NCBI RefSeq assembly: GCF_900129745.1
Contig: NZ_FQWS01000001.1
Location: 310,001 to 374,000 of the forward strand
Reading direction: 5' to 3'
Source: Winogradskyella jejuensis
GTDB lineage: Bacteria; Bacteroidota; Bacteroidia; Flavobacteriales; Flavobacteriaceae
Length of the DNA: 64,000 bases
Below are positions 1 through 64,000 of this stretch, piece after piece. Both the position numbers and the translations under genes were made by a program. Position 1 is the first letter of the stretch. Each line of letters opens with the position of its first letter. The notes beneath the pieces were generated by a model. That model was not told the DNA's origin. It saw only the letters and a program-made list of their open reading frames with translations, and made no database searches.

Positions 1-255
1 AAATCACCGCAAGTAGGAGATGTATATCATACCTCAGGTTCAAACTCTGGTTTTTACACTACTGCTAAAGTCACTGCTATAGAAGCAGATAGTATCTTTG
101 TAATATTTAACGATTATGAAGTCGATAAAAAATCCGGCATTAATGATATTGATATATCTTCAAATTATAAACCAGAAAATACTGAAGGCTATAAAATAGA
201 AGAAGTTCAAAAACTATATGCCGATGAAGTAATTTTTGAAATTGATAGAGACTGA
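1..255 (+). CDS. C-terminal part of an unrecognised protein (5' end outside window)
   Basis: The frame is open from the first base and ends with TGA at 253-255, giving 84 residues. The visible part begins KSPQVGDVYHTSGSNSGFY and is rich in Asp, Glu and Tyr, without a transmembrane segment. I recognise no family. It lies on the same strand as coaD, 55 bases upstream of it, so the two could be co-transcribed. The short length prevents any functional call. Confidence 0.6.
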   Translation, partial: KSPQVGDVYHTSGSNSGFYTTAKVTAIEADSIFVIFNDYEVDKKSGINDIDISSNYKPENTEGYKIEEVQKLYADEVIFEIDRD

Positions 256-310
256 TAATTTACATTACCTTTGTTAAATAATTAGACTTCCATCTTTTCG
301 AAAAATAAGT

Positions 311-766
311 ATGAAACGTGCACTATTTCCTGGGTCTTTTGACCCGATAACAAATGGCCACTACGACATTATAAAACGTGGTATTAAACTTTTTGATGAG
401 GTTGTGGTTTCTATTGGCATTAACGCTGATAAAAAATACATGTTCTCTCTTGAAGAACGTAAAGTATTTATTGAAAAAGCTTTTGAGAATCACCCTAAAG
501 TTAAAGTCACTACCTACGAAGGTTTAACTGTAGATTATTGTAAGGAAATCGATGCTAAATTTATTCTTCGTGGGTTAAGAAATCCAGCAGATTTTGAGTT
601 TGAAAAAGCCATAGCGCACACCAACAGAAAGTTATCAAAAATTGAAACTGTATTTTTATTAACAGCCGCTAAGACCTCTTATATATCTTCATCTATAGTA
701 CGAGACGTCATAAGAAATAATGGCGACTATACATTACTTGTTCCTGAAAGTGTAAGGGTTAAATAA
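311..766 (+). CDS. coaD: Phosphopantetheine adenylyltransferase
   Basis: CoaD transfers AMP from ATP to 4'-phosphopantetheine, giving dephospho-CoA in the cytosol, the fourth step of coenzyme A synthesis. The 151 residues match the usual length of about 150-160. The N-terminus reads KRALFPGSFDPITNGHYDII, with the nucleotidyltransferase T/HxGH motif as TNGH at residues 15-18. The C-terminal region has the matching ISSSIVR motif, which binds ATP phosphates. The start is the first ATG in the frame and aligns with the usual first beta strand. It converges with the lipoprotein gene on the other strand. Identification is secure. Confidence 0.97.
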   Translation: MKRALFPGSFDPITNGHYDIIKRGIKLFDEVVVSIGINADKKYMFSLEERKVFIEKAFENHPKVKVTTYEGLTVDYCKEIDAKFILRGLRNPADFEFEKAIAHTNRKLSKIETVFLLTAAKTSYISSSIVRDVIRNNGDYTLLVPESVRVK

Positions 767-782
767 GACCATTTCACTTTCA

Positions 783-1199
783 TTAAGGCAATAACACAAA
801 CTCACTAGGAGCTACAACCGTTAATGAAACGGATGTTCCTGACTCAACCAATTCAACTACATTTTCTCCAGTTACAAAATTTACAGGTATCGTTTTAATC
901 CCTACTTGTGTAAATGTAACACTAGAAGTATTTCCGTTAACCGTATAATTCACCACTACTGGCTCTGTTAATTGAATGTTGTTCTGAGTTGATATTGTAA
1001 TCTCGACCAAATAATTTTCATTGGGATCTATACAATCGCTTACACCTACGCTAAAACCGTCTTGCGCCAGTATTCTAAGGTTAGTTACATCTATTATAGC
1101 TTCTTCCGTATTATCATCATCTCCAGAACATGAGAATGTAAGAGCTGCTATAAATAATACCGCTACTGTTTTATATATCTTAAATTTTAAAGTCTTCAT
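783..1199 (-). CDS. Small surface lipoprotein of unknown function
   Basis: A 138-residue protein with a lipoprotein signal: basic start, hydrophobic stretch and a lipobox LTFSC with the acylated Cys at residue 24. The residues after it are SGDDD, which resembles the acidic lipoprotein export signal that sends Bacteroidota lipoproteins to the outer face of the outer membrane. The rest looks like a single beta-rich domain and I recognise no family. It is the last gene of a four-gene operon, 5 bases after the 319-residue protein, so it may anchor or assist the large secreted proteins encoded upstream. That role is inference from context. Confidence 0.75.
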   Translation of the reverse strand: MKTLKFKIYKTVAVLFIAALTFSCSGDDDNTEEAIIDVTNLRILAQDGFSVGVSDCIDPNENYLVEITISTQNNIQLTEPVVVNYTVNGNTSSVTFTQVGIKTIPVNFVTGENVVELVESGTSVSLTVVAPSEFVLLP

Positions 1200-1204
1200 A
1201 GCTT

Positions 1205-2164
1205 TTAGTTTGTTCTTAATTCTACTTCAATATTTTTTATAATATTTCCTATTCTAACCTCGTAAGTATTTGCATCAAGGTTAGGAAAGAGTACTTCGCC
1301 ATTAATAAAAGACTGCGAAGCTATTTCGGTACTATTGAAGAATAGTCTTACTGGAACAGTAAAATTTTCAGTAGTGACAACCTTTATGGCACCATCTTCA
1401 TAACAGACCGCATCTTTCTTAAAATATTGTAAATCTGTATTAACCTTATTTACTGTAACTGTCCAGTCTTCTAATATCGAATTATCTTCAGAAAGCACAC
1501 TGTAAGTAACAGGATTTGTAAAGTCTACACTATCTATATTAGAAGTTTGCTCCACAGTACCTATATAAAGAGAAGCACCACTAGACAAAGTAAAAACTGG
1601 AGTTAAGCTTGTAATATCTTGACTCTGATCTACATTAATAACAATTTCATTTGAAGTAGCATCAATTAAGGTGTTAACCGCAGTAACCCCGCTAAAACTA
1701 TATGTAAGAATATCTGTTTCGTTATTTAAAACTGGATCTGCAAAACTCACCGCTTGAAAGATGTTGCCTTGATGACCATTAGTCTCAAAAACTACTGTAG
1801 TACTAACATCCCTTACCGTATCGTTTACGGAATCATAAATCTTAAAACTTAATATCTCACCATTTGTGTTTGCAAATGCTGTTAAGTAAGCATAATATCT
1901 ATCCGCACTTGCGACATAGGTTAAGTTAGCTACTCCACGCAACTCGCTACCTACAAAGGCAGCTAGCTGGTCGTTTGTACTGCTTAACTCTGTACCGTCT
2001 AAATTTAAGGTAGACACAAAAGTCATCGTAAATTCAAACTCATTTTCATCAACCACCCAATTTGGGTCTTGCGCGTTTGCATAAACGCCTAAGAACAGAA
2101 ATAAAACTAGACTGTAGTGCTTTAATCTATTTAAATTGAAAGTAGATTTAATATCTGTTTTCAT
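1205..2164 (-). CDS. Secreted protein sharing a domain with the neighbouring giant protein
   Basis: A 319-residue exported protein with a signal peptide ending near ANAQDP (about residue 31). Residues about 33-145 (from DPNWVVDENEFEFTMTF to the FADPV region) are clearly related to residues about 2357-2470 of the giant protein encoded just upstream. Shared landmarks are the DW/NW start, AAF/GAF, E(L/V)RG, YY-(A/V)-(Y/F)LT, I(L/I)SF and the SDPV/ADPV end. Residues about 150-245 resemble the DUF5018-type beta domain seen in Bacteroidota surface proteins (DFTNPVTYSV landmark). There is no obvious T9SS C-terminal signal. It sits 3 bases after the giant gene and 5 before the lipoprotein, so it is an operon member. 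Function unknown. Confidence 0.8.
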   Translation of the reverse strand: MKTDIKSTFNLNRLKHYSLVLFLFLGVYANAQDPNWVVDENEFEFTMTFVSTLNLDGTELSSTNDQLAAFVGSELRGVANLTYVASADRYYAYLTAFANTNGEILSFKIYDSVNDTVRDVSTTVVFETNGHQGNIFQAVSFADPVLNNETDILTYSFSGVTAVNTLIDATSNEIVINVDQSQDITSLTPVFTLSSGASLYIGTVEQTSNIDSVDFTNPVTYSVLSEDNSILEDWTVTVNKVNTDLQYFKKDAVCYEDGAIKVVTTENFTVPVRLFFNSTEIASQSFINGEVLFPNLDANTYEVRIGNIIKNIEVELRTN

Positions 2165-2167
2165 AAT

Positions 2168-5100
2168 TTATCTTTTTATAATTTTTTCAGTAAAAATCTC
2201 ATTATTCATAGTCATTTTAAGGAAATAAACTCCTGACTGAATATCTGCGTTAATAGTATAAGTATTAACACCTTGGCTGACTTCAATTTGGTTAGTATAC
2301 ACCAATTGATTTGTTATACTAAACAACTGAACTTTTACATTTTGGCTGCTATTGCTATTTACCAATAATTGTAGCTCATCCTTAAATGGATTAGGGTACG
2401 CGGCGATTGTATTCTCTAATAAATTAAGAACTATAGGGTCTGCAACTCTACCCAGCACATTGTTTCCTCTAAAACTAAATTTGCCATCGGTTGGTTTTAC
2501 AACCGAACCATTACCCACATAAAAACGTAAATCTTCGGTAACATCTCCATAAACTGTTATAAAGCTGAGCGTTTCATTACCAACTTGCTGGTTAGTACTC
2601 ACGCCTTTTACATCGCCATTACTATCAAAAGCATAAAGCGTATTATAGCCTTCTGGGAGTTTTACTACAGCATTCATATTTTGAGAGAACATCGTATAAT
2701 CCTCTAGTGTTTGTTCTGGATTTTCTAATTCTGCTACAATAGTTTCAGTTGTTCTCGATGCTACTCTAGATGATAAAGCATTTGGATACTTAAATGTTTG
2801 AGCATTTGTTGCTTTTATCATGTAGCCTTTACCAGATTCTAGAGTCATTAGAGAACCGCTCCATCCATTTAGAGGATCGTAAATAGCAAAATTACCTTGA
2901 GACTTTATAACATCTCCATCTTCTGCATTAAACAATGCTAAAGCCTCGCTTAAAGAATTATTAACGCTAAATGGATAAGGCAACCAATTCCAATTTTCTG
3001 CAATGTTAAATTCAAAATCTAAAGTGTTTACAGGCAGACCTTGAACAATAAAAGGCTGACTATTTGCTGTATACATTTTGTACATTTTATTAGAAGACAA
3101 TCCTCCGTTTGCAGAAAGAGAACCAGACCAACCTATTGCTGAAGTAGCCGGAATATCTAAATAATAAGTATCTAGATATGATGGTGAATGGCTCAGAATA
3201 CGATCTGAAGTTGCTAAATCCATCCCTTGAGTTAAGGCATTAAGGTTATTGAAATTAGCATCATTAACGTTGAAAGACAACCATGTAAACCCTTGATTTA
3301 ATGAAATCTCTTGAAGCATATTTCCTGTATTTTCAAAAATTACTGGGTCAGAAAATGTTCCTAAGACATTGTTATCTTGAAAAGCTATCTCACTTTGTGC
3401 ATCAATTGTAACCAATTTTACTTGTCCTGTTGAAGCATCCCAAACTCTAAAAGAAATCACTTCTCCAAAAGCTTCGTTACTATACACTGTTAAAAACACA
3501 TAGTATTGTTGGTAGTTTTCATCAAACTCCAGTTGTGCGCTACCGCGTACTTCGCCTTGCTGGAAAGCTCCAACAGTATCAAATTCATCAGCAGAAAACT
3601 GACCATCAATAAGAACACGTCCAATGATATTCATACTAAATTCAAAATCACTTGGGTTAACACTCCAATCTGGAGCTGGTGACAATACTTTTAAATCAAT
3701 CTGGATTTTTTGGTCGAAGTTAAAATCAGTTTCTAAAAACAAATCTTCTGCGTAATCTCCAGGAGACAAGCTATTATCTATAGTTGCAGTTAAGACAATT
3801 GTAGAATTTGGCTGTAATACGCCTGATGTTTCCGAAATATCTAACCAGCTCGGAATATTATTAATAGTGTAAGGTTGATTATTTCCTCCACGATTAACTA
3901 GCGTAATATCAAAAGACACATCTTCTTCTGATTCTTTTACAATTTCAACATTGTTATTGTTGAAGCCGTTAGCAAACCAGTCTACATCGTTTTTATCTAT
4001 AAACGCTGTCCAAGTTATTGGAGAAAGTTGAATGTTATTAAACTCATCGAACATTCTGTGAACAGTGATGTCTAATACTTGACCTTCTACTGATGCGAAA
4101 TCAGTAATTACTGGCTCAATAATCATTTCATCACCGTTAATGATTCTGTTAACTTGGAAGCTAATAACCTCTCGCTCTGGCTTAATTGGCGGTGTATTTT
4201 CTGAATAATTTACGGTGCCTGAATTAAGAACCGCTACACTTGAAATTACAGTATTATTTGAAAATGCATGGAAATATCTTGGCCCATTACCTGTTGGCAT
4301 GTCTGGCTCATTCATTCTTGCATAAAGTAGTAATCCAACACTCTCAAAGTCAATCTCGTTAAATCGGTCTCGGGAGATTTGTTCAATATTTCTTAAGGTA
4401 TTCCATAAACGTAATTCGTCTATTTGTCCTTCAAATTCATTATCAACAGTAACTGTTCCGACTGAATCAGTAAAACCTCTCGCTCCAATAAAAATTCTGT
4501 TTCCAGAGAAACCACTAATAGCGGTTGATGGATTAGATGTTACTTGTGCGCCATCCACATAGGTAGATAATGCACCACTTCTGTTTAATAATAATGTTAC
4601 ATGGTGCCATGTATCATCTGCAATACTTTCTGTTGTTAACTGATAGTCCGTACCTTCATTTGCGAATTCTAAAATACCTGCATTTGTAAGACTTACGGAC
4701 CATTTATTAGCAAAACCGTTAGATTGAACCTCATCATCACCGTTACCTCTACCGTTTGAGAATATTGTACCGCCTTGACCTGGAGATGTATTAACCCAAA
4801 AGGATAAAGTAGCATCCATATCGTCAGTTAATTGTACAAACCCAACGTTATCTAACTCTTGATACTGACCAGCTGTAAAATTGTAAGACTGCGTTTTAGG
4901 CTTAATATCCCAACCTGTATTGACTTGCATCGTTTTAAAACGCGCTACGTCTCTTGCTGTATTACCACGACCTTCGTCCATTGGCCAGTAACCCGTTAAA
5001 CCAGTTTCATTACCAACATATTGCGTATATATGTTAGCAAAAGCCTCTGGCAATGAGATATGCTTTTCCCATAATCTAATATCATGAATGTTACCCACAA

Positions 5101-8100
5101 AATCATTACCACCAATAATTAAATCGTTATTATTAGAAATTACCAATTCTGGTACATTATTAACTATTGATAACTCCGTGTCATCTTGATAGATTGACAT
5201 AGTATTTAATTCCGAATTATAAGTCAGCGTGTAATGATGAAATAAATCATCAGCAAAAATACCTGCTGTAATGGTCTCACCTCCAAGCGTAAAACTCATA
5301 ACATTGCTATCTATAGTCACTTGCAATCCTGCATTTTGAGAAATTACAGTAGCATTAGTGCCTACACTTTGATTATTCATCCAAAATTCTAGTGAAAAAT
5401 CGCCATTAGAAATATCTGGTTGTTCAATCGAAGCTGTGTTAGATGGCGAACCAAAAAATAATGATACATTATTGTTAATTGGGAGTTGATTTGTGCGCCC
5501 CTTTATTTCTACTAAACTCACTGCTGAGTTGTAAAAAATATCTTCGTTAAAACTTACCTTTAAGTCTTCACCAACTGATAAAATTCCATCTGTAGGTGTT
5601 GGTGTATTAAAGCGCGTTGGTGCTGTTAAATCTACAGTTCCCGAAATAACGTCTGAAGTAAAATCTGTATTATTTGTACAAGATGTTCTTGCTCTAACTT
5701 CATAATTACCATCCGCTAAGCCTAGAGAAGCAATATTAAACGGAAATGTTAAATTAGAATCATTTATAAGACTGATTTCTGTTTCATTGTTTGCAACCGC
5801 ATTATCAAAAAAGGCTTGTGTTGTATAGTAAGTTTGAAGGCGTGTCCATGTTGGGGACGACGCTAATCTATACTCCAAATCGATTTTCTCAAAGCTATTA
5901 AAAGCTAGATTAAATTCTGAAAGTTCTATTTGTAAAGGATTAGTACTTCCGTCTAAATTAAAGGCTGTATCTCTATTATACACCCAATTATCCAAAGGTC
6001 CTGTTACTCTTACCGCAGAACAAGCTGGCACAAATTCTGCACTTACAAAAACATCATCGAATATATTGTCTGAATCACATAGTGATTGCAATACAACACG
6101 AATATCTTGATAGACATTAACATCTGAAATTGATTTACCCAACGTCATGGAATAAAACACTTGCTCACCAAAAGGCACATTCACCAAAGTACCATTTTGC
6201 TCAATATTAATTATAGCATTATTAGGATTTGTGGTATTGTCTACGATTAATAAATATGTGGCATCAGTTCCGGTTACACTATTGTTCTCTAAAATAAGTT
6301 CAAATTCTGCATTTTGAGATTCTGGTACGTTAGTAACAGAGGCTACTTCAACGCTAATAGCCGGATTTTCTATTCGTTGTGTTGCAACGTTTAAAGGTAC
6401 TCGCAACTCATCTGGTAAAGGCTCAATCGGATCTGTGCCATCTGCAACATAAGTTGTAGGATTGTAAAAAACGGTAAACTCCTGACCTTCATAAGGGCAT
6501 GACGTTTGTCCACCAATTGTTGAAAACACTGGCCCATTACCATCAAATAAATTAACGACGTCTACACTAAGAACATTATCGGCATCATTATCCGTTAATG
6601 TGTAACTAATTTCAGTCGTATTTTCTTGTTCTAATGTCGTTGCACTTGTTATACCTTCACCATAACTTCCTGTTGTTGTTGAAGCAATACCGACTTTATT
6701 AACTGATATCTCTAATTCTAAGGCTAATGAACCATCGATTTCTAGTTCAACTTCGTTACTGGTTGATACGGCAATAGCGGTCTCAATACTTCTTGTAAAT
6801 TCACCTACTCCTGCATCAAATGATATGTTATCACTAAAATTATTTAGCACTAAATTTCTCAGCTGTTGTGCGTCTTGTAATTTTGGTAAAAACACTTCTA
6901 TTGTAGCTAAGTCTGAATCTGTATTTGTTGCATTTGCATTGGCATTATCAATGGCATCGTTAAGTTCTTGTATGTAAGCATCAAGATTACTCAAAGCTTC
7001 TGCCTTAGCATTCTCTCTATCGTTTATAGAAATATACTTACGGCGTTCATTTTCTAATATTGTTTTTCGCCATAAACGTATTTGCTGCTCGTAATAGAAA
7101 CGCGATTGAACACCATCCTGACTTGGTGTTACAATGCCATTATCAATATTTTGAATTATAAGTTCTAAATCTGGAATAATATTTTCTAATATCTGTTTTT
7201 GAGAAAAGACAAAAAAAGTATCTGATGGTTCTTCAACAAAATACATTGATTTTTGTAGACTTAGAAAAACAGACTCTCCATCTACGTTTGTTAACTCTAG
7301 TGCATTAGAGCCTGTTAATGGTGTTGCGGATGAGTACACATCATCGTAAGAGCCATAAAAATAGTTTTTGGATTGTCCGATATACAAATCCCCATCAGCT
7401 CCCACAAAATCAGGATCACTACTTGTTGAGATAGTTTGAGAAAATGTATATGTCTTTGATAATTCTTCTGCAGAATTAGATGTTTTTGAAACACTAATCC
7501 CACTATTAATATTAGCAGTATTACTTGTTTCTATATTAAGGCCCGATGGTATATTAGTTATACTCACTGATCCTCCGATAAGGATAGAGGTTTCTTGAGA
7601 TAATTCTTGTCCATCTGAAACACTACTCGAAGTGGTTAATGTAATAGACTCACCACTTTGTATAGATGCAAAACTGTTGGATCCCGGTGGATCACGTAAA
7701 ATAATATCTGGTATGTCTGGTGCTGCAGTGGTAAATGTTTGACTACCATCTGGAGCTCCTCCAATAATTATACCTTCATCAATGTAAGAATTAGGTTCAA
7801 CAGGATAATCAACACCGTTTAATCTATAGGCTAAATTTATTGTCTTAGTAAATGGCGAAGATATTCTTGGTATACCGCCTTTAAAACTATAATCAATAAT
7901 ACTAGGGTCGTTAGTATCTACTTCTATTGCTTCTGAGCCTATAAGCGCTAAATTATTAGTGACTAGTAGCTCGCCATCCGTTACAGGAACAATATCTTCT
8001 ACAACATCTGCTGAATCATCAAAATTAGTGTAACTCTCAAAACGTTTTAAACGGATATAATAAGGCAAAGCTTGTGAGTAAATAGGGTAAGAAAAACCTT

Positions 8101-10753
8101 CTGTAGAATACTCAGTACCATTGATAGATATTGAAGAATCTGAAGTTTGTGCTAATACACTTAAAACTGGTGTGGATCTATACGTAAAACTCCGCTCATA
8201 CTGATAAGCATCTGCTGTAATTACCTGTCCATTACCCAAAGTAAACTCTGGAATTGTAGGCTCAGGAATATCTAATAAATTAACGTCTTCATTACTATCT
8301 AAAATTGATATTGCCGTATTACTAGGAATACTTAATCCTGATACTTGGTCTATAGTATATTGTAATGGTAAAGCTTCAACGCGATACTCTCCAGATTCAA
8401 TATTGGTGCTAAACGAAAACTCTGTAAATGGCGTAACAGGCGAACCTAATGGACGGTAACCTAAAGTTAGATTAGCTACACCAATATTGTTCTTAGAGCT
8501 AATTGTTTCGTTTTGAGAAATACCATTACTATCTACGTAAGATGCTTCAACAAGTCCATCTGCTCCAAAACCAATTTCTTTTTGAGATTCTACACTTCCA
8601 CCTACGACACGACCAACTAAAGTTACCTTAGTATCATCTATAAAAGTGACGACTTCATTTCGGTCTTCAAAAAACTCTTCTAAGCTTCCACTCGCCGCTG
8701 GAAAACGACCATCAAATATAAACTCATGACCGTTTAAACCTATTGTAATAAAATGATTTCCGATAGGGACTTGCACATCAAAGAAACCCTCACCATCAGT
8801 TACTACAGGGATGTTATTCTCATCCAAAACAATTTCACCATCAATAAAAACATTGACATTTGGCGAAGCTATTCTGGCATAACGTTCTAAGTAATCATCT
8901 GAGGTATCACCAGGCGTATTATTGTCATTGTACCAATACTCACCTTTTTGATATTTTTCTGTTCCTTTTTGATAAAAATTATAACCTTCATCAATAATTC
9001 CTGGCTGACTTACATACTCATCGCCATCAGTAAGATTAGAAAAGTCAGGCGCGGTAGCTCCCATCGGCGTATTTAATTCTACAAAAGATGGAAAAACACC
9101 ACGAGAGTCATATAACACACGACCTTTAAAGCTAAATGAAGAAATATCCGTGAAATTTATAGAATTTACAACCTCACTACCTTGACCTAAATACACTAAT
9201 TGTTGGTTTGGCTCAAACTGGTGCACGCCAAAGATAGGTGTTATGGTAAACGACTCACCTGTGCCGGAGTATGGAATGGCTGTAATTTCATAATTACCAT
9301 TGGCATCGGTAACACCTAATACACCTAACTGACTTTCTGTAGGTATATTATCTACATTGGTTTCCCAAGTAATACGGTTTGGGTCTGAAAACTCATTAAA
9401 TAAACGCCCATGATTATTATTATAATTAAATCCACTACGCGACAAATCGTAAGCAAATTGGCCAACACGCTCATTAGCTCTTAAATAGGCTATTAGGCTA
9501 GAGTTATTACCACTGATAAAACGTCTGTAATCAATTCTAATATCATCTGGCTCCACGGCTCTATCCCAAATACGTACCTCGTCTACAAAACTGTCTTTGT
9601 TACCACCAACAAAGAAATTTTGCCAGTTTGTTGGATTTCCGCCAATACTTAATTCAATGGTATTTGTTGGCTCTTCAACTGTGAATGCAGGATTTAAAGC
9701 GGGCTCGTAAGTCGCAATAGTATCTGGATAAGTTACGCCTATAAAACGTCCGTTTATATACAGTTCTGGTATCTCATTATCTCTAATCACAACCGAAAAA
9801 TGAACAAAATTAGAATTGAAATCGCTAATAGGAACGACCAAATCATTACCAAGCGCGTCTAATTCTCCTGAAGGATAATAATTGTTGAGCGTATAAATAG
9901 CGCCTCCAATATTTACATTTAATTTTGAAGCGTTATCTGTAACACTAACATCTACAGGAATCGTTGATGTAGAGCCTTGATTGACTATATTAAACAAGCG
10001 AATTGGTGCATCGCCGTTTGTAAATGCTTGTTGTGGCTTAAGATAAGCTTGAAGTGTTGCGGCTGTGGTCGCAACTTTTGTTGTATTCTCAATAGCTAAA
10101 CTATTATCAAATGGAATAGCCAAAGTACTTCCTTCACTTGCTACATTTCCTTGAGCTTCAGCTTTTAGAATTACATCTTGTACAGGATTTCCGCCTTCAA
10201 AATTAACGCTACCTGTTACGATAGCTGTTGGACTTCGGTAGCCGATTCCATCAATAAATGTTAGTAAACGACCTGCATTTCCGCCTATGCCTTGTGCTTC
10301 TATCATATACTCGTACAACACACCACCTTCTACAAACTCATCTTCGTATTCTGTAGCTATAGGCGCTGTATTGGCTATTTGCACAAAAGGATTACTACCG
10401 TCTTCTGTATATTCTCTTCTGAAAATGGCAATGTTAGTTAATAAATCAAAGTTGGCTTGTACCGTCCAACTGATACGTATCATATCTCCGAAATAGCCTT
10501 TAGATACATCGAATGCATTATCTGAAAAGGTATTTGGTAAATACAATATATCCCAAGGAAAACGTACATCTAGAGGTTGCGTATTACGTACATCTGGTGT
10601 TTGGTCTATACCTAATAATGCAGGACCGACAAGTATGGTATAGTTATTCTCTTGTATGGCTTGCGAAGCTGTGACCTGCCTCACATTTTGGTTTTGTCCG
10701 TTTATACTCCATGCTATAAGTAGCAAGAGTAGCGCTATAATTTTTTTCATCAT
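2168..10753 (-). CDS. Giant LamG-domain cell-surface protein with type IX secretion signal
   Basis: A 2,861-residue exported protein. The signal peptide ends near WSINGQ (residue 20). Three LamG/concanavalin A-like jelly-roll domains can be seen: about residues 210-405 (ending DEVRIWDRAV), 1730-1900 (ending HDIRLWEKHI) and 1950-2120 (ending DELRLWNTLR). An Ala/Asn/Glu-rich, probably coiled-coil stretch occupies about 1180-1300. A domain at about 2357-2470 is shared with the next gene. The last 75 residues form a type A T9SS sorting domain (starts AAYPNPFKDELQLLV, ends TEKIIKR), so the protein should cross the outer membrane by type IX secretion and be attached or released. LamG domains commonly bind glycans or proteins; the ligand here is unknown. 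Adhesin or matrix protein is the likeliest role. It overlaps nothing and is 8 bases after the collar gene. Confidence 0.88.
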   Translation of the reverse strand: MMKKIIALLLLLIAWSINGQNQNVRQVTASQAIQENNYTILVGPALLGIDQTPDVRNTQPLDVRFPWDILYLPNTFSDNAFDVSKGYFGDMIRISWTVQANFDLLTNIAIFRREYTEDGSNPFVQIANTAPIATEYEDEFVEGGVLYEYMIEAQGIGGNAGRLLTFIDGIGYRSPTAIVTGSVNFEGGNPVQDVILKAEAQGNVASEGSTLAIPFDNSLAIENTTKVATTAATLQAYLKPQQAFTNGDAPIRLFNIVNQGSTSTIPVDVSVTDNASKLNVNIGGAIYTLNNYYPSGELDALGNDLVVPISDFNSNFVHFSVVIRDNEIPELYINGRFIGVTYPDTIATYEPALNPAFTVEEPTNTIELSIGGNPTNWQNFFVGGNKDSFVDEVRIWDRAVEPDDIRIDYRRFISGNNSSLIAYLRANERVGQFAYDLSRSGFNYNNNHGRLFNEFSDPNRITWETNVDNIPTESQLGVLGVTDANGNYEITAIPYSGTGESFTITPIFGVHQFEPNQQLVYLGQGSEVVNSINFTDISSFSFKGRVLYDSRGVFPSFVELNTPMGATAPDFSNLTDGDEYVSQPGIIDEGYNFYQKGTEKYQKGEYWYNDNNTPGDTSDDYLERYARIASPNVNVFIDGEIVLDENNIPVVTDGEGFFDVQVPIGNHFITIGLNGHEFIFDGRFPAASGSLEEFFEDRNEVVTFIDDTKVTLVGRVVGGSVESQKEIGFGADGLVEASYVDSNGISQNETISSKNNIGVANLTLGYRPLGSPVTPFTEFSFSTNIESGEYRVEALPLQYTIDQVSGLSIPSNTAISILDSNEDVNLLDIPEPTIPEFTLGNGQVITADAYQYERSFTYRSTPVLSVLAQTSDSSISINGTEYSTEGFSYPIYSQALPYYIRLKRFESYTNFDDSADVVEDIVPVTDGELLVTNNLALIGSEAIEVDTNDPSIIDYSFKGGIPRISSPFTKTINLAYRLNGVDYPVEPNSYIDEGIIIGGAPDGSQTFTTAAPDIPDIILRDPPGSNSFASIQSGESITLTTSSSVSDGQELSQETSILIGGSVSITNIPSGLNIETSNTANINSGISVSKTSNSAEELSKTYTFSQTISTSSDPDFVGADGDLYIGQSKNYFYGSYDDVYSSATPLTGSNALELTNVDGESVFLSLQKSMYFVEEPSDTFFVFSQKQILENIIPDLELIIQNIDNGIVTPSQDGVQSRFYYEQQIRLWRKTILENERRKYISINDRENAKAEALSNLDAYIQELNDAIDNANANATNTDSDLATIEVFLPKLQDAQQLRNLVLNNFSDNISFDAGVGEFTRSIETAIAVSTSNEVELEIDGSLALELEISVNKVGIASTTTGSYGEGITSATTLEQENTTEISYTLTDNDADNVLSVDVVNLFDGNGPVFSTIGGQTSCPYEGQEFTVFYNPTTYVADGTDPIEPLPDELRVPLNVATQRIENPAISVEVASVTNVPESQNAEFELILENNSVTGTDATYLLIVDNTTNPNNAIINIEQNGTLVNVPFGEQVFYSMTLGKSISDVNVYQDIRVVLQSLCDSDNIFDDVFVSAEFVPACSAVRVTGPLDNWVYNRDTAFNLDGSTNPLQIELSEFNLAFNSFEKIDLEYRLASSPTWTRLQTYYTTQAFFDNAVANNETEISLINDSNLTFPFNIASLGLADGNYEVRARTSCTNNTDFTSDVISGTVDLTAPTRFNTPTPTDGILSVGEDLKVSFNEDIFYNSAVSLVEIKGRTNQLPINNNVSLFFGSPSNTASIEQPDISNGDFSLEFWMNNQSVGTNATVISQNAGLQVTIDSNVMSFTLGGETITAGIFADDLFHHYTLTYNSELNTMSIYQDDTELSIVNNVPELVISNNNDLIIGGNDFVGNIHDIRLWEKHISLPEAFANIYTQYVGNETGLTGYWPMDEGRGNTARDVARFKTMQVNTGWDIKPKTQSYNFTAGQYQELDNVGFVQLTDDMDATLSFWVNTSPGQGGTIFSNGRGNGDDEVQSNGFANKWSVSLTNAGILEFANEGTDYQLTTESIADDTWHHVTLLLNRSGALSTYVDGAQVTSNPSTAISGFSGNRIFIGARGFTDSVGTVTVDNEFEGQIDELRLWNTLRNIEQISRDRFNEIDFESVGLLLYARMNEPDMPTGNGPRYFHAFSNNTVISSVAVLNSGTVNYSENTPPIKPEREVISFQVNRIINGDEMIIEPVITDFASVEGQVLDITVHRMFDEFNNIQLSPITWTAFIDKNDVDWFANGFNNNNVEIVKESEEDVSFDITLVNRGGNNQPYTINNIPSWLDISETSGVLQPNSTIVLTATIDNSLSPGDYAEDLFLETDFNFDQKIQIDLKVLSPAPDWSVNPSDFEFSMNIIGRVLIDGQFSADEFDTVGAFQQGEVRGSAQLEFDENYQQYYVFLTVYSNEAFGEVISFRVWDASTGQVKLVTIDAQSEIAFQDNNVLGTFSDPVIFENTGNMLQEISLNQGFTWLSFNVNDANFNNLNALTQGMDLATSDRILSHSPSYLDTYYLDIPATSAIGWSGSLSANGGLSSNKMYKMYTANSQPFIVQGLPVNTLDFEFNIAENWNWLPYPFSVNNSLSEALALFNAEDGDVIKSQGNFAIYDPLNGWSGSLMTLESGKGYMIKATNAQTFKYPNALSSRVASRTTETIVAELENPEQTLEDYTMFSQNMNAVVKLPEGYNTLYAFDSNGDVKGVSTNQQVGNETLSFITVYGDVTEDLRFYVGNGSVVKPTDGKFSFRGNNVLGRVADPIVLNLLENTIAAYPNPFKDELQLLVNSNSSQNVKVQLFSITNQLVYTNQIEVSQGVNTYTINADIQSGVYFLKMTMNNEIFTEKIIKR

Positions 10754-10761
10754 TATAGCTA

Positions 10762-11655
10762 TTAAAGTTTGATGATATAGTTGACGCCGTAATTTACTGG
10801 ACGAGACTCAAAATCACTACCTGGACTTCCAGAAAAAGCTGTATCCCCAAAGACATTATGTGCATGAGCACCTGAATCAACTTTTGTAGTGTTTGATATT
10901 GAGGCAGTTGAATCACCAGTAGCATATGAGGTTCCTTGTCCTCCTGCTCCAATAAATCCAGTATCCGGTCGCACAATATCATCAAAAGTATGCGTATGTG
11001 GTGTCGAACTGGTATTAAGATTAACGTTATGCACATGATTTCTAAATGCACTATCTTGAGTACCTCCCAATGCTGGACCTGGTCTTCCGTTTACAGGGCT
11101 AGTTCCAGTTCCCCTTAAAAACATACCTTGTAAATTTGGTGTATTATTACCATATAGCGCCTTTAGTGCGTCGTATTGTTGTCCTGTCGGTATGGCTGTG
11201 CCATCACAAAGTAACCAACCTTCTGGCGCAGTAGTACCTACAAAAGGCATAATAGCACCTGTTGGCACACCATTATCCGCTGCAATGGCATATGGCACAG
11301 AATTTAATTTTTCATCAGAAATTGTAGTTCCAGATTCTACAATTCGTAAAAATACTTCTTTGCTCCCAAAAACTGAACGTCTACCTGCCGTGTTTACTAT
11401 TGAAGAGAATACTCCAAAACTATCTGTAGTTACTGTTTCTATTTGAGATGGTGTGTATAAAGGCACTTCGTTACCACCTTCTATATAGTACAAATCGAAT
11501 GTTAAATCTATTTGTGTATTAATACGAGCCGTACCATTGACATCTCTTGCTATACCTTGCACAGGAATACCTATAGTTGATTGTGCTGTAGACACCAATG
11601 TAAAAAGTAAAATAAATACCAATGTAAAGTTTGCTGAGAGGAATTTTGTTTTCAT
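10762..11655 (-). CDS. Exported phage-tail-collar-domain protein
   Basis: A 297-residue protein with a signal peptide (cleavage near residue 24, after VSTAQ). Residues about 25-120 form a beta domain typical of Bacteroidota fibre-like proteins. Residues about 131-185 match the phage tail collar domain, with the hallmark GAIMPF...PEGWLLCDG...LQGMFLRG series. The C-terminal part is His/Gly/Thr rich (HVHNVNLN, PHTHTF, GAHAHNVFG), as in tail-fibre tips, where such His residues can bind metal. It has a secretion signal and no phage genes lie nearby, so it is best read as a host surface protein, not a prophage remnant. It is the first gene of the operon with the LamG giant. Confidence 0.85.
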   Translation of the reverse strand: MKTKFLSANFTLVFILLFTLVSTAQSTIGIPVQGIARDVNGTARINTQIDLTFDLYYIEGGNEVPLYTPSQIETVTTDSFGVFSSIVNTAGRRSVFGSKEVFLRIVESGTTISDEKLNSVPYAIAADNGVPTGAIMPFVGTTAPEGWLLCDGTAIPTGQQYDALKALYGNNTPNLQGMFLRGTGTSPVNGRPGPALGGTQDSAFRNHVHNVNLNTSSTPHTHTFDDIVRPDTGFIGAGGQGTSYATGDSTASISNTTKVDSGAHAHNVFGDTAFSGSPGSDFESRPVNYGVNYIIKL

Positions 11656-11707
11656 ATCAAATGAGATTTTTGGTTTAATAGCTTATTCTAAATAAATTGT
11701 TAATTCT

Positions 11708-11735
11708 CAAAACTATGAAATAGGCAAACGTCAAA
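11708..11735 (-). promoter_or_regulatory. Bacteroidota-type promoter of the collar/LamG operon
   Basis: On the minus strand the -7 element TAGTTTTG (11715 down to 11708) fits TAnnTTTG. A TTTG -33 element lies at 11735-11732, with 16 bases between them. It is 53 bases upstream of the collar-protein start. A repeated TACGTA array abuts it upstream. Confidence 0.6.
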
Positions 11736-11738
11736 AAA

Positions 11739-11774
11739 TACGTATGTATGTCAATTTTTACGTAGGGGTACGTA
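11739..11774. promoter_or_regulatory. Three phased TACGTA palindromes (probable activator sites)
   Basis: The palindrome TACGTA occurs at 11739-11744, 11759-11764 and 11769-11774. Starts are 20 and 10 bases apart, so all three face the same side of the helix. The array begins 4 bases upstream of the -33 element of the collar operon. The position and phasing suggest binding sites for an activator; the regulator is not identified. Confidence 0.5.
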
Positions 11775-11808
11775 GGTTTTTCCTACCTTAAAAAAAGGCA
11801 AAAAATAA

Positions 11809-12774
11809 CTAAAAACTTAGACCTGGTAAGGCTTTCTGTAGTTTTAACACCCTTTTTTCAAGCTGCTGGGTGAATTTTAGGTGAGCGTCAGATTTAGCAT
11901 TAAATGGTCGGTGTGCTAATCCTTTTTGTATGGCATCAACTTCGCCCATAATGGCTTCCGAATTCTGATGTACCCAAACCGAAGTAAACTTTTCCCAGAT
12001 GTAATCTATAGCCAATTGGTTTGGATGTAGCATGTCCTCATTATAAAATCGGTAATCGCGGAGTTCGTCCATTACAATTTCGTAAGAAGGGAAATACGCC
12101 AATTGACGATTTTCGATTTCAGAATTACGATTTATAAGATTATGGATGGCAGTAATTAAATGCGATTTGCTCAAGGTATTTTCTACATAACCATCTTTAA
12201 TATGCCGTACTGGAGATACCGTAAAAATAAAGTGGATGTCTGGATTAATAGACGTTACCAAACTTACAATAGCCTCTAAACTTTCTGAAATAGTATCAAC
12301 TGAAAGCAACTCTTTTAAGAATTTCTTTTGAGGCACTTTATGGCAATTGGCAACAATTTGGTCAGTTTCAATATGCCTGTAAACCCATGAGGTTCCTAAA
12401 GTGATAATGATATGAGATGCTTCCTTTAAGAAGTCATAAGTCTGACTTATATTCTCATTTAACTGAGCTAACAACTCCTCTTTTGAAGGATTGCTTAATC
12501 GCGAATGAGCATCAAAACAATGCCAATGCTCGTTGAGAAAAAAGATGTCATCTTCTGAATATTCTTTTTGGTTTATAGCATTAGTGATTAGTTTTTCTAT
12601 CGCCAAAGGCTGAAACAAAATACCAAACGGATTCTGTAACGATTGAAATTTAAAATACTGAAACTTCTCCCCAATATTTTCAGAAAAACAAGACCCCAAT
12701 AATAACACTTTTGAGCTGTAATCAATTTGATTAAAACGCTGTGGTTGTAATGGGATTTTGGTTTGAAGATTCAT
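11809..12774 (-). CDS. GSCFA-domain protein
   Basis: A 321-residue cytosolic protein of the GSCFA family, named after the motif seen here as LLGSCFSENIG (residues about 25-36). The family is related to SGNH/GDSL-type hydrolases, in which the Ser of the first block and a distal Asp/His pair form the active site; here the distal block looks like DMLHPNQLAIDYIWEKF at about residues 243-260. The substrate is unknown. The gene begins 7 bases after alaS and probably shares its transcript. Family assignment is firm, function is not. Confidence 0.9.
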   Translation of the reverse strand: MNLQTKIPLQPQRFNQIDYSSKVLLLGSCFSENIGEKFQYFKFQSLQNPFGILFQPLAIEKLITNAINQKEYSEDDIFFLNEHWHCFDAHSRLSNPSKEELLAQLNENISQTYDFLKEASHIIITLGTSWVYRHIETDQIVANCHKVPQKKFLKELLSVDTISESLEAIVSLVTSINPDIHFIFTVSPVRHIKDGYVENTLSKSHLITAIHNLINRNSEIENRQLAYFPSYEIVMDELRDYRFYNEDMLHPNQLAIDYIWEKFTSVWVHQNSEAIMGEVDAIQKGLAHRPFNAKSDAHLKFTQQLEKRVLKLQKALPGLSF

Positions 12775-12781
12775 TATAAAT

Positions 12782-15397
12782 CTATTCGATATAAGATTTT
12801 GCTGAATCTAGAGCTGCATCAATACCTGCAGGGTTTTTGCCACCTGCAGTAGCAAAAAATGGCTGTCCACCACCACCTCCTTGTATGTGCTTGCCTAATT
12901 CCCTAACAATATTTCCTGCATTTAAATCTTTGGCTGCTACTAACTCTTTTGAGATGTAACAAGATAAGATAGCTTTCCCGTTTGTTTCACTACCAAAAAG
13001 AAGGAACAAATTATCCATGTTGCTTCCCAAATCGAAACACAAGTCTTTTATGCCAGCTCCATCTAAATCTACTTTCTTTGCTAAAAACTGAACGCCGTTA
13101 ACTTCAGAAATTTCATTTTTAAGTTCGCCTTTAAGGTTTTTGGCTTTGTCTTTTAATAAGGCTTCAATCTGTTTCTTAAGATTTGCATTTTCATCTTGAA
13201 GCGCTTGTACGGCTTTTACCGGCTCGTTTGAGTTTTTCAAAACACTTTTAATAGACTCAAACTGCTTTTCAACATCTTCAAAATAATCGCCAACGGCTAC
13301 ATTTGTAATCGCTTCTATACGGCGTATGCCTGCCGCAATAGCACTTTCAGATTTAATCTTAAAATACCAGATATCGCCTGTATTCTGAACATGCGTACCT
13401 CCACAGAGTTCCATGGATTGCCCAAACTTTATTGCGCGAACACTATCGCCATACTTTTCCCCAAAAAGCGCAATTGCACCTTTATCTAGAGCTTGTTGCA
13501 TTGGGATATTGCGATACTCTTCCAATTCTAGATTTTCTCTAATTCTGGCATTCACAAAATCTTCAATCTCCTGTAATTGGTCTGCATCTACCTTAGAAAA
13601 ATGAGAAAAATCGAAACGTAGTGATGCTGGTTTTACCAATGACCCTTTCTGCTCGACATGCGTACCGAGAATAGTTCTTAAGGCCTGATGCAATAAGTGT
13701 GTTGCCGTATGATTACTTGCGGATAAACGTCTATGCTCATCGCTAACCATAGCCTTAAAAGTATCATCTAAATCTGATGGTAAATTTTTGGTTATATGAA
13801 TAATCACATTGTTTTCCTTTTTGGTATCGGTAATGTAAACCACATCGCCATTAGGTACTTCTATGTAACCTTTATCTCCCACTTGTCCGCCACCTTCTGG
13901 ATAAAAAGGCGTCATATTAAACACCAATTGGTAATGCTCACCATCTTTCTTTGAGGTCACTTTTCTATACCTCGTGAGCTTTACATCTGCTGTTAGTGTA
14001 TCGTAACCAATAAATTCTTCCGTATCGTCTTCTTTAAGGATGACCCAATCAGAGGTTTCTGATGCAGACGCCGCGCGCGAGCGGTCTTTTTGTTTCTGCA
14101 TTTCGGTTTTAAATCCTTCTTCATTAACACTGTAGCCCTTTTCGCGAGCAATTAATTGGGTTAAATCTAATGGGAAACCATACGTATCGTAAAGTTCAAA
14201 GGCCTTAGCTCCGTCAATCGTCTTATCTTTTGAATCATCTATAACTTTATCTAATAGCAATAAGCCTTGGTCTAATGTCCGTAAGAAAGAGTTTTCCTCT
14301 TCCTTGATGACGTTTTCAATCAAACGCTCTTGAGACTTCAATTCTGGAAACGCATCTCCCATTTGATTACTCAATGTCTCTGTTAGCTTATAAATAAATG
14401 GTTCTTTCTGATTTAAAAATGTAAATCCGTAACGAATAGCACGTCTTAAAATTCGTCTTATCACATAACCAGCACCTGTATTACTTGGTAATTGTCCGTC
14501 TGCTATTGAAAAAGCGACTGCCCTAACATGGTCTGAAATAACTCGAATGGCAACATCTACTTTTTCGTCTTTTCCATAGGATGAATTGGTTATCGTTTCA
14601 ATCTCGCGAATAATTGGTGTGAACACATCTGTATCATAATTAGATTGTACACCTTGAAGCACCATACACAAACGCTCGAAGCCCATACCAGTATCAATAT
14701 GCTTATTTGGTAACACTTCTAGGCTTCCATTGGCTTTCCGGTTGTATTGCATGAAAACCAAATTCCAGATTTCTACAACCTGAGGATGGTCCATATTTAC
14801 CAAAGTTTTACCATCTACTTTCGCCTTTTCTTCAGCCGAACGGATATCCACATGTATCTCGCTACAAGGACCACAAGGACCTTGGTCGCCCATTTCCCAA
14901 AAATTATCTTTTTTGTTTCCTTTTAAAATTCGGTCTTCAGCAATATATTGTTTCCAAATGTCATAAGCTTCGGTGTCCATTTTTAGGTTATCAGCGTCAT
15001 CGCTACCTTCAAAAACGGTAACATAAAGCAGGTCTTTATCTATACCGTAAACCTCTGTCAATAATTCCCAAGCCCAAGCAATGGCTTCTTTCTTAAAATA
15101 ATCACCAAAACTCCAGTTACCCAACATTTCAAAAAGCGTGTGATGGTAAGTGTCATAACCTACTTCCTCCAAATCGTTATGCTTACCAGAAACCCTAAGA
15201 CACTTTTGAGTATCCGAAATTCTATTTTTCTTAGGCTCTGAATTTCCTAAAAAGTATTCCTTAAATGGGGCCATTCCTGAATTGACAAACATCAAAGTTG
15301 GGTCATTTTTAACCACCATTGGCGCAGAAGGAACGATAAGATGTTCTTTCTTTTCAAAAAAATCTAGGAAAGTATTTCGGATGTCTTGAGACTTCAT
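12782..15397 (-). CDS. alaS: Alanyl-tRNA synthetase
   Basis: AlaRS charges tRNA-Ala and clears mischarged Ser and Gly. The 871 residues equal the normal length. The class II catalytic domain runs over about residues 1-440 and includes [19 protein letters not shown] and [13 protein letters not shown]. The editing domain at about 550-710 carries the zinc-type ligands [13 protein letters not shown] and [13 protein letters not shown]. The C-Ala domain ends with the glycine-rich [19 protein letters not shown]. The start agrees with the conserved [14 protein letters not shown]. It faces the M23 peptidase gene across a divergent promoter region of 146 bases and is followed closely by the GSCFA gene. 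Confidence 0.98.
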
Positions 15398-15493
15398 TTT
15401 TATATGATTTTATCACCTAAAATTTAATTTTACTTATAACGTTATCTTCTTAGATGAACAGTGTTGTAAATATCTTAAGTACGAAAGTATTTT

Positions 15494-15501
15494 TATATTT
15501 G
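15494..15501 (+). promoter_or_regulatory. Probable -7 promoter element for the M23 peptidase gene
   Basis: TATATTTG fits the Bacteroidota -7 consensus TAnnTTTG and lies 42 bases before the peptidase start in the divergent alaS region. No convincing TTTG -33 element is present at the expected distance, so the call is tentative. Confidence 0.35.
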
Positions 15502-15543
15502 TATATTGTTCTAGTTCGGCACAAAAATAGAACATTTTAAGAT

Positions 15544-16515
15544 ATGGCTAAAGTAAAATACTATTACGATTCTGAAACCTTATCGTACAGAAAAATAAGA
15601 CGAAAAAAACGCACGACATTTAAGTATGCTCTAGCGTTTTTGTTGGCTTCTGCCCTATTTGGTTTCTTTTTTGTAATTGCTGGCAGTTACTTTTTTGAAT
15701 CTCCAAAAGAACGTGAATTAAGTCGGGAGTTAGAAAATATGCAATTGCAGTACGATTTGCTTAACAAACGTATGGATGATGCCATTGCAGTCCTTGAAAA
15801 TATTGAAGAAAGAGACAATGCCATTTACCGACTCTATTTTGAGGCAAATCCTATCCCTGAAGAGCAACGTAGAGCTGGTTTTGGTGGTATTAATCGTTAC
15901 AAAAAGTTTGAAGGTTTTGATAATTCTGCTCTAATTAGAGAAAGTAACAAACGTTTAGACATTCTTGAGAAAGCTATTGTAGTACAGTCTAAATCACTTG
16001 ACGAAATTGCCATTTTAGCCAAGGACAAAGAAAAGTTTTTAGAAGCAATACCTGCCATACAACCTGTAAATAACGAAAATTTAACACGTATGGCGTCTGG
16101 TTATGGTTACAGAACAGACCCTTTTACTAAGATTCGTAAATTTCATTATGGCATGGATTTTACTGCACCAAGAGGTACACCAATCTATGCATCTGGGGAC
16201 GGCATTGTGAAAAGAGCAGATAACAGTTCATCGGGTTATGGTAAGCATATACGTATAGACCATGGTTATGGCTACGTTTCACTTTATGCCCATTTATACA
16301 AATATAATGTGCGTATAAATCAGCGTGTAAAACGTGGAGACCTTATTGGTTTTGTTGGTAGTACAGGCCGTTCTGAGGCACCGCACTTGCATTACGAAAT
16401 ATTTAAAGATGGTGAGCGTATAAATCCTATAAATTTCTATTATGGTAATCTTTCTGCAGCAGAATTTAGTGACTTACTGCAAAAAGCATCTTTAGAAAAT
16501 CAATCTCTAGACTAG
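15544..16515 (+). CDS. Membrane-anchored M23 family metallopeptidase
   Basis: A 323-residue protein with a short basic cytoplasmic start, one transmembrane helix at about 28-50 and a coiled coil at about 55-95. The LytM/M23 domain follows at about 185-300. Zinc ligands are seen as HYGMDF (His and Asp) and HLHYE near its end. M23 domains cut peptide cross-links of peptidoglycan or, when degenerate, activate amidases; these residues look intact, so a periplasmic, inner-membrane-anchored endopeptidase is likely. The organisation resembles other Bacteroidota cell-wall remodelling M23 proteins. A MerR gene follows by 3 bases, so the two are probably co-transcribed. Confidence 0.9.
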   Translation: MAKVKYYYDSETLSYRKIRRKKRTTFKYALAFLLASALFGFFFVIAGSYFFESPKERELSRELENMQLQYDLLNKRMDDAIAVLENIEERDNAIYRLYFEANPIPEEQRRAGFGGINRYKKFEGFDNSALIRESNKRLDILEKAIVVQSKSLDEIAILAKDKEKFLEAIPAIQPVNNENLTRMASGYGYRTDPFTKIRKFHYGMDFTAPRGTPIYASGDGIVKRADNSSSGYGKHIRIDHGYGYVSLYAHLYKYNVRINQRVKRGDLIGFVGSTGRSEAPHLHYEIFKDGERINPINFYYGNLSAAEFSDLLQKASLENQSLD

Positions 16516-16518
16516 CAT

Positions 16519-16848
16519 ATGCATATCGACTTACCAGAAAAGCGTTACTATGGGATTGGAGAAGTTGCCAAAGCGTTTAATGTCAACACCTCTTTAATTC
16601 GTTTTTGGGAAAAAGAATTTGATGTTTTAAAACCAAAGAAAAATGCCAAAGGCAATCGTAAGTTTACACCAGAAGACATTAAAAATTTGAAATTTATTTA
16701 CCATCTAGTAAAGGAACGTGGTTTTACGCTAGAAGGTGCTAAAACACATATAAAAGAAGAAAAGCAAGAAGCCTTAAATAACTTTGAAATCATAGCAAAA
16801 CTCGAAGGTATTAAGGCGAAACTCATTAAAATAAAATCACAACTTTAA
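16519..16848 (+). CDS. MerR family transcriptional regulator
   Basis: A 109-residue DNA-binding protein. The MerR winged helix covers about residues 8-78, with YYGIGEVAKAFNVNTSLIRF as the first helices and FTPEDIKNLKFIYHLVKERG as the second part. It has only a short C-terminal helix and no effector-binding domain, as is usual for the small MerR proteins of this phylum. The signal it senses is unknown. It is sandwiched between the M23 peptidase (3 bases upstream) and lemA (12 bases downstream), so all may form one cell-envelope operon. Confidence 0.9.
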   Translation: MHIDLPEKRYYGIGEVAKAFNVNTSLIRFWEKEFDVLKPKKNAKGNRKFTPEDIKNLKFIYHLVKERGFTLEGAKTHIKEEKQEALNNFEIIAKLEGIKAKLIKIKSQL

Positions 16849-16860
16849 AATCAACCAATT

Positions 16861-17448
16861 ATGAAAAAATGGATTGTACCTATAGTAATTATTGTACTTG
16901 TAGCGCTCTGGGCTATGAACGTAAACAATAAAGCAGTAGGTTTAGAAGAAACAGTAACGAAATCGTGGGCTAATGTAGAGAGCAGCTACCAAAGACGTAA
17001 TGACCTTATTGGAAACTTGGTAAAAACTGTTCAAGGCGCTGCTGATTTTGAAAAAGGAACTTTAGAAGCGGTTATCAACGCTAGAGCTAAGGCAACTTCT
17101 ATTAGCATAGACCCGAGTAATATAACACCCGAACAACTTGCTAAATTTAATGAAGTACAAGGCGGACTTTCTGGAGCTTTAAAAAGTTTATTAGTGACTG
17201 TTGAGCGTTATCCAGAATTAAAAGCCAACCAAAATTTCTTAGAATTACAAAGTCAACTGGAAGGAACAGAAAACAGGATTAATGTAGCAAGAGACAGATT
17301 CAACGAAGCTGTAGAACCTTACAACAAGTACGTTCGTACAATGCCAACAAAATTTGTTGCTGGCATGCTGGGATTTGACGAAAAAGGATACTACAAAGCT
17401 GACGCTGGAAGCGAAAACGCTCCAGATGTAGAGTTTGATTTTAAATAA
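16861..17448 (+). CDS. lemA: LemA family protein
   Basis: A 195-residue LemA-type protein with one N-terminal membrane anchor (about residues 4-20, IVPIVIIVLVALWAM). The helical bundle that follows has the family hallmark SWANVESSYQRRNDLIGNLV at about residues 37-56. LemA proteins extend a helical domain into the periplasm; their biochemical role is unsettled. The two genes that follow encode TPM-domain proteins, a very common arrangement for LemA, which points to a shared membrane-associated process. Confidence 0.93.
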   Translation: MKKWIVPIVIIVLVALWAMNVNNKAVGLEETVTKSWANVESSYQRRNDLIGNLVKTVQGAADFEKGTLEAVINARAKATSISIDPSNITPEQLAKFNEVQGGLSGALKSLLVTVERYPELKANQNFLELQSQLEGTENRINVARDRFNEAVEPYNKYVRTMPTKFVAGMLGFDEKGYYKADAGSENAPDVEFDFK

Positions 17449-17457
17449 GTTGAATAG

Positions 17458-17895
17458 ATGTCCAACCTCGAAAATTTTCTAACTGCCTCAGAAGAAGAGG
17501 CTATTGTGGCTGCTATTCGTGATGCTGAAAAAGATACGTCTGGCGAAATTAGAGTACACATTGAGCAGAACTGTGATAATGATGTATATGAGCATGCCAT
17601 GGAAGTTTTTCATTATCTAAAAATGGACAATACCAGAGAACAGAACGGTGTTTTAATATATGTGGCCGTAGACAAAAAAGCATTTGTTATCTATGGCGAT
17701 AAAGGAATCAATAATGTGGTTGGTAAAGATTTCTGGAACACTACACGAGATACGATTGCTTCACACTTTAAAAATGGACAATTTGCTCTGGGATTAATTG
17801 AAGGCATTAAAAAAGCGGGAAAAGAATTATCTGAACATTTCCCTTGGTATCATGGCAATACGGATGAACTTGATAATACCATTTCTAAAGGATGA
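17458..17895 (+). CDS. TPM-domain protein (soluble form)
   Basis: A 145-residue protein made almost wholly of a TPM domain, with NLENFLTASEEEAIVAAIRD at the start, GEIRVHIEQNC, NGVLIYVAVDKKAFVIYGDKG in the middle and FALGLIEGIKKAGKELSEHF at the end. TPM domains were named from thylakoid and membrane phosphatase-like proteins; a phosphatase activity has been shown for a plant relative only. No signal peptide or membrane segment is seen, so this copy is probably cytosolic. It is 9 bases after lemA and overlaps the next TPM gene by 4 bases (ATGA), implying coupled translation. Confidence 0.9.
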   Translation: MSNLENFLTASEEEAIVAAIRDAEKDTSGEIRVHIEQNCDNDVYEHAMEVFHYLKMDNTREQNGVLIYVAVDKKAFVIYGDKGINNVVGKDFWNTTRDTIASHFKNGQFALGLIEGIKKAGKELSEHFPWYHGNTDELDNTISKG

Positions 17896-18761
17896 TTTTC
17901 AGTAAGCAATATTCAGTATTCAGTTTGCAGTCATGCTTTGTTAGAAATTTGAAACTTTTAGTTCTATTTTTATTTCTATTTGGTTTTCAATTTGTTGAAG
18001 CCCAATACCAAATCCCTGATATTCCTAAATTTCAAACTAGTGTTTACGACTATGTTAATCTGCTTTCTGATGTTGAAAAAAATAATCTAGAACAGAAATT
18101 AGTCCGCTATTCTGATACAACTTCTACTCAAATTGTTCTAGTTACAATTCCCTCAACTCAAGGAGAGAACATCAATTATTTAGGTGCGCAATGGGGTGAG
18201 AAATGGGGTATTGGACAAAAAGACAAAGACAACGGTATTCTTATTCTATTAGCAAAAAACGATCGCAGGATTGCTATTATTACAGGCTATGGCGTTGAGC
18301 ACTTATTAACAGACGCCATGAGCAGACGTATAATAGAGCGTGATATTATTCCTTATTTTAAACGTAATGACTATCCTGGAGGACTCAACCGTGGTGTTGA
18401 TGCTATTTTTGAAGTTCTTACTGGTGCATACAAAGGTACTAGAAAGTCATCTTCTAGCGGAGCATTTCCTTTTGTATTCTTCTTTATTCTGTTTCTATTT
18501 TTTATCATTTTTATCATAGTTATTGCCAACATAAAAAACAAAGGTGGTGGTAACGGTGGCGGCAATTATCGCTCTGGTGGCGATAGCCTTTTAGAAGCTA
18601 TTATCCTAAGCAATATGGGAAGAGGCAGCTACAAACGAGGCTCGTCTTCAGGAGGCTTTGGCGGTTTTGGCGGAAGCTCTGGTGGGAGTTTTGGCGGTGG
18701 CTTCGGTGGAGGTTTTGGTGGCGGAAGCTTTGGCGGTGGCGGTGCTTCTGGTGGATGGTAA
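17892..18761 (+). CDS. TPM-domain membrane protein with glycine-rich tail (YgcG-like)
   Basis: A 289-residue protein. A signal-type hydrophobic segment at about residues 22-36 ends near VEAQYQ. The TPM domain covers about 45-175 (YDYVNLLSDVEKNNLEQKL ... GYGVEHLLTDAMSRRIIERD). A transmembrane helix spans about 193-216, and a tail from about 218 is Gly/Ser rich (GGFGGFGGSSGGSF and so on) and ends GGW. The tail is a known feature of YgcG-type TPM proteins. The first 18 residues (MIFSKQYSVFSLQSCFVR) are odd, and their DNA resembles a CAGTATTCAGTTTGCAGTC-type intergenic repeat; the functional start may lie further in. It ends 1 base from the convergent barrel-protein gene. Confidence 0.88.
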   Translation: MIFSKQYSVFSLQSCFVRNLKLLVLFLFLFGFQFVEAQYQIPDIPKFQTSVYDYVNLLSDVEKNNLEQKLVRYSDTTSTQIVLVTIPSTQGENINYLGAQWGEKWGIGQKDKDNGILILLAKNDRRIAIITGYGVEHLLTDAMSRRIIERDIIPYFKRNDYPGGLNRGVDAIFEVLTGAYKGTRKSSSSGAFPFVFFFILFLFFIIFIIVIANIKNKGGGNGGGNYRSGGDSLLEAIILSNMGRGSYKRGSSSGGFGGFGGSSGGSFGGGFGGGFGGGSFGGGGASGGW

Positions 18762-18762
18762 T

Positions 18763-21549
18763 CTAATCTAAAATAATAAAGCTATTAGAATCAGTTTTTC
18801 CCTTACTTCCTAGACTATTAAACTTCCAACTAAAACTCAACATAAAATATTGTTGCAACACAGTACTCTGCGAATCCTGAATATAATCTGCTGTAGCTAT
18901 ACGCCTTGCGTTGGTATTCTGGTTTAAAATATCATAAGCTTTTAATGTTAGAGTAGCCTTATCTTTCATAAAAGAATACGCTAATGTAGAATTCCAAAAC
19001 CATGCAAATTTCTGAAATCCGGGTGCTACATTGGGATTATAATTATAGTTTAAGTCGTTGCGCCATTCTAGCCTTTTTGGAAAAAATGTAGCTATTCTAA
19101 TTTTAAGATTATGGGTCAAAAATTCTTGATTCTCAAAGTCTACCAAGTCAAAACGTGTAATATTATATGACAAATCATAAGAAGGTGTTATCTCCATAAT
19201 ATCTTTCCATGTAAATGTGGCACCCAGTCTTGGCCCTAAATTGCTATTTTTTGAAGCGTATTGCACATCGTTATTAAAATTTATTCGTCTGTTAAGACTT
19301 CCATTAAAACCTAGATTGAGTTTTACGGTACGTAAAGAATCAATTTTATAAGATTTTCTATAGCTTCCTCCTCCACTGACTCTATAATTACCGTCAACAT
19401 TATCATAGGTCGTCGTTCTTACAAAATTATCATCAACCGTAGTTCTTGTTACTATAGCATCTTGTGTAGCTGAAGCATTTAAATTAAAAAACATTCCAGT
19501 TCGTTTTTGAAAGTCGAAATTATTAAAGCCTATATAAATACTATAATCGTTTGACGGACTCAGATTAGGGTTACCAACCACAATATTCAAAGGATTTGAC
19601 ACATCTTGAAACGCTTGTAATTGTCTCAATTGTGGTGGTCTATTTCGTAAACTATAACCCGAATAAATTGAAGACTTATCACTAAAACGATAGTTAAGAT
19701 TTCCATCGAATTCAACAGCATCAAAACGCTCTTTTGCACTAAATGTAGGTCGTAAAGCATCTTCATTTTCTAAAGTTCTAAACACATAACCCAGCTCAAA
19801 ACTAACTCTAAATTTATCTTTACGATAACTTAAATCTAGACTTGGTGTGGTTCTAAGATTAGTGAATTCAAAATCCGAACTCAAGTCAGTGTTAAATAAA
19901 TCGTATGCTTGTGATGTAGTATTAAAATCAAAGGTTGAATTTTCACTATTTCTAACTTCAGAGAGATGACTCAGCTTAGCATCTAAAAATAGTTTCTTTT
20001 CAATTAAAGGAATACGATACGTACTGCTTAGTCTATATCTACTAAAATCGGATTGATTGGTGATTTGTTGGTCACGTAAAATATCATTAACCGTAGGGTC
20101 GACAATCAATGTCTCTGAAAGCTGAAATTCTTCGCCATCGGTTTCACTAAATTCAGTCTCAAATGCAAACTTTAGAAAGCTTCCGTTTTTACCAAAACGC
20201 TTTGTAATATCCAAATCTGCTGAGATACGTCTCACTTCTGACTCCGAAAATGATTCAAAAGTGGACTCGTTAGTCATCACTTGATTCTCATCAAAAGTTT
20301 CATCAAAACGGTTATTGAAACTTTGATTTTTTACATAGCTAAATGATGGTCTAATGTTAATTAAAAATGTCGAATCTACCTCAACATCAAATTCTGTATT
20401 AAAACGATGGTTATCATTATCAGAAGTTTCTCTAGATGTCGAATTTGTAAAGAAACGTGCATCTGGTAAAATATTTTCGCGTTCTACACGGCTATCATTT
20501 TCTGAACTACTGCGTGAATAAAAATAATCAGAGGATACATCGAAACCTTTGGCTAATACATCTGCATAGTTCGCACCAGCATTTCTTGAGGTGATAATAC
20601 CTTGACCACCGCCGCCAAAAGAACGTCCATTTATAGAAAATGCACCATTACTATTAACACTAACAGAAGATATATTACCGCCCAGCATCTTTTCAATTTC
20701 GCCAAAACTAAAATTAGGAGAGTTTATATTGTTTCCACCTCCCAAGACACTTATGCGCCTATCATTATCAAAATAGTTTAATAGCCCTGCAAACTCATTT
20801 CGTTTATCTGTACCAATACCCGCAGACAAACGTCCAAATACGCCTTTGTTGTTCTCTTCTTTTATGGTAAGATTTATAGTTTTGTTTTGGTCATCCCCTT
20901 TTTCTCCTGCAAAAGCTTCAGCTTTTGTTTTTGTATCTGTAATCTGAACTTTATCAATTATCTCTTTAGTAAGATTTCTTGTTGTAATTGTAGGGTCATC
21001 ACCAAAGAAAGGCTTTCCGTTTACCAAAATTTTATTTACTGGTTTTCCATTTACGGTAATCTCCCCACTAGCATCTACCTCAACACCAGGTAACTTTTTT
21101 AAAAGGTCTTCTACATTGGCATCTTTTTTTGTTTTAAATGATGCTACATTAAACTCTAATGTATCCTTCTTTACAGTTATAGGCGGTGTTGCTTTAATAA
21201 CAACTTCATCTAATGCGTTGTCATCAACCTGCAATGAAATTGCCTCTAAATTTATATTCTCTTTGTCTATAGCTATCTTTTTCAAATAGGTTGAATAGCC
21301 TACGTACGAAATAAATAAATTCAGAAAATCATCATAGGTCTTATCCTGTAAAGAGAATCTCCCGTCCTTGTCTGTTATGGTATACGTTACTAAACTGCTA
21401 TCCTTAACACGTTGCAAATAAACTGTTGCAGACTCTAATGGTAGTTTTGTGTCTCCTGCATTTATAGAACCTTTTATATTGAAAGACTTTTGCTGGGAAA
21501 AAATTGTGATTGAAAAAAGTAAGGCAAAAAGAACTAAAATTCGTTTCAT
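18763..21549 (-). CDS. Outer-membrane beta-barrel protein (TonB-receptor-like)
   Basis: A 928-residue protein with a signal peptide (cleavage near IFSQQ, residue 19). A CarboxypepD-regulatory-like domain covers about 22-110 (PLESATVYLQ ... GRFSLQDKT ... ISYVGY). A plug-like region runs about 115-235 (LDEVVIKATPPITVKKDT, LLKKLPGVEVDASGEITVNG). A C-terminal barrel of the OMP_b-brl_3 type completes it, rich in alternating aromatic strands. No TonB box can be assigned. Such proteins resemble TonB-dependent receptors without a SusD partner, and none is encoded nearby. The substrate is unknown. The gene has its own leader with a palindrome and a promoter-like element upstream. Confidence 0.88.
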   Translation of the reverse strand: MKRILVLFALLFSITIFSQQKSFNIKGSINAGDTKLPLESATVYLQRVKDSSLVTYTITDKDGRFSLQDKTYDDFLNLFISYVGYSTYLKKIAIDKENINLEAISLQVDDNALDEVVIKATPPITVKKDTLEFNVASFKTKKDANVEDLLKKLPGVEVDASGEITVNGKPVNKILVNGKPFFGDDPTITTRNLTKEIIDKVQITDTKTKAEAFAGEKGDDQNKTINLTIKEENNKGVFGRLSAGIGTDKRNEFAGLLNYFDNDRRISVLGGGNNINSPNFSFGEIEKMLGGNISSVSVNSNGAFSINGRSFGGGGQGIITSRNAGANYADVLAKGFDVSSDYFYSRSSSENDSRVERENILPDARFFTNSTSRETSDNDNHRFNTEFDVEVDSTFLINIRPSFSYVKNQSFNNRFDETFDENQVMTNESTFESFSESEVRRISADLDITKRFGKNGSFLKFAFETEFSETDGEEFQLSETLIVDPTVNDILRDQQITNQSDFSRYRLSSTYRIPLIEKKLFLDAKLSHLSEVRNSENSTFDFNTTSQAYDLFNTDLSSDFEFTNLRTTPSLDLSYRKDKFRVSFELGYVFRTLENEDALRPTFSAKERFDAVEFDGNLNYRFSDKSSIYSGYSLRNRPPQLRQLQAFQDVSNPLNIVVGNPNLSPSNDYSIYIGFNNFDFQKRTGMFFNLNASATQDAIVTRTTVDDNFVRTTTYDNVDGNYRVSGGGSYRKSYKIDSLRTVKLNLGFNGSLNRRINFNNDVQYASKNSNLGPRLGATFTWKDIMEITPSYDLSYNITRFDLVDFENQEFLTHNLKIRIATFFPKRLEWRNDLNYNYNPNVAPGFQKFAWFWNSTLAYSFMKDKATLTLKAYDILNQNTNARRIATADYIQDSQSTVLQQYFMLSFSWKFNSLGSKGKTDSNSFIILD

Positions 21550-21576
21550 GTGATTGATTGATTAACTCTCAATATT

Positions 21577-21596
21577 ATAACTATTTTTATAGTTAT
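21577..21596. promoter_or_regulatory. Perfect 8-bp inverted repeat in the leader of the barrel-protein gene
   Basis: ATAACTAT and ATAGTTAT are separated by TTTT. The site lies 28-47 bases upstream of the start codon and downstream of the probable -7 element, so it could be an operator or a weak hairpin in the leader RNA. It lacks a following U-tract that would make it a terminator. Confidence 0.4.
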
Positions 21597-21645
21597 TAAA
21601 CTACACCTATAGTTTTAACTTAATTATAACATAGGATTACACTCA

Positions 21646-21653
21646 CAAATCTA
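21646..21653 (-). promoter_or_regulatory. Probable -7 promoter element for the barrel-protein gene
   Basis: TAGATTTG on the minus strand fits TAnnTTTG and lies 97 bases before the start codon. No perfect TTTG is found at the -33 distance (a TTTT is present about 15 bases upstream). This is a tentative promoter. Confidence 0.4.
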
Positions 21654-21706
21654 ATATAGAATTGTATGAAAAGTCTTAACTTAACATTAAATAGTACGAA
21701 TTAGTG

Positions 21707-24139
21707 TTAACGCTTCAAAGCAAAATGCTTAGTAAAAGTGCGTCCGTCTTGAAGACTTACCAAAAACCAATAATCATCCGAAGGCATATATTTTCCATTG
21801 TAAGTGCCATCCCAGAAAGGATTTTGTGCAGAAAGCTCTGTCAATAATTTTCCATGACGGTTAAAAATCTGAACTCTTGAATTAGCTAAGAACTCTTCAT
21901 TAAAACCATCTATAGTCCAAAAATCGTTATTAGCATCTCCATTAGGTGTAAAGAATTTTGGAAACCCTATAACAGGAAAAGATTCTAAGACTGTACCACA
22001 ACCATTTTTGTCTCTAACAAAAACCGTTTGAATACCAGAACTCACATTTTCAAACACGTTAAAATCTTGAAAAGGTCCCACTTCAGAGGTCAGCGAAAAT
22101 TCGTAATCACCATCACCAGAAACCTCTACTGTAACCATATTATTTTCAACGCCATCAATAACATCTATACTAACAAATTCTGCAGTATTAGAAGCCACAA
22201 CCTCAATATTTCTTCTATTTGTGCAACCATCAACCTCAGTAACATCTACCCAGTAACTTCCGGGCTGATTGACTTCAATAAGTATAGTGGTTTCATCCGT
22301 TGACCAGTTGTAATAAAAGTTGTTTGGAATACCACTTACAACGCCGCTATCTAAAATAATTTTAGAAGGAAACGTGTTCAAGCAGTAAATAACTTTTTCG
22401 TCTGGTAGTAATTCTGGAAGTGGTTTTACTTCAAGATTAACTTCAAAAATTCCTAAACAAGCTAAACCATCATTGACTTTTACAAAAATTGTTTCTGTAT
22501 TAATTGTGGAGTTTGTGTAGTTGTTAGAAAATTGATTTGTATTCAACAAGGCATCATTAAAGGTTGGAAAAAATGATGTCTGAGCTGTAACGGGAAAACC
22601 CATTAAAATCTCTCCATCCAAATCTGAAAGATTAAACTCTGTAAAACCATCTTCTTCTTCATCGTCGCATATCGACAAATCAAAAGTTTCACTTGCTGGC
22701 AATGAGACAATTAATGTAACTTCTGCCACCGAAGAACATCCGGTAGTTGGATTAACAACTTGAGCATATACAACTTGATTATTAGATAGGTTTGTGTAAC
22801 TAGAGCCATTATAAATAGGGATTGTTAATTGGTCATCTTCAAAAAAAGAAACAACACTAGTAGTACTCCCATCAGCAATAGAACCTCTGTATATATCTAA
22901 ATTAAAAACTGAAATACCATCGGCAGAGGCATCGTCGCATTGCTGTATGGTTATATCATTGGCTTCTGGGGCTGGATCTATGGTAACAGTTAGTGGAACT
23001 CTACTTCCATCTCCACAACCCATAAATGTTGCTGATATCCAAAAAACTGCTGTTTCTGTGTAAGTTGTTGAGTATGTATTTCCTGTGTTTACAATATTTG
23101 TTGACGAGACACCATCGTACCAAATAACATTATCTGTGTTTGTAGTTAACGTTAATGCAATTTCATCTCCAGAACAACCAGATGCATTATTAAAAGAGAG
23201 TTGAGGCATATTAATACGAGTTGCCGCAGATAAATTAATATCTGGGTCTCCAGGTAATCCTCCAAATTCTACAATATAACCTTGAGGATGATATGGCCCA
23301 TTAACATCAGGGTCTCCAGCTAAAGGCAAATCATTCCAAGAGCCTAATATACCAACACTTGGGTCTGTAATATGAGCATAATCTTCTCCTCCAGCTCCAA
23401 AATTATTAGGTTCTCCTGTATTCCAAAATGAAAACTCTCCATTAATTGGACTAAATGTTGATTGATTAAAAAACTCGGTTCCAGCTTCAGGACCAGTAAC
23501 CCATTTCCAAATACCTTCAGTTTCTTCATCAGTAGCTCCTATCCAACCTGCGCCTGCTGCTTGTTCTCCAGCTAATTGCGCTTCTTCGGGAGTCGTAATA
23601 GTTGCCAGATAACCTTGTAGACCAAAATAATCTCTTGTCGCTGCTTCTGCTCTAGCGTCTGCCCATGTAATTCCAAAACTTGCAATATAGAAGTAGTAAT
23701 GGTCTGTTGATGGTAGATAATTAGCATTTCCCAAATTTATAGAAAAGCTTCTATCAGAAGAAAAAATGGTTTGAGTTGTACTAAATTCTATATCTAGAAT
23801 TGCAGCCTCAAATTCGGCAAAAGTTGCCGGACCACTTAGCACCAATTGTCCTTCAGTCTGCTGCCAAACTGCAGTTATATTTGGGTGTAACCCTGTAAGA
23901 TTTAATACATCGAAACCAGAGACATAGCCTTCTGAAATCTGAACAAAAATTTCGTCTAAAGTGGTATCCGTTACATCTGGGTCTGTAATACTAACTGTAC
24001 TCACAATTGGCATTGGTACACCAACACAGTAGTTTTGGTCTCCTGTTGCTGTAATCTCAGGTGGTAAATCTTGAGCATTTAGAATTATTGACCCTATAAA
24101 AATTAATAATAGGGCAAGTAAAGATTTCAATTTTATCAT
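21707..24139 (-). CDS. C-type-lectin surface protein with type B T9SS sorting domain
   Basis: An 810-residue exported protein with a signal peptide ending near LNAQD (residue 22). A cadherin-like beta domain comes first, then a C-type lectin domain at about residues 140-295. The lectin has the sugar-specificity motif EPN (GEPNNFG) and a WND calcium-site motif, which suggests mannose-type or similar glycan binding. Repeated beta domains (PKD/Ig-like) with repeats of the 'DLSICDDEEEDGFTEFNL' kind follow. The last 90 residues form a type B gliding-type C-terminal domain (FFTPNGDANNDFW ... VQIFNRHGK ... YWFLVSLQDGRTFTKHFALKR), so it is secreted by type IX and held on the surface. It is followed at 15 bases by der. 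Confidence 0.9.
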   Translation of the reverse strand: MIKLKSLLALLLIFIGSIILNAQDLPPEITATGDQNYCVGVPMPIVSTVSITDPDVTDTTLDEIFVQISEGYVSGFDVLNLTGLHPNITAVWQQTEGQLVLSGPATFAEFEAAILDIEFSTTQTIFSSDRSFSINLGNANYLPSTDHYYFYIASFGITWADARAEAATRDYFGLQGYLATITTPEEAQLAGEQAAGAGWIGATDEETEGIWKWVTGPEAGTEFFNQSTFSPINGEFSFWNTGEPNNFGAGGEDYAHITDPSVGILGSWNDLPLAGDPDVNGPYHPQGYIVEFGGLPGDPDINLSAATRINMPQLSFNNASGCSGDEIALTLTTNTDNVIWYDGVSSTNIVNTGNTYSTTYTETAVFWISATFMGCGDGSRVPLTVTIDPAPEANDITIQQCDDASADGISVFNLDIYRGSIADGSTTSVVSFFEDDQLTIPIYNGSSYTNLSNNQVVYAQVVNPTTGCSSVAEVTLIVSLPASETFDLSICDDEEEDGFTEFNLSDLDGEILMGFPVTAQTSFFPTFNDALLNTNQFSNNYTNSTINTETIFVKVNDGLACLGIFEVNLEVKPLPELLPDEKVIYCLNTFPSKIILDSGVVSGIPNNFYYNWSTDETTILIEVNQPGSYWVDVTEVDGCTNRRNIEVVASNTAEFVSIDVIDGVENNMVTVEVSGDGDYEFSLTSEVGPFQDFNVFENVSSGIQTVFVRDKNGCGTVLESFPVIGFPKFFTPNGDANNDFWTIDGFNEEFLANSRVQIFNRHGKLLTELSAQNPFWDGTYNGKYMPSDDYWFLVSLQDGRTFTKHFALKR

Positions 24140-24154
24140 AGCCCCGTAAAAATA

Positions 24155-25462
24155 CTATTTTTTACGCATGTATACACTTACTGGCACACCATGAAAATCA
24201 AATGTCTCGCGCAGTTTATTTTCAAGATAACGTTTGTAAGGTTCTCTAACATATTGTGGAAGGTTACAGAAAAATGCAAACTGCGGTTGTGGTGTTGGCA
24301 ATTGCATGATGTATTTTATCTTCACAAACTTTCCTTTGTAAGCTGGTGGCGGATAATTCTCTATGATTGGCAATAAAGTATCGTTTAAAACACTTGTCTT
24401 AATTCGCTTAGTTCTGTTTTTATAAACCTCTACTGCAGTTTCAATAGCCTTATAAATTCGCTGCTTATTTAATACTGAAATAAAAACAATAGGCACATCT
24501 GTAAGTGGCTCTATTTGCTTACGAATGTAAGTTTCAAATTCTTTAGCAGTTTTGGTCTCTTTTTCTACCAAATCCCATTTATTGACAAGGATGACGATGC
24601 CTTTTCGATTGCGCTCTGCCAACCAAAAAATATTTTGTACTTGACCATCGAAGCCACGAGTGGCATCTAACACTAAAAGACATACATCTGAATGCTCGAT
24701 AGCTCTAACACTTCGCATGACTGAATAGAATTCTAAATCTTCCTTTACCTTAGATTTACGACGAATCCCAGCAGTATCTACTAGGTTAAACTCAAAACCA
24801 AAACGGTTGTATTTTGTATCTATAGAATCGCGCGTTGTACCAGCAATGTCAGTAACGATATATCTATCTTCACCAATTAGTGCATTGATAAAAGACGATT
24901 TTCCGGCATTTGGTCTACCAACTACGGCGAATCTTGGTAAAGCTTCTACTTCTTCTTCCTCTTCTTTTTCTGGTAATGCTTCAACAACAGCATCTAACAA
25001 ATCACCTGTTCCACTTCCATTGATGCTAGCAATGGTATAATAATCACCGAGTCCTAAAGAATAAAATTCTACAGCATCTTCGGCACGTTTGTTATTATCT
25101 ACTTTATTGACAACGAGGAAAACGGGTTTTTTAACTTTTCTGAGTAGTTGTGCTACATCTTCGTCCATTCCTGTAACACCACTTTCAACATCTACCATAA
25201 AAATGATGGCATCTGCTTCGTCAATAGCTAATTCTACTTGCTTGTCTATTTCAGCTTCAAAAACATCATCACTACCAACCACATATCCGCCGGTATCGAT
25301 AAGGGAAAATTCCTTACCATTCCAATCACTTTTTCCGTAATGTCTATCTCTGGTTACACCGCTAACGGCATCTACAATGGCTTCTCGGCGCTGTATTAAT
25401 CTGTTGAAGAAAGTTGATTTACCTACATTAGGACGCCCAACAATGGCTACTATATTACTCAT
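24155..25462 (-). CDS. der: Ribosome-assembly GTPase Der (EngA)
   Basis: Der uses two GTPase domains to mature the 50S subunit. Domain 1 has the P-loop GRPNVGKST (residues 8-16) and DTGG switch II; domain 2 has GRPNAGKSS near residue 182 and DTAG. NKVD and NKWD base-recognition motifs are present in each domain. A C-terminal KH-like domain ends with YMRKK. The 435 residues are normal. An acidic linker ([10 protein letters not shown]) joins the two G domains. Identification is certain. Confidence 0.98.
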
Positions 25463-25561
25463 AATGAACTAATTTACTCTGCATTACGTATCCCGTAAGC
25501 GGGTGCAAAGATAGCATTATATATTTAAGAAAATGTTTAATTTAGAAGCTACTATACAATT

Positions 25562-26074
25562 ATGTCATTATCTAACGAAATAGTATTACGCCCGCGCTTT
25601 AAGTTTGATGTAGAAGCAACTAACGAAAAACTGCTAAGTGGGTTTGAAGAGCAAAAAATAAAGCAGTCTGACTTTGTCGTTACCCGATTAGATGACCATG
25701 TTTTTATACGCTTCCCAAAGCATGAACAGCATTATTGGTCACCTCAATTACATTTAGAAATAAATGAGAAAGACAAAACACATGCTACCATTTATGGGCT
25801 TTTTGGCCCTAACCCAACCATTTGGACCATGTTTATGTTTCTTCATTTTGTAGTTGCTGGATTATTTATTGCTACTGGTATTTGGGCTTATACCAATATG
25901 ACTTTAGGAAACTCCTATGCTATACCACTTTTTTTAACGCTATTTATGGTGGTAGTTTGGTTTGCTCTCTACTTTATCGGACGAATGGGAAAAGCCAAAG
26001 GGAAGCCTGACATGTATAAGCTACATGCTTTTATGAGAGATACCCTACATTCTGAAGGTATACATTCAATCTAA
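25562..26074 (+). CDS. Small two-helix membrane protein of unknown function
   Basis: A 170-residue protein between der and era on the opposite strand. The first 85 residues look soluble (beta-rich), followed by two adjacent transmembrane helices at about 87-110 and 118-141, and a short basic tail. I recognise no named family. Its place in a convergent gap between two GTPase genes suggests no particular partner. Confidence 0.75.
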   Translation: MSLSNEIVLRPRFKFDVEATNEKLLSGFEEQKIKQSDFVVTRLDDHVFIRFPKHEQHYWSPQLHLEINEKDKTHATIYGLFGPNPTIWTMFMFLHFVVAGLFIATGIWAYTNMTLGNSYAIPLFLTLFMVVVWFALYFIGRMGKAKGKPDMYKLHAFMRDTLHSEGIHSI

Positions 26075-26086
26075 ATAGATTAGAAT

Positions 26087-26968
26087 TTATTTCTGGTTAT
26101 AACCAAAACGTCTTAGTTGCTGCTGGTTGCTGCGCCAATTTTTATTCACCTTTACATACAGCTCTAAATGCACTTGCTTACCAAAGAATTGCTCTAAATC
26201 TTTTCGAGCTTCCATGCCAACGCGTTTTAATGCCGAACCTTTGTGCCCAATAATAATGCCTTTTTGGGTTTCGCGTTCAACCATTATAACTGAACGAATT
26301 CTTATGATATTTTCTTCTTCAAAAAATTCTTCAGTATCTACTTCAACCGCATACGGTATTTCTTTTTTGTAGTGTAAAAGAATTTTTTCGCGAATAGCTT
26401 CGTTGACAAAAAAACGTTCTGGTTTATCGGTCAATTGGTCTTTAGGATAAAATGCTGGCGACTCTGGTAAAAGCTCCACAATTCTATCAAAAACGTTCTG
26501 CACATTAAATCCGTTTAAGGCAGAAATTGGATAAAACTCCGCATTAGGCACTTTCTCTTGCCAAAGCTGTGCTTGTTCTTCTAATTGTTCTTGATTTGAA
26601 TTATCAATTTTATTAAGTAGCAGTAAAACCGGAATTTTAGAATTGGTAATTTTTTTGAAAAATGCCTCATCTTTTAATTCTTTTTCGCCAATTTCAACCA
26701 TATAAATTAGCACATCAGCATCTTCGAAAGCAGACTTTACAAAATCCATCATCGAAGACTGTAGCTCATAAGCGGGTTTTATAATTCCTGGCGTGTCACT
26801 TAAAATTACCTGAAAATCATCACCATTAACAATACCTAAAATACGGTGTCGTGTCGTTTGCGCTTTTGAGGTAATAATAGAAAGTTTCTCCCCAATAAAG
26901 GCATTCATCAAGGTTGATTTCCCAACATTAGGATTACCAATAATATTTACAAAACCTGCTTTATGCAT
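26087..26968 (-). CDS. era: Ribosome-maturation GTPase Era
   Basis: Era binds the 3' end of 16S rRNA and helps mature the 30S subunit. The G domain has GNPNVGKST at residues 11-19, DTPG and NKID. The C-terminal KH domain has GIIIGHKGSALKRVGMEARK at about residues 239-258, the RNA-binding hallmark. The 293 residues are normal. It lies 20 bases after the TrmH-type gene on the same strand, so the two are likely co-transcribed. Confidence 0.97.
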   Translation of the reverse strand: MHKAGFVNIIGNPNVGKSTLMNAFIGEKLSIITSKAQTTRHRILGIVNGDDFQVILSDTPGIIKPAYELQSSMMDFVKSAFEDADVLIYMVEIGEKELKDEAFFKKITNSKIPVLLLLNKIDNSNQEQLEEQAQLWQEKVPNAEFYPISALNGFNVQNVFDRIVELLPESPAFYPKDQLTDKPERFFVNEAIREKILLHYKKEIPYAVEVDTEEFFEEENIIRIRSVIMVERETQKGIIIGHKGSALKRVGMEARKDLEQFFGKQVHLELYVKVNKNWRSNQQQLRRFGYNQK

Positions 26969-26988
26969 AAATTATATTTTTTGCAAAG

Positions 26989-27447
26989 TTACGACCTTGG
27001 TTTGTTTATTCCTCTATCGTACATCACAATACTTCCTGCTACTGAAACATTAAGGCTTAGTTGCGACTTAAATTTTACTAAAAAATGACTCTTTTCTATG
27101 ACTTGGTTAGACAAACCATGGTCTTCTGCACCTAATAAATAAACACAGCGTCGCGGATGATGAAAGGTCTCTAAATCTTCTGCTTTATCGGTAAGTTCTA
27201 CACCAACTATACGAGCACCTTTTGGGAGATTATTAAAGAACTCTTCAAACGTTTCATAATGAAAATACGGCATCGATTTTACAGCATTATGTGTGTCACT
27301 AGCTTGTTTAGCGTAGCGATTACCTATGGTGAATATAAAACTAGCTCCTAAGTTTTGAGCTGAACGCCAAAGGACGCCTAAATTTTCGGGTGTTTTTCCG
27401 TTTTGAATACCAATACCAAAGAATTCGTTTGTAAAGTTGTCATTCAT
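26989..27447 (-). CDS. SpoU/TrmH family RNA 2'-O-methyltransferase
   Basis: A 152-residue SPOUT enzyme that would methylate a ribose in tRNA or rRNA using S-adenosylmethionine. The three family motifs are present: motif 1 NLGVLWRSAQNLGA with the catalytic Arg; motif 2 YLLGAEDHGLS; motif 3 LSLNVSVAGSIVMYDR. The small, single-domain form resembles TrmL-type enzymes, which modify the wobble base of tRNA-Leu, but the substrate cannot be fixed from sequence. It ends 20 bases upstream of era. Confidence 0.9.
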   Translation of the reverse strand: MNDNFTNEFFGIGIQNGKTPENLGVLWRSAQNLGASFIFTIGNRYAKQASDTHNAVKSMPYFHYETFEEFFNNLPKGARIVGVELTDKAEDLETFHHPRRCVYLLGAEDHGLSNQVIEKSHFLVKFKSQLSLNVSVAGSIVMYDRGINKPRS

Positions 27448-27493
27448 ACTGCAAAAATATGATTATTTTGGAAGTGCTTTAACTGAAATGAAA

Positions 27494-27582
27494 TGTCACC
27501 TCGAGCGCTCCCGAAGTTTCGGGATGAGAGGTCTTTTCTAAATTAATAATTTAAAGAGGTTTCGACTGCGCTCAACCAGACA
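27494..27582. repeat. Intergenic inverted-repeat element (flavobacterial type)
   Basis: An 89-base element with imperfect terminal inverted repeats: TGTCACCTCGAGCGC at the left and, read on the other strand, TGTCTGGTTGAGCGC at the right. It contains the hairpin CCCGAAGTTTCGGG (27509-27525 region) and two AGAGGT boxes around an AT-rich centre. It resembles the short REP-like repeats scattered in many flavobacterial genomes. It lies 11 bases before the restriction-type gene. Confidence 0.55.
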
Positions 27583-27592
27583 AATTGCAAAA

Positions 27593-28210
27593 ATGTCACA
27601 CTTTAAAAGAGATTTAAATAAAGAACAATTACTTGGCGAATACCTCGACACAGTTTATAATAGTCTGAATTTACATTTTGTACGAAATGAAGATATAAAT
27701 CTTCAGCATCGAGGCGTCGATTTGCTTTTCCCAGATAGAGAAGGCATTTATATTGATGAAAAAGCGCAACTAGATTATCTGAATAAAAGTCTTCCGACTT
27801 TTACGTTTGAATTGTCTTATCTAAAAAATGGTGAGCAGAAATTAGGTTGGCTTTTGGATGAAAGTAAACTCACCACACATTATTTTCTAATAACAGGAAT
27901 TTACGTTGAAAATGAAACCGACTTATCTAAAGGTTTTAAAAGCTGTACCATCACAAGTGTAAACCGGAAAAAGCTATTGATTTACTTAGAATCAAAAGGG
28001 TTATCGAAGAATCGATTACTTCAATATGACACAGATTTTAGAGGCTTTGAAGACAAAAAACTAAAAAACGAGATTGAAGAATTAAACCCAAAAACTGAAG
28101 GTTTGCTCTATTTCTCGCCTCAGCTTGCAGAACAACCTATTAATCTTCAGCTTCGGTTAAAACATTTAATAGAGGTTGGTGTAGCTAAACAGATTTTCCC
28201 TTTAAAATAG
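27593..28210 (+). CDS. Putative restriction endonuclease of a type II system
   Basis: A 205-residue protein whose stop codon runs 26 bases into the end of the cytosine methyltransferase gene. Its N-terminal third has a PD-(D/E)xK-like nuclease pattern: Glu16 in the first helix, Asp43 in HRGVDLLF and Asp55-x-Lys57 in GIYIDEKAQLDY. This is the usual order and spacing of such nuclease sites. The rest has no domain I recognise. The genomic pairing with a C5 methyltransferase strongly suggests the restriction partner of a type II system. No controller protein is seen. Function is inferred from neighbour and motif, not from known homology. Confidence 0.7.
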   Translation: MSHFKRDLNKEQLLGEYLDTVYNSLNLHFVRNEDINLQHRGVDLLFPDREGIYIDEKAQLDYLNKSLPTFTFELSYLKNGEQKLGWLLDESKLTTHYFLITGIYVENETDLSKGFKSCTITSVNRKKLLIYLESKGLSKNRLLQYDTDFRGFEDKKLKNEIEELNPKTEGLLYFSPQLAEQPINLQLRLKHLIEVGVAKQIFPLK

Positions 28211-29447
28211 TATTAAAGAGTGTCACTCCAATTTTTTCAACAACGCCAACAACCAAGGCATTCCCCATAAAAAAAGCACGTTTGGTATCTGTGACACCTT
28301 CTAGTTGGGTATGATTATCAGGAAACATATTTAAACGTTCTAACTCCACGGGAGTTAATCGGCGATAGCCTTTTTTTGTCTTAATGACATGTTTAAAACG
28401 TGATGCCGATTTTCCGCCTTCACCAGTAATAATGGTTCTAGAAGCATTGTCTAAAGCGTCAGGGAAAATCATTGCCCCTTCGGCATAATTGTATTTATAA
28501 CCATCTTTTGTTTCTCGGATTTCTTTTTTGGCGCCTTTAAGGTAATTCCACTTATCTAGTTCTTCTTTAGAAATGTAAAATTCCTCAGGAACCTCGTTAT
28601 CTGAAACTAAAACGTCTTTCAATGTAGTTCGCTTTCCATCAAAATCGGCTTTGGTTTTTACAGTATAAATCTCATCATTGATGTAAAGTCCGCTATTATT
28701 AAAAGGCGATGATTTTCCGCCTAAATTAAAGGTATCTGAAGTGGTTTTTACGTCATCTTTAAGCTGAAATTTATAATCATCTTTTTCGAATGTAATAGGA
28801 AAACTTTTGGCTAAAATACCATCGTTAAAAATCCAATCTTCAGCATCAGACGCTTTCAAATTATCATAAAGTTCAGTTCCTTTTAAATATGCTAAAATGA
28901 ATACGCGACGTCTACGCTGTGGCATTCCATAATCGGCAGCATTAATAACGCGCCACTCCACAGCATACCCCAAATCTGACAAACTTTTAAGCATAATAGC
29001 AAAGTCTCGTCCGCGCTGTTTAGATGGCGATTTTAATAGTCTATCGACGTTTTCTAAGAAGAGGTATTTCGGTTTGGTTTTACTTTCATTTAAGATGCGA
29101 TAAATCTCCCACCAAAGCACACCTTTTTTACCTTGAAGACCTTTTGAGTTTTTAAGCGTTGTGGCTACAGAATAATCTTGGCAAGGAAAACCACCGACTA
29201 GTAAATCGTGCTCAGGAATCTGAGAAACTGGTACTTTGGCAATGTCTTCATTAGAATGATTTTTCTTCCCAAATCTAGCCTCGTAAACCTCGGAAGCATG
29301 TTGTCGCTTTGTAGAAGGTTCCCATTGGTTACTCCAAACAACTTTAACTTGCAAGTCAGACGCTTTTTGGTTGTGTTTTTCTAACCCAAGTCTAAAACCG
29401 CCAACGCCGGCAAAGAGTTCTACAACTTTAACTATTTTTTGGCTCAT
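28185..29447 (-). CDS. DNA (cytosine-5) methyltransferase
   Basis: A 420-residue Dcm-type enzyme that methylates carbon 5 of cytosine in its recognition site. Motif I is ELFAGVGGFRLGL (residues about 10-22), motif IV with catalytic Cys is GGFPCQDYS, motif VI is ENVDRLLKSP, motif VIII is QRRRRVFILAY, motif IX is RLTPVELERLNMFP and motif X is FFMGNALVVGVVEKI. The target-recognition region lies between about residues 205 and 345 and includes EGAMIFPDALDNASRTIITG. The recognition sequence is not readable from this. It is the modification half of the pair; both genes converge and overlap by 26 bases. Confidence 0.95.
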   Translation of the reverse strand: MSQKIVKVVELFAGVGGFRLGLEKHNQKASDLQVKVVWSNQWEPSTKRQHASEVYEARFGKKNHSNEDIAKVPVSQIPEHDLLVGGFPCQDYSVATTLKNSKGLQGKKGVLWWEIYRILNESKTKPKYLFLENVDRLLKSPSKQRGRDFAIMLKSLSDLGYAVEWRVINAADYGMPQRRRRVFILAYLKGTELYDNLKASDAEDWIFNDGILAKSFPITFEKDDYKFQLKDDVKTTSDTFNLGGKSSPFNNSGLYINDEIYTVKTKADFDGKRTTLKDVLVSDNEVPEEFYISKEELDKWNYLKGAKKEIRETKDGYKYNYAEGAMIFPDALDNASRTIITGEGGKSASRFKHVIKTKKGYRRLTPVELERLNMFPDNHTQLEGVTDTKRAFFMGNALVVGVVEKIGVTLFNTILKGKSV

Positions 29448-29544
29448 TCTGTTTGTAAAGATTGGTCGAAAATAAGGTTAAAATAGTGAAATAAAAAAGC
29501 CCTATAAATTAAAATAGAGCTTCTAAATTGGATTTATTTAGTCT

Positions 29545-30342
29545 TTAAGCGAGTAAATCTGTAAATTTTAATATAAATAAATCAATAACCTCAATAACAA
29601 TGAGAATGATAATTATCCATTCTAGTTTACTACTTTCTTTATGAAACATAATATCTTTAAAGAGGTCTAAATTCTCCTTAATAATACTCAGTTGTTGGTT
29701 GATAATTGTGTAACGCTCTTTTAAATCGAATACTTTTTTCACAGAATTATTTAGATTGTTTAAGACTTCATCTTCCCAAGCTGCTTCCGGAGAGTCGAAA
29801 ATATAGAGGTTTTCAGAAATTTTGTTTTTTATGTTTAAAACCTTCCCAATGTAACGCTTCAACGTTTTACCAGAAATATCTAGTTTTCCGTTAGCCTCAA
29901 GGAAGCTCGTATGCTTTCTTGTATCTTCTAATAGTGTTTCAGTCGTCTTTGCATAGGCATCAAGAATTACGGATTGAGATAGATTAAGCATAATTAATCG
30001 TATTTTTTCTGAATCCTTATCCATTATTGAAATAGCATCAAAGGTCGTTGTAAAAGCAGGCTCATTAGTTACTACCTCAACAGTTTCAAAAATGGCAGTT
30101 TCTGTAGTTGTTTTTGGCTTATGAAGATTAAGAATATGTGCCTTTATACGTTTAACTTCGTTATTATCTAAATTGAAATAACAGATGACGCCATATTTTA
30201 AAATATAGTAGTACTTATCTATTGCATATTGAAAAAAAAGCTCATCTCTATCCGAAAATAAAAGTTGGTCTTTGTTTTGACTTTTAATGGCTTTAATGTT
30301 AAAGTTATCTGCTTCTAGTAAAGCTAATGCTTTTGTTTTCAT
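29545..30342 (-). CDS. RMND1/DUF155 family membrane protein
   Basis: A 265-residue protein of the RMND1/YagE (DUF155) family. Landmarks: the early SDRDELFFQYAIDKYYYILK, the middle AWEDEVLNNLNNSVKKVFDLKERYTIINQQL, and the C-terminal transmembrane segment LEWIIIILIVIEVIDLFIL (about residues 239-258). Eukaryotic members act in mitochondrial translation or vacuolar biology; bacterial roles are unknown. The start codon is only 8 bases past a strong hairpin/U-tract, so its expression may depend on read-through (see findings). Confidence 0.88.
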   Translation of the reverse strand: MKTKALALLEADNFNIKAIKSQNKDQLLFSDRDELFFQYAIDKYYYILKYGVICYFNLDNNEVKRIKAHILNLHKPKTTTETAIFETVEVVTNEPAFTTTFDAISIMDKDSEKIRLIMLNLSQSVILDAYAKTTETLLEDTRKHTSFLEANGKLDISGKTLKRYIGKVLNIKNKISENLYIFDSPEAAWEDEVLNNLNNSVKKVFDLKERYTIINQQLSIIKENLDLFKDIMFHKESSKLEWIIIILIVIEVIDLFILKFTDLLA

Positions 30343-30345
30343 ATT

Positions 30346-30368
30346 GAAAAAGCGGTCCGAAGACCGCT
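30346..30368 (-). terminator. UUCG-loop intrinsic terminator
   Basis: On the minus strand a perfect 7-bp stem AGCGGTC / GACCGCT with a TTCG loop is followed by TTTTT. It follows the 99-residue secreted protein gene (stop at 30390) and ends 4-8 bases before the start codon of the DUF155 gene. Confidence 0.8.
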
Positions 30369-30389
30369 ATAAATTGATTATTTATTTTT

Positions 30390-30689
30390 CTACTTAAGCA
30401 ATTCTAAGCTTATAATTTTGAAGACTTCGTATTCTTCATCGTCATCATCCATTTCGGTTTCTACAACATATTTTATTTTAAATTTCTTGTTAGCAAAATC
30501 ACCTTTCGTTAAATCAAACTGATTTTTTGAAACTTCGTTCTGACTAGAGAATGCGTATTGCTTTTCGTCTTTGTCTTCAAAATAAAACGTCTCGTCTTCG
30601 TACTCTATAAATGTTGCTTCTAGAGTAAACACTTCTGGCTCTTGTACCAAACTAAAGCCTACAAACATTGCAATAAATAATGCTTTCAT
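30390..30689 (-). CDS. Small exported acidic protein
   Basis: A 99-residue protein with a short signal-type start (MKALFIAMFVGFSLVQEPE) and a beta-rich, acidic body (ETEMDDDDEEYEVF). No family recognised. It lies 50 bases after the polyamine operon's acidic 107-residue gene and is followed by a strong terminator, which makes it the likely last gene of that transcript. Confidence 0.7.
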   Translation of the reverse strand: MKALFIAMFVGFSLVQEPEVFTLEATFIEYEDETFYFEDKDEKQYAFSSQNEVSKNQFDLTKGDFANKKFKIKYVVETEMDDDDEEYEVFKIISLELLK

Positions 30690-30739
30690 TTTAAATAATT
30701 TTAAAAGTTAATATCCGTCGCATGTGCGCACACTGACCG

Positions 30740-31063
30740 CTATTCTGCAATCTCGAGAATATCACTTTCATCAAAATCTTCGTATTCAAAGTCTTCATCC
30801 TCGTCGTCGTAGTCGTAATCGTCATCCTCAGTATCGTGTTCTTCCATTGCAATCACTAACTTTTTACTGATTTTAACGAGATAAATCGTATCTTCTGTCC
30901 TAACCTCAACGCATTTTACCGTTTCGCCTTGAGCGTTAACAAAAGAAATAATATGTCTGTCGTCGTATCCATCTGGGTACGCATTTACCAGCAGGTCTAA
31001 AATGTCTTCATTTAGCTTAGCAAAATCGACAATAACACGTTTTAGTTGAATTGTATCTTTCAT
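30740..31063 (-). CDS. Small protein with strongly acidic tail, polyamine operon
   Basis: A 107-residue cytosolic protein. The N-terminal about 70 residues form a compact alpha/beta unit (VIVDFAKLNEDILDLLVNAY, EVRTEDTIYLVKISKKLVI), then an acidic tail rich in Asp, Glu and Tyr (EDDDYDYDDEDEDFEYEDF). It starts 3 bases after the DHS-like gene, so it is translationally coupled to polyamine synthesis. An acidic tail could bind cationic polyamines or RNA-binding partners; this is speculation from composition. No family name known to me. Confidence 0.75.
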   Translation of the reverse strand: MKDTIQLKRVIVDFAKLNEDILDLLVNAYPDGYDDRHIISFVNAQGETVKCVEVRTEDTIYLVKISKKLVIAMEEHDTEDDDYDYDDEDEDFEYEDFDESDILEIAE

Positions 31064-31066
31064 TTA

Positions 31067-32041
31067 TTATAAACCTAATAGGTAAGCAAAAATTAAAGGC
31101 GCTACAATAGTGGCATCACTCTCTATTATAAACTTTGGAGTATCTATATCTAGTTTTCCCCAAGTAATTTTCTCATTTGGCACTGCACCACTGTAAGATC
31201 CGTAACTTGTTGTAGAGTCGCTAATTTGGCAGAAATAACTCCAAAACGGTGTATCTGTACGTTCCATGTCTTGGTATAACATTGGTACTACACAAATTGG
31301 GAAATCTCCCGCAATTCCACCACCAATTTGGAAGAAACCAATTCCATTTTCTGAATTATCTGTATACCAGTCTGCTAAATACGTCATATATTCAATTCCG
31401 GATTTTACGGTACTTGCTTTTAGCTCACCTTTCATGACATAGCTTGCAAAAATATTGCCCATTGTGCTGTCTTCCCAACCAGGAACGACGATTGGCAAAT
31501 TGGCTTTTGCAGCTGCGTACATCCAAGAGTCTTTAATGTCTATTTCGTAATGCTCTTCTAAAACACCAGACAATAATAATTTGTACATGTACTCATGCGG
31601 AAAATAACGCTCGCCTTTAGCTTCGGCATCTTTCCAAATTTTTACAATGTGTTTTTGGATTCTACGAAATGCTTCTTCTTCGGGAATACAGGTATCCGTC
31701 ACACGATTTAGGCCACGCTCCAGCAAATCCCATTCGTCTTGGGGTGTTAAATCTCGATAATTTGGTACGCGCTCATAATGGCTATGCGCCACTAAATTCA
31801 TGATATCTTCTTCAAGGTTTGCACCCGTACAAGAGACGATATGTACTTTGTTTTGGCGAATAACTTCAGCAAAAATCTTACCCAATTCCGCAGTACTCAT
31901 AGCACCAGCCAAAGAGACTAACATTTTAGAACCGCCATTTAATTGAGCTTCGTAACCTTTTGCCGCATCGACTAAACTTGCGGCATTAAAGTGCAAGAAA
32001 TATTTTGATATAAATTGAGATATTTCGCCTTTAGAATTCAT
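31067..32041 (-). CDS. Deoxyhypusine synthase-like enzyme
   Basis: A 324-residue NAD-binding protein of the deoxyhypusine synthase fold. The lysine that forms the enzyme-imine intermediate is present in ITWGKLDID (Lys296), and the GGGIAGDFP and SDATIVAPLIFA blocks match the family. The eukaryotic GGGVVKHH loop, which holds a spermidine-binding His, reads GGGIAGDF here, so substrate use differs. Bacteria lack eIF5A, so it does not make hypusine; relatives make homospermidine or use agmatine. It overlaps agmatinase by 11 bases, placing it in arginine/agmatine/polyamine metabolism. The precise product is unknown. Confidence 0.85.
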   Translation of the reverse strand: MNSKGEISQFISKYFLHFNAASLVDAAKGYEAQLNGGSKMLVSLAGAMSTAELGKIFAEVIRQNKVHIVSCTGANLEEDIMNLVAHSHYERVPNYRDLTPQDEWDLLERGLNRVTDTCIPEEEAFRRIQKHIVKIWKDAEAKGERYFPHEYMYKLLLSGVLEEHYEIDIKDSWMYAAAKANLPIVVPGWEDSTMGNIFASYVMKGELKASTVKSGIEYMTYLADWYTDNSENGIGFFQIGGGIAGDFPICVVPMLYQDMERTDTPFWSYFCQISDSTTSYGSYSGAVPNEKITWGKLDIDTPKFIIESDATIVAPLIFAYLLGL

Positions 32042-32972
32042 TATCGCTGTACTTTAATTTATTAATAACCGTATCTTTTTGTGCATTGTATAAATCTTCG
32101 TTTTCATCGTCTACATCTTGCTCAAAAAATTTATAGCTTAGCATTTTGTAATACAATTTTGCAGCTACAAAGTCTGAAGATTTATCGATATCGTTAGGGC
32201 ATAATTCTACAATATCGAAGCCTACAACGTTCTTCTCTTCAAACACCTTTTTAAGAAACTCTAACGTCTCGTACCATAACAATCCACCCGGTTCTGGTGT
32301 ACCTGTACTTGGACAAATCGAAGGGTCTAAAGCATCTAAATCGAAAGTGATGTAAACATTATCTCCCAAGGCTTCAACAGCGTTATCCATCCAATATTCA
32401 TCTGTATTCATGTCCTCAGCAAAGAATACATTATCCTCGTTCATTACCGTTTTTTCTGTAATATCCATACTTCTGATTCCCACTTGAACAAGGTTTGTTG
32501 TTTCGTTAGCTTCGTACAATGCACAAGCATGGTTGTATTTAGAGCCGTTGTACGACTTACGTAAATCTGCATGCGCATCGATTTGTAGTACTGATAAATC
32601 ATTAAAACACTCGTTAAACGCACGGATAGCACCAATAGAAATAGAATGCTCGCCGCCGACCATGGTTACAAACTTATTTCGCTTTATGTATTTTTTTATA
32701 AGCTCATGAACAGCATTGACCATGGCTTCTGGCGACGTATTTTCTAGAACAGGCTCGGTTAAATGTATGCCTTGTTTGTAAACTTCGGAGTCTGTCTCGA
32801 TATCGTAAAGCTCCATATTTTCTGAAGCCTGTAAAAAAGCCTCTGGACCTTTATCAGCACCTTTTCCCCAAGTACTTGTGCCATCGTATGGCACAGGAAC
32901 TAATACAATTTTTGATGTTTCTAAACCAGCATAGTTATCTTCTATACCAGCGTAATTTTTTGAAGTATTCAT
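32031..32972 (-). CDS. speB: Agmatinase (ureohydrolase)
   Basis: A 313-residue ureohydrolase that splits agmatine to putrescine and urea with a binuclear manganese site. Metal-ligand blocks are present: GGEHSISIG (about residues 106-114), IDAHADLR (about 132-139) and TFDLDALDPSICPSTGTPEP (about 210-229). It lies between the arginine decarboxylase (28 bases upstream) and the DHS-like gene (11-base overlap), an operon for arginine to agmatine to putrescine conversion. Arginase and guanidinobutyrase are related alternatives, but the neighbours favour agmatine. Confidence 0.92.
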   Translation of the reverse strand: MNTSKNYAGIEDNYAGLETSKIVLVPVPYDGTSTWGKGADKGPEAFLQASENMELYDIETDSEVYKQGIHLTEPVLENTSPEAMVNAVHELIKKYIKRNKFVTMVGGEHSISIGAIRAFNECFNDLSVLQIDAHADLRKSYNGSKYNHACALYEANETTNLVQVGIRSMDITEKTVMNEDNVFFAEDMNTDEYWMDNAVEALGDNVYITFDLDALDPSICPSTGTPEPGGLLWYETLEFLKKVFEEKNVVGFDIVELCPNDIDKSSDFVAAKLYYKMLSYKFFEQDVDDENEDLYNAQKDTVINKLKYSDNEF

Positions 32973-33000
32973 TTTTAAAATTAAATATGTTGTGTTGTAA

Positions 33001-34461
33001 TTATTGAACTATTGTTGAAGCGATATTAGCTTCATTTGTTATTGACTCTAGGTCTTGATTAATTCCGTAATCATATCCTAAAATGGATAGTAACTGCTCC
33101 GAGGTTTGCTGTTCTGCAAAAACGGAAGTTATTATCTCACCCGCTTCGTTTCTGTCTATCAAAATATGTTTTGGTGTTGGAATTAAGCAGTGTTGTAATC
33201 CACCAAATCCACCAATAGTTTCTTGATACGCACCGGTATTAAAAAAGCCGATATACAATGGTTTTTCTTGCGAATATTTTGGAAGATAAATCGCATTCAT
33301 GTGCTGCTCGCTATTATAGTAATCGTCACTATCGCAAGTTAAACCGCCTAACAAAACGCGCTCATATTCTTTGTCCCAACCTGTAATTGGCAACATTACA
33401 AAACGCTTATTAATTGCCCAAGTATCTGGCATTGTGGTAATAAAAGATGAATTAATCATGTTCCATTTCTCACGGTCGTTTTGTTTCTTTTGATAAAGCA
33501 CTTCGTAGATTGCGCCACCAGCTTCACCAACGGTAAAACTTCCGAATTCTGTAAAAATGTTTGGCACATCTACACCAGCCTCATCACAAGTTTGTTTGAT
33601 TTGATTAATAATCTCATCGACCATGTACTGATAATCGTATTCAAAAGCTAAGGAGTTTTTTATTGGAAAACCGCCACCTATATTTAAACTATCTAAAGTT
33701 GGGCACTCTTTTTTAAGGCTTACATACACCTTCATACATTTTAGGAGTTCGTTCCAATAATAGGCCGTGTCTCTAATGCCTGTATTTATAAAAAAATGAA
33801 GCATTTGCAGAGTCACTTTTGGGTTGTCTTTTATCTCGGTATTATAAAATGGGACAATGTTTTTATATCCAATACCTAGGCGTGATGTGTAAAACTCAAA
33901 CTTTGGCTCTTCTTCAGATGCTATGCGTATGCCTATATTGTAAGTTTGATCAATCTCTTTGTCTAAAAGACTAATTTCCTCGTAGTTATCTATGATAACT
34001 ACGCAGTTTTTGTGACCATTATTTATAAGTCGTGCAATATTCTTAATATATCTATCGCGTTTAAAACCGTTACTTACTACGAAGGTATCATCTGTTATTT
34101 TTCCTTGCGCTTTTAGATTTTCTACAATATCAATATCGAAAGCCGAAGATGTTTCTATATGTATATTGTTTTTAAGCGCTTCATCCAAAACATGCTTAAA
34201 ATGTGAGCTTTTTGTACAATAGCAATAGTTATAATTACCGTTGTAATTATGCTTAGCAATAGCATTTGCAAACCAACTTTTTGCTCTGTTAATGTTTTCA
34301 GAGATTTTTGGTAAGTAGGTGAATTTTAGTGGTGCACCATATTGCTCGATAAGTGCTTTTAAGTCTATTCCGTGGAAGTTTAATTCGTTGTTATTTAAAG
34401 TGAATTCTTCTTGAGGAAAATCGAAAGTTTGATCAATAAGATCAAAGTATTTAGTTTTCAT
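33001..34461 (-). CDS. speA: Arginine decarboxylase (PLP-dependent, fold type III)
   Basis: A 486-residue alanine-racemase-fold decarboxylase that would convert arginine to agmatine. The PLP lysine lies in YCYCTKSSHFKHVLDEAL (residues about 79-96). The glycine loop GGGFPI (about 268-273) and the GSFTVGEAGGAIYEVLY block contact the cofactor. The C-terminal CDSDDYY motif (about 380) gives the active-site Cys and Asp. The three-gene order speA-speB-DHS identifies arginine as the likely substrate over ornithine or lysine. A leader of about 280 bases precedes it and encodes a small reading frame (34533-34703). Confidence 0.9.
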   Translation of the reverse strand: MKTKYFDLIDQTFDFPQEEFTLNNNELNFHGIDLKALIEQYGAPLKFTYLPKISENINRAKSWFANAIAKHNYNGNYNYCYCTKSSHFKHVLDEALKNNIHIETSSAFDIDIVENLKAQGKITDDTFVVSNGFKRDRYIKNIARLINNGHKNCVVIIDNYEEISLLDKEIDQTYNIGIRIASEEEPKFEFYTSRLGIGYKNIVPFYNTEIKDNPKVTLQMLHFFINTGIRDTAYYWNELLKCMKVYVSLKKECPTLDSLNIGGGFPIKNSLAFEYDYQYMVDEIINQIKQTCDEAGVDVPNIFTEFGSFTVGEAGGAIYEVLYQKKQNDREKWNMINSSFITTMPDTWAINKRFVMLPITGWDKEYERVLLGGLTCDSDDYYNSEQHMNAIYLPKYSQEKPLYIGFFNTGAYQETIGGFGGLQHCLIPTPKHILIDRNEAGEIITSVFAEQQTSEQLLSILGYDYGINQDLESITNEANIASTIVQ

Positions 34462-34532
34462 TGTAAAAATTTGAAATATTAGAACTATTAAACGCTGCTG
34501 GATTTAGCAACAAAGAAATGTGTACGAATACT

Positions 34533-34703
34533 TCAAATACGAAAAATAAAAACAGTAGATGGATTAAAGGTATTTTCCTCTAATACTTGGAAAGCTATTT
34601 TAATTTCAGAAGTCAGCCTAATAATTCGGTTTCCTATCCCTAAGACTGCTTTTGGAGTAGACTTCTTTATCCTCCTAAGCCCGAACCTGAAAAAAGATTT
34701 CAT
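34533..34703 (-). CDS. Candidate 56-residue leader peptide of the speA operon
   Basis: A short ATG-TGA frame wholly inside the speA leader, ending 71 bases before the speA start. It encodes MKSFFRFGLRRIKKSTPKAV and onward: basic, with six arginines (two as an adjacent pair at residues 10-11) and a hydrophobic end. The frame begins about 40 bases downstream of the promoter -7 element. A 6-bp hairpin (GTTGCT / AGCAGC) follows its stop. A sensing role for arginine or polyamines is inference, by analogy with the E. coli speFL leader that senses ornithine. Whether it is translated is unknown. Confidence 0.4.
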   Translation of the reverse strand: MKSFFRFGLRRIKKSTPKAVLGIGNRIIRLTSEIKIAFQVLEENTFNPSTVFIFRI

Positions 34704-34750
34704 AGTAATAAAGGCAATGCGTTCTTAATTACTGAACTCATTTTGCACGA

Positions 34751-34779
34751 CAAATGTATAAAAAAAATGAATTCGCAAA
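34751..34779 (-). promoter_or_regulatory. Bacteroidota-type promoter of the polyamine operon
   Basis: On the minus strand TTTG (34779-34776), 17 bases, then TACATTTG (34758-34751), a full match to TTTG / TAnnTTTG. It lies about 290 bases upstream of the speA start, so the transcript has a long leader. Confidence 0.7.
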
Positions 34780-34810
34780 CTTTTTTTAAAAAAAATTAAG
34801 CTTTAATAGT

Positions 34811-36232
34811 TTAGTCCTCCAAACCACAATAATAATCCAAAACTTTTACTCTTAGCAAATACTCATATTTTGCATTAGCTAAATTCACTTTTGCATTATC
34901 TAGATTATTCTTACTTATGATATAATTCAAAAAGTTAGAAACTCCATTATTAAAACGTATCTCATTAATTCTATAGGATTCTTGATAAGCATCAACCTGA
35001 CGTTGCAAACTTTGGTAACGATTATAAGTTGCTTCCATATCAAAATGGACTTGAGCAATCGTATTTTTAATATCAAGATGTGTACGCTCTAATTGCAAGA
35101 GACTTTCCTCTACATTAATTTTTTCTTGAGCTACATTATTCTTTGCTCTAAAACCATTAAGCAAAGGTACGCTCACTGAAACCCCAACAACTGTATTAAG
35201 ATTATTATCTAACTGGTCATTGTAATCGATACGCTGTGCATCAAAATTCGTTTGCTCTGATTGTACAGATAAATTTTGCCCATCTACATTTACAAAATCA
35301 CCTGTGTTTACTATACTTGTACCTGTTGCATTAAATATTTGTGCTGCGCTAGAATAATTACTATTAATCCCTGCAAAAACTGAAATCTCAGGAGTAAATT
35401 GTGCTTTAGCTACGCTGACACCTTTCTTAGAGGCTTTAAGTCTTAACTCTTGTGCTTTGACTGTTGCTAAATTCTCTAAAGCAGCTTTAAAAACATCGTC
35501 AGAAGACAAACCATATTTTTCAATATCTAGCATAACATCTAAAGTCTTTATGTCTATGTTATTTTTAAGATTTAACAATTGAACTAAACTTAACTTTGTA
35601 CTATTATAATTACTTTCTGAAGTTAAAACACTCGTCTCATCACTTGCTAACTGCCCTAAAATATCGTTATAATCAGCAGGGTTACCAGATTCGTTTTTAT
35701 AAAAATCCTCTTGAATTTTAAGTTGCTGCTTAGTTGTTTCTAATCTCGCTTTGTTTAAATCTAATACAGCTTTCGCGTTTAATACTTGAAGATATGTTAA
35801 TGTAACATTGAGTACTAAATCTTGTTTAGCGGCTTCAGTCTCCATTTCTGAAGCCTTCCTATTTAGTAGATTCTGTTTTGCTGAATTTAATAATCTAAAT
35901 CCGTTAAAAATGGTCATATTTAAGCTTAAACCTAGATTTGAAAACGTGAGCTCTTGATTGATGAAATCGTTAGTAAATGGGTCGATACTACGACCATCAT
36001 TGACACCCAAGTTAAAATTACCATTAACAGAAGGCGCCATATCCCAAAGGGATTGTCTGTAATTTATTTTTGCAGAATTGGCACGCAAGTCTGTAGATTT
36101 TAAATCAAGATTATTTTCTAAAGCAATAAAAATACATTCGTCTAAAGTGTAAGACTTCACTGCTGAATTTTGACTGTATCCTCCTAAGCTCGTCACAAAA
36201 GCGAAAGCAATTATTACATATTTAAGCTTCAT
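34811..36232 (-). CDS. TolC-family outer-membrane efflux protein
   Basis: A 473-residue TolC-type protein with a signal peptide (cleavage near GGYSQNS, residue 21) and two OEP repeats of long coiled helices (about 28-225 and 255-470). It would form the outer-membrane duct of the tripartite exporter encoded just upstream on the same strand. It ends the transcript that starts at the permease of 39286; the ATPase gene lies 9 bases upstream. Confidence 0.93.
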   Translation of the reverse strand: MKLKYVIIAFAFVTSLGGYSQNSAVKSYTLDECIFIALENNLDLKSTDLRANSAKINYRQSLWDMAPSVNGNFNLGVNDGRSIDPFTNDFINQELTFSNLGLSLNMTIFNGFRLLNSAKQNLLNRKASEMETEAAKQDLVLNVTLTYLQVLNAKAVLDLNKARLETTKQQLKIQEDFYKNESGNPADYNDILGQLASDETSVLTSESNYNSTKLSLVQLLNLKNNIDIKTLDVMLDIEKYGLSSDDVFKAALENLATVKAQELRLKASKKGVSVAKAQFTPEISVFAGINSNYSSAAQIFNATGTSIVNTGDFVNVDGQNLSVQSEQTNFDAQRIDYNDQLDNNLNTVVGVSVSVPLLNGFRAKNNVAQEKINVEESLLQLERTHLDIKNTIAQVHFDMEATYNRYQSLQRQVDAYQESYRINEIRFNNGVSNFLNYIISKNNLDNAKVNLANAKYEYLLRVKVLDYYCGLED

Positions 36233-36241
36233 AATGCGTTG

Positions 36242-36919
36242 TTATTCTTCGACTATTTTTCCGTCGAGTAGATTAATAATTCGAGAGCCATAAACTGCGT
36301 TTTGTTCTGAATGCGTCGCTTGAATTATGGTGACACCTTCTTTATTTAATTGAGAAAAAAGCTCCATAATTTCTGTGCTTTGAGTGGAATTGAGGTTACC
36401 TGTTGGTTCGTCTGCCAAAATCAATTTTGGCTTACCAATCAATGCTCTAGCTATTCCAACCAGTTGTTGCTGTCCGCCACTTAGTTGCTGAGGGAATAAA
36501 TCTTTCTTACCTACAATATTGAATCTATCGAGCATATCAGCAACTAACGCTTTACGCTCTGATGATTTGATATTTTTGTACAACAGTGGCGTTTCAATAT
36601 TTTCCCAAACGTTAAGCTCATCTATTAAGTGATAAGCCTGAAACACAAAACCAATGTATTCTTTATACAATTTTGAACGATTTTTTTCCTTCATACTATG
36701 CACTGGCTCGCCTAAAAAGGTGTAGCCGCCGCCTGTAAATTCGTCGAGCATCCCAATGCAATTTAGCAGTGTTGATTTCCCTGAACCTGATGGTCCCATA
36801 AGTGAGATAAATTCGCCTTCGTTGACTTGAAGATTAATCTTATCTAGTAAAGTGACTTTATTACTACCTGAATTTACTGTTCTGGTAGCTTCGTTTAAAC
36901 TTAAAAGTTTTGTGTTCAT
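36242..36919 (-). CDS. ABC exporter ATPase (MacB/LolD type)
   Basis: A 225-residue ATPase with Walker A GPSGSGKST (residues 42-50), signature LSGGQQQLVGIARAL (about 142-156) and Walker B LILADEP. The family drives FtsX-type permeases in mechanotransmission exporters. It lies 12 bases after the permease gene and 9 before tolC. It is not the same protein as the other ATPase at 49336, with which it shares the family pattern. Confidence 0.93.
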   Translation of the reverse strand: MNTKLLSLNEATRTVNSGSNKVTLLDKINLQVNEGEFISLMGPSGSGKSTLLNCIGMLDEFTGGGYTFLGEPVHSMKEKNRSKLYKEYIGFVFQAYHLIDELNVWENIETPLLYKNIKSSERKALVADMLDRFNIVGKKDLFPQQLSGGQQQLVGIARALIGKPKLILADEPTGNLNSTQSTEIMELFSQLNKEGVTIIQATHSEQNAVYGSRIINLLDGKIVEE

Positions 36920-36931
36920 TTTTTGATTGAT

Positions 36932-39286
36932 TTATTCCGTTTTTAAACTATTTACTGGGTTAGCAATTGCTGCTTTTACAGCCTGAAAACTTACTGTGGC
37001 CAAAGCAATAACTACTGCTAAAATACCTGCTATAACAAATACAAGCCAGTTGATTTCTATACGATAGGCGTAATCTTGAAGCCAACTGTAAGTTGCATAC
37101 CAAGCGATAGGCACAGAAATGATAATAGAGATACCAACAAGCTTTAAGAAGTCTTTTGATAATAACTTAACAATACCCGAAATACTTGCACCCAACACTT
37201 TGCGTACACCTATTTCTTTACTTCTTTGTTCCGCGGTATAGGCCGCTAAACCAAACAAACCAAGGCAAGAAATGAGTATGGCTAGGATGGCAAATATTTG
37301 TGAGAGCTCACCAACTAATTGTTCGTTTTTAAACTTAGCATTAAAAGTATCATCGACAAACGTGTACTCAAAAGGATAGGCCGGATTATGCGTTTTCAAC
37401 ACCGTTTCGATATCTGAAAGGGCTCTATCCATAGGTACTCCATCTTTTGTTTTAATAAACATGTATCTGGCGTATGGCGGATAATTCATAAACAACACTG
37501 GGTCGCTTGTAGAAAACATATCGCCATAGATGTAGTCTTTTACCACACCTACAATTTCTAACCTGTCATCACCACGTCCAATGATGTTTCCTATTGGATT
37601 TTCATCACCCATTAGTTTTGCTAAGGACTCAGAAATTAAAACGCTTGTACTATCAATCTCATGGTTTTTATTAAACCCACGACCTTCTATGATAACCATT
37701 CCTGTGGTTTCAAAAAAGCTTTCTGTTACATTTCTAAACGAGATTAACACATCTTCGGTATCTGTACCACCTTTCCATGTAAAACCAGAGCCATTGTTGC
37801 CTCCTGAAGTTAATTCAGAATTACATAGCGTGGCATTTTTTACAGAGCCTGTTCTTATTAATTCCTTTTGAATGACATCGAATTTAGGTATAAACTCACG
37901 GTCAATTCGCATGGAGAGCAATTGCTCCTTATCGTAGCCTAATTCTCTGTTTTTTGCATGCTGAATTTGCTGATAAACTAATATGGTAAAAATGATAAAT
38001 ACTATAGAAATTGTAAACTGTCCTACAACTAATCCTTTTCTGATAACATTAGCAGATTTTTGCGATACTTTTAAACCTTTAAGCACCTCAACTGGCTTGA
38101 AAGATGATAGGTAAAATGCCGGGTAAAGACCTGCAAAAACGCCACAAATCGTTGTAATACTTAAAAGCACAAGTATATGTATAGGATTACCCAAACCAAG
38201 GGTTAAGTCTTTTTCTATAATAAGGTTGAATTGCGGTAATAAAACAGCCAAGAAAACAACACTCACCAAAGCAGCAATAAAGGCTAAAATTAAAGATTCA
38301 GAAATAAACTGCGTTATTAACCTACTTCGACTAGACCCCATAGCTTTACGTACACCAACTTCATTTGCGCGTTTTTCGCTTCGGGCGGTAGACAAATTCA
38401 TAAAGTTGATACAAGCAATGAGTAAAATAATAAACGCAATAATGGTAAAAAGTCTAACATAGGTAATGCGTCCACCGACAATTTCACCGCCTTCAAACTT
38501 AGAGCGCAAGTGCCAATCTTTTATACTGTGTAAAAATGCGTAAGAATCGTTATCATCGTCCTTTTGTTGCATAAATTGGCGAAGCTTGCCGTCTACGGTT
38601 TCAAAATTAGCTTCGGGCGAAAGTCTTACAAAAGTATCTGAGAAGTTGCTGCCGTATTCGGTCATCCACTCAGCACCATCACTATAACGCTCAAAAGGGG
38701 CAACCCAATCTAACGGAAAAGTCACATTTTTAGGCAGATTTTCTATAACGCCAGTGACCAAATAATTATCTTTATTACTCACTACAACTATATTTCCTAA
38801 TGCCTTTTCGCCTTTACCAAACAGTTGTTCTGCAGTTTCTTGGGTAAGTACAATGGCTTCGGGGTTAGTAAAAGCAGTCTCACGATTACCTTCAATAAAT
38901 TTTAAACTAAATATATCTAAGAAGTCTGCATCTGCATAGCGTCCTCGTTTGGTTATGGAGTTATCGCCGACCTTAAACAAACGCTCCTCTGAGCTAGACC
39001 GCGTTGCTTTTTCTATACCAGGAATTTCATTTAGCATGTCTTTTGCCAAAGGACCTGGTGTTGAGTAGAATGTACGCCACTCGCCTTCGTAATTTTGGTT
39101 GGTTGGTACGTAATAGACTTGGTCTTGGTTAGGAAAAGACGTATTAAAACTTACCTCATCCTCTACCCAAAGAAAGATTAAACTGGCACACGTAATTCCG
39201 ATGGAGAGCCCAAAGATATTTAGAAAACTGTACCCTTTGTTTTTAAGTAAACTTCTGAAAGCGATTTTGATATAATTGATAATCAT
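36932..39286 (-). CDS. FtsX/MacB-type ABC permease (1 of 5)
   Basis: A 784-residue permease with an N-terminal transmembrane helix (IGITCASLIFLWV region), a MacB-type periplasmic core domain (about 50-265), then three helices of FtsX domain 1 (about 285-420), a second periplasmic domain and three C-terminal helices (about 670-770), ending NPVNSLKTE. In such exporters the periplasmic part extracts a substrate and pushes it through TolC. It is the first gene of the downstream transcript (permease-ATPase-TolC) and has its own control module immediately upstream. The substrate is not known. Confidence 0.9.
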   Translation of the reverse strand: MIINYIKIAFRSLLKNKGYSFLNIFGLSIGITCASLIFLWVEDEVSFNTSFPNQDQVYYVPTNQNYEGEWRTFYSTPGPLAKDMLNEIPGIEKATRSSSEERLFKVGDNSITKRGRYADADFLDIFSLKFIEGNRETAFTNPEAIVLTQETAEQLFGKGEKALGNIVVVSNKDNYLVTGVIENLPKNVTFPLDWVAPFERYSDGAEWMTEYGSNFSDTFVRLSPEANFETVDGKLRQFMQQKDDDNDSYAFLHSIKDWHLRSKFEGGEIVGGRITYVRLFTIIAFIILLIACINFMNLSTARSEKRANEVGVRKAMGSSRSRLITQFISESLILAFIAALVSVVFLAVLLPQFNLIIEKDLTLGLGNPIHILVLLSITTICGVFAGLYPAFYLSSFKPVEVLKGLKVSQKSANVIRKGLVVGQFTISIVFIIFTILVYQQIQHAKNRELGYDKEQLLSMRIDREFIPKFDVIQKELIRTGSVKNATLCNSELTSGGNNGSGFTWKGGTDTEDVLISFRNVTESFFETTGMVIIEGRGFNKNHEIDSTSVLISESLAKLMGDENPIGNIIGRGDDRLEIVGVVKDYIYGDMFSTSDPVLFMNYPPYARYMFIKTKDGVPMDRALSDIETVLKTHNPAYPFEYTFVDDTFNAKFKNEQLVGELSQIFAILAILISCLGLFGLAAYTAEQRSKEIGVRKVLGASISGIVKLLSKDFLKLVGISIIISVPIAWYATYSWLQDYAYRIEINWLVFVIAGILAVVIALATVSFQAVKAAIANPVNSLKTE

Positions 39287-39330
39287 AGGTTTTGATTTTT
39301 TTGATTGATATCTTATTTACCAATACTATA

Positions 39331-39436
39331 GTTAAGATGATGCCAAAGATATAAATGTCTGTTTTTCAGTATTTTGAAATAAATTCAAAATTTATTAGTG
39401 TTCGATTTTGATACAGTTTTTGTTCGTTACTGAACA
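39331..39436 (-). promoter_or_regulatory. Sigma-54-like promoter and paired upstream sites, copy B
   Basis: The promoter core TTTGGCATCATCTTAAC (39347 down to 39331) has the GG-containing -24 box and a weak -12 side. Upstream are TGT-N11-ACA at 39399-39415 and TGT-N10-ACA at 39421-39436, 22 bases apart start to start. This is the same layout as the module before the adaptor gene. Predicted to drive the permease at 39286 and the genes after it. Confidence 0.6.
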
Positions 39437-39450
39437 CTTAAAATTTAGTT

Positions 39451-41898
39451 TTATTCTGACCTTAAAGAATTTACTGGGTTTGAATTAGCCGCTTGTAATG
39501 TTTTTATACTTATAACCAGTAAAGCAAAGAAAATCATCGCAACACCACCAACTATAAATGCTATAAAACTTATCGATATTTTATAGGTGAAATCTTGAAG
39601 CCAGCTATATATACCATACCATGCTAAAGGTGTAGCTATAACAAAAGCAATAGCAACAAGTATTAAAAACTCTTTACAAAGCAAAGTGTTGATTTGTAAT
39701 AATGAAGCCCCAAGGACTTTACGTACTCCTATTTCTTTTACGCGACGGTTTGTTGTATAAATAACGAGACCTAATAATCCTAAACAACTAATTAAAATTG
39801 ATAAGCCCGTAGCCCAATTCAATAATTTTGAAATCTTCTTTTCTCGATTGTAAAATGTTGCAATGGTCTCGTCCATAAACTGAACACGATAATCTTCCGT
39901 CTCCGTATATATAGATTTATATGCATCTTCAATTTTAATTAATGTAGACTTTAAATTCTCTGGAGATTCATTATGAAAAGAAACATGTACAGCTTGAAAC
40001 TGACTAAATTGGGGACGATACCAATCACCTCTAAGCGCCATTGGTTTTATTTCAGATTTTAAAGAACGTTGATTAAAATCGGCCATAACACCAACAATAG
40101 GCGTTTGCTCATCATTAACCGTTAAAGTTTTACCTATTGCATCTTGTGGCGAATTGAAACCTAATTTTTTGAGCAATGTTTCATTTATTACCAATTCTCT
40201 CACTGTGTCGTTTCTATGCACTCTACCAGCCAACAAGTCTAATTCAAATAAATTGGCATATTTGGTATCTCCAAACAAATATTGCATTTCAGACTTAATG
40301 ATTTCCTCTTCATCTGTATACGTGATGTTAGTCGTATTTGTAGAATATGATGCCGGAGCATGACTCCCCAGACTTACTGACTTTATCTCTGGAATAGCTC
40401 TTAATTTCTCTGCATAAAGTTCTTTTTTAGAGAGTTCACTTTCACTTCGCGGTGAATAAACTGAAACTATAGCATCAGTCTTAAACCCCATATCCTTATT
40501 CAATAAATAATTGATTTGCTTACCTACCAGCAAAGTCCCTATGATAAAAACTTGGGCTATGGTGAATTGAAATACCGTTAAAAATTTTCTCAATCTTACT
40601 TTCTTCTCACCTGCTGCCATATGATTTTTCAGTACAGATACTGTATTAAATTTTGAAAGCACTAATGCTGGATAAAAACCTGACAAAATTGTAACTACTA
40701 AAAGAAGAAGAAGGATACTCAATACGATTAATGGTGCTTTAAACAATTCGAAACTCAAATCTTCTGGCACAAAATCTGAAAATACATTAATCAACCATTT
40801 AGAAAGTGCAATTGATAATAGGGCTGAAAAGAAAACTAACAAAAATGTTTCTCCCATAAATTGCCCAATTAATTGCTTTCTTGAGCTTCCTAGTGTTTTT
40901 CTTATCCCTATTTCCTTAGCGCGTTGGGATGCCTGAGCTGTATTGAGATTAATAAAATTGATACAACCTAGTAATAATAAAAACAGAGCTACCAAAGCTA
41001 AATTACTGAGTAAAGATTTACTTGCTTGACCTTTCGACCAATCGTAAATACCATAGTCTTCATTAAAATGAATATCACTCAATGGTTGTAATTGAAATTT
41101 CCTAGACATCTCATACTTTTTATCATCTTCATCTGTATGCTCTAAGGCCAAATCATCAAGTCGCTTTTGAATTGAAGCCACGTTTGCAGATTCTGTTAGT
41201 TTTACAAATAACTGAGAATCGGAGTTGGTATTACTCCATTTTCGCTCTAGAAGCTCCCCTCTCCTATCTGTCTGTAAAAGAGTTTGATGAGAAACAAATT
41301 CCTTAAAAACAAAATCGGTTCGGTTTTTAAAATTCTCAACAACTCCAGAAACAGTGATATTTATAGAATCGTTATAAACCAGAGTCTTACCTATTATATC
41401 TGCTGGAGCTGTATTGGGGAAATATTCTTTGGCACGAGTTTCAGTGAGGATTACATTATTTGGCTTATCTAAGGCTGTAGATTTATCGCCAGCTATAAAC
41501 TTATAATCGAAAATATTAAAATAGGCTTCATCTGTATACATCACAAAATTAGGCCATTTAAACTCCGTGTTCTTTGCCTTATTCTCTACCTTAGATGGTC
41601 TGTTAATGTAGAACTCAGTAATGTTTTCAAAATTTAAATTATCAGCTATAGCGTCCTTTAATGCTAGGGTTACTCCTGAATTATGAAATTTCCCTTGTGG
41701 TGTCTTAAAATCTGAAACGACCCTGTAAATACGGTCTCCATCTTTATGGAAATCATCGAAGGTATAGTCGTAATAAATCATTAAACCAATAACAAAAGAC
41801 GCACTTAGACCTATGGTAAGACCAATAACATTTATAAGCGAAAACACTTTGTGCTTCATGATATTTCGCCATGCTATTTTGAAATAATTCTTAATCAT
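39451..41898 (-). CDS. FtsX/MacB-type ABC permease (2 of 5)
   Basis: An 815-residue permease with the same plan as its neighbours: N-terminal helix (INVIGLTIGLSASFVIGLMI), periplasmic core, central three-helix FtsX block (about 295-435), second periplasmic domain and C-terminal three-helix block, ending NPVNSLRSE. Each of the five has a conserved GIRK/GVRK-type coupling segment after the central helix (here GIRKTLGSSRKQLIGQF). It ends the upstream transcript, 164 bases before the next module. Confidence 0.9.
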   Translation of the reverse strand: MIKNYFKIAWRNIMKHKVFSLINVIGLTIGLSASFVIGLMIYYDYTFDDFHKDGDRIYRVVSDFKTPQGKFHNSGVTLALKDAIADNLNFENITEFYINRPSKVENKAKNTEFKWPNFVMYTDEAYFNIFDYKFIAGDKSTALDKPNNVILTETRAKEYFPNTAPADIIGKTLVYNDSINITVSGVVENFKNRTDFVFKEFVSHQTLLQTDRRGELLERKWSNTNSDSQLFVKLTESANVASIQKRLDDLALEHTDEDDKKYEMSRKFQLQPLSDIHFNEDYGIYDWSKGQASKSLLSNLALVALFLLLLGCINFINLNTAQASQRAKEIGIRKTLGSSRKQLIGQFMGETFLLVFFSALLSIALSKWLINVFSDFVPEDLSFELFKAPLIVLSILLLLLVVTILSGFYPALVLSKFNTVSVLKNHMAAGEKKVRLRKFLTVFQFTIAQVFIIGTLLVGKQINYLLNKDMGFKTDAIVSVYSPRSESELSKKELYAEKLRAIPEIKSVSLGSHAPASYSTNTTNITYTDEEEIIKSEMQYLFGDTKYANLFELDLLAGRVHRNDTVRELVINETLLKKLGFNSPQDAIGKTLTVNDEQTPIVGVMADFNQRSLKSEIKPMALRGDWYRPQFSQFQAVHVSFHNESPENLKSTLIKIEDAYKSIYTETEDYRVQFMDETIATFYNREKKISKLLNWATGLSILISCLGLLGLVIYTTNRRVKEIGVRKVLGASLLQINTLLCKEFLILVAIAFVIATPLAWYGIYSWLQDFTYKISISFIAFIVGGVAMIFFALLVISIKTLQAANSNPVNSLRSE

Positions 41899-41923
41899 GA
41901 TTTCTGTTTTTAATTGATGATGT

Positions 41924-44311
41924 TTATTCAGTTTTAAGAGCGTTTATAGGATTTGCCGTAGCAGCCTTAAAAACCTGTAAAATAACAGTTATCAAAGCAA
42001 TTGAAACAGCAATGAAACCTGCACATGCAAACACCCACCATTCTATTTCTATTCTGTAGATATAATCTTGCAACCATTTACTCATTAAAACGTAAGCCAT
42101 TGGTGTTGCAACAATAAAAGCTACTAAAATTAGCTTGAGAAATTCTTTAGATACCAACTTAACAATATCAAATACTGTTGAACCTAATACTTTTCTGACG
42201 CCAATTTCTTTAGTACGTTGAAACACTTGAAATGAAACCAAACCAAATAAGCCCATACCAGCTATAAATAATGCTAATAGTGAAAAGAGATTGAAAGCTT
42301 TACTTAATCTTTCTTCTTCTTCATAAAGTTTTAGATATGTATCATCCATAAACTCAACTTCAACAATATCTAGTGGAGCTACTGATTTTATTGTTTTTTC
42401 AATAAATGCAATAGTATTCTCAATTTTGTTAAGATTTTTCACCTTTAAAATAATCTGCCCATTGTTTTTATTCCATCTCTCTCTACGCATTCTAATGTAG
42501 AGTGGCTCAATGGATAAATTAAAAGTCTGCAAATGAAAATCTTCAACTACACCGATTACAGTACCACGATCAAACTTTTTACCAACGGCAGTTTTCCATC
42601 CTAATTTTTTTAGTGCTGCTTCATTAAGCATGTAGGCATCTGTTGAGTCTGAAGCTATTTCTTTAGAAAAACCACGACCTTCAACAATATTCATTTCAAA
42701 AAGATCTAAAAATTCATAATCAACATATGTTCTGTAAACATAAAGTTGTTGTTTATCTATGTTGTCTTCCCAAACATCTATCGGACCTTGACTCGTTACA
42801 TTTATTGGCAATTGATTACTTATAGATACTTTATTGATATTTGGATGATTTAAAAGCGCATCTCTAATTACACCTTCTTTATTATAGATTTCTTCATTGA
42901 AATAGGAAACATGCATTATATGCTCTTTATTGAAGCCTAGTTTTTTTTCTTGTATAAATTCTAATTGTTGAGAAATTATAATACTACCCGTAATCAATGT
43001 TATTGCAGCGATAAACTGCCCAACTACTAATGTATTTCTCAATAAAGATTTACTGTTATGATTTTTAAAAGAAACGCCTTTAAGCGCAGCAACAGGATTA
43101 ATTTTAGATAAGAATACTGCTGGATAGAGTCCAGATAAACAACCAACAAGTACAGCTATAAATAGCATCCCAACAAGCAACCAACCATTAGCAAAAAAAT
43201 TAAACAGAATATTTTTACCTAATAATTTATTGAATTCTGGAAGTAATAAAACTACTAATAAAAACGCAACTACAAAACTGAATAGGGTAAGTATTATAGA
43301 TTCGCTTAAATACTGAAAAACCAAATTTTGTTTTCTAGCACCCAAGGTTTTAAATACACCAACTTCTTTTGTTCTATGAGCTGATCTAGATGTGGCTAAA
43401 TTCATATAATTAACAGAAGCTAATACAAGTATTATTATTGCCAATAAAGCAAAGAAGTAAATATATTTTATATCTCCATTTGTCTCTATTTCCATATTCA
43501 TTTGAGAATACAAATGAATGTCTTCTAATGGTTGTAATGAAAATTTAGGATAAAATTGAAATCCATTAGCCTTATAGGCTGGCTTAGTAATATCTTCATA
43601 ACTAGATATTTTCTTCTCCAACACCTCATAATCCTGACCTTCTCCTAACTTTAAATATCCATAATAATTGTTACTTACCCAATCTGTAAGATCATTATCA
43701 TATGGAGAATTCTTTTTTAATGAGGTTATAAAACTGTATGTAAAATGTTGATTTTTTGGAGGATCGGCAACTATACCGCTAACAGTCAATAATTCTTTAT
43801 TATGTATAACTGTTTTTCCAATAGAAGGTGCTTCTCCAAATATTTTTTTTGCTAATGATTCTGTTAACAAGATTGTATTTGACTCACGCAAAGCTTCTTT
43901 TCCATCCCCTTCTAAAATAGGTGTATTAAAAACATCAAAAAAAGACATTGTAGTAAAAAGTCCTCTTTCAGAAAAAGACACATTATCATTAACGATTAAC
44001 GTATCCCAAATATCTAAATTTGTAATAGACTCGACTTCTGGGAAGTCTTGTTTTATTGCGGTAGTTAAAGGTAATGGTGCCAGTGCAAAATAATCTGTCC
44101 CCTTGTAATCATTTCCCTTTTGCTGTTGAACAATTCTATAAATACGATCCGAATCTTTAATATGCTTATCGAAACTTGATTCAAACTGAATATAAAAAGC
44201 TATTAAAATAAAACAGGTCATCCCAATAGTTAATCCTGATAAATTGATAAACGAATACACCTTGTTTTTAACAAGACTTCGCCATGCTATTTTGAAATAA
44301 TTCTTTATCAT
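41924..44311 (-). CDS. FtsX/MacB-type ABC permease (3 of 5)
   Basis: A 795-residue permease of the MacB/FtsX family. N-terminal helix (GLTIGMTCFILIAFYI), periplasmic core, two membrane blocks, and a C-terminal NPINALKTE end that mirrors its four neighbours. Coupling segments are seen as GVFKTLGARKQNLVFQ and GVRKVLGSTVFDIVKL. It lies 25 bases after the 44336 permease and 25 before the next, an operon spacing. Confidence 0.9.
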   Translation of the reverse strand: MIKNYFKIAWRSLVKNKVYSFINLSGLTIGMTCFILIAFYIQFESSFDKHIKDSDRIYRIVQQQKGNDYKGTDYFALAPLPLTTAIKQDFPEVESITNLDIWDTLIVNDNVSFSERGLFTTMSFFDVFNTPILEGDGKEALRESNTILLTESLAKKIFGEAPSIGKTVIHNKELLTVSGIVADPPKNQHFTYSFITSLKKNSPYDNDLTDWVSNNYYGYLKLGEGQDYEVLEKKISSYEDITKPAYKANGFQFYPKFSLQPLEDIHLYSQMNMEIETNGDIKYIYFFALLAIIILVLASVNYMNLATSRSAHRTKEVGVFKTLGARKQNLVFQYLSESIILTLFSFVVAFLLVVLLLPEFNKLLGKNILFNFFANGWLLVGMLFIAVLVGCLSGLYPAVFLSKINPVAALKGVSFKNHNSKSLLRNTLVVGQFIAAITLITGSIIISQQLEFIQEKKLGFNKEHIMHVSYFNEEIYNKEGVIRDALLNHPNINKVSISNQLPINVTSQGPIDVWEDNIDKQQLYVYRTYVDYEFLDLFEMNIVEGRGFSKEIASDSTDAYMLNEAALKKLGWKTAVGKKFDRGTVIGVVEDFHLQTFNLSIEPLYIRMRRERWNKNNGQIILKVKNLNKIENTIAFIEKTIKSVAPLDIVEVEFMDDTYLKLYEEEERLSKAFNLFSLLALFIAGMGLFGLVSFQVFQRTKEIGVRKVLGSTVFDIVKLVSKEFLKLILVAFIVATPMAYVLMSKWLQDYIYRIEIEWWVFACAGFIAVSIALITVILQVFKAATANPINALKTE

Positions 44312-44335
44312 GATTTGATTGATTTTTTATTAATT

Positions 44336-46795
44336 TTACTCCGTTCGTAATGATTTTACAGGGTTTGCTGTTGCTGCTTTAAATGAAACCAACCCTACTA
44401 CTATTACTGTTCCTACTAAAATTAATAGAGCGACTCCTACTATTGCTAATTGATTAACTTCTATACGATACGCAAAATTTGATAACCAATTTTTTACCAC
44501 AAAAATTGATATTGGCCAAGCTATTAAGGTGGCAATAGCTATAAAACCTATATACTCTTTCACAGAAATTTTTAAAATAGAAGTTACCGAGGCTCCTAAG
44601 ACTTTCCGTATGCCTATTTCTTTAGTTCGACCAATAATGAGCAACAAGGTGATACCTATTATGCCTAAAAGGGCCAGAAATATGGCAATACTATTGAGCA
44701 CAAATACCAGACTACCCATCTTTTTATCCTCTGCATGCAAAGCTTTGTAGTTAGAATCTAGAAATTGAATCTCCAATGGAAATGATTCATTTAATTCATT
44801 ATAAGCACTCTGGATTTTTTTCAAACCAGAAGCAGTACTATTAGGTCTCAGCGCTATAATACTCATTCCATACATACGAACACTATTGGAAACTACTATA
44901 AAATAAGGTTGAATTTCCTCCTTTAAGGAAAAGAGATTGATATCCTCAAAAATACCGTCTATTGTAAATGGAAAGCCAACATTACCTTCTTCATCTGTAA
45001 ACTCAGGTTCAGTAATAATGGTTAAACCAATAAGTTGGTCTGGTGTTATATTTTTTATTTCAGCCAATTGGTTGGCAGCCGTGCGATTTATGATGGTTCG
45101 TCTTGGCTGATTTTCAGAATCATTTAAAATAGATTCAGATAAAGACGTTTGCAACCCATAGGCTTTTAGTGCTGCATAATCCATATAGAGCTGATTAGCA
45201 TCATCAAAAACAGCTTCTTCCCCTTGAATTTTATAGGTAAGTTGGTTATATGTTCCAATGGCTAATGAAGAACCGTTAGCTACGGTCTCAACTTCTGGTA
45301 TTTGTTTTAATTTCTGTTGAAATACATCAAGATTCTCGGGCGATGTGTTTGCGTAAAGGATATTCTCTTTGTTAAAACCTAAGTCCTTGTTCGCAATAAA
45401 ATCTACTTGTCCTTGAATAAAATAGGAAATAACTGTAATACCAATTATTATAACAAACTGACTTATAATAAGATATTTTCTCACCGAAAATTCCTGGTAG
45501 CTCTTTTCTTTTAGTCTATCCTGAAATAAGCTCATAGCATTCATCCCAGATAATTTAAGTGCTGGTAAAATGCTAGATATTAAACCTATGACTGTCGCTA
45601 AAAGAAGAATTGTTATATAAATACCATATTGGTTAGCAAGGTTAAATTCTAACGACACACCCATCAATTCATTAAAAACTGGTATAGTAAATGGTAATAA
45701 GACGATAGCCAATACAGCTGCAATTATTGCCAATAGAATACCCTCAAAAATAAATTGTCTCGCTACCGAACTTCTCGAGGCGCCAATAACCTTTTTAATC
45801 CCTATAGTCTTGGACTGTTTTGATTTTAAGGCAAACGTAAAATTAGAGTAGTTAAAAATGCAAATACACAATATGAATATGGCGAAACCTCCAATTAACA
45901 AAACGTAATTTATATTACCTGGTGGTTTTAACTCGTAAAGAATATTTGATTTGAGATGAATATCCACAATGGGCTGTAAAAAATGCTTCTTAAAGGTCGG
46001 ATTATCAACCTTATTAGGAAAAATAGCTGCTGTGGCTTCATTTATTTGAGTTTCAATAGTGCTTTGGCTGACCCCATTTTCAGCTTGGAGATAAACGTGA
46101 CTGCCCCAATAGTCTAACCGCTTTGTATGTATTGCAACTGTAAAATCAAAATGGGAATTTCCAGGAACGTCTTCAATTATTGCGGCAATAGCATAATTTT
46201 CTCCTCCAATATTTACAGTCTGCTGAATTGACTCACCATAGTTTTTCTCTTTTAATAGAAGATTAGCAACACTTTCAGTTAATATGACCGAATTTTGATT
46301 GTTATAAAAATCCGTAAAACTTCCGTACTTAATATCCCATGTGAACAACTCTGTAAAGGATTTAGGGGTGTTGGTATACAGTAAATCTTTTACTTTAATC
46401 TCCTTTTCATTGAAGCGTACATACTCTAAATCTGTAGTCGTTATAAAATGTGTAGCTGATTTCACTCCTAATAAATCCGCTAGTTTAGTGATTTGATTTA
46501 TCTGACTTTCGGCTTCACTACTATTCCAATTCTGGAATCCAATAATACTGTAATCCTGCGAACGTAAAGTTGCCGCCAAACGATAAATGGAATCCGAGTT
46601 TTTATGAAATTTATCATAGCTCGTTTCAAAATTCAAATAGGCAATAGCTATATAAATCACCAAAATACTTGTGACTAGACTGACTAAATTGAAGCTTGTA
46701 AAAAGTGCGTTTTTTTTAAAACTTCGGAATGCTATTTTAAGACTGTTTTGTATCATAATTTTTCTTTTTTTAAGCTTGGCTATTGTTAGAAACAA
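44336..46795 (-). CDS. FtsX/MacB-type ABC permease (4 of 5)
   Basis: An 819-residue permease, the most divergent of the five at its N-terminus (MFLTIAKLKKRKIMIQNSLK). The second Met at residue 14 (MIQNSLKIAFRSFKKNALFT) aligns better with the other four, so the true start is probably 46756. Coupling segments GIKKVIGASRSSVARQF and GIRKVLGASVTSILKIS are present and the end is NPVKSLRTE. No ATPase lies beside it. Confidence 0.88.
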   Translation of the reverse strand: MFLTIAKLKKRKIMIQNSLKIAFRSFKKNALFTSFNLVSLVTSILVIYIAIAYLNFETSYDKFHKNSDSIYRLAATLRSQDYSIIGFQNWNSSEAESQINQITKLADLLGVKSATHFITTTDLEYVRFNEKEIKVKDLLYTNTPKSFTELFTWDIKYGSFTDFYNNQNSVILTESVANLLLKEKNYGESIQQTVNIGGENYAIAAIIEDVPGNSHFDFTVAIHTKRLDYWGSHVYLQAENGVSQSTIETQINEATAAIFPNKVDNPTFKKHFLQPIVDIHLKSNILYELKPPGNINYVLLIGGFAIFILCICIFNYSNFTFALKSKQSKTIGIKKVIGASRSSVARQFIFEGILLAIIAAVLAIVLLPFTIPVFNELMGVSLEFNLANQYGIYITILLLATVIGLISSILPALKLSGMNAMSLFQDRLKEKSYQEFSVRKYLIISQFVIIIGITVISYFIQGQVDFIANKDLGFNKENILYANTSPENLDVFQQKLKQIPEVETVANGSSLAIGTYNQLTYKIQGEEAVFDDANQLYMDYAALKAYGLQTSLSESILNDSENQPRRTIINRTAANQLAEIKNITPDQLIGLTIITEPEFTDEEGNVGFPFTIDGIFEDINLFSLKEEIQPYFIVVSNSVRMYGMSIIALRPNSTASGLKKIQSAYNELNESFPLEIQFLDSNYKALHAEDKKMGSLVFVLNSIAIFLALLGIIGITLLLIIGRTKEIGIRKVLGASVTSILKISVKEYIGFIAIATLIAWPISIFVVKNWLSNFAYRIEVNQLAIVGVALLILVGTVIVVGLVSFKAATANPVKSLRTE

Positions 46796-46803
46796 ATAGT
46801 CAT

Positions 46804-49203
46804 TTATTCTGTTCGCAATGATTTTACAGGATTTGCTATTGCAGCTTTAATCGCCTGAAAACTCACAGTTATGATTGTAATTAGTAATGCCCCTAAACAA
46901 GCTATAGCAAATACACTCCAACCGACATTGGTGCGGTAGGTAAATTTTTGAAGCCATTGGCTCATTAAATAATATGCGATAGGTGACGCTACGACCAAGG
47001 AAATGACCACCAACGTTAAAAAATCTTTGGACAACAATAACCACAGTTGACTTATAGATGCACCCAATACCTTGCGAACACCAATTTCTTTAGTGCGTTG
47101 TTCAGCCACAAAAGAGGCTAAACCAAATAATCCCAAACAACTGATAAAAATGGCCAATGCTGTGAAAATCTTAGCCAAACTTGCTAAACGTTCCTCCGAT
47201 TTAAATTTTTTGCCGTACTCTTCATCTACAAACTGATAATCCCAAGGTGTGTTAGGGAAGTTTTTCTTAAATACATTTTCAATCAAGTTCAAATTTTCAG
47301 AAACGCTCTTTGTAGGATTCAAACGTAAGTTCCAAAAAGCTACATTTTCATACTGGTCAAAAACATACATCGCCTGTTTTACAGGTTCGTAAGGTGATTG
47401 CACGAGCATATCCTCCACAACGCCAACAATCTTTAGAGGTTCGTTAGGGTCTTCAGTATCCGAGTCGCGAATGTACTTCCCGATTGGGTCTTTAAGATTC
47501 ATATACTCTACTGCTGTTTTATTAAGAATAACCGCATTAGAATCTGAAGCAAATTCTCGTGTAAAATCACGACCTTCTATTAATTTTAAACCAAATGTTT
47601 TTACAAAATCGTAGTGCACATTTGTATAGGCTAAATCTTCTTGAAACCCAGGTTGCTTATCTTCCCAAGTATAGCCACTTCGGTTAGACCAAACACTAGT
47701 TGCCGGGCTACTTGCTGTGGTAAAATCAACAGCACCTCCAGATGATAAAAATTGATTTCGCATCACGTCGCGTTTACCCATGAATTCAGCACTCATTACA
47801 GGAATCTGGATTAAGCCTTCTTTATCATAGCCTGTTGGTCTATCTTTTGAAAATTGAATTTGGTTCATAACCACCATTGTACCAATAATTAATGCTGCAG
47901 AAATGGTAAATTGACTAACCACTAAAATCTTACGCGGTAAGGATGAAAAACGCCCAGCTTTAAAGGTACCTTTTAACACAGCAACTGGATTAAACGACGA
48001 TAAATACAATGCTGGATAGCTACCAGAAAGTAATGCTGTAATAAGAATAAAAACCAAAGATGCAAACCAATACCAAGCATTAGTCCAAGGAAAAACAATG
48101 GCTTTGTCTGCTAAATTATTAAACCCATTGAGGCAAATTAGTACAATACCAATTGCAATAACAAAAGCAAAAAGCACTACCAAAAACGACTCTGTTAAAA
48201 ATTGAAAAATAAGCTGTCCTCGTTGCGACCCAATAGATTTGCGAATACCAACTTCTGTAGCGCGCTTTTCTGAACGCGCAGTGCTTAGATTCACAAAATT
48301 GATACAAGCCAATAGTAATATAAAGAAACCGATAATCCCGAATAACCAAACATTTTCAATACGTCCGCCTACGTTAATTCCGTTTTCAAAATCCGAATAC
48401 AAATGCCAGCGATTCATTGGGTGTAGAAACATACGTGCATTGTACTGCACCATATCAGGGTCTCCGATTTGTTTTACTTTTTCAATCTTCTCAGATACGG
48501 CTTCCATCGTCGTATTATCATTGATTTGCACGAACAACTGAAAAGAATTATTATCCCAATAATCTTTAGACCTTTCTATCCATTCTTGATGTGTTACGTA
48601 AAACTTCCAAGGAATGATGTATCTTAAATCATAAAATGCATTATTATCTGGAATATCTTTATAAACTGCAGTAACCTTAAGGTCTGTACTATTATTTTCC
48701 TTTACAATTTTTCCAATAACATTGATTTCACCGAAAAGAGCCTTTGCTGTAGACTCGGCTAGCATGATGGAATTCTTTTCTTTCAAACCATTTTTTTCGC
48801 CATAAAGAATGTCGAGATTTAGCATTTCTGGTGCAGCTTCCTGCATAAAATTGCCTTGAAAATTTATGTTTTTATCGCCGTGTTGTAAATAGCGTGGTTG
48901 ATTCCAAGACGACATTACTATGTGCTTAAAATTATCACCGTGCTTATCGCGTAACGCAAACTCTAGAGGTCTTGGTATTGCTGGTCCGGTACCCACCTCG
49001 CCATTATTGGTCTGGTGCTGGTAGATTTGCGCAATCGTATCACGATTTTTGTAATAGCTGTTACCTGTTAACTCATCGGCTACCCAAAGCCCAATGAGCA
49101 TCGTGGCCGCCATACCAATGGCCAAACCTGAAATATTGATAAAGGAATACACCTTATTTTTCAAAAGGTTTCTTAGCGCTATTTTGAAATAATTTTTAAG
49201 CAT
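46804..49203 (-). CDS. FtsX/MacB-type ABC permease (5 of 5)
   Basis: A 799-residue permease with the family plan: N-terminal helix (GLAIGMAATMLIGLWVAD), periplasmic core, central helices, second periplasmic domain and C-terminal block ending NPVKSLRTE. It is the first permease after the adaptor and ATPase genes, separated from the ATPase by a 132-base gap that carries an inverted repeat. It resembles the permease of 36932 most closely in its periplasmic part (the FVDEEYGKKFKSEERLASLA block). Confidence 0.9.
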   Translation of the reverse strand: MLKNYFKIALRNLLKNKVYSFINISGLAIGMAATMLIGLWVADELTGNSYYKNRDTIAQIYQHQTNNGEVGTGPAIPRPLEFALRDKHGDNFKHIVMSSWNQPRYLQHGDKNINFQGNFMQEAAPEMLNLDILYGEKNGLKEKNSIMLAESTAKALFGEINVIGKIVKENNSTDLKVTAVYKDIPDNNAFYDLRYIIPWKFYVTHQEWIERSKDYWDNNSFQLFVQINDNTTMEAVSEKIEKVKQIGDPDMVQYNARMFLHPMNRWHLYSDFENGINVGGRIENVWLFGIIGFFILLLACINFVNLSTARSEKRATEVGIRKSIGSQRGQLIFQFLTESFLVVLFAFVIAIGIVLICLNGFNNLADKAIVFPWTNAWYWFASLVFILITALLSGSYPALYLSSFNPVAVLKGTFKAGRFSSLPRKILVVSQFTISAALIIGTMVVMNQIQFSKDRPTGYDKEGLIQIPVMSAEFMGKRDVMRNQFLSSGGAVDFTTASSPATSVWSNRSGYTWEDKQPGFQEDLAYTNVHYDFVKTFGLKLIEGRDFTREFASDSNAVILNKTAVEYMNLKDPIGKYIRDSDTEDPNEPLKIVGVVEDMLVQSPYEPVKQAMYVFDQYENVAFWNLRLNPTKSVSENLNLIENVFKKNFPNTPWDYQFVDEEYGKKFKSEERLASLAKIFTALAIFISCLGLFGLASFVAEQRTKEIGVRKVLGASISQLWLLLSKDFLTLVVISLVVASPIAYYLMSQWLQKFTYRTNVGWSVFAIACLGALLITIITVSFQAIKAAIANPVKSLRTE

Positions 49204-49248
49204 GTTTTCTAAGAATTACTGTTCGTTTTTTGATGAATTTGGTAGTAA

Positions 49249-49305
49249 CACTTCAGTACAAGTTGGTTGATTGATTGTTGATTTATGAATTTTTATACTG
49301 AAGTG
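49249..49305. promoter_or_regulatory. 10-bp inverted repeat between ATPase and permease genes
   Basis: CACTTCAGTA (49249-49258) and TACTGAAGTG (49296-49305) are perfect complements, 37 bases apart, in the 132-base gap between the ATPase and permease genes. In RNA this can form a stem that adjusts relative expression or protects a cleaved message. No U-tract follows, so it is not a simple terminator. Confidence 0.5.
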
Positions 49306-49335
49306 CTTTTACCTTGGTTAATTGATGTAGGTGAT

Positions 49336-50013
49336 TTATGCTAAAATATTCTCCGTCACTTTCTGACCATCTAGCATTCTTATGATTCTATGACTATACT
49401 TTGCATCGTGTTCACTATGTGTTACCATAATGATTGTTGTTCCTGCTTCGTTTAAATCGATTAGTAAGTCCATAACCTCATTACCATTGGTACTATCTAA
49501 GTTACCTGTTGGCTCATCGGCTAAGATGAGTTTTGGATTATTCACTACTGCTCTAGCTACGGCTACACGCTGTTGTTGACCACCAGATAATTGCTGTGGG
49601 AAATGATTACGACGATGCATAATTTGCATCTTTTCTAAAACCTCTTCAACACGCTTTTTGCGTTCTGCAGGTTTTACACCTGTGTAGATTAATGGTAATT
49701 CAACATTTTCAAAAACGGTTAGCTCATCAATCAGGTTGAAGCTCTGAAATACAAAGCCCACATTATGCTTGCGCAAATCTGAGCGTTTACGTTCATTGTA
49801 ACCCGCGACTTCTTCGCCATTAAACTTAAAACTTCCACCATCTGGATCATCTAGTAATCCTAAGATGTTAAGTAATGTAGATTTTCCACATCCTGAAGGC
49901 CCCATGATAGCAACAAATTCGCCTTGTTTAACTTCAAAAGATAGTTTGTTTAATGCAATAGTTTGGACTTCTTCCGTTCTATAAAATTTTTCTAAATCCG
50001 TAATCTGTATCAT
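49336..50013 (-). CDS. ABC exporter ATPase (MacB/LolD type)
   Basis: A 225-residue ATPase with Walker A GPSGCGKST, signature LSGGQQQRVAVARAV and Walker B LILADEP. It lies 78 bases after the adaptor gene and precedes the permease gene by 132 bases. It is the second ATPase of the locus; together the two serve five permeases, so several permeases may share it. Confidence 0.93.
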   Translation of the reverse strand: MIQITDLEKFYRTEEVQTIALNKLSFEVKQGEFVAIMGPSGCGKSTLLNILGLLDDPDGGSFKFNGEEVAGYNERKRSDLRKHNVGFVFQSFNLIDELTVFENVELPLIYTGVKPAERKKRVEEVLEKMQIMHRRNHFPQQLSGGQQQRVAVARAVVNNPKLILADEPTGNLDSTNGNEVMDLLIDLNEAGTTIIMVTHSEHDAKYSHRIIRMLDGQKVTENILA

Positions 50014-50091
50014 TGTAATTGTATTTAGTAATCGTTAATTGATAATAGTATTTCTGTTTATTACTTCTTGTTATATTGAGTCAGCTTGATA

Positions 50092-51342
50092 TTATTTTAA
50101 AATAAGCTCATCTACATCTCCAAAGGAATCGTAGCTTGAGGTAATGACTTTATCTCCTGGATTTAGCCCATCTAAAACCTCATAATATTCTGTGTTTTGA
50201 CTACCTAAACGCACATTTACTTTATATGCAGTATCGCCATTTTCACTGACTTTAAAAATCCAGTTTCCGCCTGTTTTTTGAAAGAAACCACCTTTGGAGA
50301 CAAGAAGTGCTTCTTTTTCGGCACTTAGCGCTACTCTTATTTGTAAGTTTTGCCCTCTTCGTATGCCTTCTGGTGTTTCACCTTCAAAAATCATATCTAC
50401 TTGAAAACGCCCAGCATTTACTTGAGTAAACACTTTTTTAATTGTTAGTGTATAGGTTTTACCGTTTAATGAAAACGTTCCTGTTTGCCCTGTGTAGATT
50501 CTAGAAATATAGTGTTGGTCGATATCAACTCTTACTTTGTAACCCGTAGTCACATCGACTTGTCCTAGTCGTGTACCTTTATTAATCGATTGGCCAATTT
50601 CAGCATCCAAAGATGTTAACTGACCATCTATTGGAGCACGCACAACTAAATCTCCAACTTTCTTACGCATTAATTCTAAAGCACTTTGTGTTCTTGAGTA
50701 AGAGCTTTTGGCTTGATTAATTTCTAATTTTGATGAGATAGAATCTTCAGAAAGTACTTGTTGAGCTAATTTCATTCGCTCTTTCTGGTAGTCGAAATTA
50801 TTTTTAGAAGACTCATAATCTTGACGACCAATAGCGCCTTTATCATACAAACGCTGATTAAGGTTATAAACACGCTCAGCTTCAATAAGGCTATTTTCTA
50901 CATCTGTAAATTGGTTTTGTCTATTAATAGTATTCTGTCTTGCTGCATTCTGAGAAATCTGCATTTGCGTTAAAAGATTATATACTGAAGTCTCTTGATT
51001 AATTAAGCTCAGTTCTAAATCTGTATTAGACAACCTTAAGATGGGCTCGCCTTTTTTCATCATAGCGCCATCTTCAACAAACTTCTCTTCTACACGGCCA
51101 CCTTCAAGAGCATCTAAATAAATCGTTGTAATTGGCAATACAATTCCGTTGACTGGAATATTCTCCTGAAAAATAGCCTTAGAGACTGTATTAATAGAAA
51201 TACGCTCTTTCTCTACGTTGAGTTTTGAACCTCCAGAAGTCTGAATAATCACATAAGCTATTAAAGCAATTATTGCTAAAATTCCACCAATGGTTAGCAG
51301 CTTTTGAGTTGAGAACTTTTTTTTTTCGATTGGTACGTCCAT
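50092..51342 (-). CDS. Periplasmic adaptor (HlyD/MacA type)
   Basis: A 416-residue membrane-fusion protein. One transmembrane segment (about 15-32, LLTIGGILAIIALIAYVII) anchors it, with a periplasmic part of a lipoyl-like half (about 72-105), a coiled-coil hairpin (about 105-225) and beta-barrel domains to the end. Such adaptors bridge the permease and TolC. It is the first gene of its transcript and is preceded, 31 bases upstream, by a sigma-54-like control module. Confidence 0.92.
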   Translation of the reverse strand: MDVPIEKKKFSTQKLLTIGGILAIIALIAYVIIQTSGGSKLNVEKERISINTVSKAIFQENIPVNGIVLPITTIYLDALEGGRVEEKFVEDGAMMKKGEPILRLSNTDLELSLINQETSVYNLLTQMQISQNAARQNTINRQNQFTDVENSLIEAERVYNLNQRLYDKGAIGRQDYESSKNNFDYQKERMKLAQQVLSEDSISSKLEINQAKSSYSRTQSALELMRKKVGDLVVRAPIDGQLTSLDAEIGQSINKGTRLGQVDVTTGYKVRVDIDQHYISRIYTGQTGTFSLNGKTYTLTIKKVFTQVNAGRFQVDMIFEGETPEGIRRGQNLQIRVALSAEKEALLVSKGGFFQKTGGNWIFKVSENGDTAYKVNVRLGSQNTEYYEVLDGLNPGDKVITSSYDSFGDVDELILK

Positions 51343-51372
51343 TTTTTGATTTTTAATTACGCTATAGATATA

Positions 51373-51478
51373 GTGAAGATGATGCCAAAAACATAAACAT
51401 CTAAAAATCAGTATATTAATTTTTTATTTAAAATTAAAAGTGTTCGTTTTTGATACACTTTATGTCCGATAGTGTACA
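51373..51478 (-). promoter_or_regulatory. Sigma-54-like promoter and paired upstream sites, copy A
   Basis: The core TTTGGCATCATCTTCAC (51389 down to 51373) matches copy B in all but one base. Upstream are TGT-N11-ACA at 51441-51457 and TGT-N10-ACA at 51463-51478. The promoter-to-site distance (68 bases) and site-to-site distance (22 bases) equal those of copy B exactly. The module drives the adaptor gene and lies in the gap opposite the activator gene. Confidence 0.6.
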
Positions 51479-51626
51479 CTCTTGCTGCACTGAAAATTTT
51501 ATTTTTTTAAGCAGCGCATAAGTTGTAATATTGTGAGATAACCCTTCGGATTGGTTTAAAGATTCTTTTAGATAAAGAGATAAACTTTAAACTAGCATTT
51601 AAAAATTAAACCTCGCTTATCAAGTA

Positions 51627-52979
51627 ATGGTATTAAAAAACGCTTCGATATTAGTTATAGATGATGATGCTGATGTACTTACAGCATTACGTCTTCTATT
51701 AAAGCCTTTAGTAAAAAATGTAGTTACCGAGAAAAATCCAAATAATATAATTGCTCAAATTGAGAAAACCCATTACAATATTATTATTCTGGATATGAAT
51801 TTTACAGCTATCGTAAATACAGGTAATGAAGGTATTTTCTGGCTAAACAAGATTCAAAAATTAAAACCTGACACTTCAGTTATATTAATGACGGCTTATG
51901 CCGATATAGACCTAGCCATCCGAGGATTAAAAGAAGGGGCTTCAGACTTTTTAATGAAGCCTTGGAAGAATGAAAAAATTATCGAAACGATAAAAACAAT
52001 CTTAAGCCAAAAGACATCAAACAACAAAAAACAAAAGACTTTAAATTCTAACACTGTTGAAATCATTGGTGAAAGCGATGCCATGCAAGATGTATTTGTA
52101 AAACTTAAAAAGGTCGCACCAACAGATGCTAATGTCTTGATTCTTGGCGAAAATGGCACCGGTAAAGATTTAATAGCAAGAGCACTACACGAGAATTCTA
52201 ATAGAAAAGATAAACCTTTTATAAAAGTTGATGTTGGCGCTTTAACCTCATCCCTCTTTGAAAGTGAATTGTTTGGTTATAAAAAAGGAGCATTTACAGA
52301 TGCCCATGAAGACCGTGAAGGGCGTTTTGAAGCTGCAAATGGAGGCACATTATTCTTAGATGAAATTGGAAATATTACTCTTGGTCAGCAAGTACGATTA
52401 TTAACTGTATTACAAAATAGACAGGTAACTCCTTTAGGTTCAAATGAATCTATCGATATAGATATCCGACTTATTTGTGCAACTAATGTAGAACCAAAAA
52501 CATTGGCTGATGAAAGTAAGTTTAGAAAAGATTTAATTTACAGAATTAATACTGTAGATATTATTATACCTCCACTTAGGCGCCGTGGAACTGATATTAC
52601 TGAGTTATCTAGACACTTTGTCTCTATGTATGCGGAAAAGTACAACAAGAACCCTTTTACATTTGATACTGGATTTATTTCAAAATTAAAAAAGCATGAT
52701 TTCCCTGGTAATGTAAGAGAACTTCAATATGTTTTGGAGCGTGCAGTAATCATGACAGATGGTAATGTTTTAAAAACAGACGATTTAGTTTTTTCTTCTA
52801 TAGAACGCTCGACTACTACAAAAAGCATTGAAACAACAAGCCTCAACCTTGATGATATTGAAAAAAACGCCATTCTTACTGTTTTAGAAAAGCACAAAGG
52901 CAATGTTTCTAAATCTGCAAAAGAGTTAGGTATTACCAGAGCTGCACTTTATAGACGATTAGAAAAATATGAACTATAA
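51627..52979 (+). CDS. Sigma-54-dependent response regulator
   Basis: A 450-residue NtrC-type activator. Receiver domain residues 5-125 with the phosphorylated Asp56 (IIILDMNFTA) and an acidic pocket IDDDAD. The AAA+ domain, about 145-375, has Walker A GENGTGKD, Walker B GGTLFLDEIGN and the sigma-54-contact loop as GAFTDA in place of GAFTGA, a variant I believe is common in this phylum. The Fis-type HTH closes it (about 410-450, NVSKSAKELGITRAALYRRL). It is divergent from the adaptor gene and overlaps the kinase gene by 11 bases. The twin modules in the exporter locus are its likely targets. Confidence 0.92.
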   Translation: MVLKNASILVIDDDADVLTALRLLLKPLVKNVVTEKNPNNIIAQIEKTHYNIIILDMNFTAIVNTGNEGIFWLNKIQKLKPDTSVILMTAYADIDLAIRGLKEGASDFLMKPWKNEKIIETIKTILSQKTSNNKKQKTLNSNTVEIIGESDAMQDVFVKLKKVAPTDANVLILGENGTGKDLIARALHENSNRKDKPFIKVDVGALTSSLFESELFGYKKGAFTDAHEDREGRFEAANGGTLFLDEIGNITLGQQVRLLTVLQNRQVTPLGSNESIDIDIRLICATNVEPKTLADESKFRKDLIYRINTVDIIIPPLRRRGTDITELSRHFVSMYAEKYNKNPFTFDTGFISKLKKHDFPGNVRELQYVLERAVIMTDGNVLKTDDLVFSSIERSTTTKSIETTSLNLDDIEKNAILTVLEKHKGNVSKSAKELGITRAALYRRLEKYEL

Positions 52980-54312
52980 AGCATACATCCTTAGACTCTT
53001 TTTTAGGATTGTACTTATTGTAGGTTTAATTCTGGGGTTAATCTATACTATAGAGATTGACAACAACACTTATGCTGTTATACTTGGCATTGGTCTAATC
53101 TATCTCCTGGTAAACACTTACACTTTTACAAAACGCCGCTTTACGGCTATGGACGATTTTTTTGAGGCGGTAAAGTATCGTGATTTTTCCAGATGGTTTC
53201 CGGAAGATAGAGGTCCAAAAGATATTCGTTTTTTGTACTCTGGCTTTAATGAGATTAATCGAACTATAAAAGAAATAAACTCTCAGAATCAAGCACAATA
53301 TGTGTATTTGCAGAAGATTTTAGAAATGGTAGATATTGGTATTATTGCTTATAATCTAGAGACTGGTGATGTCCTTTGGAGTAATGATTCTTTTGGTGAT
53401 ATTTTGGATGTGCCGTCTTTTAAGAACATTCGTTTTGTAGAAAACAGAAAGCCAGATTTATTCAATACTATTTTTGAAACTTATCACCGAGAGCCTAATT
53501 CAATTTCTATAGCACTTCAGAATGAAAGTATTAAAATATTGATTTCGGATACGGTATTTCAAGTTGACGATGATGCCTTTAAACTCATTGTCATTCAGAA
53601 TATTGATAATACTTTAAATAAAAACGAATCAGAGTCTTGGAAAAAACTATTGAGTGTTATGACTCATGAAATCATGAACTCTATTGCTCCTATTTCGTCC
53701 TTAGCAGATACACTTCAACAAAATTTACAGCTAGCTTTGGAGCAACCCGAAGAATCTCAACTCGAATTAGAAGATGTTAATTCGGGTATAAAAACTATAA
53801 AAAATCGTAGTGAAGGATTACTAAAATTCGCAAAGACCTATCGCAGCTTAAGTAAAGTCACACAACTCAATTTACAACGCGTTAGAGTGAGTGAATTATT
53901 CAATAATATCCAACTCCTAATGGAACCTTCTATAAAGGCTAAAGATATTGATATAGACTTTAAAATTTCTGGCCCAAAATTAGAATTAGATATAGATACA
54001 CATCTTATAGAACAAGTACTTATCAATTTACTACTTAATGCAGTGGATGCTGTAAAAGGTAAAGAAAATGCCAAAATTAAAGTAGAGGCTTCACAAAATT
54101 CTAACCGTGATATTGTTATTAAAGTATTTGATAATGGTTCTGGAATCCCTCAAGATATCTTAGAAAACATTTTTGTGCCATTCTTTACGAGCAAAACTAC
54201 AGGTAGTGGTATTGGCTTGAGTCTTTGCAAACAAATTATGCTTCTCCACAAAGGGAGAATCATGGTAAAAAGTATTGAAGATGAAGGAACAGTATTTAGT
54301 TTGGTGTTTTAA
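52969..54312 (+). CDS. Membrane histidine kinase, partner of the sigma-54 activator
   Basis: A 447-residue kinase with two N-terminal helices (about 8-25 and 32-50), a PAS-like region at about 105-215, a HisKA domain with phospho-accepting His in SVMTHEIMNSIAPISSLADT, and an HATPase domain with N box LINLLLNAVDAV, G1 DNGSGIP and G2 TTGSGIGLSLC. With very short periplasmic loops, it probably senses from within the membrane or cytosol. The 11-base overlap with the regulator gene implies coupled expression. Confidence 0.93.
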   Translation: MNYKAYILRLFFRIVLIVGLILGLIYTIEIDNNTYAVILGIGLIYLLVNTYTFTKRRFTAMDDFFEAVKYRDFSRWFPEDRGPKDIRFLYSGFNEINRTIKEINSQNQAQYVYLQKILEMVDIGIIAYNLETGDVLWSNDSFGDILDVPSFKNIRFVENRKPDLFNTIFETYHREPNSISIALQNESIKILISDTVFQVDDDAFKLIVIQNIDNTLNKNESESWKKLLSVMTHEIMNSIAPISSLADTLQQNLQLALEQPEESQLELEDVNSGIKTIKNRSEGLLKFAKTYRSLSKVTQLNLQRVRVSELFNNIQLLMEPSIKAKDIDIDFKISGPKLELDIDTHLIEQVLINLLLNAVDAVKGKENAKIKVEASQNSNRDIVIKVFDNGSGIPQDILENIFVPFFTSKTTGSGIGLSLCKQIMLLHKGRIMVKSIEDEGTVFSLVF

Positions 54313-54394
54313 TTATTCTTCTAACTTTCCTTAAGTCAAACATTTTAACTACATTGAGTTATTATTCTGATAAACAACACCTTAAGCCAACTCC

Positions 54395-55120
54395 ATGAAT
54401 CATCTTTCTAACCTTAAAAGAGAAACCCGGTATGGTCTACCAACAGCAGACCAGATATTATTTAATCGATTTTATGTTATAGGTTACTCCTATTATTTTA
54501 GACAAGCAAAATGGGCTTTAGAAATTATAGATCCTGATAAAACGGACGTTAGTCGTCTTAACAACTTTAGACCAGACTATCGCATCCCAGAGCGTTTTAG
54601 GGCAGATTTAGATGTTTATGAAGATTCGGGTTACGATAGAGGACATTTGGTATCTAGTGCCAACCAGATTGAGGTTGATATTCAAAACAGTGAAACCTTT
54701 TTACTCTCAAATATGGCGCCGCAACGCCCCATGTTCAATAGAGGTATTTGGAAACGACTAGAGGAAGCAGTGAGAAAACTAGACGAACAAAAAAAGGTAT
54801 TTGAGACTTATGTCATAACAGGGCCGTTATTCTTTTTTGATCAAGAGATAGAAATGATTGGTGATGATAACGAAGACATAAAAGTATCTCTACCGATACC
54901 TCATGCGTTTTTTAAATCGGTACTAGTCGAAAATAATACAGGAACAATAAATATGTGGTCTTTTATTATACCAAACAAAATTACAAGTGAGCCACTTGAA
55001 ACATTTTTGGTTGAAACCTCTAAAGTCGAAAAAATATCAGGACTACTACTTTGGGACACTTTGGTAGGCACAAAGATGAATCGCGAAAAGAACAAAATCA
55101 GAAAAATGTGGAAACATTAA
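54395..55120 (+). CDS. DNA/RNA non-specific endonuclease (cytosolic-looking)
   Basis: A 241-residue member of the NucA/EndoG fold. The DRGH motif of the catalytic site is present as SGYDRGHLVSSANQ (residues about 78-91) with the metal-binding Asn in LLSNMAPQRPMFNRGIW. No signal peptide is seen, unlike the many secreted members, so the enzyme may act inside the cell or need other export. Its end lies 43 bases before the tRNA-Met fragment that borders the mobile element, so it is the last chromosomal gene. Confidence 0.85.
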   Translation: MNHLSNLKRETRYGLPTADQILFNRFYVIGYSYYFRQAKWALEIIDPDKTDVSRLNNFRPDYRIPERFRADLDVYEDSGYDRGHLVSSANQIEVDIQNSETFLLSNMAPQRPMFNRGIWKRLEEAVRKLDEQKKVFETYVITGPLFFFDQEIEMIGDDNEDIKVSLPIPHAFFKSVLVENNTGTINMWSFIIPNKITSEPLETFLVETSKVEKISGLLLWDTLVGTKMNREKNKIRKMWKH

Positions 55121-55162
55121 ATCTGAATAAAAAAGCCAAACACTTTCGTATTTGGCTTGTTG

Positions 55163-55205
55163 TAGCGGGAACTGGACTCGAACCAGTGACCTTCGGGTTA
55201 TGAGC
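55163..55205 (-). tRNA. 3' half of tRNA-Met (attachment site, not a functional tRNA)
   Basis: Read on the minus strand: the CTCATAA anticodon loop (CAT), a 3' anticodon-stem strand CCCGA, a variable loop, a complete T arm around TTCGAGT, the 3' acceptor strand TCCCGCT and the discriminator A. No complement to these stems exists upstream, where sequence is AT-rich, so the 5' half is missing. This is the signature of element integration at the 3' end of a tRNA gene. The intact copy should lie at the far end of the element. Confidence 0.8.
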
Positions 55206-55378
55206 TTAAACCACACAACAGTTAATTTCAACTAAAACCCTATAAACATTATTATTTAATAGATTTAAGATATACTTTGATATTAAATGATAGCATCTAA
55301 AATCATATTATTCTGTACTTATTCTGTACTAATAATATTTTTAAATTCACTATCTTTAAGGCATCAAATTTGTGGATA

Positions 55379-56710
55379 ATGGCAATTATAAAGATAGTTC
55401 TACGTAAGAATATGATGAGAAAGGACGGCACTATTCCTTTAGCCATACGAATTAGTGAGAATTATAAAACCAATTACAAATGGTTAGGACAATATGTGCT
55501 TGAAAAAGATTGGGATAAGATTTCTCAAAAAGTCAAGAGAACACATCCAAATGCCAAAAAGCTTAATAACTTCTTACTAAAAAAACTTACTGAAACCAAC
55601 GACATCTATTTCGATTCAAAAAAAACATTATCTCCCAAGCAAGTTAAAGAAAAACTAAAAGGACCAGGTGGCACGCAATCATTTTTTGAATTTGCAGCAA
55701 AACGAGTTGAACGCAAGTTTAATAAAAAAGTGTACTCAGTTGCCAAATCTGAAATGTCTATCCTTTATAACCTTTCGGAGTTTTTATCTAAAGATGACTC
55801 CTTGACTATTGAACAATCACGCATTGAAATTAAAAAAAGACGAAAGGAAAGAATTAGTAAGGCAAGAAAGAACGAGCTTCACATAAAGGATGCTATTGCT
55901 AGTTTTAAGAAAAATAAGAAACTTCTCTTTCAAGATATTTCAGATACATTTATAAAAAACTACAAAGTCTTTTGTAGTTCGCATCTTGAGCATAAGCCAA
56001 GAACCGTCACGAACCAACTGATTTTTATACGCACCCTATTTAACAGTGCTATAAAAGAGGGAATTATTGATGCTACCTTCTATCCGTTTTCAGGTGATAA
56101 TGAAAAAATTAAAATTGGAACAAGTCACAAAATTGGTCTTATTCCAACTGAAGTAGAACGAATTGAATCTCTTAAAGTTGAAAAGCAGTCCAGTATGTGG
56201 CATACCAAAAATATATGGCTCACAGCATTTTACTTTGCCGGGATTAGAATATCTGATGCTGTGCAATTGAAGTGGTCTGAAATCAAGGATGGTAGGCTTT
56301 TGTACACAATGGATAAAAACAAAAAGCCCGTTAGCTTAAAAATCTCAGATAAAGCCTTAAGAATCATAAACAGTTATAAATCGCAGAAGAATGAAAATAA
56401 CGGTTACGTATTCCCTTTTCTTAAAGACGTGAACCCACAGGATGAAGAAGATTTGTTCCGAAAAATCAGAAATGCCACCAAGCTTTTCAATAAATATTTA
56501 AAGCGTATCGCTTCTGCCTGTGATATCGACAAGAACTTATCTAATCATATTGCGAGACATACTTTTGGTAATATTGCAGGTGATAGAATTCATCCACAGA
56601 TGCTACAAAAATTGTATAGACATAGCGATTTGAAAACTACCTTGAATTACCAGGCAAATTTCATCCACAAGGAGACAGACGAGGCTTTGGAGCGTGTGAT
56701 AAATTTTTAA
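55379..56710 (+). CDS. int: Tyrosine-type site-specific integrase
   Basis: A 443-residue tyrosine recombinase with an arm-binding N-terminal domain (first about 100 residues), a SAM-like core-binding domain (about 100-200) and a catalytic domain. The catalytic residues are seen as Arg in AGIRISDAVQLKW, the HIAR block with His and Arg, the second His in YRHSDLKT, and the Tyr nucleophile in LNYQ. The ATG at 55379 fits the family start (MAIIKIVLRKN); a longer TTG start 9 bases earlier is unlikely. It is the first gene inside the attachment site, as is usual. Confidence 0.93.
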   Translation: MAIIKIVLRKNMMRKDGTIPLAIRISENYKTNYKWLGQYVLEKDWDKISQKVKRTHPNAKKLNNFLLKKLTETNDIYFDSKKTLSPKQVKEKLKGPGGTQSFFEFAAKRVERKFNKKVYSVAKSEMSILYNLSEFLSKDDSLTIEQSRIEIKKRRKERISKARKNELHIKDAIASFKKNKKLLFQDISDTFIKNYKVFCSSHLEHKPRTVTNQLIFIRTLFNSAIKEGIIDATFYPFSGDNEKIKIGTSHKIGLIPTEVERIESLKVEKQSSMWHTKNIWLTAFYFAGIRISDAVQLKWSEIKDGRLLYTMDKNKKPVSLKISDKALRIINSYKSQKNENNGYVFPFLKDVNPQDEEDLFRKIRNATKLFNKYLKRIASACDIDKNLSNHIARHTFGNIAGDRIHPQMLQKLYRHSDLKTTLNYQANFIHKETDEALERVINF

Positions 56711-56776
56711 TTCCGTAACTTTAAAGTGAATTTCAACAATATTAATAACTGATATTGAGATACTTAATACATCCTT

Positions 56777-57271
56777 ATGATACATATTTTCACCACAGGC
56801 GGAACTATTGAAGGATTGGATTATGTAGATGATAAAAATTCGAAAAGCCAACCTATAACCACTATTGATAGTTTTCTGAAAGCATCTAACATTTCAATCG
56901 ACTATACTATCGAGAATGTTTTCCAAAAAGATAGTAGGCATATAAATGATGCAGATAGAAAATTACTTCTCGATAAAATTGAGGCCTCAGATTCTCAAAA
57001 AATACTAATCACCCACGGTACATTCACTATGGAGCATACTGCCCGTTTTCTCGGGCAAATGCAACTTGGCAAAACGATAGTACTTGTAGGTTCGTTTATA
57101 TTAGGAACATTAGCTAATACTGATGCTCCATTTAATTTAGGTTATGCAATAAGCTCATTACAATTTCTAAAACCCGATGTTTTTATCGCAATGAATGGCC
57201 AGGTATTTCACTGGAAAAACGTTACAAAAAATTTAGAAACTAACACATTTGAGCGTAATGATGATGAATAA
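56777..57271 (+). CDS. Truncated asparaginase-like protein
   Basis: A 164-residue protein equivalent to the N-terminal domain of L-asparaginase I/II, whose usual length is about 330. Thr10 of TTGGTIEG matches the nucleophile and Ser53 (KDSRHI) the second block, but the HGTDTM motif reads HGTFTM (residues 80-85): Thr82 is kept and the Asp is Phe83. The C-terminal domain that completes the site is absent. It may be non-catalytic, perhaps a ligand sensor. It overlaps the next gene by one base (TAATG), so it is coupled to a membrane LuxR regulator. Confidence 0.75.
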   Translation: MIHIFTTGGTIEGLDYVDDKNSKSQPITTIDSFLKASNISIDYTIENVFQKDSRHINDADRKLLLDKIEASDSQKILITHGTFTMEHTARFLGQMQLGKTIVLVGSFILGTLANTDAPFNLGYAISSLQFLKPDVFIAMNGQVFHWKNVTKNLETNTFERNDDE

Positions 57272-58182
57272 TGTTTGGTACAGAAATACATTGGACAACG
57301 TTCTTCTATCTTTTAATAGATACGGTCATTGTATTGTTTGCATTCTACCAATCTCGAAAGCTAAATCGTAATAGCCTCAAAAGATTCTTATACCTTGGGT
57401 TATTATTTATTGCCTATAATGCCTCAGGAGGATTTTTACCCACGGAGAGCTTCCCTGGCCCATTAATCATTCAATACATCATTACGTACGGTGTTGCCAT
57501 TACCTTATGTGTTTATATTGTTTACTATTTATACAAAGAATATGATTTTGTAGTACTTGCATTTCGCTCATCTATCAGGAATTTGGCTATTGTTGCATTT
57601 GGGGGTTTTATTATCCTTTATCTCATACCCTACTTCTTTACAACGTCTTTGAATACAGCACGATTACTTTACACTGTTCCGATATCGATAGTGGCATTTA
57701 TCTTTCTTGGTATCTTTTACAAACGAATTTCTCATCCCAAAAATCCTAATTCATTCATAGTAAGAAGAAATAAACTTTCAATTATAAGTGTTACTGCTAT
57801 TGCTTTATTACCCATTTGCACGGTTATAGGAGACTATCAATGGATAACATTTACAATTATGAATATTGCTTTTTATGCCATAAGTGTTATTGAAGTAGAT
57901 AGACATTTATTTTTTCTTGAGAACAAGAACAAATTATATGAGGTATTTCTTTTCAATAAAGGTAGAACCGAAGCTATAAACGAATCAGAAGTTATCAATG
58001 GTAATCTTACGCGTCGGGAGATTGAAATTGCTGTTTCCATATTAAGCAAGCTAAGTTATAAACGAATTGCCGAAGACTTATATATTGCTGAAAGTACCGT
58101 ATCAAAACACGCTTCAAACATATTTAAGAAAACAGGAGTGAAAAATAGAACGCAATTCACCAAGAGATTTGATTCAAAATAA
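57271..58182 (+). CDS. Membrane protein with C-terminal LuxR-type HTH
   Basis: A 303-residue protein with about seven hydrophobic segments in the first 215 residues (such as FFYLLIDTVIVLFAFYQ and LAIVAFGGFIILYLIPYFF), then a soluble linker and a LuxR-type HTH at about residues 244-298 (LTRREIEIAVSILSKLSYKR and the recognition part STVSKHASNIFKKTG). This is an uncommon way of tying a transcription factor to the membrane; no receiver domain is present. Translationally coupled to the asparaginase-like protein, which could be its partner. Confidence 0.85.
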   Translation: MFGTEIHWTTFFYLLIDTVIVLFAFYQSRKLNRNSLKRFLYLGLLFIAYNASGGFLPTESFPGPLIIQYIITYGVAITLCVYIVYYLYKEYDFVVLAFRSSIRNLAIVAFGGFIILYLIPYFFTTSLNTARLLYTVPISIVAFIFLGIFYKRISHPKNPNSFIVRRNKLSIISVTAIALLPICTVIGDYQWITFTIMNIAFYAISVIEVDRHLFFLENKNKLYEVFLFNKGRTEAINESEVINGNLTRREIEIAVSILSKLSYKRIAEDLYIAESTVSKHASNIFKKTGVKNRTQFTKRFDSK

Positions 58183-58268
58183 AACCGCTAAGGCTTATTA
58201 AATCTGAATCCGTATATAAATACGCTGTGTTTTCCTGTTAATTTATTCTCAATAGTTTACATTTATGT

Positions 58269-58293
58269 ATCAATATTCAATATGGATATTGAT
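58269..58293. promoter_or_regulatory. Perfect 8-bp palindrome before rteC
   Basis: ATCAATAT (58269-58276) and ATATTGAT (58286-58293), 9 bases apart, about 120 bases upstream of rteC. It is a plausible operator for the LuxR-type regulator encoded just upstream or for a control protein of the element; the binder is not known. Confidence 0.4.
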
Positions 58294-58414
58294 TTGCTAA
58301 AAAAAAGAGGAATTGGATATTCCTAACCTACTGTGATTTTGGATTTGAATTGACGCGACTTTTAACGAACTTCTAAATTGACCTCCAGTCCAGTTGGCTA
58401 TACTGATTGATAGG

Positions 58415-59248
58415 ATGGTTTTGGATTTCGAACAAATAATAGACAGTTATAAAACTGACGTTTCTAACATAGAGCAAAGTAGCGCTAGTATTCTCGATTG
58501 TGCCAATAAAATCATCATACGCTCTAGGAATATTCTCAACACATTCAAGAAGCACGTTCAGAAAAATGACTTTAAAGAAACAGATGACGAAATCTATTTC
58601 TTCAAGAATACTAAACAAATACCTTTAACGCCCTTAATTTACTATTCCGAAATCCGCTCATTTGAGCTTCAATTCCCTAAAGTGAATCACAAAACTCAAG
58701 AGAAATTTGTAGGTGCAAAAATGAGAAAATTGAATCGTTTTTTTACTCATAACCTGGACTTTGTTCAGTATGTAGATAATGGTCTAACGCATTTTGACTT
58801 ACAATTTTACACGAGAAATTTTATAGACTTCTATCATATTACTTCGTCAGATTTTTATTTTCAAGACCCAGAATTTTCGACTTCTCGGGATATGCTACTT
58901 GGAAAGGTAAGCGCTAACAAAAAGCTTATTACATATCTTCAGAAAAGACTAGCTCAACCAGAACAAAATAGCTTAAATGGATATAGTACACACAAGCCCT
59001 TGAAGTGGACAGCTTCTAAAACAGGTCTTACCGAACTTATTTACGCTTTGCATTGTAACCGGGTTATCAATAACGGCAATGTAGAAATTAAGGAGATAGT
59101 TGCCTCCCTTCAAAAAGTCATACAATTTGACTTAGGTGATTTCTACAAAATATACTCCGAAATTAAATCCCGAAAAATCAGCCGTACCAAGTTCCTAGAC
59201 GACCTATCTGCTGGTCTTATCACGCAGATGAACAACTCTGAAGAATAG
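58415..59248 (+). CDS. rteC: RteC family excision regulator
   Basis: A 277-residue RteC-type protein (RteC is the known activator of excision genes in CTnDOT). Hallmark parts are the helical N-terminus (MVLDFEQIIDSYKTDVSNIE), a central YYSEIRSFELQFP and the C-terminal SLQKVIQFDLGDFYKIYSEI with KSRKISRTKFLDDLSAGLITQ. ATG at 58415 is preferred over the TTG seven codons earlier because it starts the first helix cleanly. It marks this island as a conjugative or mobilisable element. Confidence 0.88.
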   Translation: MVLDFEQIIDSYKTDVSNIEQSSASILDCANKIIIRSRNILNTFKKHVQKNDFKETDDEIYFFKNTKQIPLTPLIYYSEIRSFELQFPKVNHKTQEKFVGAKMRKLNRFFTHNLDFVQYVDNGLTHFDLQFYTRNFIDFYHITSSDFYFQDPEFSTSRDMLLGKVSANKKLITYLQKRLAQPEQNSLNGYSTHKPLKWTASKTGLTELIYALHCNRVINNGNVEIKEIVASLQKVIQFDLGDFYKIYSEIKSRKISRTKFLDDLSAGLITQMNNSEE

Positions 59249-59258
59249 CTATGTTTTA

Positions 59259-59399
59259 ACCCGACTCGGGCAGACCTCCTGCTTTTTAGATTTTCTATCA
59301 ATTTTTAGGATTCCACTTTCGCGAAAGCGTACTCTTCCCTCTCAAATTCAATTAAATCACAGCAAATTTCAAGATGTTAAATTTTTACCGTAGTCGGGT
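59259..59399. promoter_or_regulatory. Inverted-repeat-rich gap between rteC and the HTH gene
   Basis: The 259-base gap holds ACCCGACT (59259-59266) with its complement AGTCGGGT (59392-59399), a CTTTCGCGAAAG palindrome near 59320, and an ATGCAAAACGCAT stem near 59450. It carries no gene I can support. Such an array is consistent with an operator or a transfer/replication origin, but neither is shown. Confidence 0.35.
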
Positions 59400-59507
59400 G
59401 CTACTGGTGAACAAATCTTGTCAAACACCCTCAATTTTGTCGAACAATATGCAAAACGCATCAAGTAGCTCTAAGTGCTATTTGGAGATTGCCAAACACG
59501 TTCGATT

Positions 59508-59789
59508 ATGCCAACAAGTATCATTACCACCGACGACCTCATTGATTTTAAAATGGATTTGCTCAATGAAATAAAGAAGCTACTCCAGAAGCATTCCAAT
59601 AGCGGACTCAAAAAATATCTGAAATCTTCAGAAGTGATGGACTTGCTCCAGATTAGTCCGGGTACGCTTCAAAATCTCCGCATCAACGGCACACTGCCTT
59701 ACACAAAAATGGGTGGCATCATCTACTACGAAGCCGATGAAATCCAAAAGGTAATGACTGCAAATCGTGTTCAACATAAAATCGAATAA
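59508..59789 (+). CDS. Small HTH protein (excisionase/MerR-like)
   Basis: A 93-residue protein with a short coiled N-terminus (TTDDLIDFKMDLLNEIKKLL) and an excisionase-like winged helix at about residues 38-80 (YLKSSEVMDLLQISPGTLQN with LRINGTLPYTKMGGIIYY). Such proteins control excision or replication genes in Bacteroidota elements. ATG at 59508 is favoured; a GTG 11 codons earlier gives a non-family-like extension. It starts the four-gene cassette that follows. Confidence 0.85.
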   Translation: MPTSIITTDDLIDFKMDLLNEIKKLLQKHSNSGLKKYLKSSEVMDLLQISPGTLQNLRINGTLPYTKMGGIIYYEADEIQKVMTANRVQHKIE

Positions 59790-59795
59790 GAATGT

Positions 59796-60443
59796 ATGAA
59801 TTACATAAAACATCTCAACGCCGCTTTCCAGAAATTCATACAGGATTCAAGGCTCAACCCTACGCACATCAGTCTATATGTGGCGCTATTTCAATTCTGG
59901 AATATCAGCCGTTTTACAGACTGTTTCTATATCAATCGTCAGGAAGTGATGCAGCTTTCAAAAATTGGCTCAAAGGCTACATACCATCGATGCTTACAGC
60001 AATTAGACACTTGGGAGTACATAAAATACTTGCCCTCGCACAACCCATTTAAAGGTAGTCAGGTCAAGATGCTCATTTTTGATACAACCTCTGAACTAGC
60101 TGTGCACCACTATGAAACAAGTGATGAACAAGCACAGGTATCTAATACAAACAATAATCAAACTATAGAAAACAGTAAACAAACTAAGCTACCTAAAAAT
60201 GAAATGGAAGTCATTGATTTTTTTAAATCCAAAGAATGGTCGGCTACAGAAGCATTAAAATTTTACAACCACTACCAAGCCATAGGCTGGAAAATTGGTG
60301 GTAAAGTAGAAATTGTGGATTGGCGAGCCTCGGCTGGCAATTGGATAATAAAAGCCGATGCCATTGAAAACGAAAAAGAACTGTCTCAAAACAAGGACAA
60401 CTTAAGAACTACTAAAACAAAAGACTATGGTCAACCCCTCTAA
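59796..60443 (+). CDS. HTH replication-type protein of mobile elements
   Basis: A 215-residue protein with a winged-helix-like N-terminal half (LNPTHISLYVALFQFWNISR, LSKIGSKATYHRCLQQL) and a hydrophilic linker followed by a C-terminal FFKSKEWSATEALKFYNHYQ motif. Proteins of this layout are found beside DnaC-like ATPases in Bacteroidota plasmids and ICEs, and I infer a helicase-loading role. It overlaps the ATPase gene by 17 bases. Confidence 0.75.
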   Translation: MNYIKHLNAAFQKFIQDSRLNPTHISLYVALFQFWNISRFTDCFYINRQEVMQLSKIGSKATYHRCLQQLDTWEYIKYLPSHNPFKGSQVKMLIFDTTSELAVHHYETSDEQAQVSNTNNNQTIENSKQTKLPKNEMEVIDFFKSKEWSATEALKFYNHYQAIGWKIGGKVEIVDWRASAGNWIIKADAIENEKELSQNKDNLRTTKTKDYGQPL

Positions 60444-61083
60444 AATAATTGAAGGTGGCGTGGAATATTCGCTAGGGACATTTGATGGAAAAAGTGTAGA
60501 GTACGACTTCCAGAAAATTCTCGTCTATCTCGATTCTAAAGGGAAGCTCCTATTCGGCAAGCACTTTAAAATTTATGATGATGACCGTGATATCATCCTG
60601 AAGCTTTGTAACTATTTCGTAAGGGACCAAAAGGCCTGTGAAGAAAACGAAATAGACCTTGATAAGGGTATTTTACTTTCTGGTCCAGTGGGCTGCGGTA
60701 AAACGAGCCTAATGCAACTTCTTAAGCATCTAGTGCCACACCAACGACCCTATAGCCTTATTCCATCACGAAACATTGTCTTTGCCTTTAACCACCTTGG
60801 TTACAAGACGATTGAAGATTACGGTAATGGCTCATTTTTCTGTTTTGACGATTTGGGTGTAGAACCCATAGGCAGGCATTACGGTAAAGATTGTAATGTG
60901 ATGGGCGAAGTCATTCTCTCACGCTACGAGCTATTTATCTCAAACAAAATAAAAACCCACGCCACTACAAACCTTAATGCGCAAGAACTGGAAGACCTCT
61001 ATGGAAATCGAGTGCGGAGCCGTATGCGCCAATTGTTTAACCTTATTGCATTTCACAAAAATGCCAATGACAAAAGAAAGTAA
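60427..61083 (+). CDS. DnaC-like AAA+ ATPase
   Basis: A 218-residue ATPase with Walker A GPVGCGKTS (about residues 88-96), Walker B FFCFDDLGVEP (about 138-148) and a C-terminal Arg-rich NRVRSRMRQLFNL box. This is the pattern of a DnaC/IstB-type helicase loader; with the overlapping HTH gene it suggests element replication. The lack of a transposase next to it argues against an IstB role. Confidence 0.85.
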   Translation: MVNPSKIIEGGVEYSLGTFDGKSVEYDFQKILVYLDSKGKLLFGKHFKIYDDDRDIILKLCNYFVRDQKACEENEIDLDKGILLSGPVGCGKTSLMQLLKHLVPHQRPYSLIPSRNIVFAFNHLGYKTIEDYGNGSFFCFDDLGVEPIGRHYGKDCNVMGEVILSRYELFISNKIKTHATTNLNAQELEDLYGNRVRSRMRQLFNLIAFHKNANDKRK

Positions 61084-61085
61084 TT

Positions 61086-62201
61086 ATGAAAATAGCCACG
61101 TACAATATTCAGAACCTTTTCCATAGAGATAAGAGCCTTATGAAGCAATCCATAAGTAAATCAATGAGCGATTGGATAACCGAGCTTGATACGCTTATGC
61201 GAAAGCCAAAGACCAATGTGCCAGAGCAAGACCGTATACGAGAATTATCTTTCTTGATTGGGTTTGAAAAGACAAGCCAAAGACCCTATGCTGTAATGCG
61301 CAGAAAAGCAGGATTGCTTTATATGAAAGGCATACACCACTCCGTGGAAACCAAAGCCAGCGAACTCACGAATTGGAACGGTTGGATTACTCTACAAACC
61401 CTACCTATAAAACCATTAGCAACTAAACATAAAGCCCAGGTCATTGCAGATGTAAATGCCGATATCTTATTACTACACGAAGTGGAAGACCGCTCCTCTC
61501 TTGAAGAGTTTAATCAGATAATCCTACCCGAGCTAAAATGCAAGCCTTATACCCAATCTTTTGTTATACAAAGCAATGATATGAAAGGATTGGAAACGGC
61601 AATTCTATTGAGAGACGGCTATCTCCTCCAAAGTGTAAAAACATATCTGATTGGTGGTTACAGCGATGCCTTTCAACATCTTTTAGAGTTTGAAATCACC
61701 ACACCCACTTCTCAAAAAATTTGGGTTTTAGGCATTTATTTAGCCAAGCAAGATGTGGATTTAAAAACTGCTGATGTGATTAGAAAAAGCCAAGTCAAGA
61801 ACATTGCTAGTATTTATGAAAAGTTGACTACCGAAGGAAAGGAAAATGTCATCATCACGGGAACATTTAATGCCCCATCCTATTGCGATTCATTATCACC
61901 ATTAGTACAACAAACCGATGTAAAAGACATTACAAAACACCTCTCCTTTGAGGTGGATATAGACGAAGGAGATGATGCCACATACTTTAGATTAGGGGCG
62001 TATCGATTAGGCGTAAACATAAAGCAAAAAGACTATATGTTACTGTCCCCAGCACTTTACAAAAAGATGACGGATAGTGGTCTCAACCGCAAAGCGGTTT
62101 GGCCAGTAAAACGTCCACAATGGACTATCTATAAAAGCATTACCAACAAAACCCTAGCAGCAAGCGAGCATCCTGTGGTTTGGGGGAGGATGGAAATTTG
62201 A
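61086..62201 (+). CDS. Divergent endonuclease/exonuclease/phosphatase (EEP) fold protein
   Basis: A 371-residue EEP-superfamily protein: NIQNLF at residues 6-11, the metal-binding HEVE at about 131-134, the GTFN block at 259-262 and the SEH block at 360-362. In active members the last two are usually GDxN and SDH; here one Asp is Thr and another Glu, so the metal site is altered. It begins 2 bases after the ATPase gene and may act on element DNA, RNA or a nucleotide signal. Activity is uncertain. Confidence 0.75.
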   Translation: MKIATYNIQNLFHRDKSLMKQSISKSMSDWITELDTLMRKPKTNVPEQDRIRELSFLIGFEKTSQRPYAVMRRKAGLLYMKGIHHSVETKASELTNWNGWITLQTLPIKPLATKHKAQVIADVNADILLLHEVEDRSSLEEFNQIILPELKCKPYTQSFVIQSNDMKGLETAILLRDGYLLQSVKTYLIGGYSDAFQHLLEFEITTPTSQKIWVLGIYLAKQDVDLKTADVIRKSQVKNIASIYEKLTTEGKENVIITGTFNAPSYCDSLSPLVQQTDVKDITKHLSFEVDIDEGDDATYFRLGAYRLGVNIKQKDYMLLSPALYKKMTDSGLNRKAVWPVKRPQWTIYKSITNKTLAASEHPVVWGRMEI

Positions 62202-62293
62202 AATGAAAAATATATAAATACTCTGTTCTATTATGCCGCTATTTGATTGCTTTTGATAAAGATTCTAGGGATAAGAGGAAGCTAATGGATAAT

Positions 62294-63925
62294 CTAGTGC
62301 TTGACTTCATCTGCTAACCACACACCATATTTTTTCCAAAGTTCATACATCACAAGCCACTCGGATATCCAAGGTATAACATCCACAAAATTCAAGTCCA
62401 AATGTGGTGATAAATCTTTGGGATAGTAAAGGCACAAACTATTTCCAGGATATAGATGTGGTGTTTTGCCAAACTTGATTTGACTATCATTTAGCACATA
62501 AACCCTTTCTTTTCGCCCTTTCCTATTGATATTATACTCGACAAGAATCTCATATTCTTTTTTGCATCCATTGGGTCTGATTTTTCCTTTTCCCAACAAT
62601 TTTCCATCGGTGATGACAGTTTTAAGCCAAGGAAAGTGTTTATCTAAATAGTCTTTTTGGATATGTGCCGCAATATAATTCTTCTGTATATCCTTTTTAC
62701 CCGAATTCAAATTTAATTCTACACCACCGTAGTTTCTATTCGGTTTGCTAGGGTAGCCTGAATCTCTAGAAATTCTTCCTCGGTCGTTAACATAACTTTT
62801 ACCAGATAGTATAGCAAGACCTGCTTTTTCTAATTCATTTTTACCATTTCTAGATAAGTTTTCTATTTGAGACTTTAAAATGGTTTTAGTTCTAGTACTG
62901 CCAAACAAGTCTTCCGCAACACTAAAGTTCCCATTTTTTAACTGCTCCCATTTTTCTTTATAGCTCCTAACAAAACTGATGAATTGAGTGTAGAATTCTT
63001 TATCCTTATCCCACTTTTCAGTAAAATCCTCATCTTCATTTACTGGATTCAGAACCTTAATTCTTTTGTAAACTCCACTACTTTCATAAAGCTTTTCATA
63101 GCTAGTGTAGCGTTCTAATATCCTATTTAGCGTATTATCAATTGTTTCATAAATTGATGCTTCACCTTGATATAATTCTCCAAAAATTGTAGTCAATACG
63201 ATACTTGATGTTTTATGCTTTGGTTTTTTTTCAAAGAAAATATCTCTGTATCGTTTAGTAAGCTGTACTGAACGTTTTAGTGGTTCTTTTTCATAAATAT
63301 TCTCATCTGGAAGGTCCTCTTGTTCTGCTTTGGCTTCTGATAGAGTAACATAATCACTGAATGCTTTTCGTAACAAAACTGGTTCACGAATACCTTCAGC
63401 TTTATCAGTAAACCATTTAGCATACCCTTTGGGAAAGGAAGAAGTCCAAGTTGCTAGTTCACGGTCGGGTACCATAATTTTATCTTCGAATGGGATGATT
63501 ATACAACCAGGTAAGATGTCTAAATGAAAATCCCCGGCGTAATTTATTCTTGCGCACCTGTTCTTTTTTAGAAGTTTTGGCCTATAAACCTCATTGCTAG
63601 TGAAGACACGTATGAGGTGATTGTAAATCTCCGACGAAGTATAGTTCCTGTATGAATCCTTAATTTGAACCACAATATCTAAATCAAATTCATCCTTTCC
63701 TATTGGCTTTGTGGTTGTTCCTATAGCTTTTGAACCCTGTGGATAGACTATAAAATCAACCTTAGAGAAAAATACTGGGTCCGCCTTTAGAACATCATAG
63801 ATGGCATTGTAAGCAGTCTCCATCTTATTTGACCTTGTTTCGTCAAGCTCCAGCGACTCAGCAAGTCTTGCCAATAAGTCCTCACGCTGAAAACCATTTC
63901 TATATAAGTAATCTTGAAAATTCAT
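62294..63925 (-). CDS. CD-NTase (cGAS/DncV-like) fused to an E2-like domain
   Basis: A 543-residue protein. The N-terminal about 390 residues are a CBASS-type nucleotidyltransferase: the GS motif at residues 64-65 (YPQGSKAIG), catalytic Asp81 and Asp83 in EFDLDIVV and Asp136 in HLDILPG. Such enzymes make cyclic oligonucleotides when phage is sensed. A Gly/Ser-rich linker (SRDSGYPSKPNRNYG) leads to about 130 residues resembling standalone E2 proteins of type II-short CBASS: PHLYPGNSLCLYYP with a candidate catalytic Cys498 and His490, then the IPWISEWLVMYELW end. A preceding gene on this strand ends directly at its start codon (63926), so they form one operon; the effector is likely beyond the window. 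Confidence 0.8.
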   Translation of the reverse strand: MNFQDYLYRNGFQREDLLARLAESLELDETRSNKMETAYNAIYDVLKADPVFFSKVDFIVYPQGSKAIGTTTKPIGKDEFDLDIVVQIKDSYRNYTSSEIYNHLIRVFTSNEVYRPKLLKKNRCARINYAGDFHLDILPGCIIIPFEDKIMVPDRELATWTSSFPKGYAKWFTDKAEGIREPVLLRKAFSDYVTLSEAKAEQEDLPDENIYEKEPLKRSVQLTKRYRDIFFEKKPKHKTSSIVLTTIFGELYQGEASIYETIDNTLNRILERYTSYEKLYESSGVYKRIKVLNPVNEDEDFTEKWDKDKEFYTQFISFVRSYKEKWEQLKNGNFSVAEDLFGSTRTKTILKSQIENLSRNGKNELEKAGLAILSGKSYVNDRGRISRDSGYPSKPNRNYGGVELNLNSGKKDIQKNYIAAHIQKDYLDKHFPWLKTVITDGKLLGKGKIRPNGCKKEYEILVEYNINRKGRKERVYVLNDSQIKFGKTPHLYPGNSLCLYYPKDLSPHLDLNFVDVIPWISEWLVMYELWKKYGVWLADEVKH

Positions 63926-64000
63926 TTACAATATGTATTTAGAGTGTTGTCCTATTCTTGTTTTATGTTCGTCAAAGCATTCTTTTTTTATATCATCCTC
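63926..64000 (-). CDS. C-terminal end of the gene upstream of the CD-NTase (5' end outside)
   Basis: Minus-strand frame open to the window edge, 24 residues (starts EDDIKKECFDEHKTRIGQHS) and TAA at 63926-63928, exactly adjacent to the CD-NTase ATG. The abutment implies co-translation and thus a functional partner, for example an effector. The residues visible are too few for a family. Confidence 0.6.
   Translation of the reverse strand, partial: EDDIKKECFDEHKTRIGQHSKYIL

Follow-up and report, generated by a model that had tools for sequence, protein, structure and literature searches.

A CD-NTase joined to an E2-like domain in a Winogradskyella jejuensis conjugative element, with a junction that may process itself

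Overview

A CD-NTase and an E2 domain are truly joined in one chain encoded in a 64,000-nucleotide stretch of the Winogradskyella jejuensis genome (contig NZ_FQWS01000001.1, positions 310,001 to 374,000; hereafter the window), and the motif with which related unfused cyclases end is retained inside this chain, at the join. In related antiviral systems the corresponding E2 is a separate partner, and the join suggests that the chain may cut and couple itself. In effect, the system could be a cis version of type II-short (E2-only) CBASS with a self-processing junction, a reading drawn from sequence comparison and predicted structures whose chances we judge to be evenly balanced. Its ground is the anatomy of the chain, its homology and folds, its conserved residues, the retained motif, the operon and the carrier element, all of which are observed.

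Architecture of the fused gene

The two parts of the protein are recognised by different profiles. Residues 18-175 match Pfam SMODS (E 3e-16), and residues 410-543 match the PADLOC E2 profile PDLC00862 (E 6e-42). In addition, the PADLOC profile PDLC00816, labelled 'Cyclase', covers the whole chain (residues 1-543 on positions 1-542 of 542, E 8e-271). A first-pass annotation, made from the sequence, had proposed a CD-NTase and an E2-like part in one chain, and these three matches bear it out. The profile search that it recommended found the cyclase within residues 1-390, as expected; for the E2 part the PADLOC match was obtained, and no Pfam E2 family matched the fused protein up to E 1. Two NCBIfam cyclase models match far under their curated cut-offs.

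The cyclase part is a SMODS/DncV-like nucleotidyltransferase with a GS pair and three aspartates, and G64-S65, D81, D83 and D136 are invariant in all six aligned rows. In the C-terminal part, the predicted catalytic cysteine, C498, is preceded by H490, and both are invariant in the 12 rows of the E2 alignment and in 14 of 14 separate E2s. All these residues, as well as IPWISEWL (residues 517-524) and the C-terminal end VKH, lie where the annotation had placed them; no special role for the VKH end is apparent.

Table 1. Features of the fusion gene, its neighbourhood and the PLD-containing relatives (window positions, unless a locus is named)
Feature	Position	Strand	Basis
CD-NTase-E2 fusion gene, 543 aa	62294..63925	-	single uninterrupted ORF
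CD-NTase (SMODS/DncV-like) part, residues ~1-345	62891..63925	-	Pfam SMODS, Foldseek
Nucleotidyltransferase motif, G64-S65 to D81-x-D83	63677..63736	-	sequence position, alignment
D136, third catalytic Asp	63518..63520	-	sequence position, alignment
Linker, residues 346-417	62675..62890	-	mostly low model confidence, variable columns
Y399-G400-G401, internal cyclase C-terminal motif, predicted scissile region	62723..62731	-	alignment
E2 (UBC-fold) domain, residues ~418-543	62297..62674	-	PDLC00862, domain model, Foldseek
H490 of PH motif, eight residues N-terminal of Cys	62456..62458	-	invariant
C498, predicted E2 catalytic cysteine	62432..62434	-	invariant
3' end of 275-aa 2TM-NUDIX effector gene, abutting the fusion gene	63926..64000 (runs past window)	-	Pfam, PADLOC
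Tyrosine integrase of carrier element	55370..56710	+	Pfam Phage_integrase with arm and SAM domains
RteC-like regulator of conjugative elements, in carrier	58394..59248	+	Pfam RteC E 3e-66
PLD-YGG-E2 loci, genome G1070	L088 1153-2316; L134 5239-9186		
PLD-YGG-E2 loci, genome G1100	L089 1471-2634; L135 4901-8525		

Predicted structures and the nearest solved system

The AlphaFold2 model of the full chain (21-row alignment, mean pLDDT 70.7) has two folded parts and a low-confidence linker, with pLDDT below 50 at residues 345-379, 381-385 and 391-417. Its best Foldseek matches are the SmCdnG chains 8yjy_A and 8hsb_A (E 8e-20 and 2e-19), and all 50 rows shown, cyclases and other entries with a nucleotidyltransferase fold, align with the cyclase part only. 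Thus, the structural check proposed earlier gave the two folded parts, with the E2 absent from those 50 rows; among the rows shown, it is recovered with the domain model only. This model of residues 396-543 (12-row alignment, mean pLDDT 80.9) has the UBC fold, and its first matches are 8yjy_B and 8hsb_B (E 5e-5 and 7e-5; TM 0.64 by query for the best). Among the best 50 of 921 matches up to E 10, an E of 0.001 or lower is reached by these two Serratia E2 entries only, and the other 48 rows are E2, UEV and UFC1 proteins or complexes (E 0.002-0.03), with Cdc34, UFC1, Tsg101-UEV and other eukaryotic E2-fold entries among them.

Sequence searches lead to the same pair. The cyclase part matches 8hsb_A in phmmer (E 6e-29) and the E2 part alone matches 8hsb_B (E 0.0012), while a profile of 14 separate E2s, from which the window's protein was excluded, matches 8hsb_B with an E of 1.4e-33. 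The E2 fold of the C-terminal part is thus supported by predicted structure as well as by sequence. As judged from these matches, both parts have their nearest solved counterpart in the CdnG-E2 pair of Serratia (8hsb/8yjy), a type II-short CBASS, in keeping with the affinity to type II-short systems that had been suspected. A non-E2 identity of the C-terminal part is ruled out by PDLC00862, the separate-E2 profile and Foldseek.

A cyclase C-terminal motif at the join

Just N-terminal of the E2, the chain reads NRNYGGVELNL. In ten aligned fused proteins, Y399 and G400 are invariant, and residue 401 is glycine in eight and serine in two. Invariant columns make up 39% of the linker, compared with 65% and 66% of the two domains, and Y399-G400-G401 is a conserved island within this otherwise variable linker. 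In Marinirhabdus (L010), a separate ORF of 401 aa encodes the cyclase, which shares 76% identity with that of the window and ends HRNYGG; the overlapping next ORF is the E2. Another split cyclase (genome G212, 67% identity) ends NRNFGGVE. These split relatives end at the same point; consequently, the fusion join keeps the unfused C-terminus in register.

The same ending is found in cyclases with a separate adjoining E2. In 138 loci, 37 of 39 such cyclases end with [FY]x?G followed by 0-9 residues (the exceptions are L064 and L073), a pattern that was set after viewing the C-termini and a count made on related rows, from which only those with identical last 45 residues were removed; Fisher values computed on these rows consequently do not represent independent tests. 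Some loci with an E2 match were left unscored because the upstream cyclase was truncated or unrecognised by the pattern. An earlier count over 82 loci found the motif in 31 of 33 cyclases with an E2 versus 30 of 276 other ORFs of at least 200 aa; these control ORFs rule out a general property of proteins. Among the cyclase-like ORFs of the 138 loci that were scored as lacking an E2, 3 of 15 carry the terminal motif, and two of the three (L056 and L071) in fact possess an E2 overlooked by the detection pattern. With both reassigned, the motif is present in 39 of 41 cyclases with an E2 versus 1 of 13 without.

Unfused type II-short cyclases mostly have a short tail after the aromatic-Gly motif, and the Serratia cyclase chain in the PDB ends NTFYGE at residue 407. 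In a 14-row cyclase alignment, the aromatic residue and the glycine each reach 90% conservation or more; aligned through L010, Y399-G400-G401 of the window falls on this aromatic-x-Gly. A review table that cites Yan 2024 gives Y405 as the position at which the prokaryotic enzyme is conjugated in an E2-dependent manner (PMC12135389). When aligned through L062 and L010, Serratia Y405 would correspond to G400 of the window; the predicted scissile bond is consequently G400|G401, which would explain the invariant G400 and the variable residue 401. Because unfused cyclases are mostly tailed and the Serratia chain ends NTFYGE, cleavage behind the motif may, by analogy, already be normal type II-short chemistry, with the fusion turning the E2 into the tail. 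The annotation had held that the natural C-terminus is buried behind the E2 and that priming must differ. This is only partly right, as the motif is kept internally at Y399-G401.

Proposed self-processing of the chain

We propose that the conjugation signal of the cyclase sits at the join and that the E2 occupies the place of the short removable tail. C498, with H490, would attack the peptide bond at the junction (placed by alignment at G400|G401, maybe one residue to either side), and the cyclase would be released, bound to the E2 through a thioester, with no E1 involved. It would then be passed from the E2 to a lysine of another cyclase or of some other protein, and this conjugation would prime or activate it on infection. 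Finally, the cyclic nucleotide would turn on the 2TM-NUDIX membrane effector, so that the cell is halted and the infection ended (abortive infection). We infer cleavage, thioester and conjugation, as well as the target, the trigger, the nucleotide made, the action of the effector and the role in defence. By simple geometry, the span of about 17 residues at 401-417 should be long enough for an intrachain reaction. In the Serratia type II-short system (Yan et al. 2024), the E2 reportedly processes the cyclase tail, forms a thioester and builds chains without an E1. If so, the E2 would be a transpeptidase that discards the tail, and in the fused chain the E2 would itself be the piece that is lost.

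Several observations favour self-processing: the Serratia relative shared by both parts, the terminal motif of the unfused cyclases and its Serratia counterpart with Y405, the motif in every fused protein, the break of the split relatives at this motif, the lack of matched E1 or JAB genes, and YGG-E2 in a PLD protein (the last two are presented below). Against it, the linker is disordered in the full-length model, so that the junction is not positioned in the active site of the E2, and 2 of 10 fused proteins have GS instead of GG. In addition, systems with a separate E2 work unfused, and fusion might perhaps be neutral. With regard to the GS variants, serine in place of the conjugated glycine abolishes conjugation in type II-long CBASS, as described by Jenson 2023 (PMC10097602); thus, in these variants the bond would have to lie before the serine.

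The disordered junction would also fit a chain that is never cut, in which the E2 is a permanent domain with a regulatory or scaffold role, or acts in trans on other molecules, and the fusion only sets a 1:1 ratio. A binding role alone is plausible, as the titles of 8hsb and 8yjy indicate a complex of the Serratia E2 with the cyclase as a separate chain. Nevertheless, the C-terminus of an uncut cyclase would be unusable, yet the motif is conserved and the cysteine and histidine of the E2 are invariant, and we consider this arrangement unlikely. E1-independent conjugation by E2-only systems is little understood. Under self-processing, the substrate, the scissile junction and the E2 would be in one molecule, which makes the central step testable by mass spectrometry on a single protein, and the natural split relatives are ready-made controls for the fusion.

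Operon and carrier element

Three genes that abut or overlap one another form the operon, in which the fusion gene comes last. It is preceded by the 2TM-NUDIX effector gene (locus L011, 4926-5753; Pfam Sa_NUDIX E 1e-46; PADLOC 2TM effector PDLC00699 E 1e-153) and, first in the operon, by a gene for a 138-aa LRAT-family protein (L011 5746-6162, just past the window end). The latter has an NCEHF motif and matches Pfam LRAT (E 1e-9); its match to Peptidase_C97 is weak (E 0.009, under the cut-off), and no PADLOC match was found up to E 0.1. The same gene order is found in 10 of 10 loci with distinct fused proteins and also in L010, where the cyclase is split off (L011, L003-L010, L013 and L015 are headed by the LRAT gene); none was seen in the split locus of G212 (L137). 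This cysteine enzyme has a hydrophobic segment near its C-terminus, and LRAT-family proteins are often lipid acyltransferases or phospholipases.

With such a gene at the head of the operon in all ten loci, a separate protease, either this LRAT/PPPDE-like enzyme two genes upstream or one of the host, might cut after YGG, and the E2 would then act ordinarily or in trans. Cys101 and His31 of the LRAT protein are invariant in all nine sequences aligned, out of 11. Precedents in the literature include ubiquitin precursors, which are cleaved by separate peptidases (PMC11354881), and a bacterial Ubl-E2 fusion described in JAB peptidase systems (PMC7159879). By contrast, the LRAT gene is also kept in Marinirhabdus, whose cyclase already ends in a bare GG, and the hydrophobic segment and lipid enzymology make a second effector an equally likely role for the protein. 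Cutting by a separate protease thus seems to us quite unlikely.

For self-processing without an E1, the gene content around the fusion is of interest. No match to E1 (ThiF) or JAB was found, at E 0.1 or 0.01, in 17 of the 19 L011 ORFs of at least 100 aa and in five window ORFs; the two other L011 ORFs lie antisense within scanned genes.

The carrier is, by its gene content, a Bacteroidota conjugative element. The suspected mobile element is confirmed by the integrase and the RteC-like gene in the window and by TraG-, TraM- and TraN-like genes on the same element beyond it. A 628-aa CHAT-domain protein (L011 16013-17899) is also encoded among the genes of this element. A divergent pair at L011 6457-7843 consists of a weakly sigma-70-like gene (matches under cut-offs) and a gene whose product resembles DarG and type I methyltransferase entries in their C-terminal parts. 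In L062, too, a divergent gene is annotated as a sigma factor, and visual inspection suggests similar genes in this arrangement in L025, L027 and L137.

Distribution and evolution of the fusion

An intact fused ORF of 543-544 aa is present in 5 of 397 genomes of the family, W. jejuensis included, and split near relatives are present in 2 of 397. In a scan of genome contigs, the ORF was fused in seven of eight loci, the eighth being L010. Homologues with the same fusion had been called for, and ten distinct fused proteins, the window's included, were found and aligned, all from its family. A chance ORF, an assembly join or a sequencing error is ruled out by these recurring intact fusions.

The fused state has nevertheless changed over short distances. 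In the cyclase tree, split L010 falls in a group (support 86/99) with four fused rows to which it is 92.5-93.0% identical. The best tree implies two transitions between the fused and the split state, although well-supported branches force only one. The E2-part tree is mostly unresolved, with L010 grouped with no fused row; in alignment A6, the E2 row of L010 was taken from an upstream start that is unlikely to be the true one. The position of L010 indicates that changes of state occur, and a neutral gene fusion could account for them: overlapping cyclase and E2 frames would be joined by a small indel, leaving a protein that works as before or is failing. The two frames do overlap in the two nearest split relatives, whose DNA at the junction is similar to that of the fused form, apart from small differences. 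Nevertheless, ten distinct intact fused genes exist, the two domains retain the high shares of invariant columns given above, and the fused state is kept down to 74% identity; a neutral fusion therefore appears decidedly improbable.

A further fusion, of 492 aa and with the linker YYGRGG, occurs in another Bacteroidota family (L048 1474-2952 and L136 6449-7927), behind a patatin-like effector fragment in L048. Its divergence suggests, at the level of sequence, an independent origin.

Viral contigs scanned with the fusion gave no relative. Other viral-contig scans gave four type II-short E2 loci and nine cyclase loci, with one contig shared by the two sets. Viral-contig cyclases that lack this E2 (L074, L077 and L079) share a terminal KPW, and a gene of about 250 aa follows each of them. 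Phage records gave one cyclase match among 50,697 (25% identity, 66% of the query). Among 72,556 plasmid records 148 match, none at 60% identity or above, and the fusion was found neither in the ten matching plasmid records examined nor in three from another search. In two Spirosomataceae plasmid CBASS loci, a second nucleotidyltransferase gene lies directly 3' of the E2 (L131 4517-5389, L132 4368-5225). A Nostoc plasmid carries a cluster annotated as multiubiquitin/E2/E1 directly upstream of a type II-short CBASS (L133 1-2472). In W. jejuensis itself, a second CD-NTase of 506 aa lies beside a patatin-like gene (L002, contig C9), with no E2 in the 4 kb read.

YGG-E2 behind a PLD domain

The motif and the E2 are also joined to a different enzyme. 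Two genomes of the class (G1070 and G1100; 2 of 23 positives among 395 searched) encode a 387-aa protein in which a PLD domain (Pfam E 1e-15 and 2e-16) replaces the cyclase and is followed by SKPHRYYGG or SKPHRFYGG and then by the E2 (E 2e-40 and 1e-42). Since YGG-E2 stands here behind a PLD domain, the motif seems to go with the E2 system rather than with the cyclase, and the YGG-E2 module appears to be portable. Next come a reverse transcriptase gene and a gene for a 267- or 289-aa protein with no Pfam match up to E 0.01, and the three genes together look like an undescribed defence operon. A search of 395 genomes of the phylum with the PLD-E2 protein gave no further such fusion among the matches listed, and viral contigs scanned with it gave no relative.

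More tentatively, the aromatic-Gly linker and the E2 might form a portable self-processing cassette, an idea that we find possible if somewhat doubtful. The E2 cysteine would draw on the energy stored in the junction bond, in the manner of inteins and sortases, and the preceding domain would be cut and coupled to lysines without an E1. Such a cassette would serve cyclases, in two apparently independent fusions, and a PLD-like enzyme. PLD-YGG-E2 would then extend conjugation-controlled immunity beyond cyclases.

Comparison with known systems

The pairing of a CD-NTase with an E2 is already known, and the fused chain is already clustered in PADLOC: PDLC00816, with 542 positions, represents the same fused family end to end, under a label that omits the E2. 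No description of a CD-NTase-E2 fusion was found in the open-access literature among the matches listed, which does not imply its absence from print.

As in type II-short CBASS, the operon has a cyclase and an E2, with no E1 or JAB matched in the ORFs scanned, and the gene of an effector (the Sa_NUDIX 2TM gene) whose activation by a nucleotide is predicted. The tailed aromatic-Gly motif, a feature derived here, is also present, but internally at residues 399-401, and the E2 is not a separate protein, as a single ORF encodes both parts in ten distinct proteins. Type II-long CBASS is ruled out, as no match to the E1 or JAB families of its E1-E2 (Cap2) and JAB (Cap3) genes was found in the ORFs scanned and the chain ends VKH instead of Gly/Ala. 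In type II-long systems, as described by Jenson 2023, the C-terminus of the cyclase is joined to targets through Cap2, and conjugation of this C-terminus is what they would share with the type II-short idea presented here. By contrast, they need an E1, their cyclase ends tail-less in Gly/Ala and their E2 is fused to the E1 and not to the cyclase (PMC10097602). EAD1-Ubl-E2 of the FtsH ternary conflict systems, in its published description, also has a conjugated element and an E2 in one chain, but the element is a Ubl domain, E1, JAB and RING genes are present and there is no nucleotide cyclase (PMC7159879).

The closest likeness is to Serratia marcescens CdnG-E2 (PDB 8hsb, 8yjy and 9kkb), whose CD-NTase and E2 are homologous to both fused parts. 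Serratia CdnG has the aromatic-Gly motif at its C-terminus, with a one-residue tail, and the fused chain has the same motif internally. Thus, what are two separate proteins in Serratia form one chain in Winogradskyella, with the E2 in the position of the tail.
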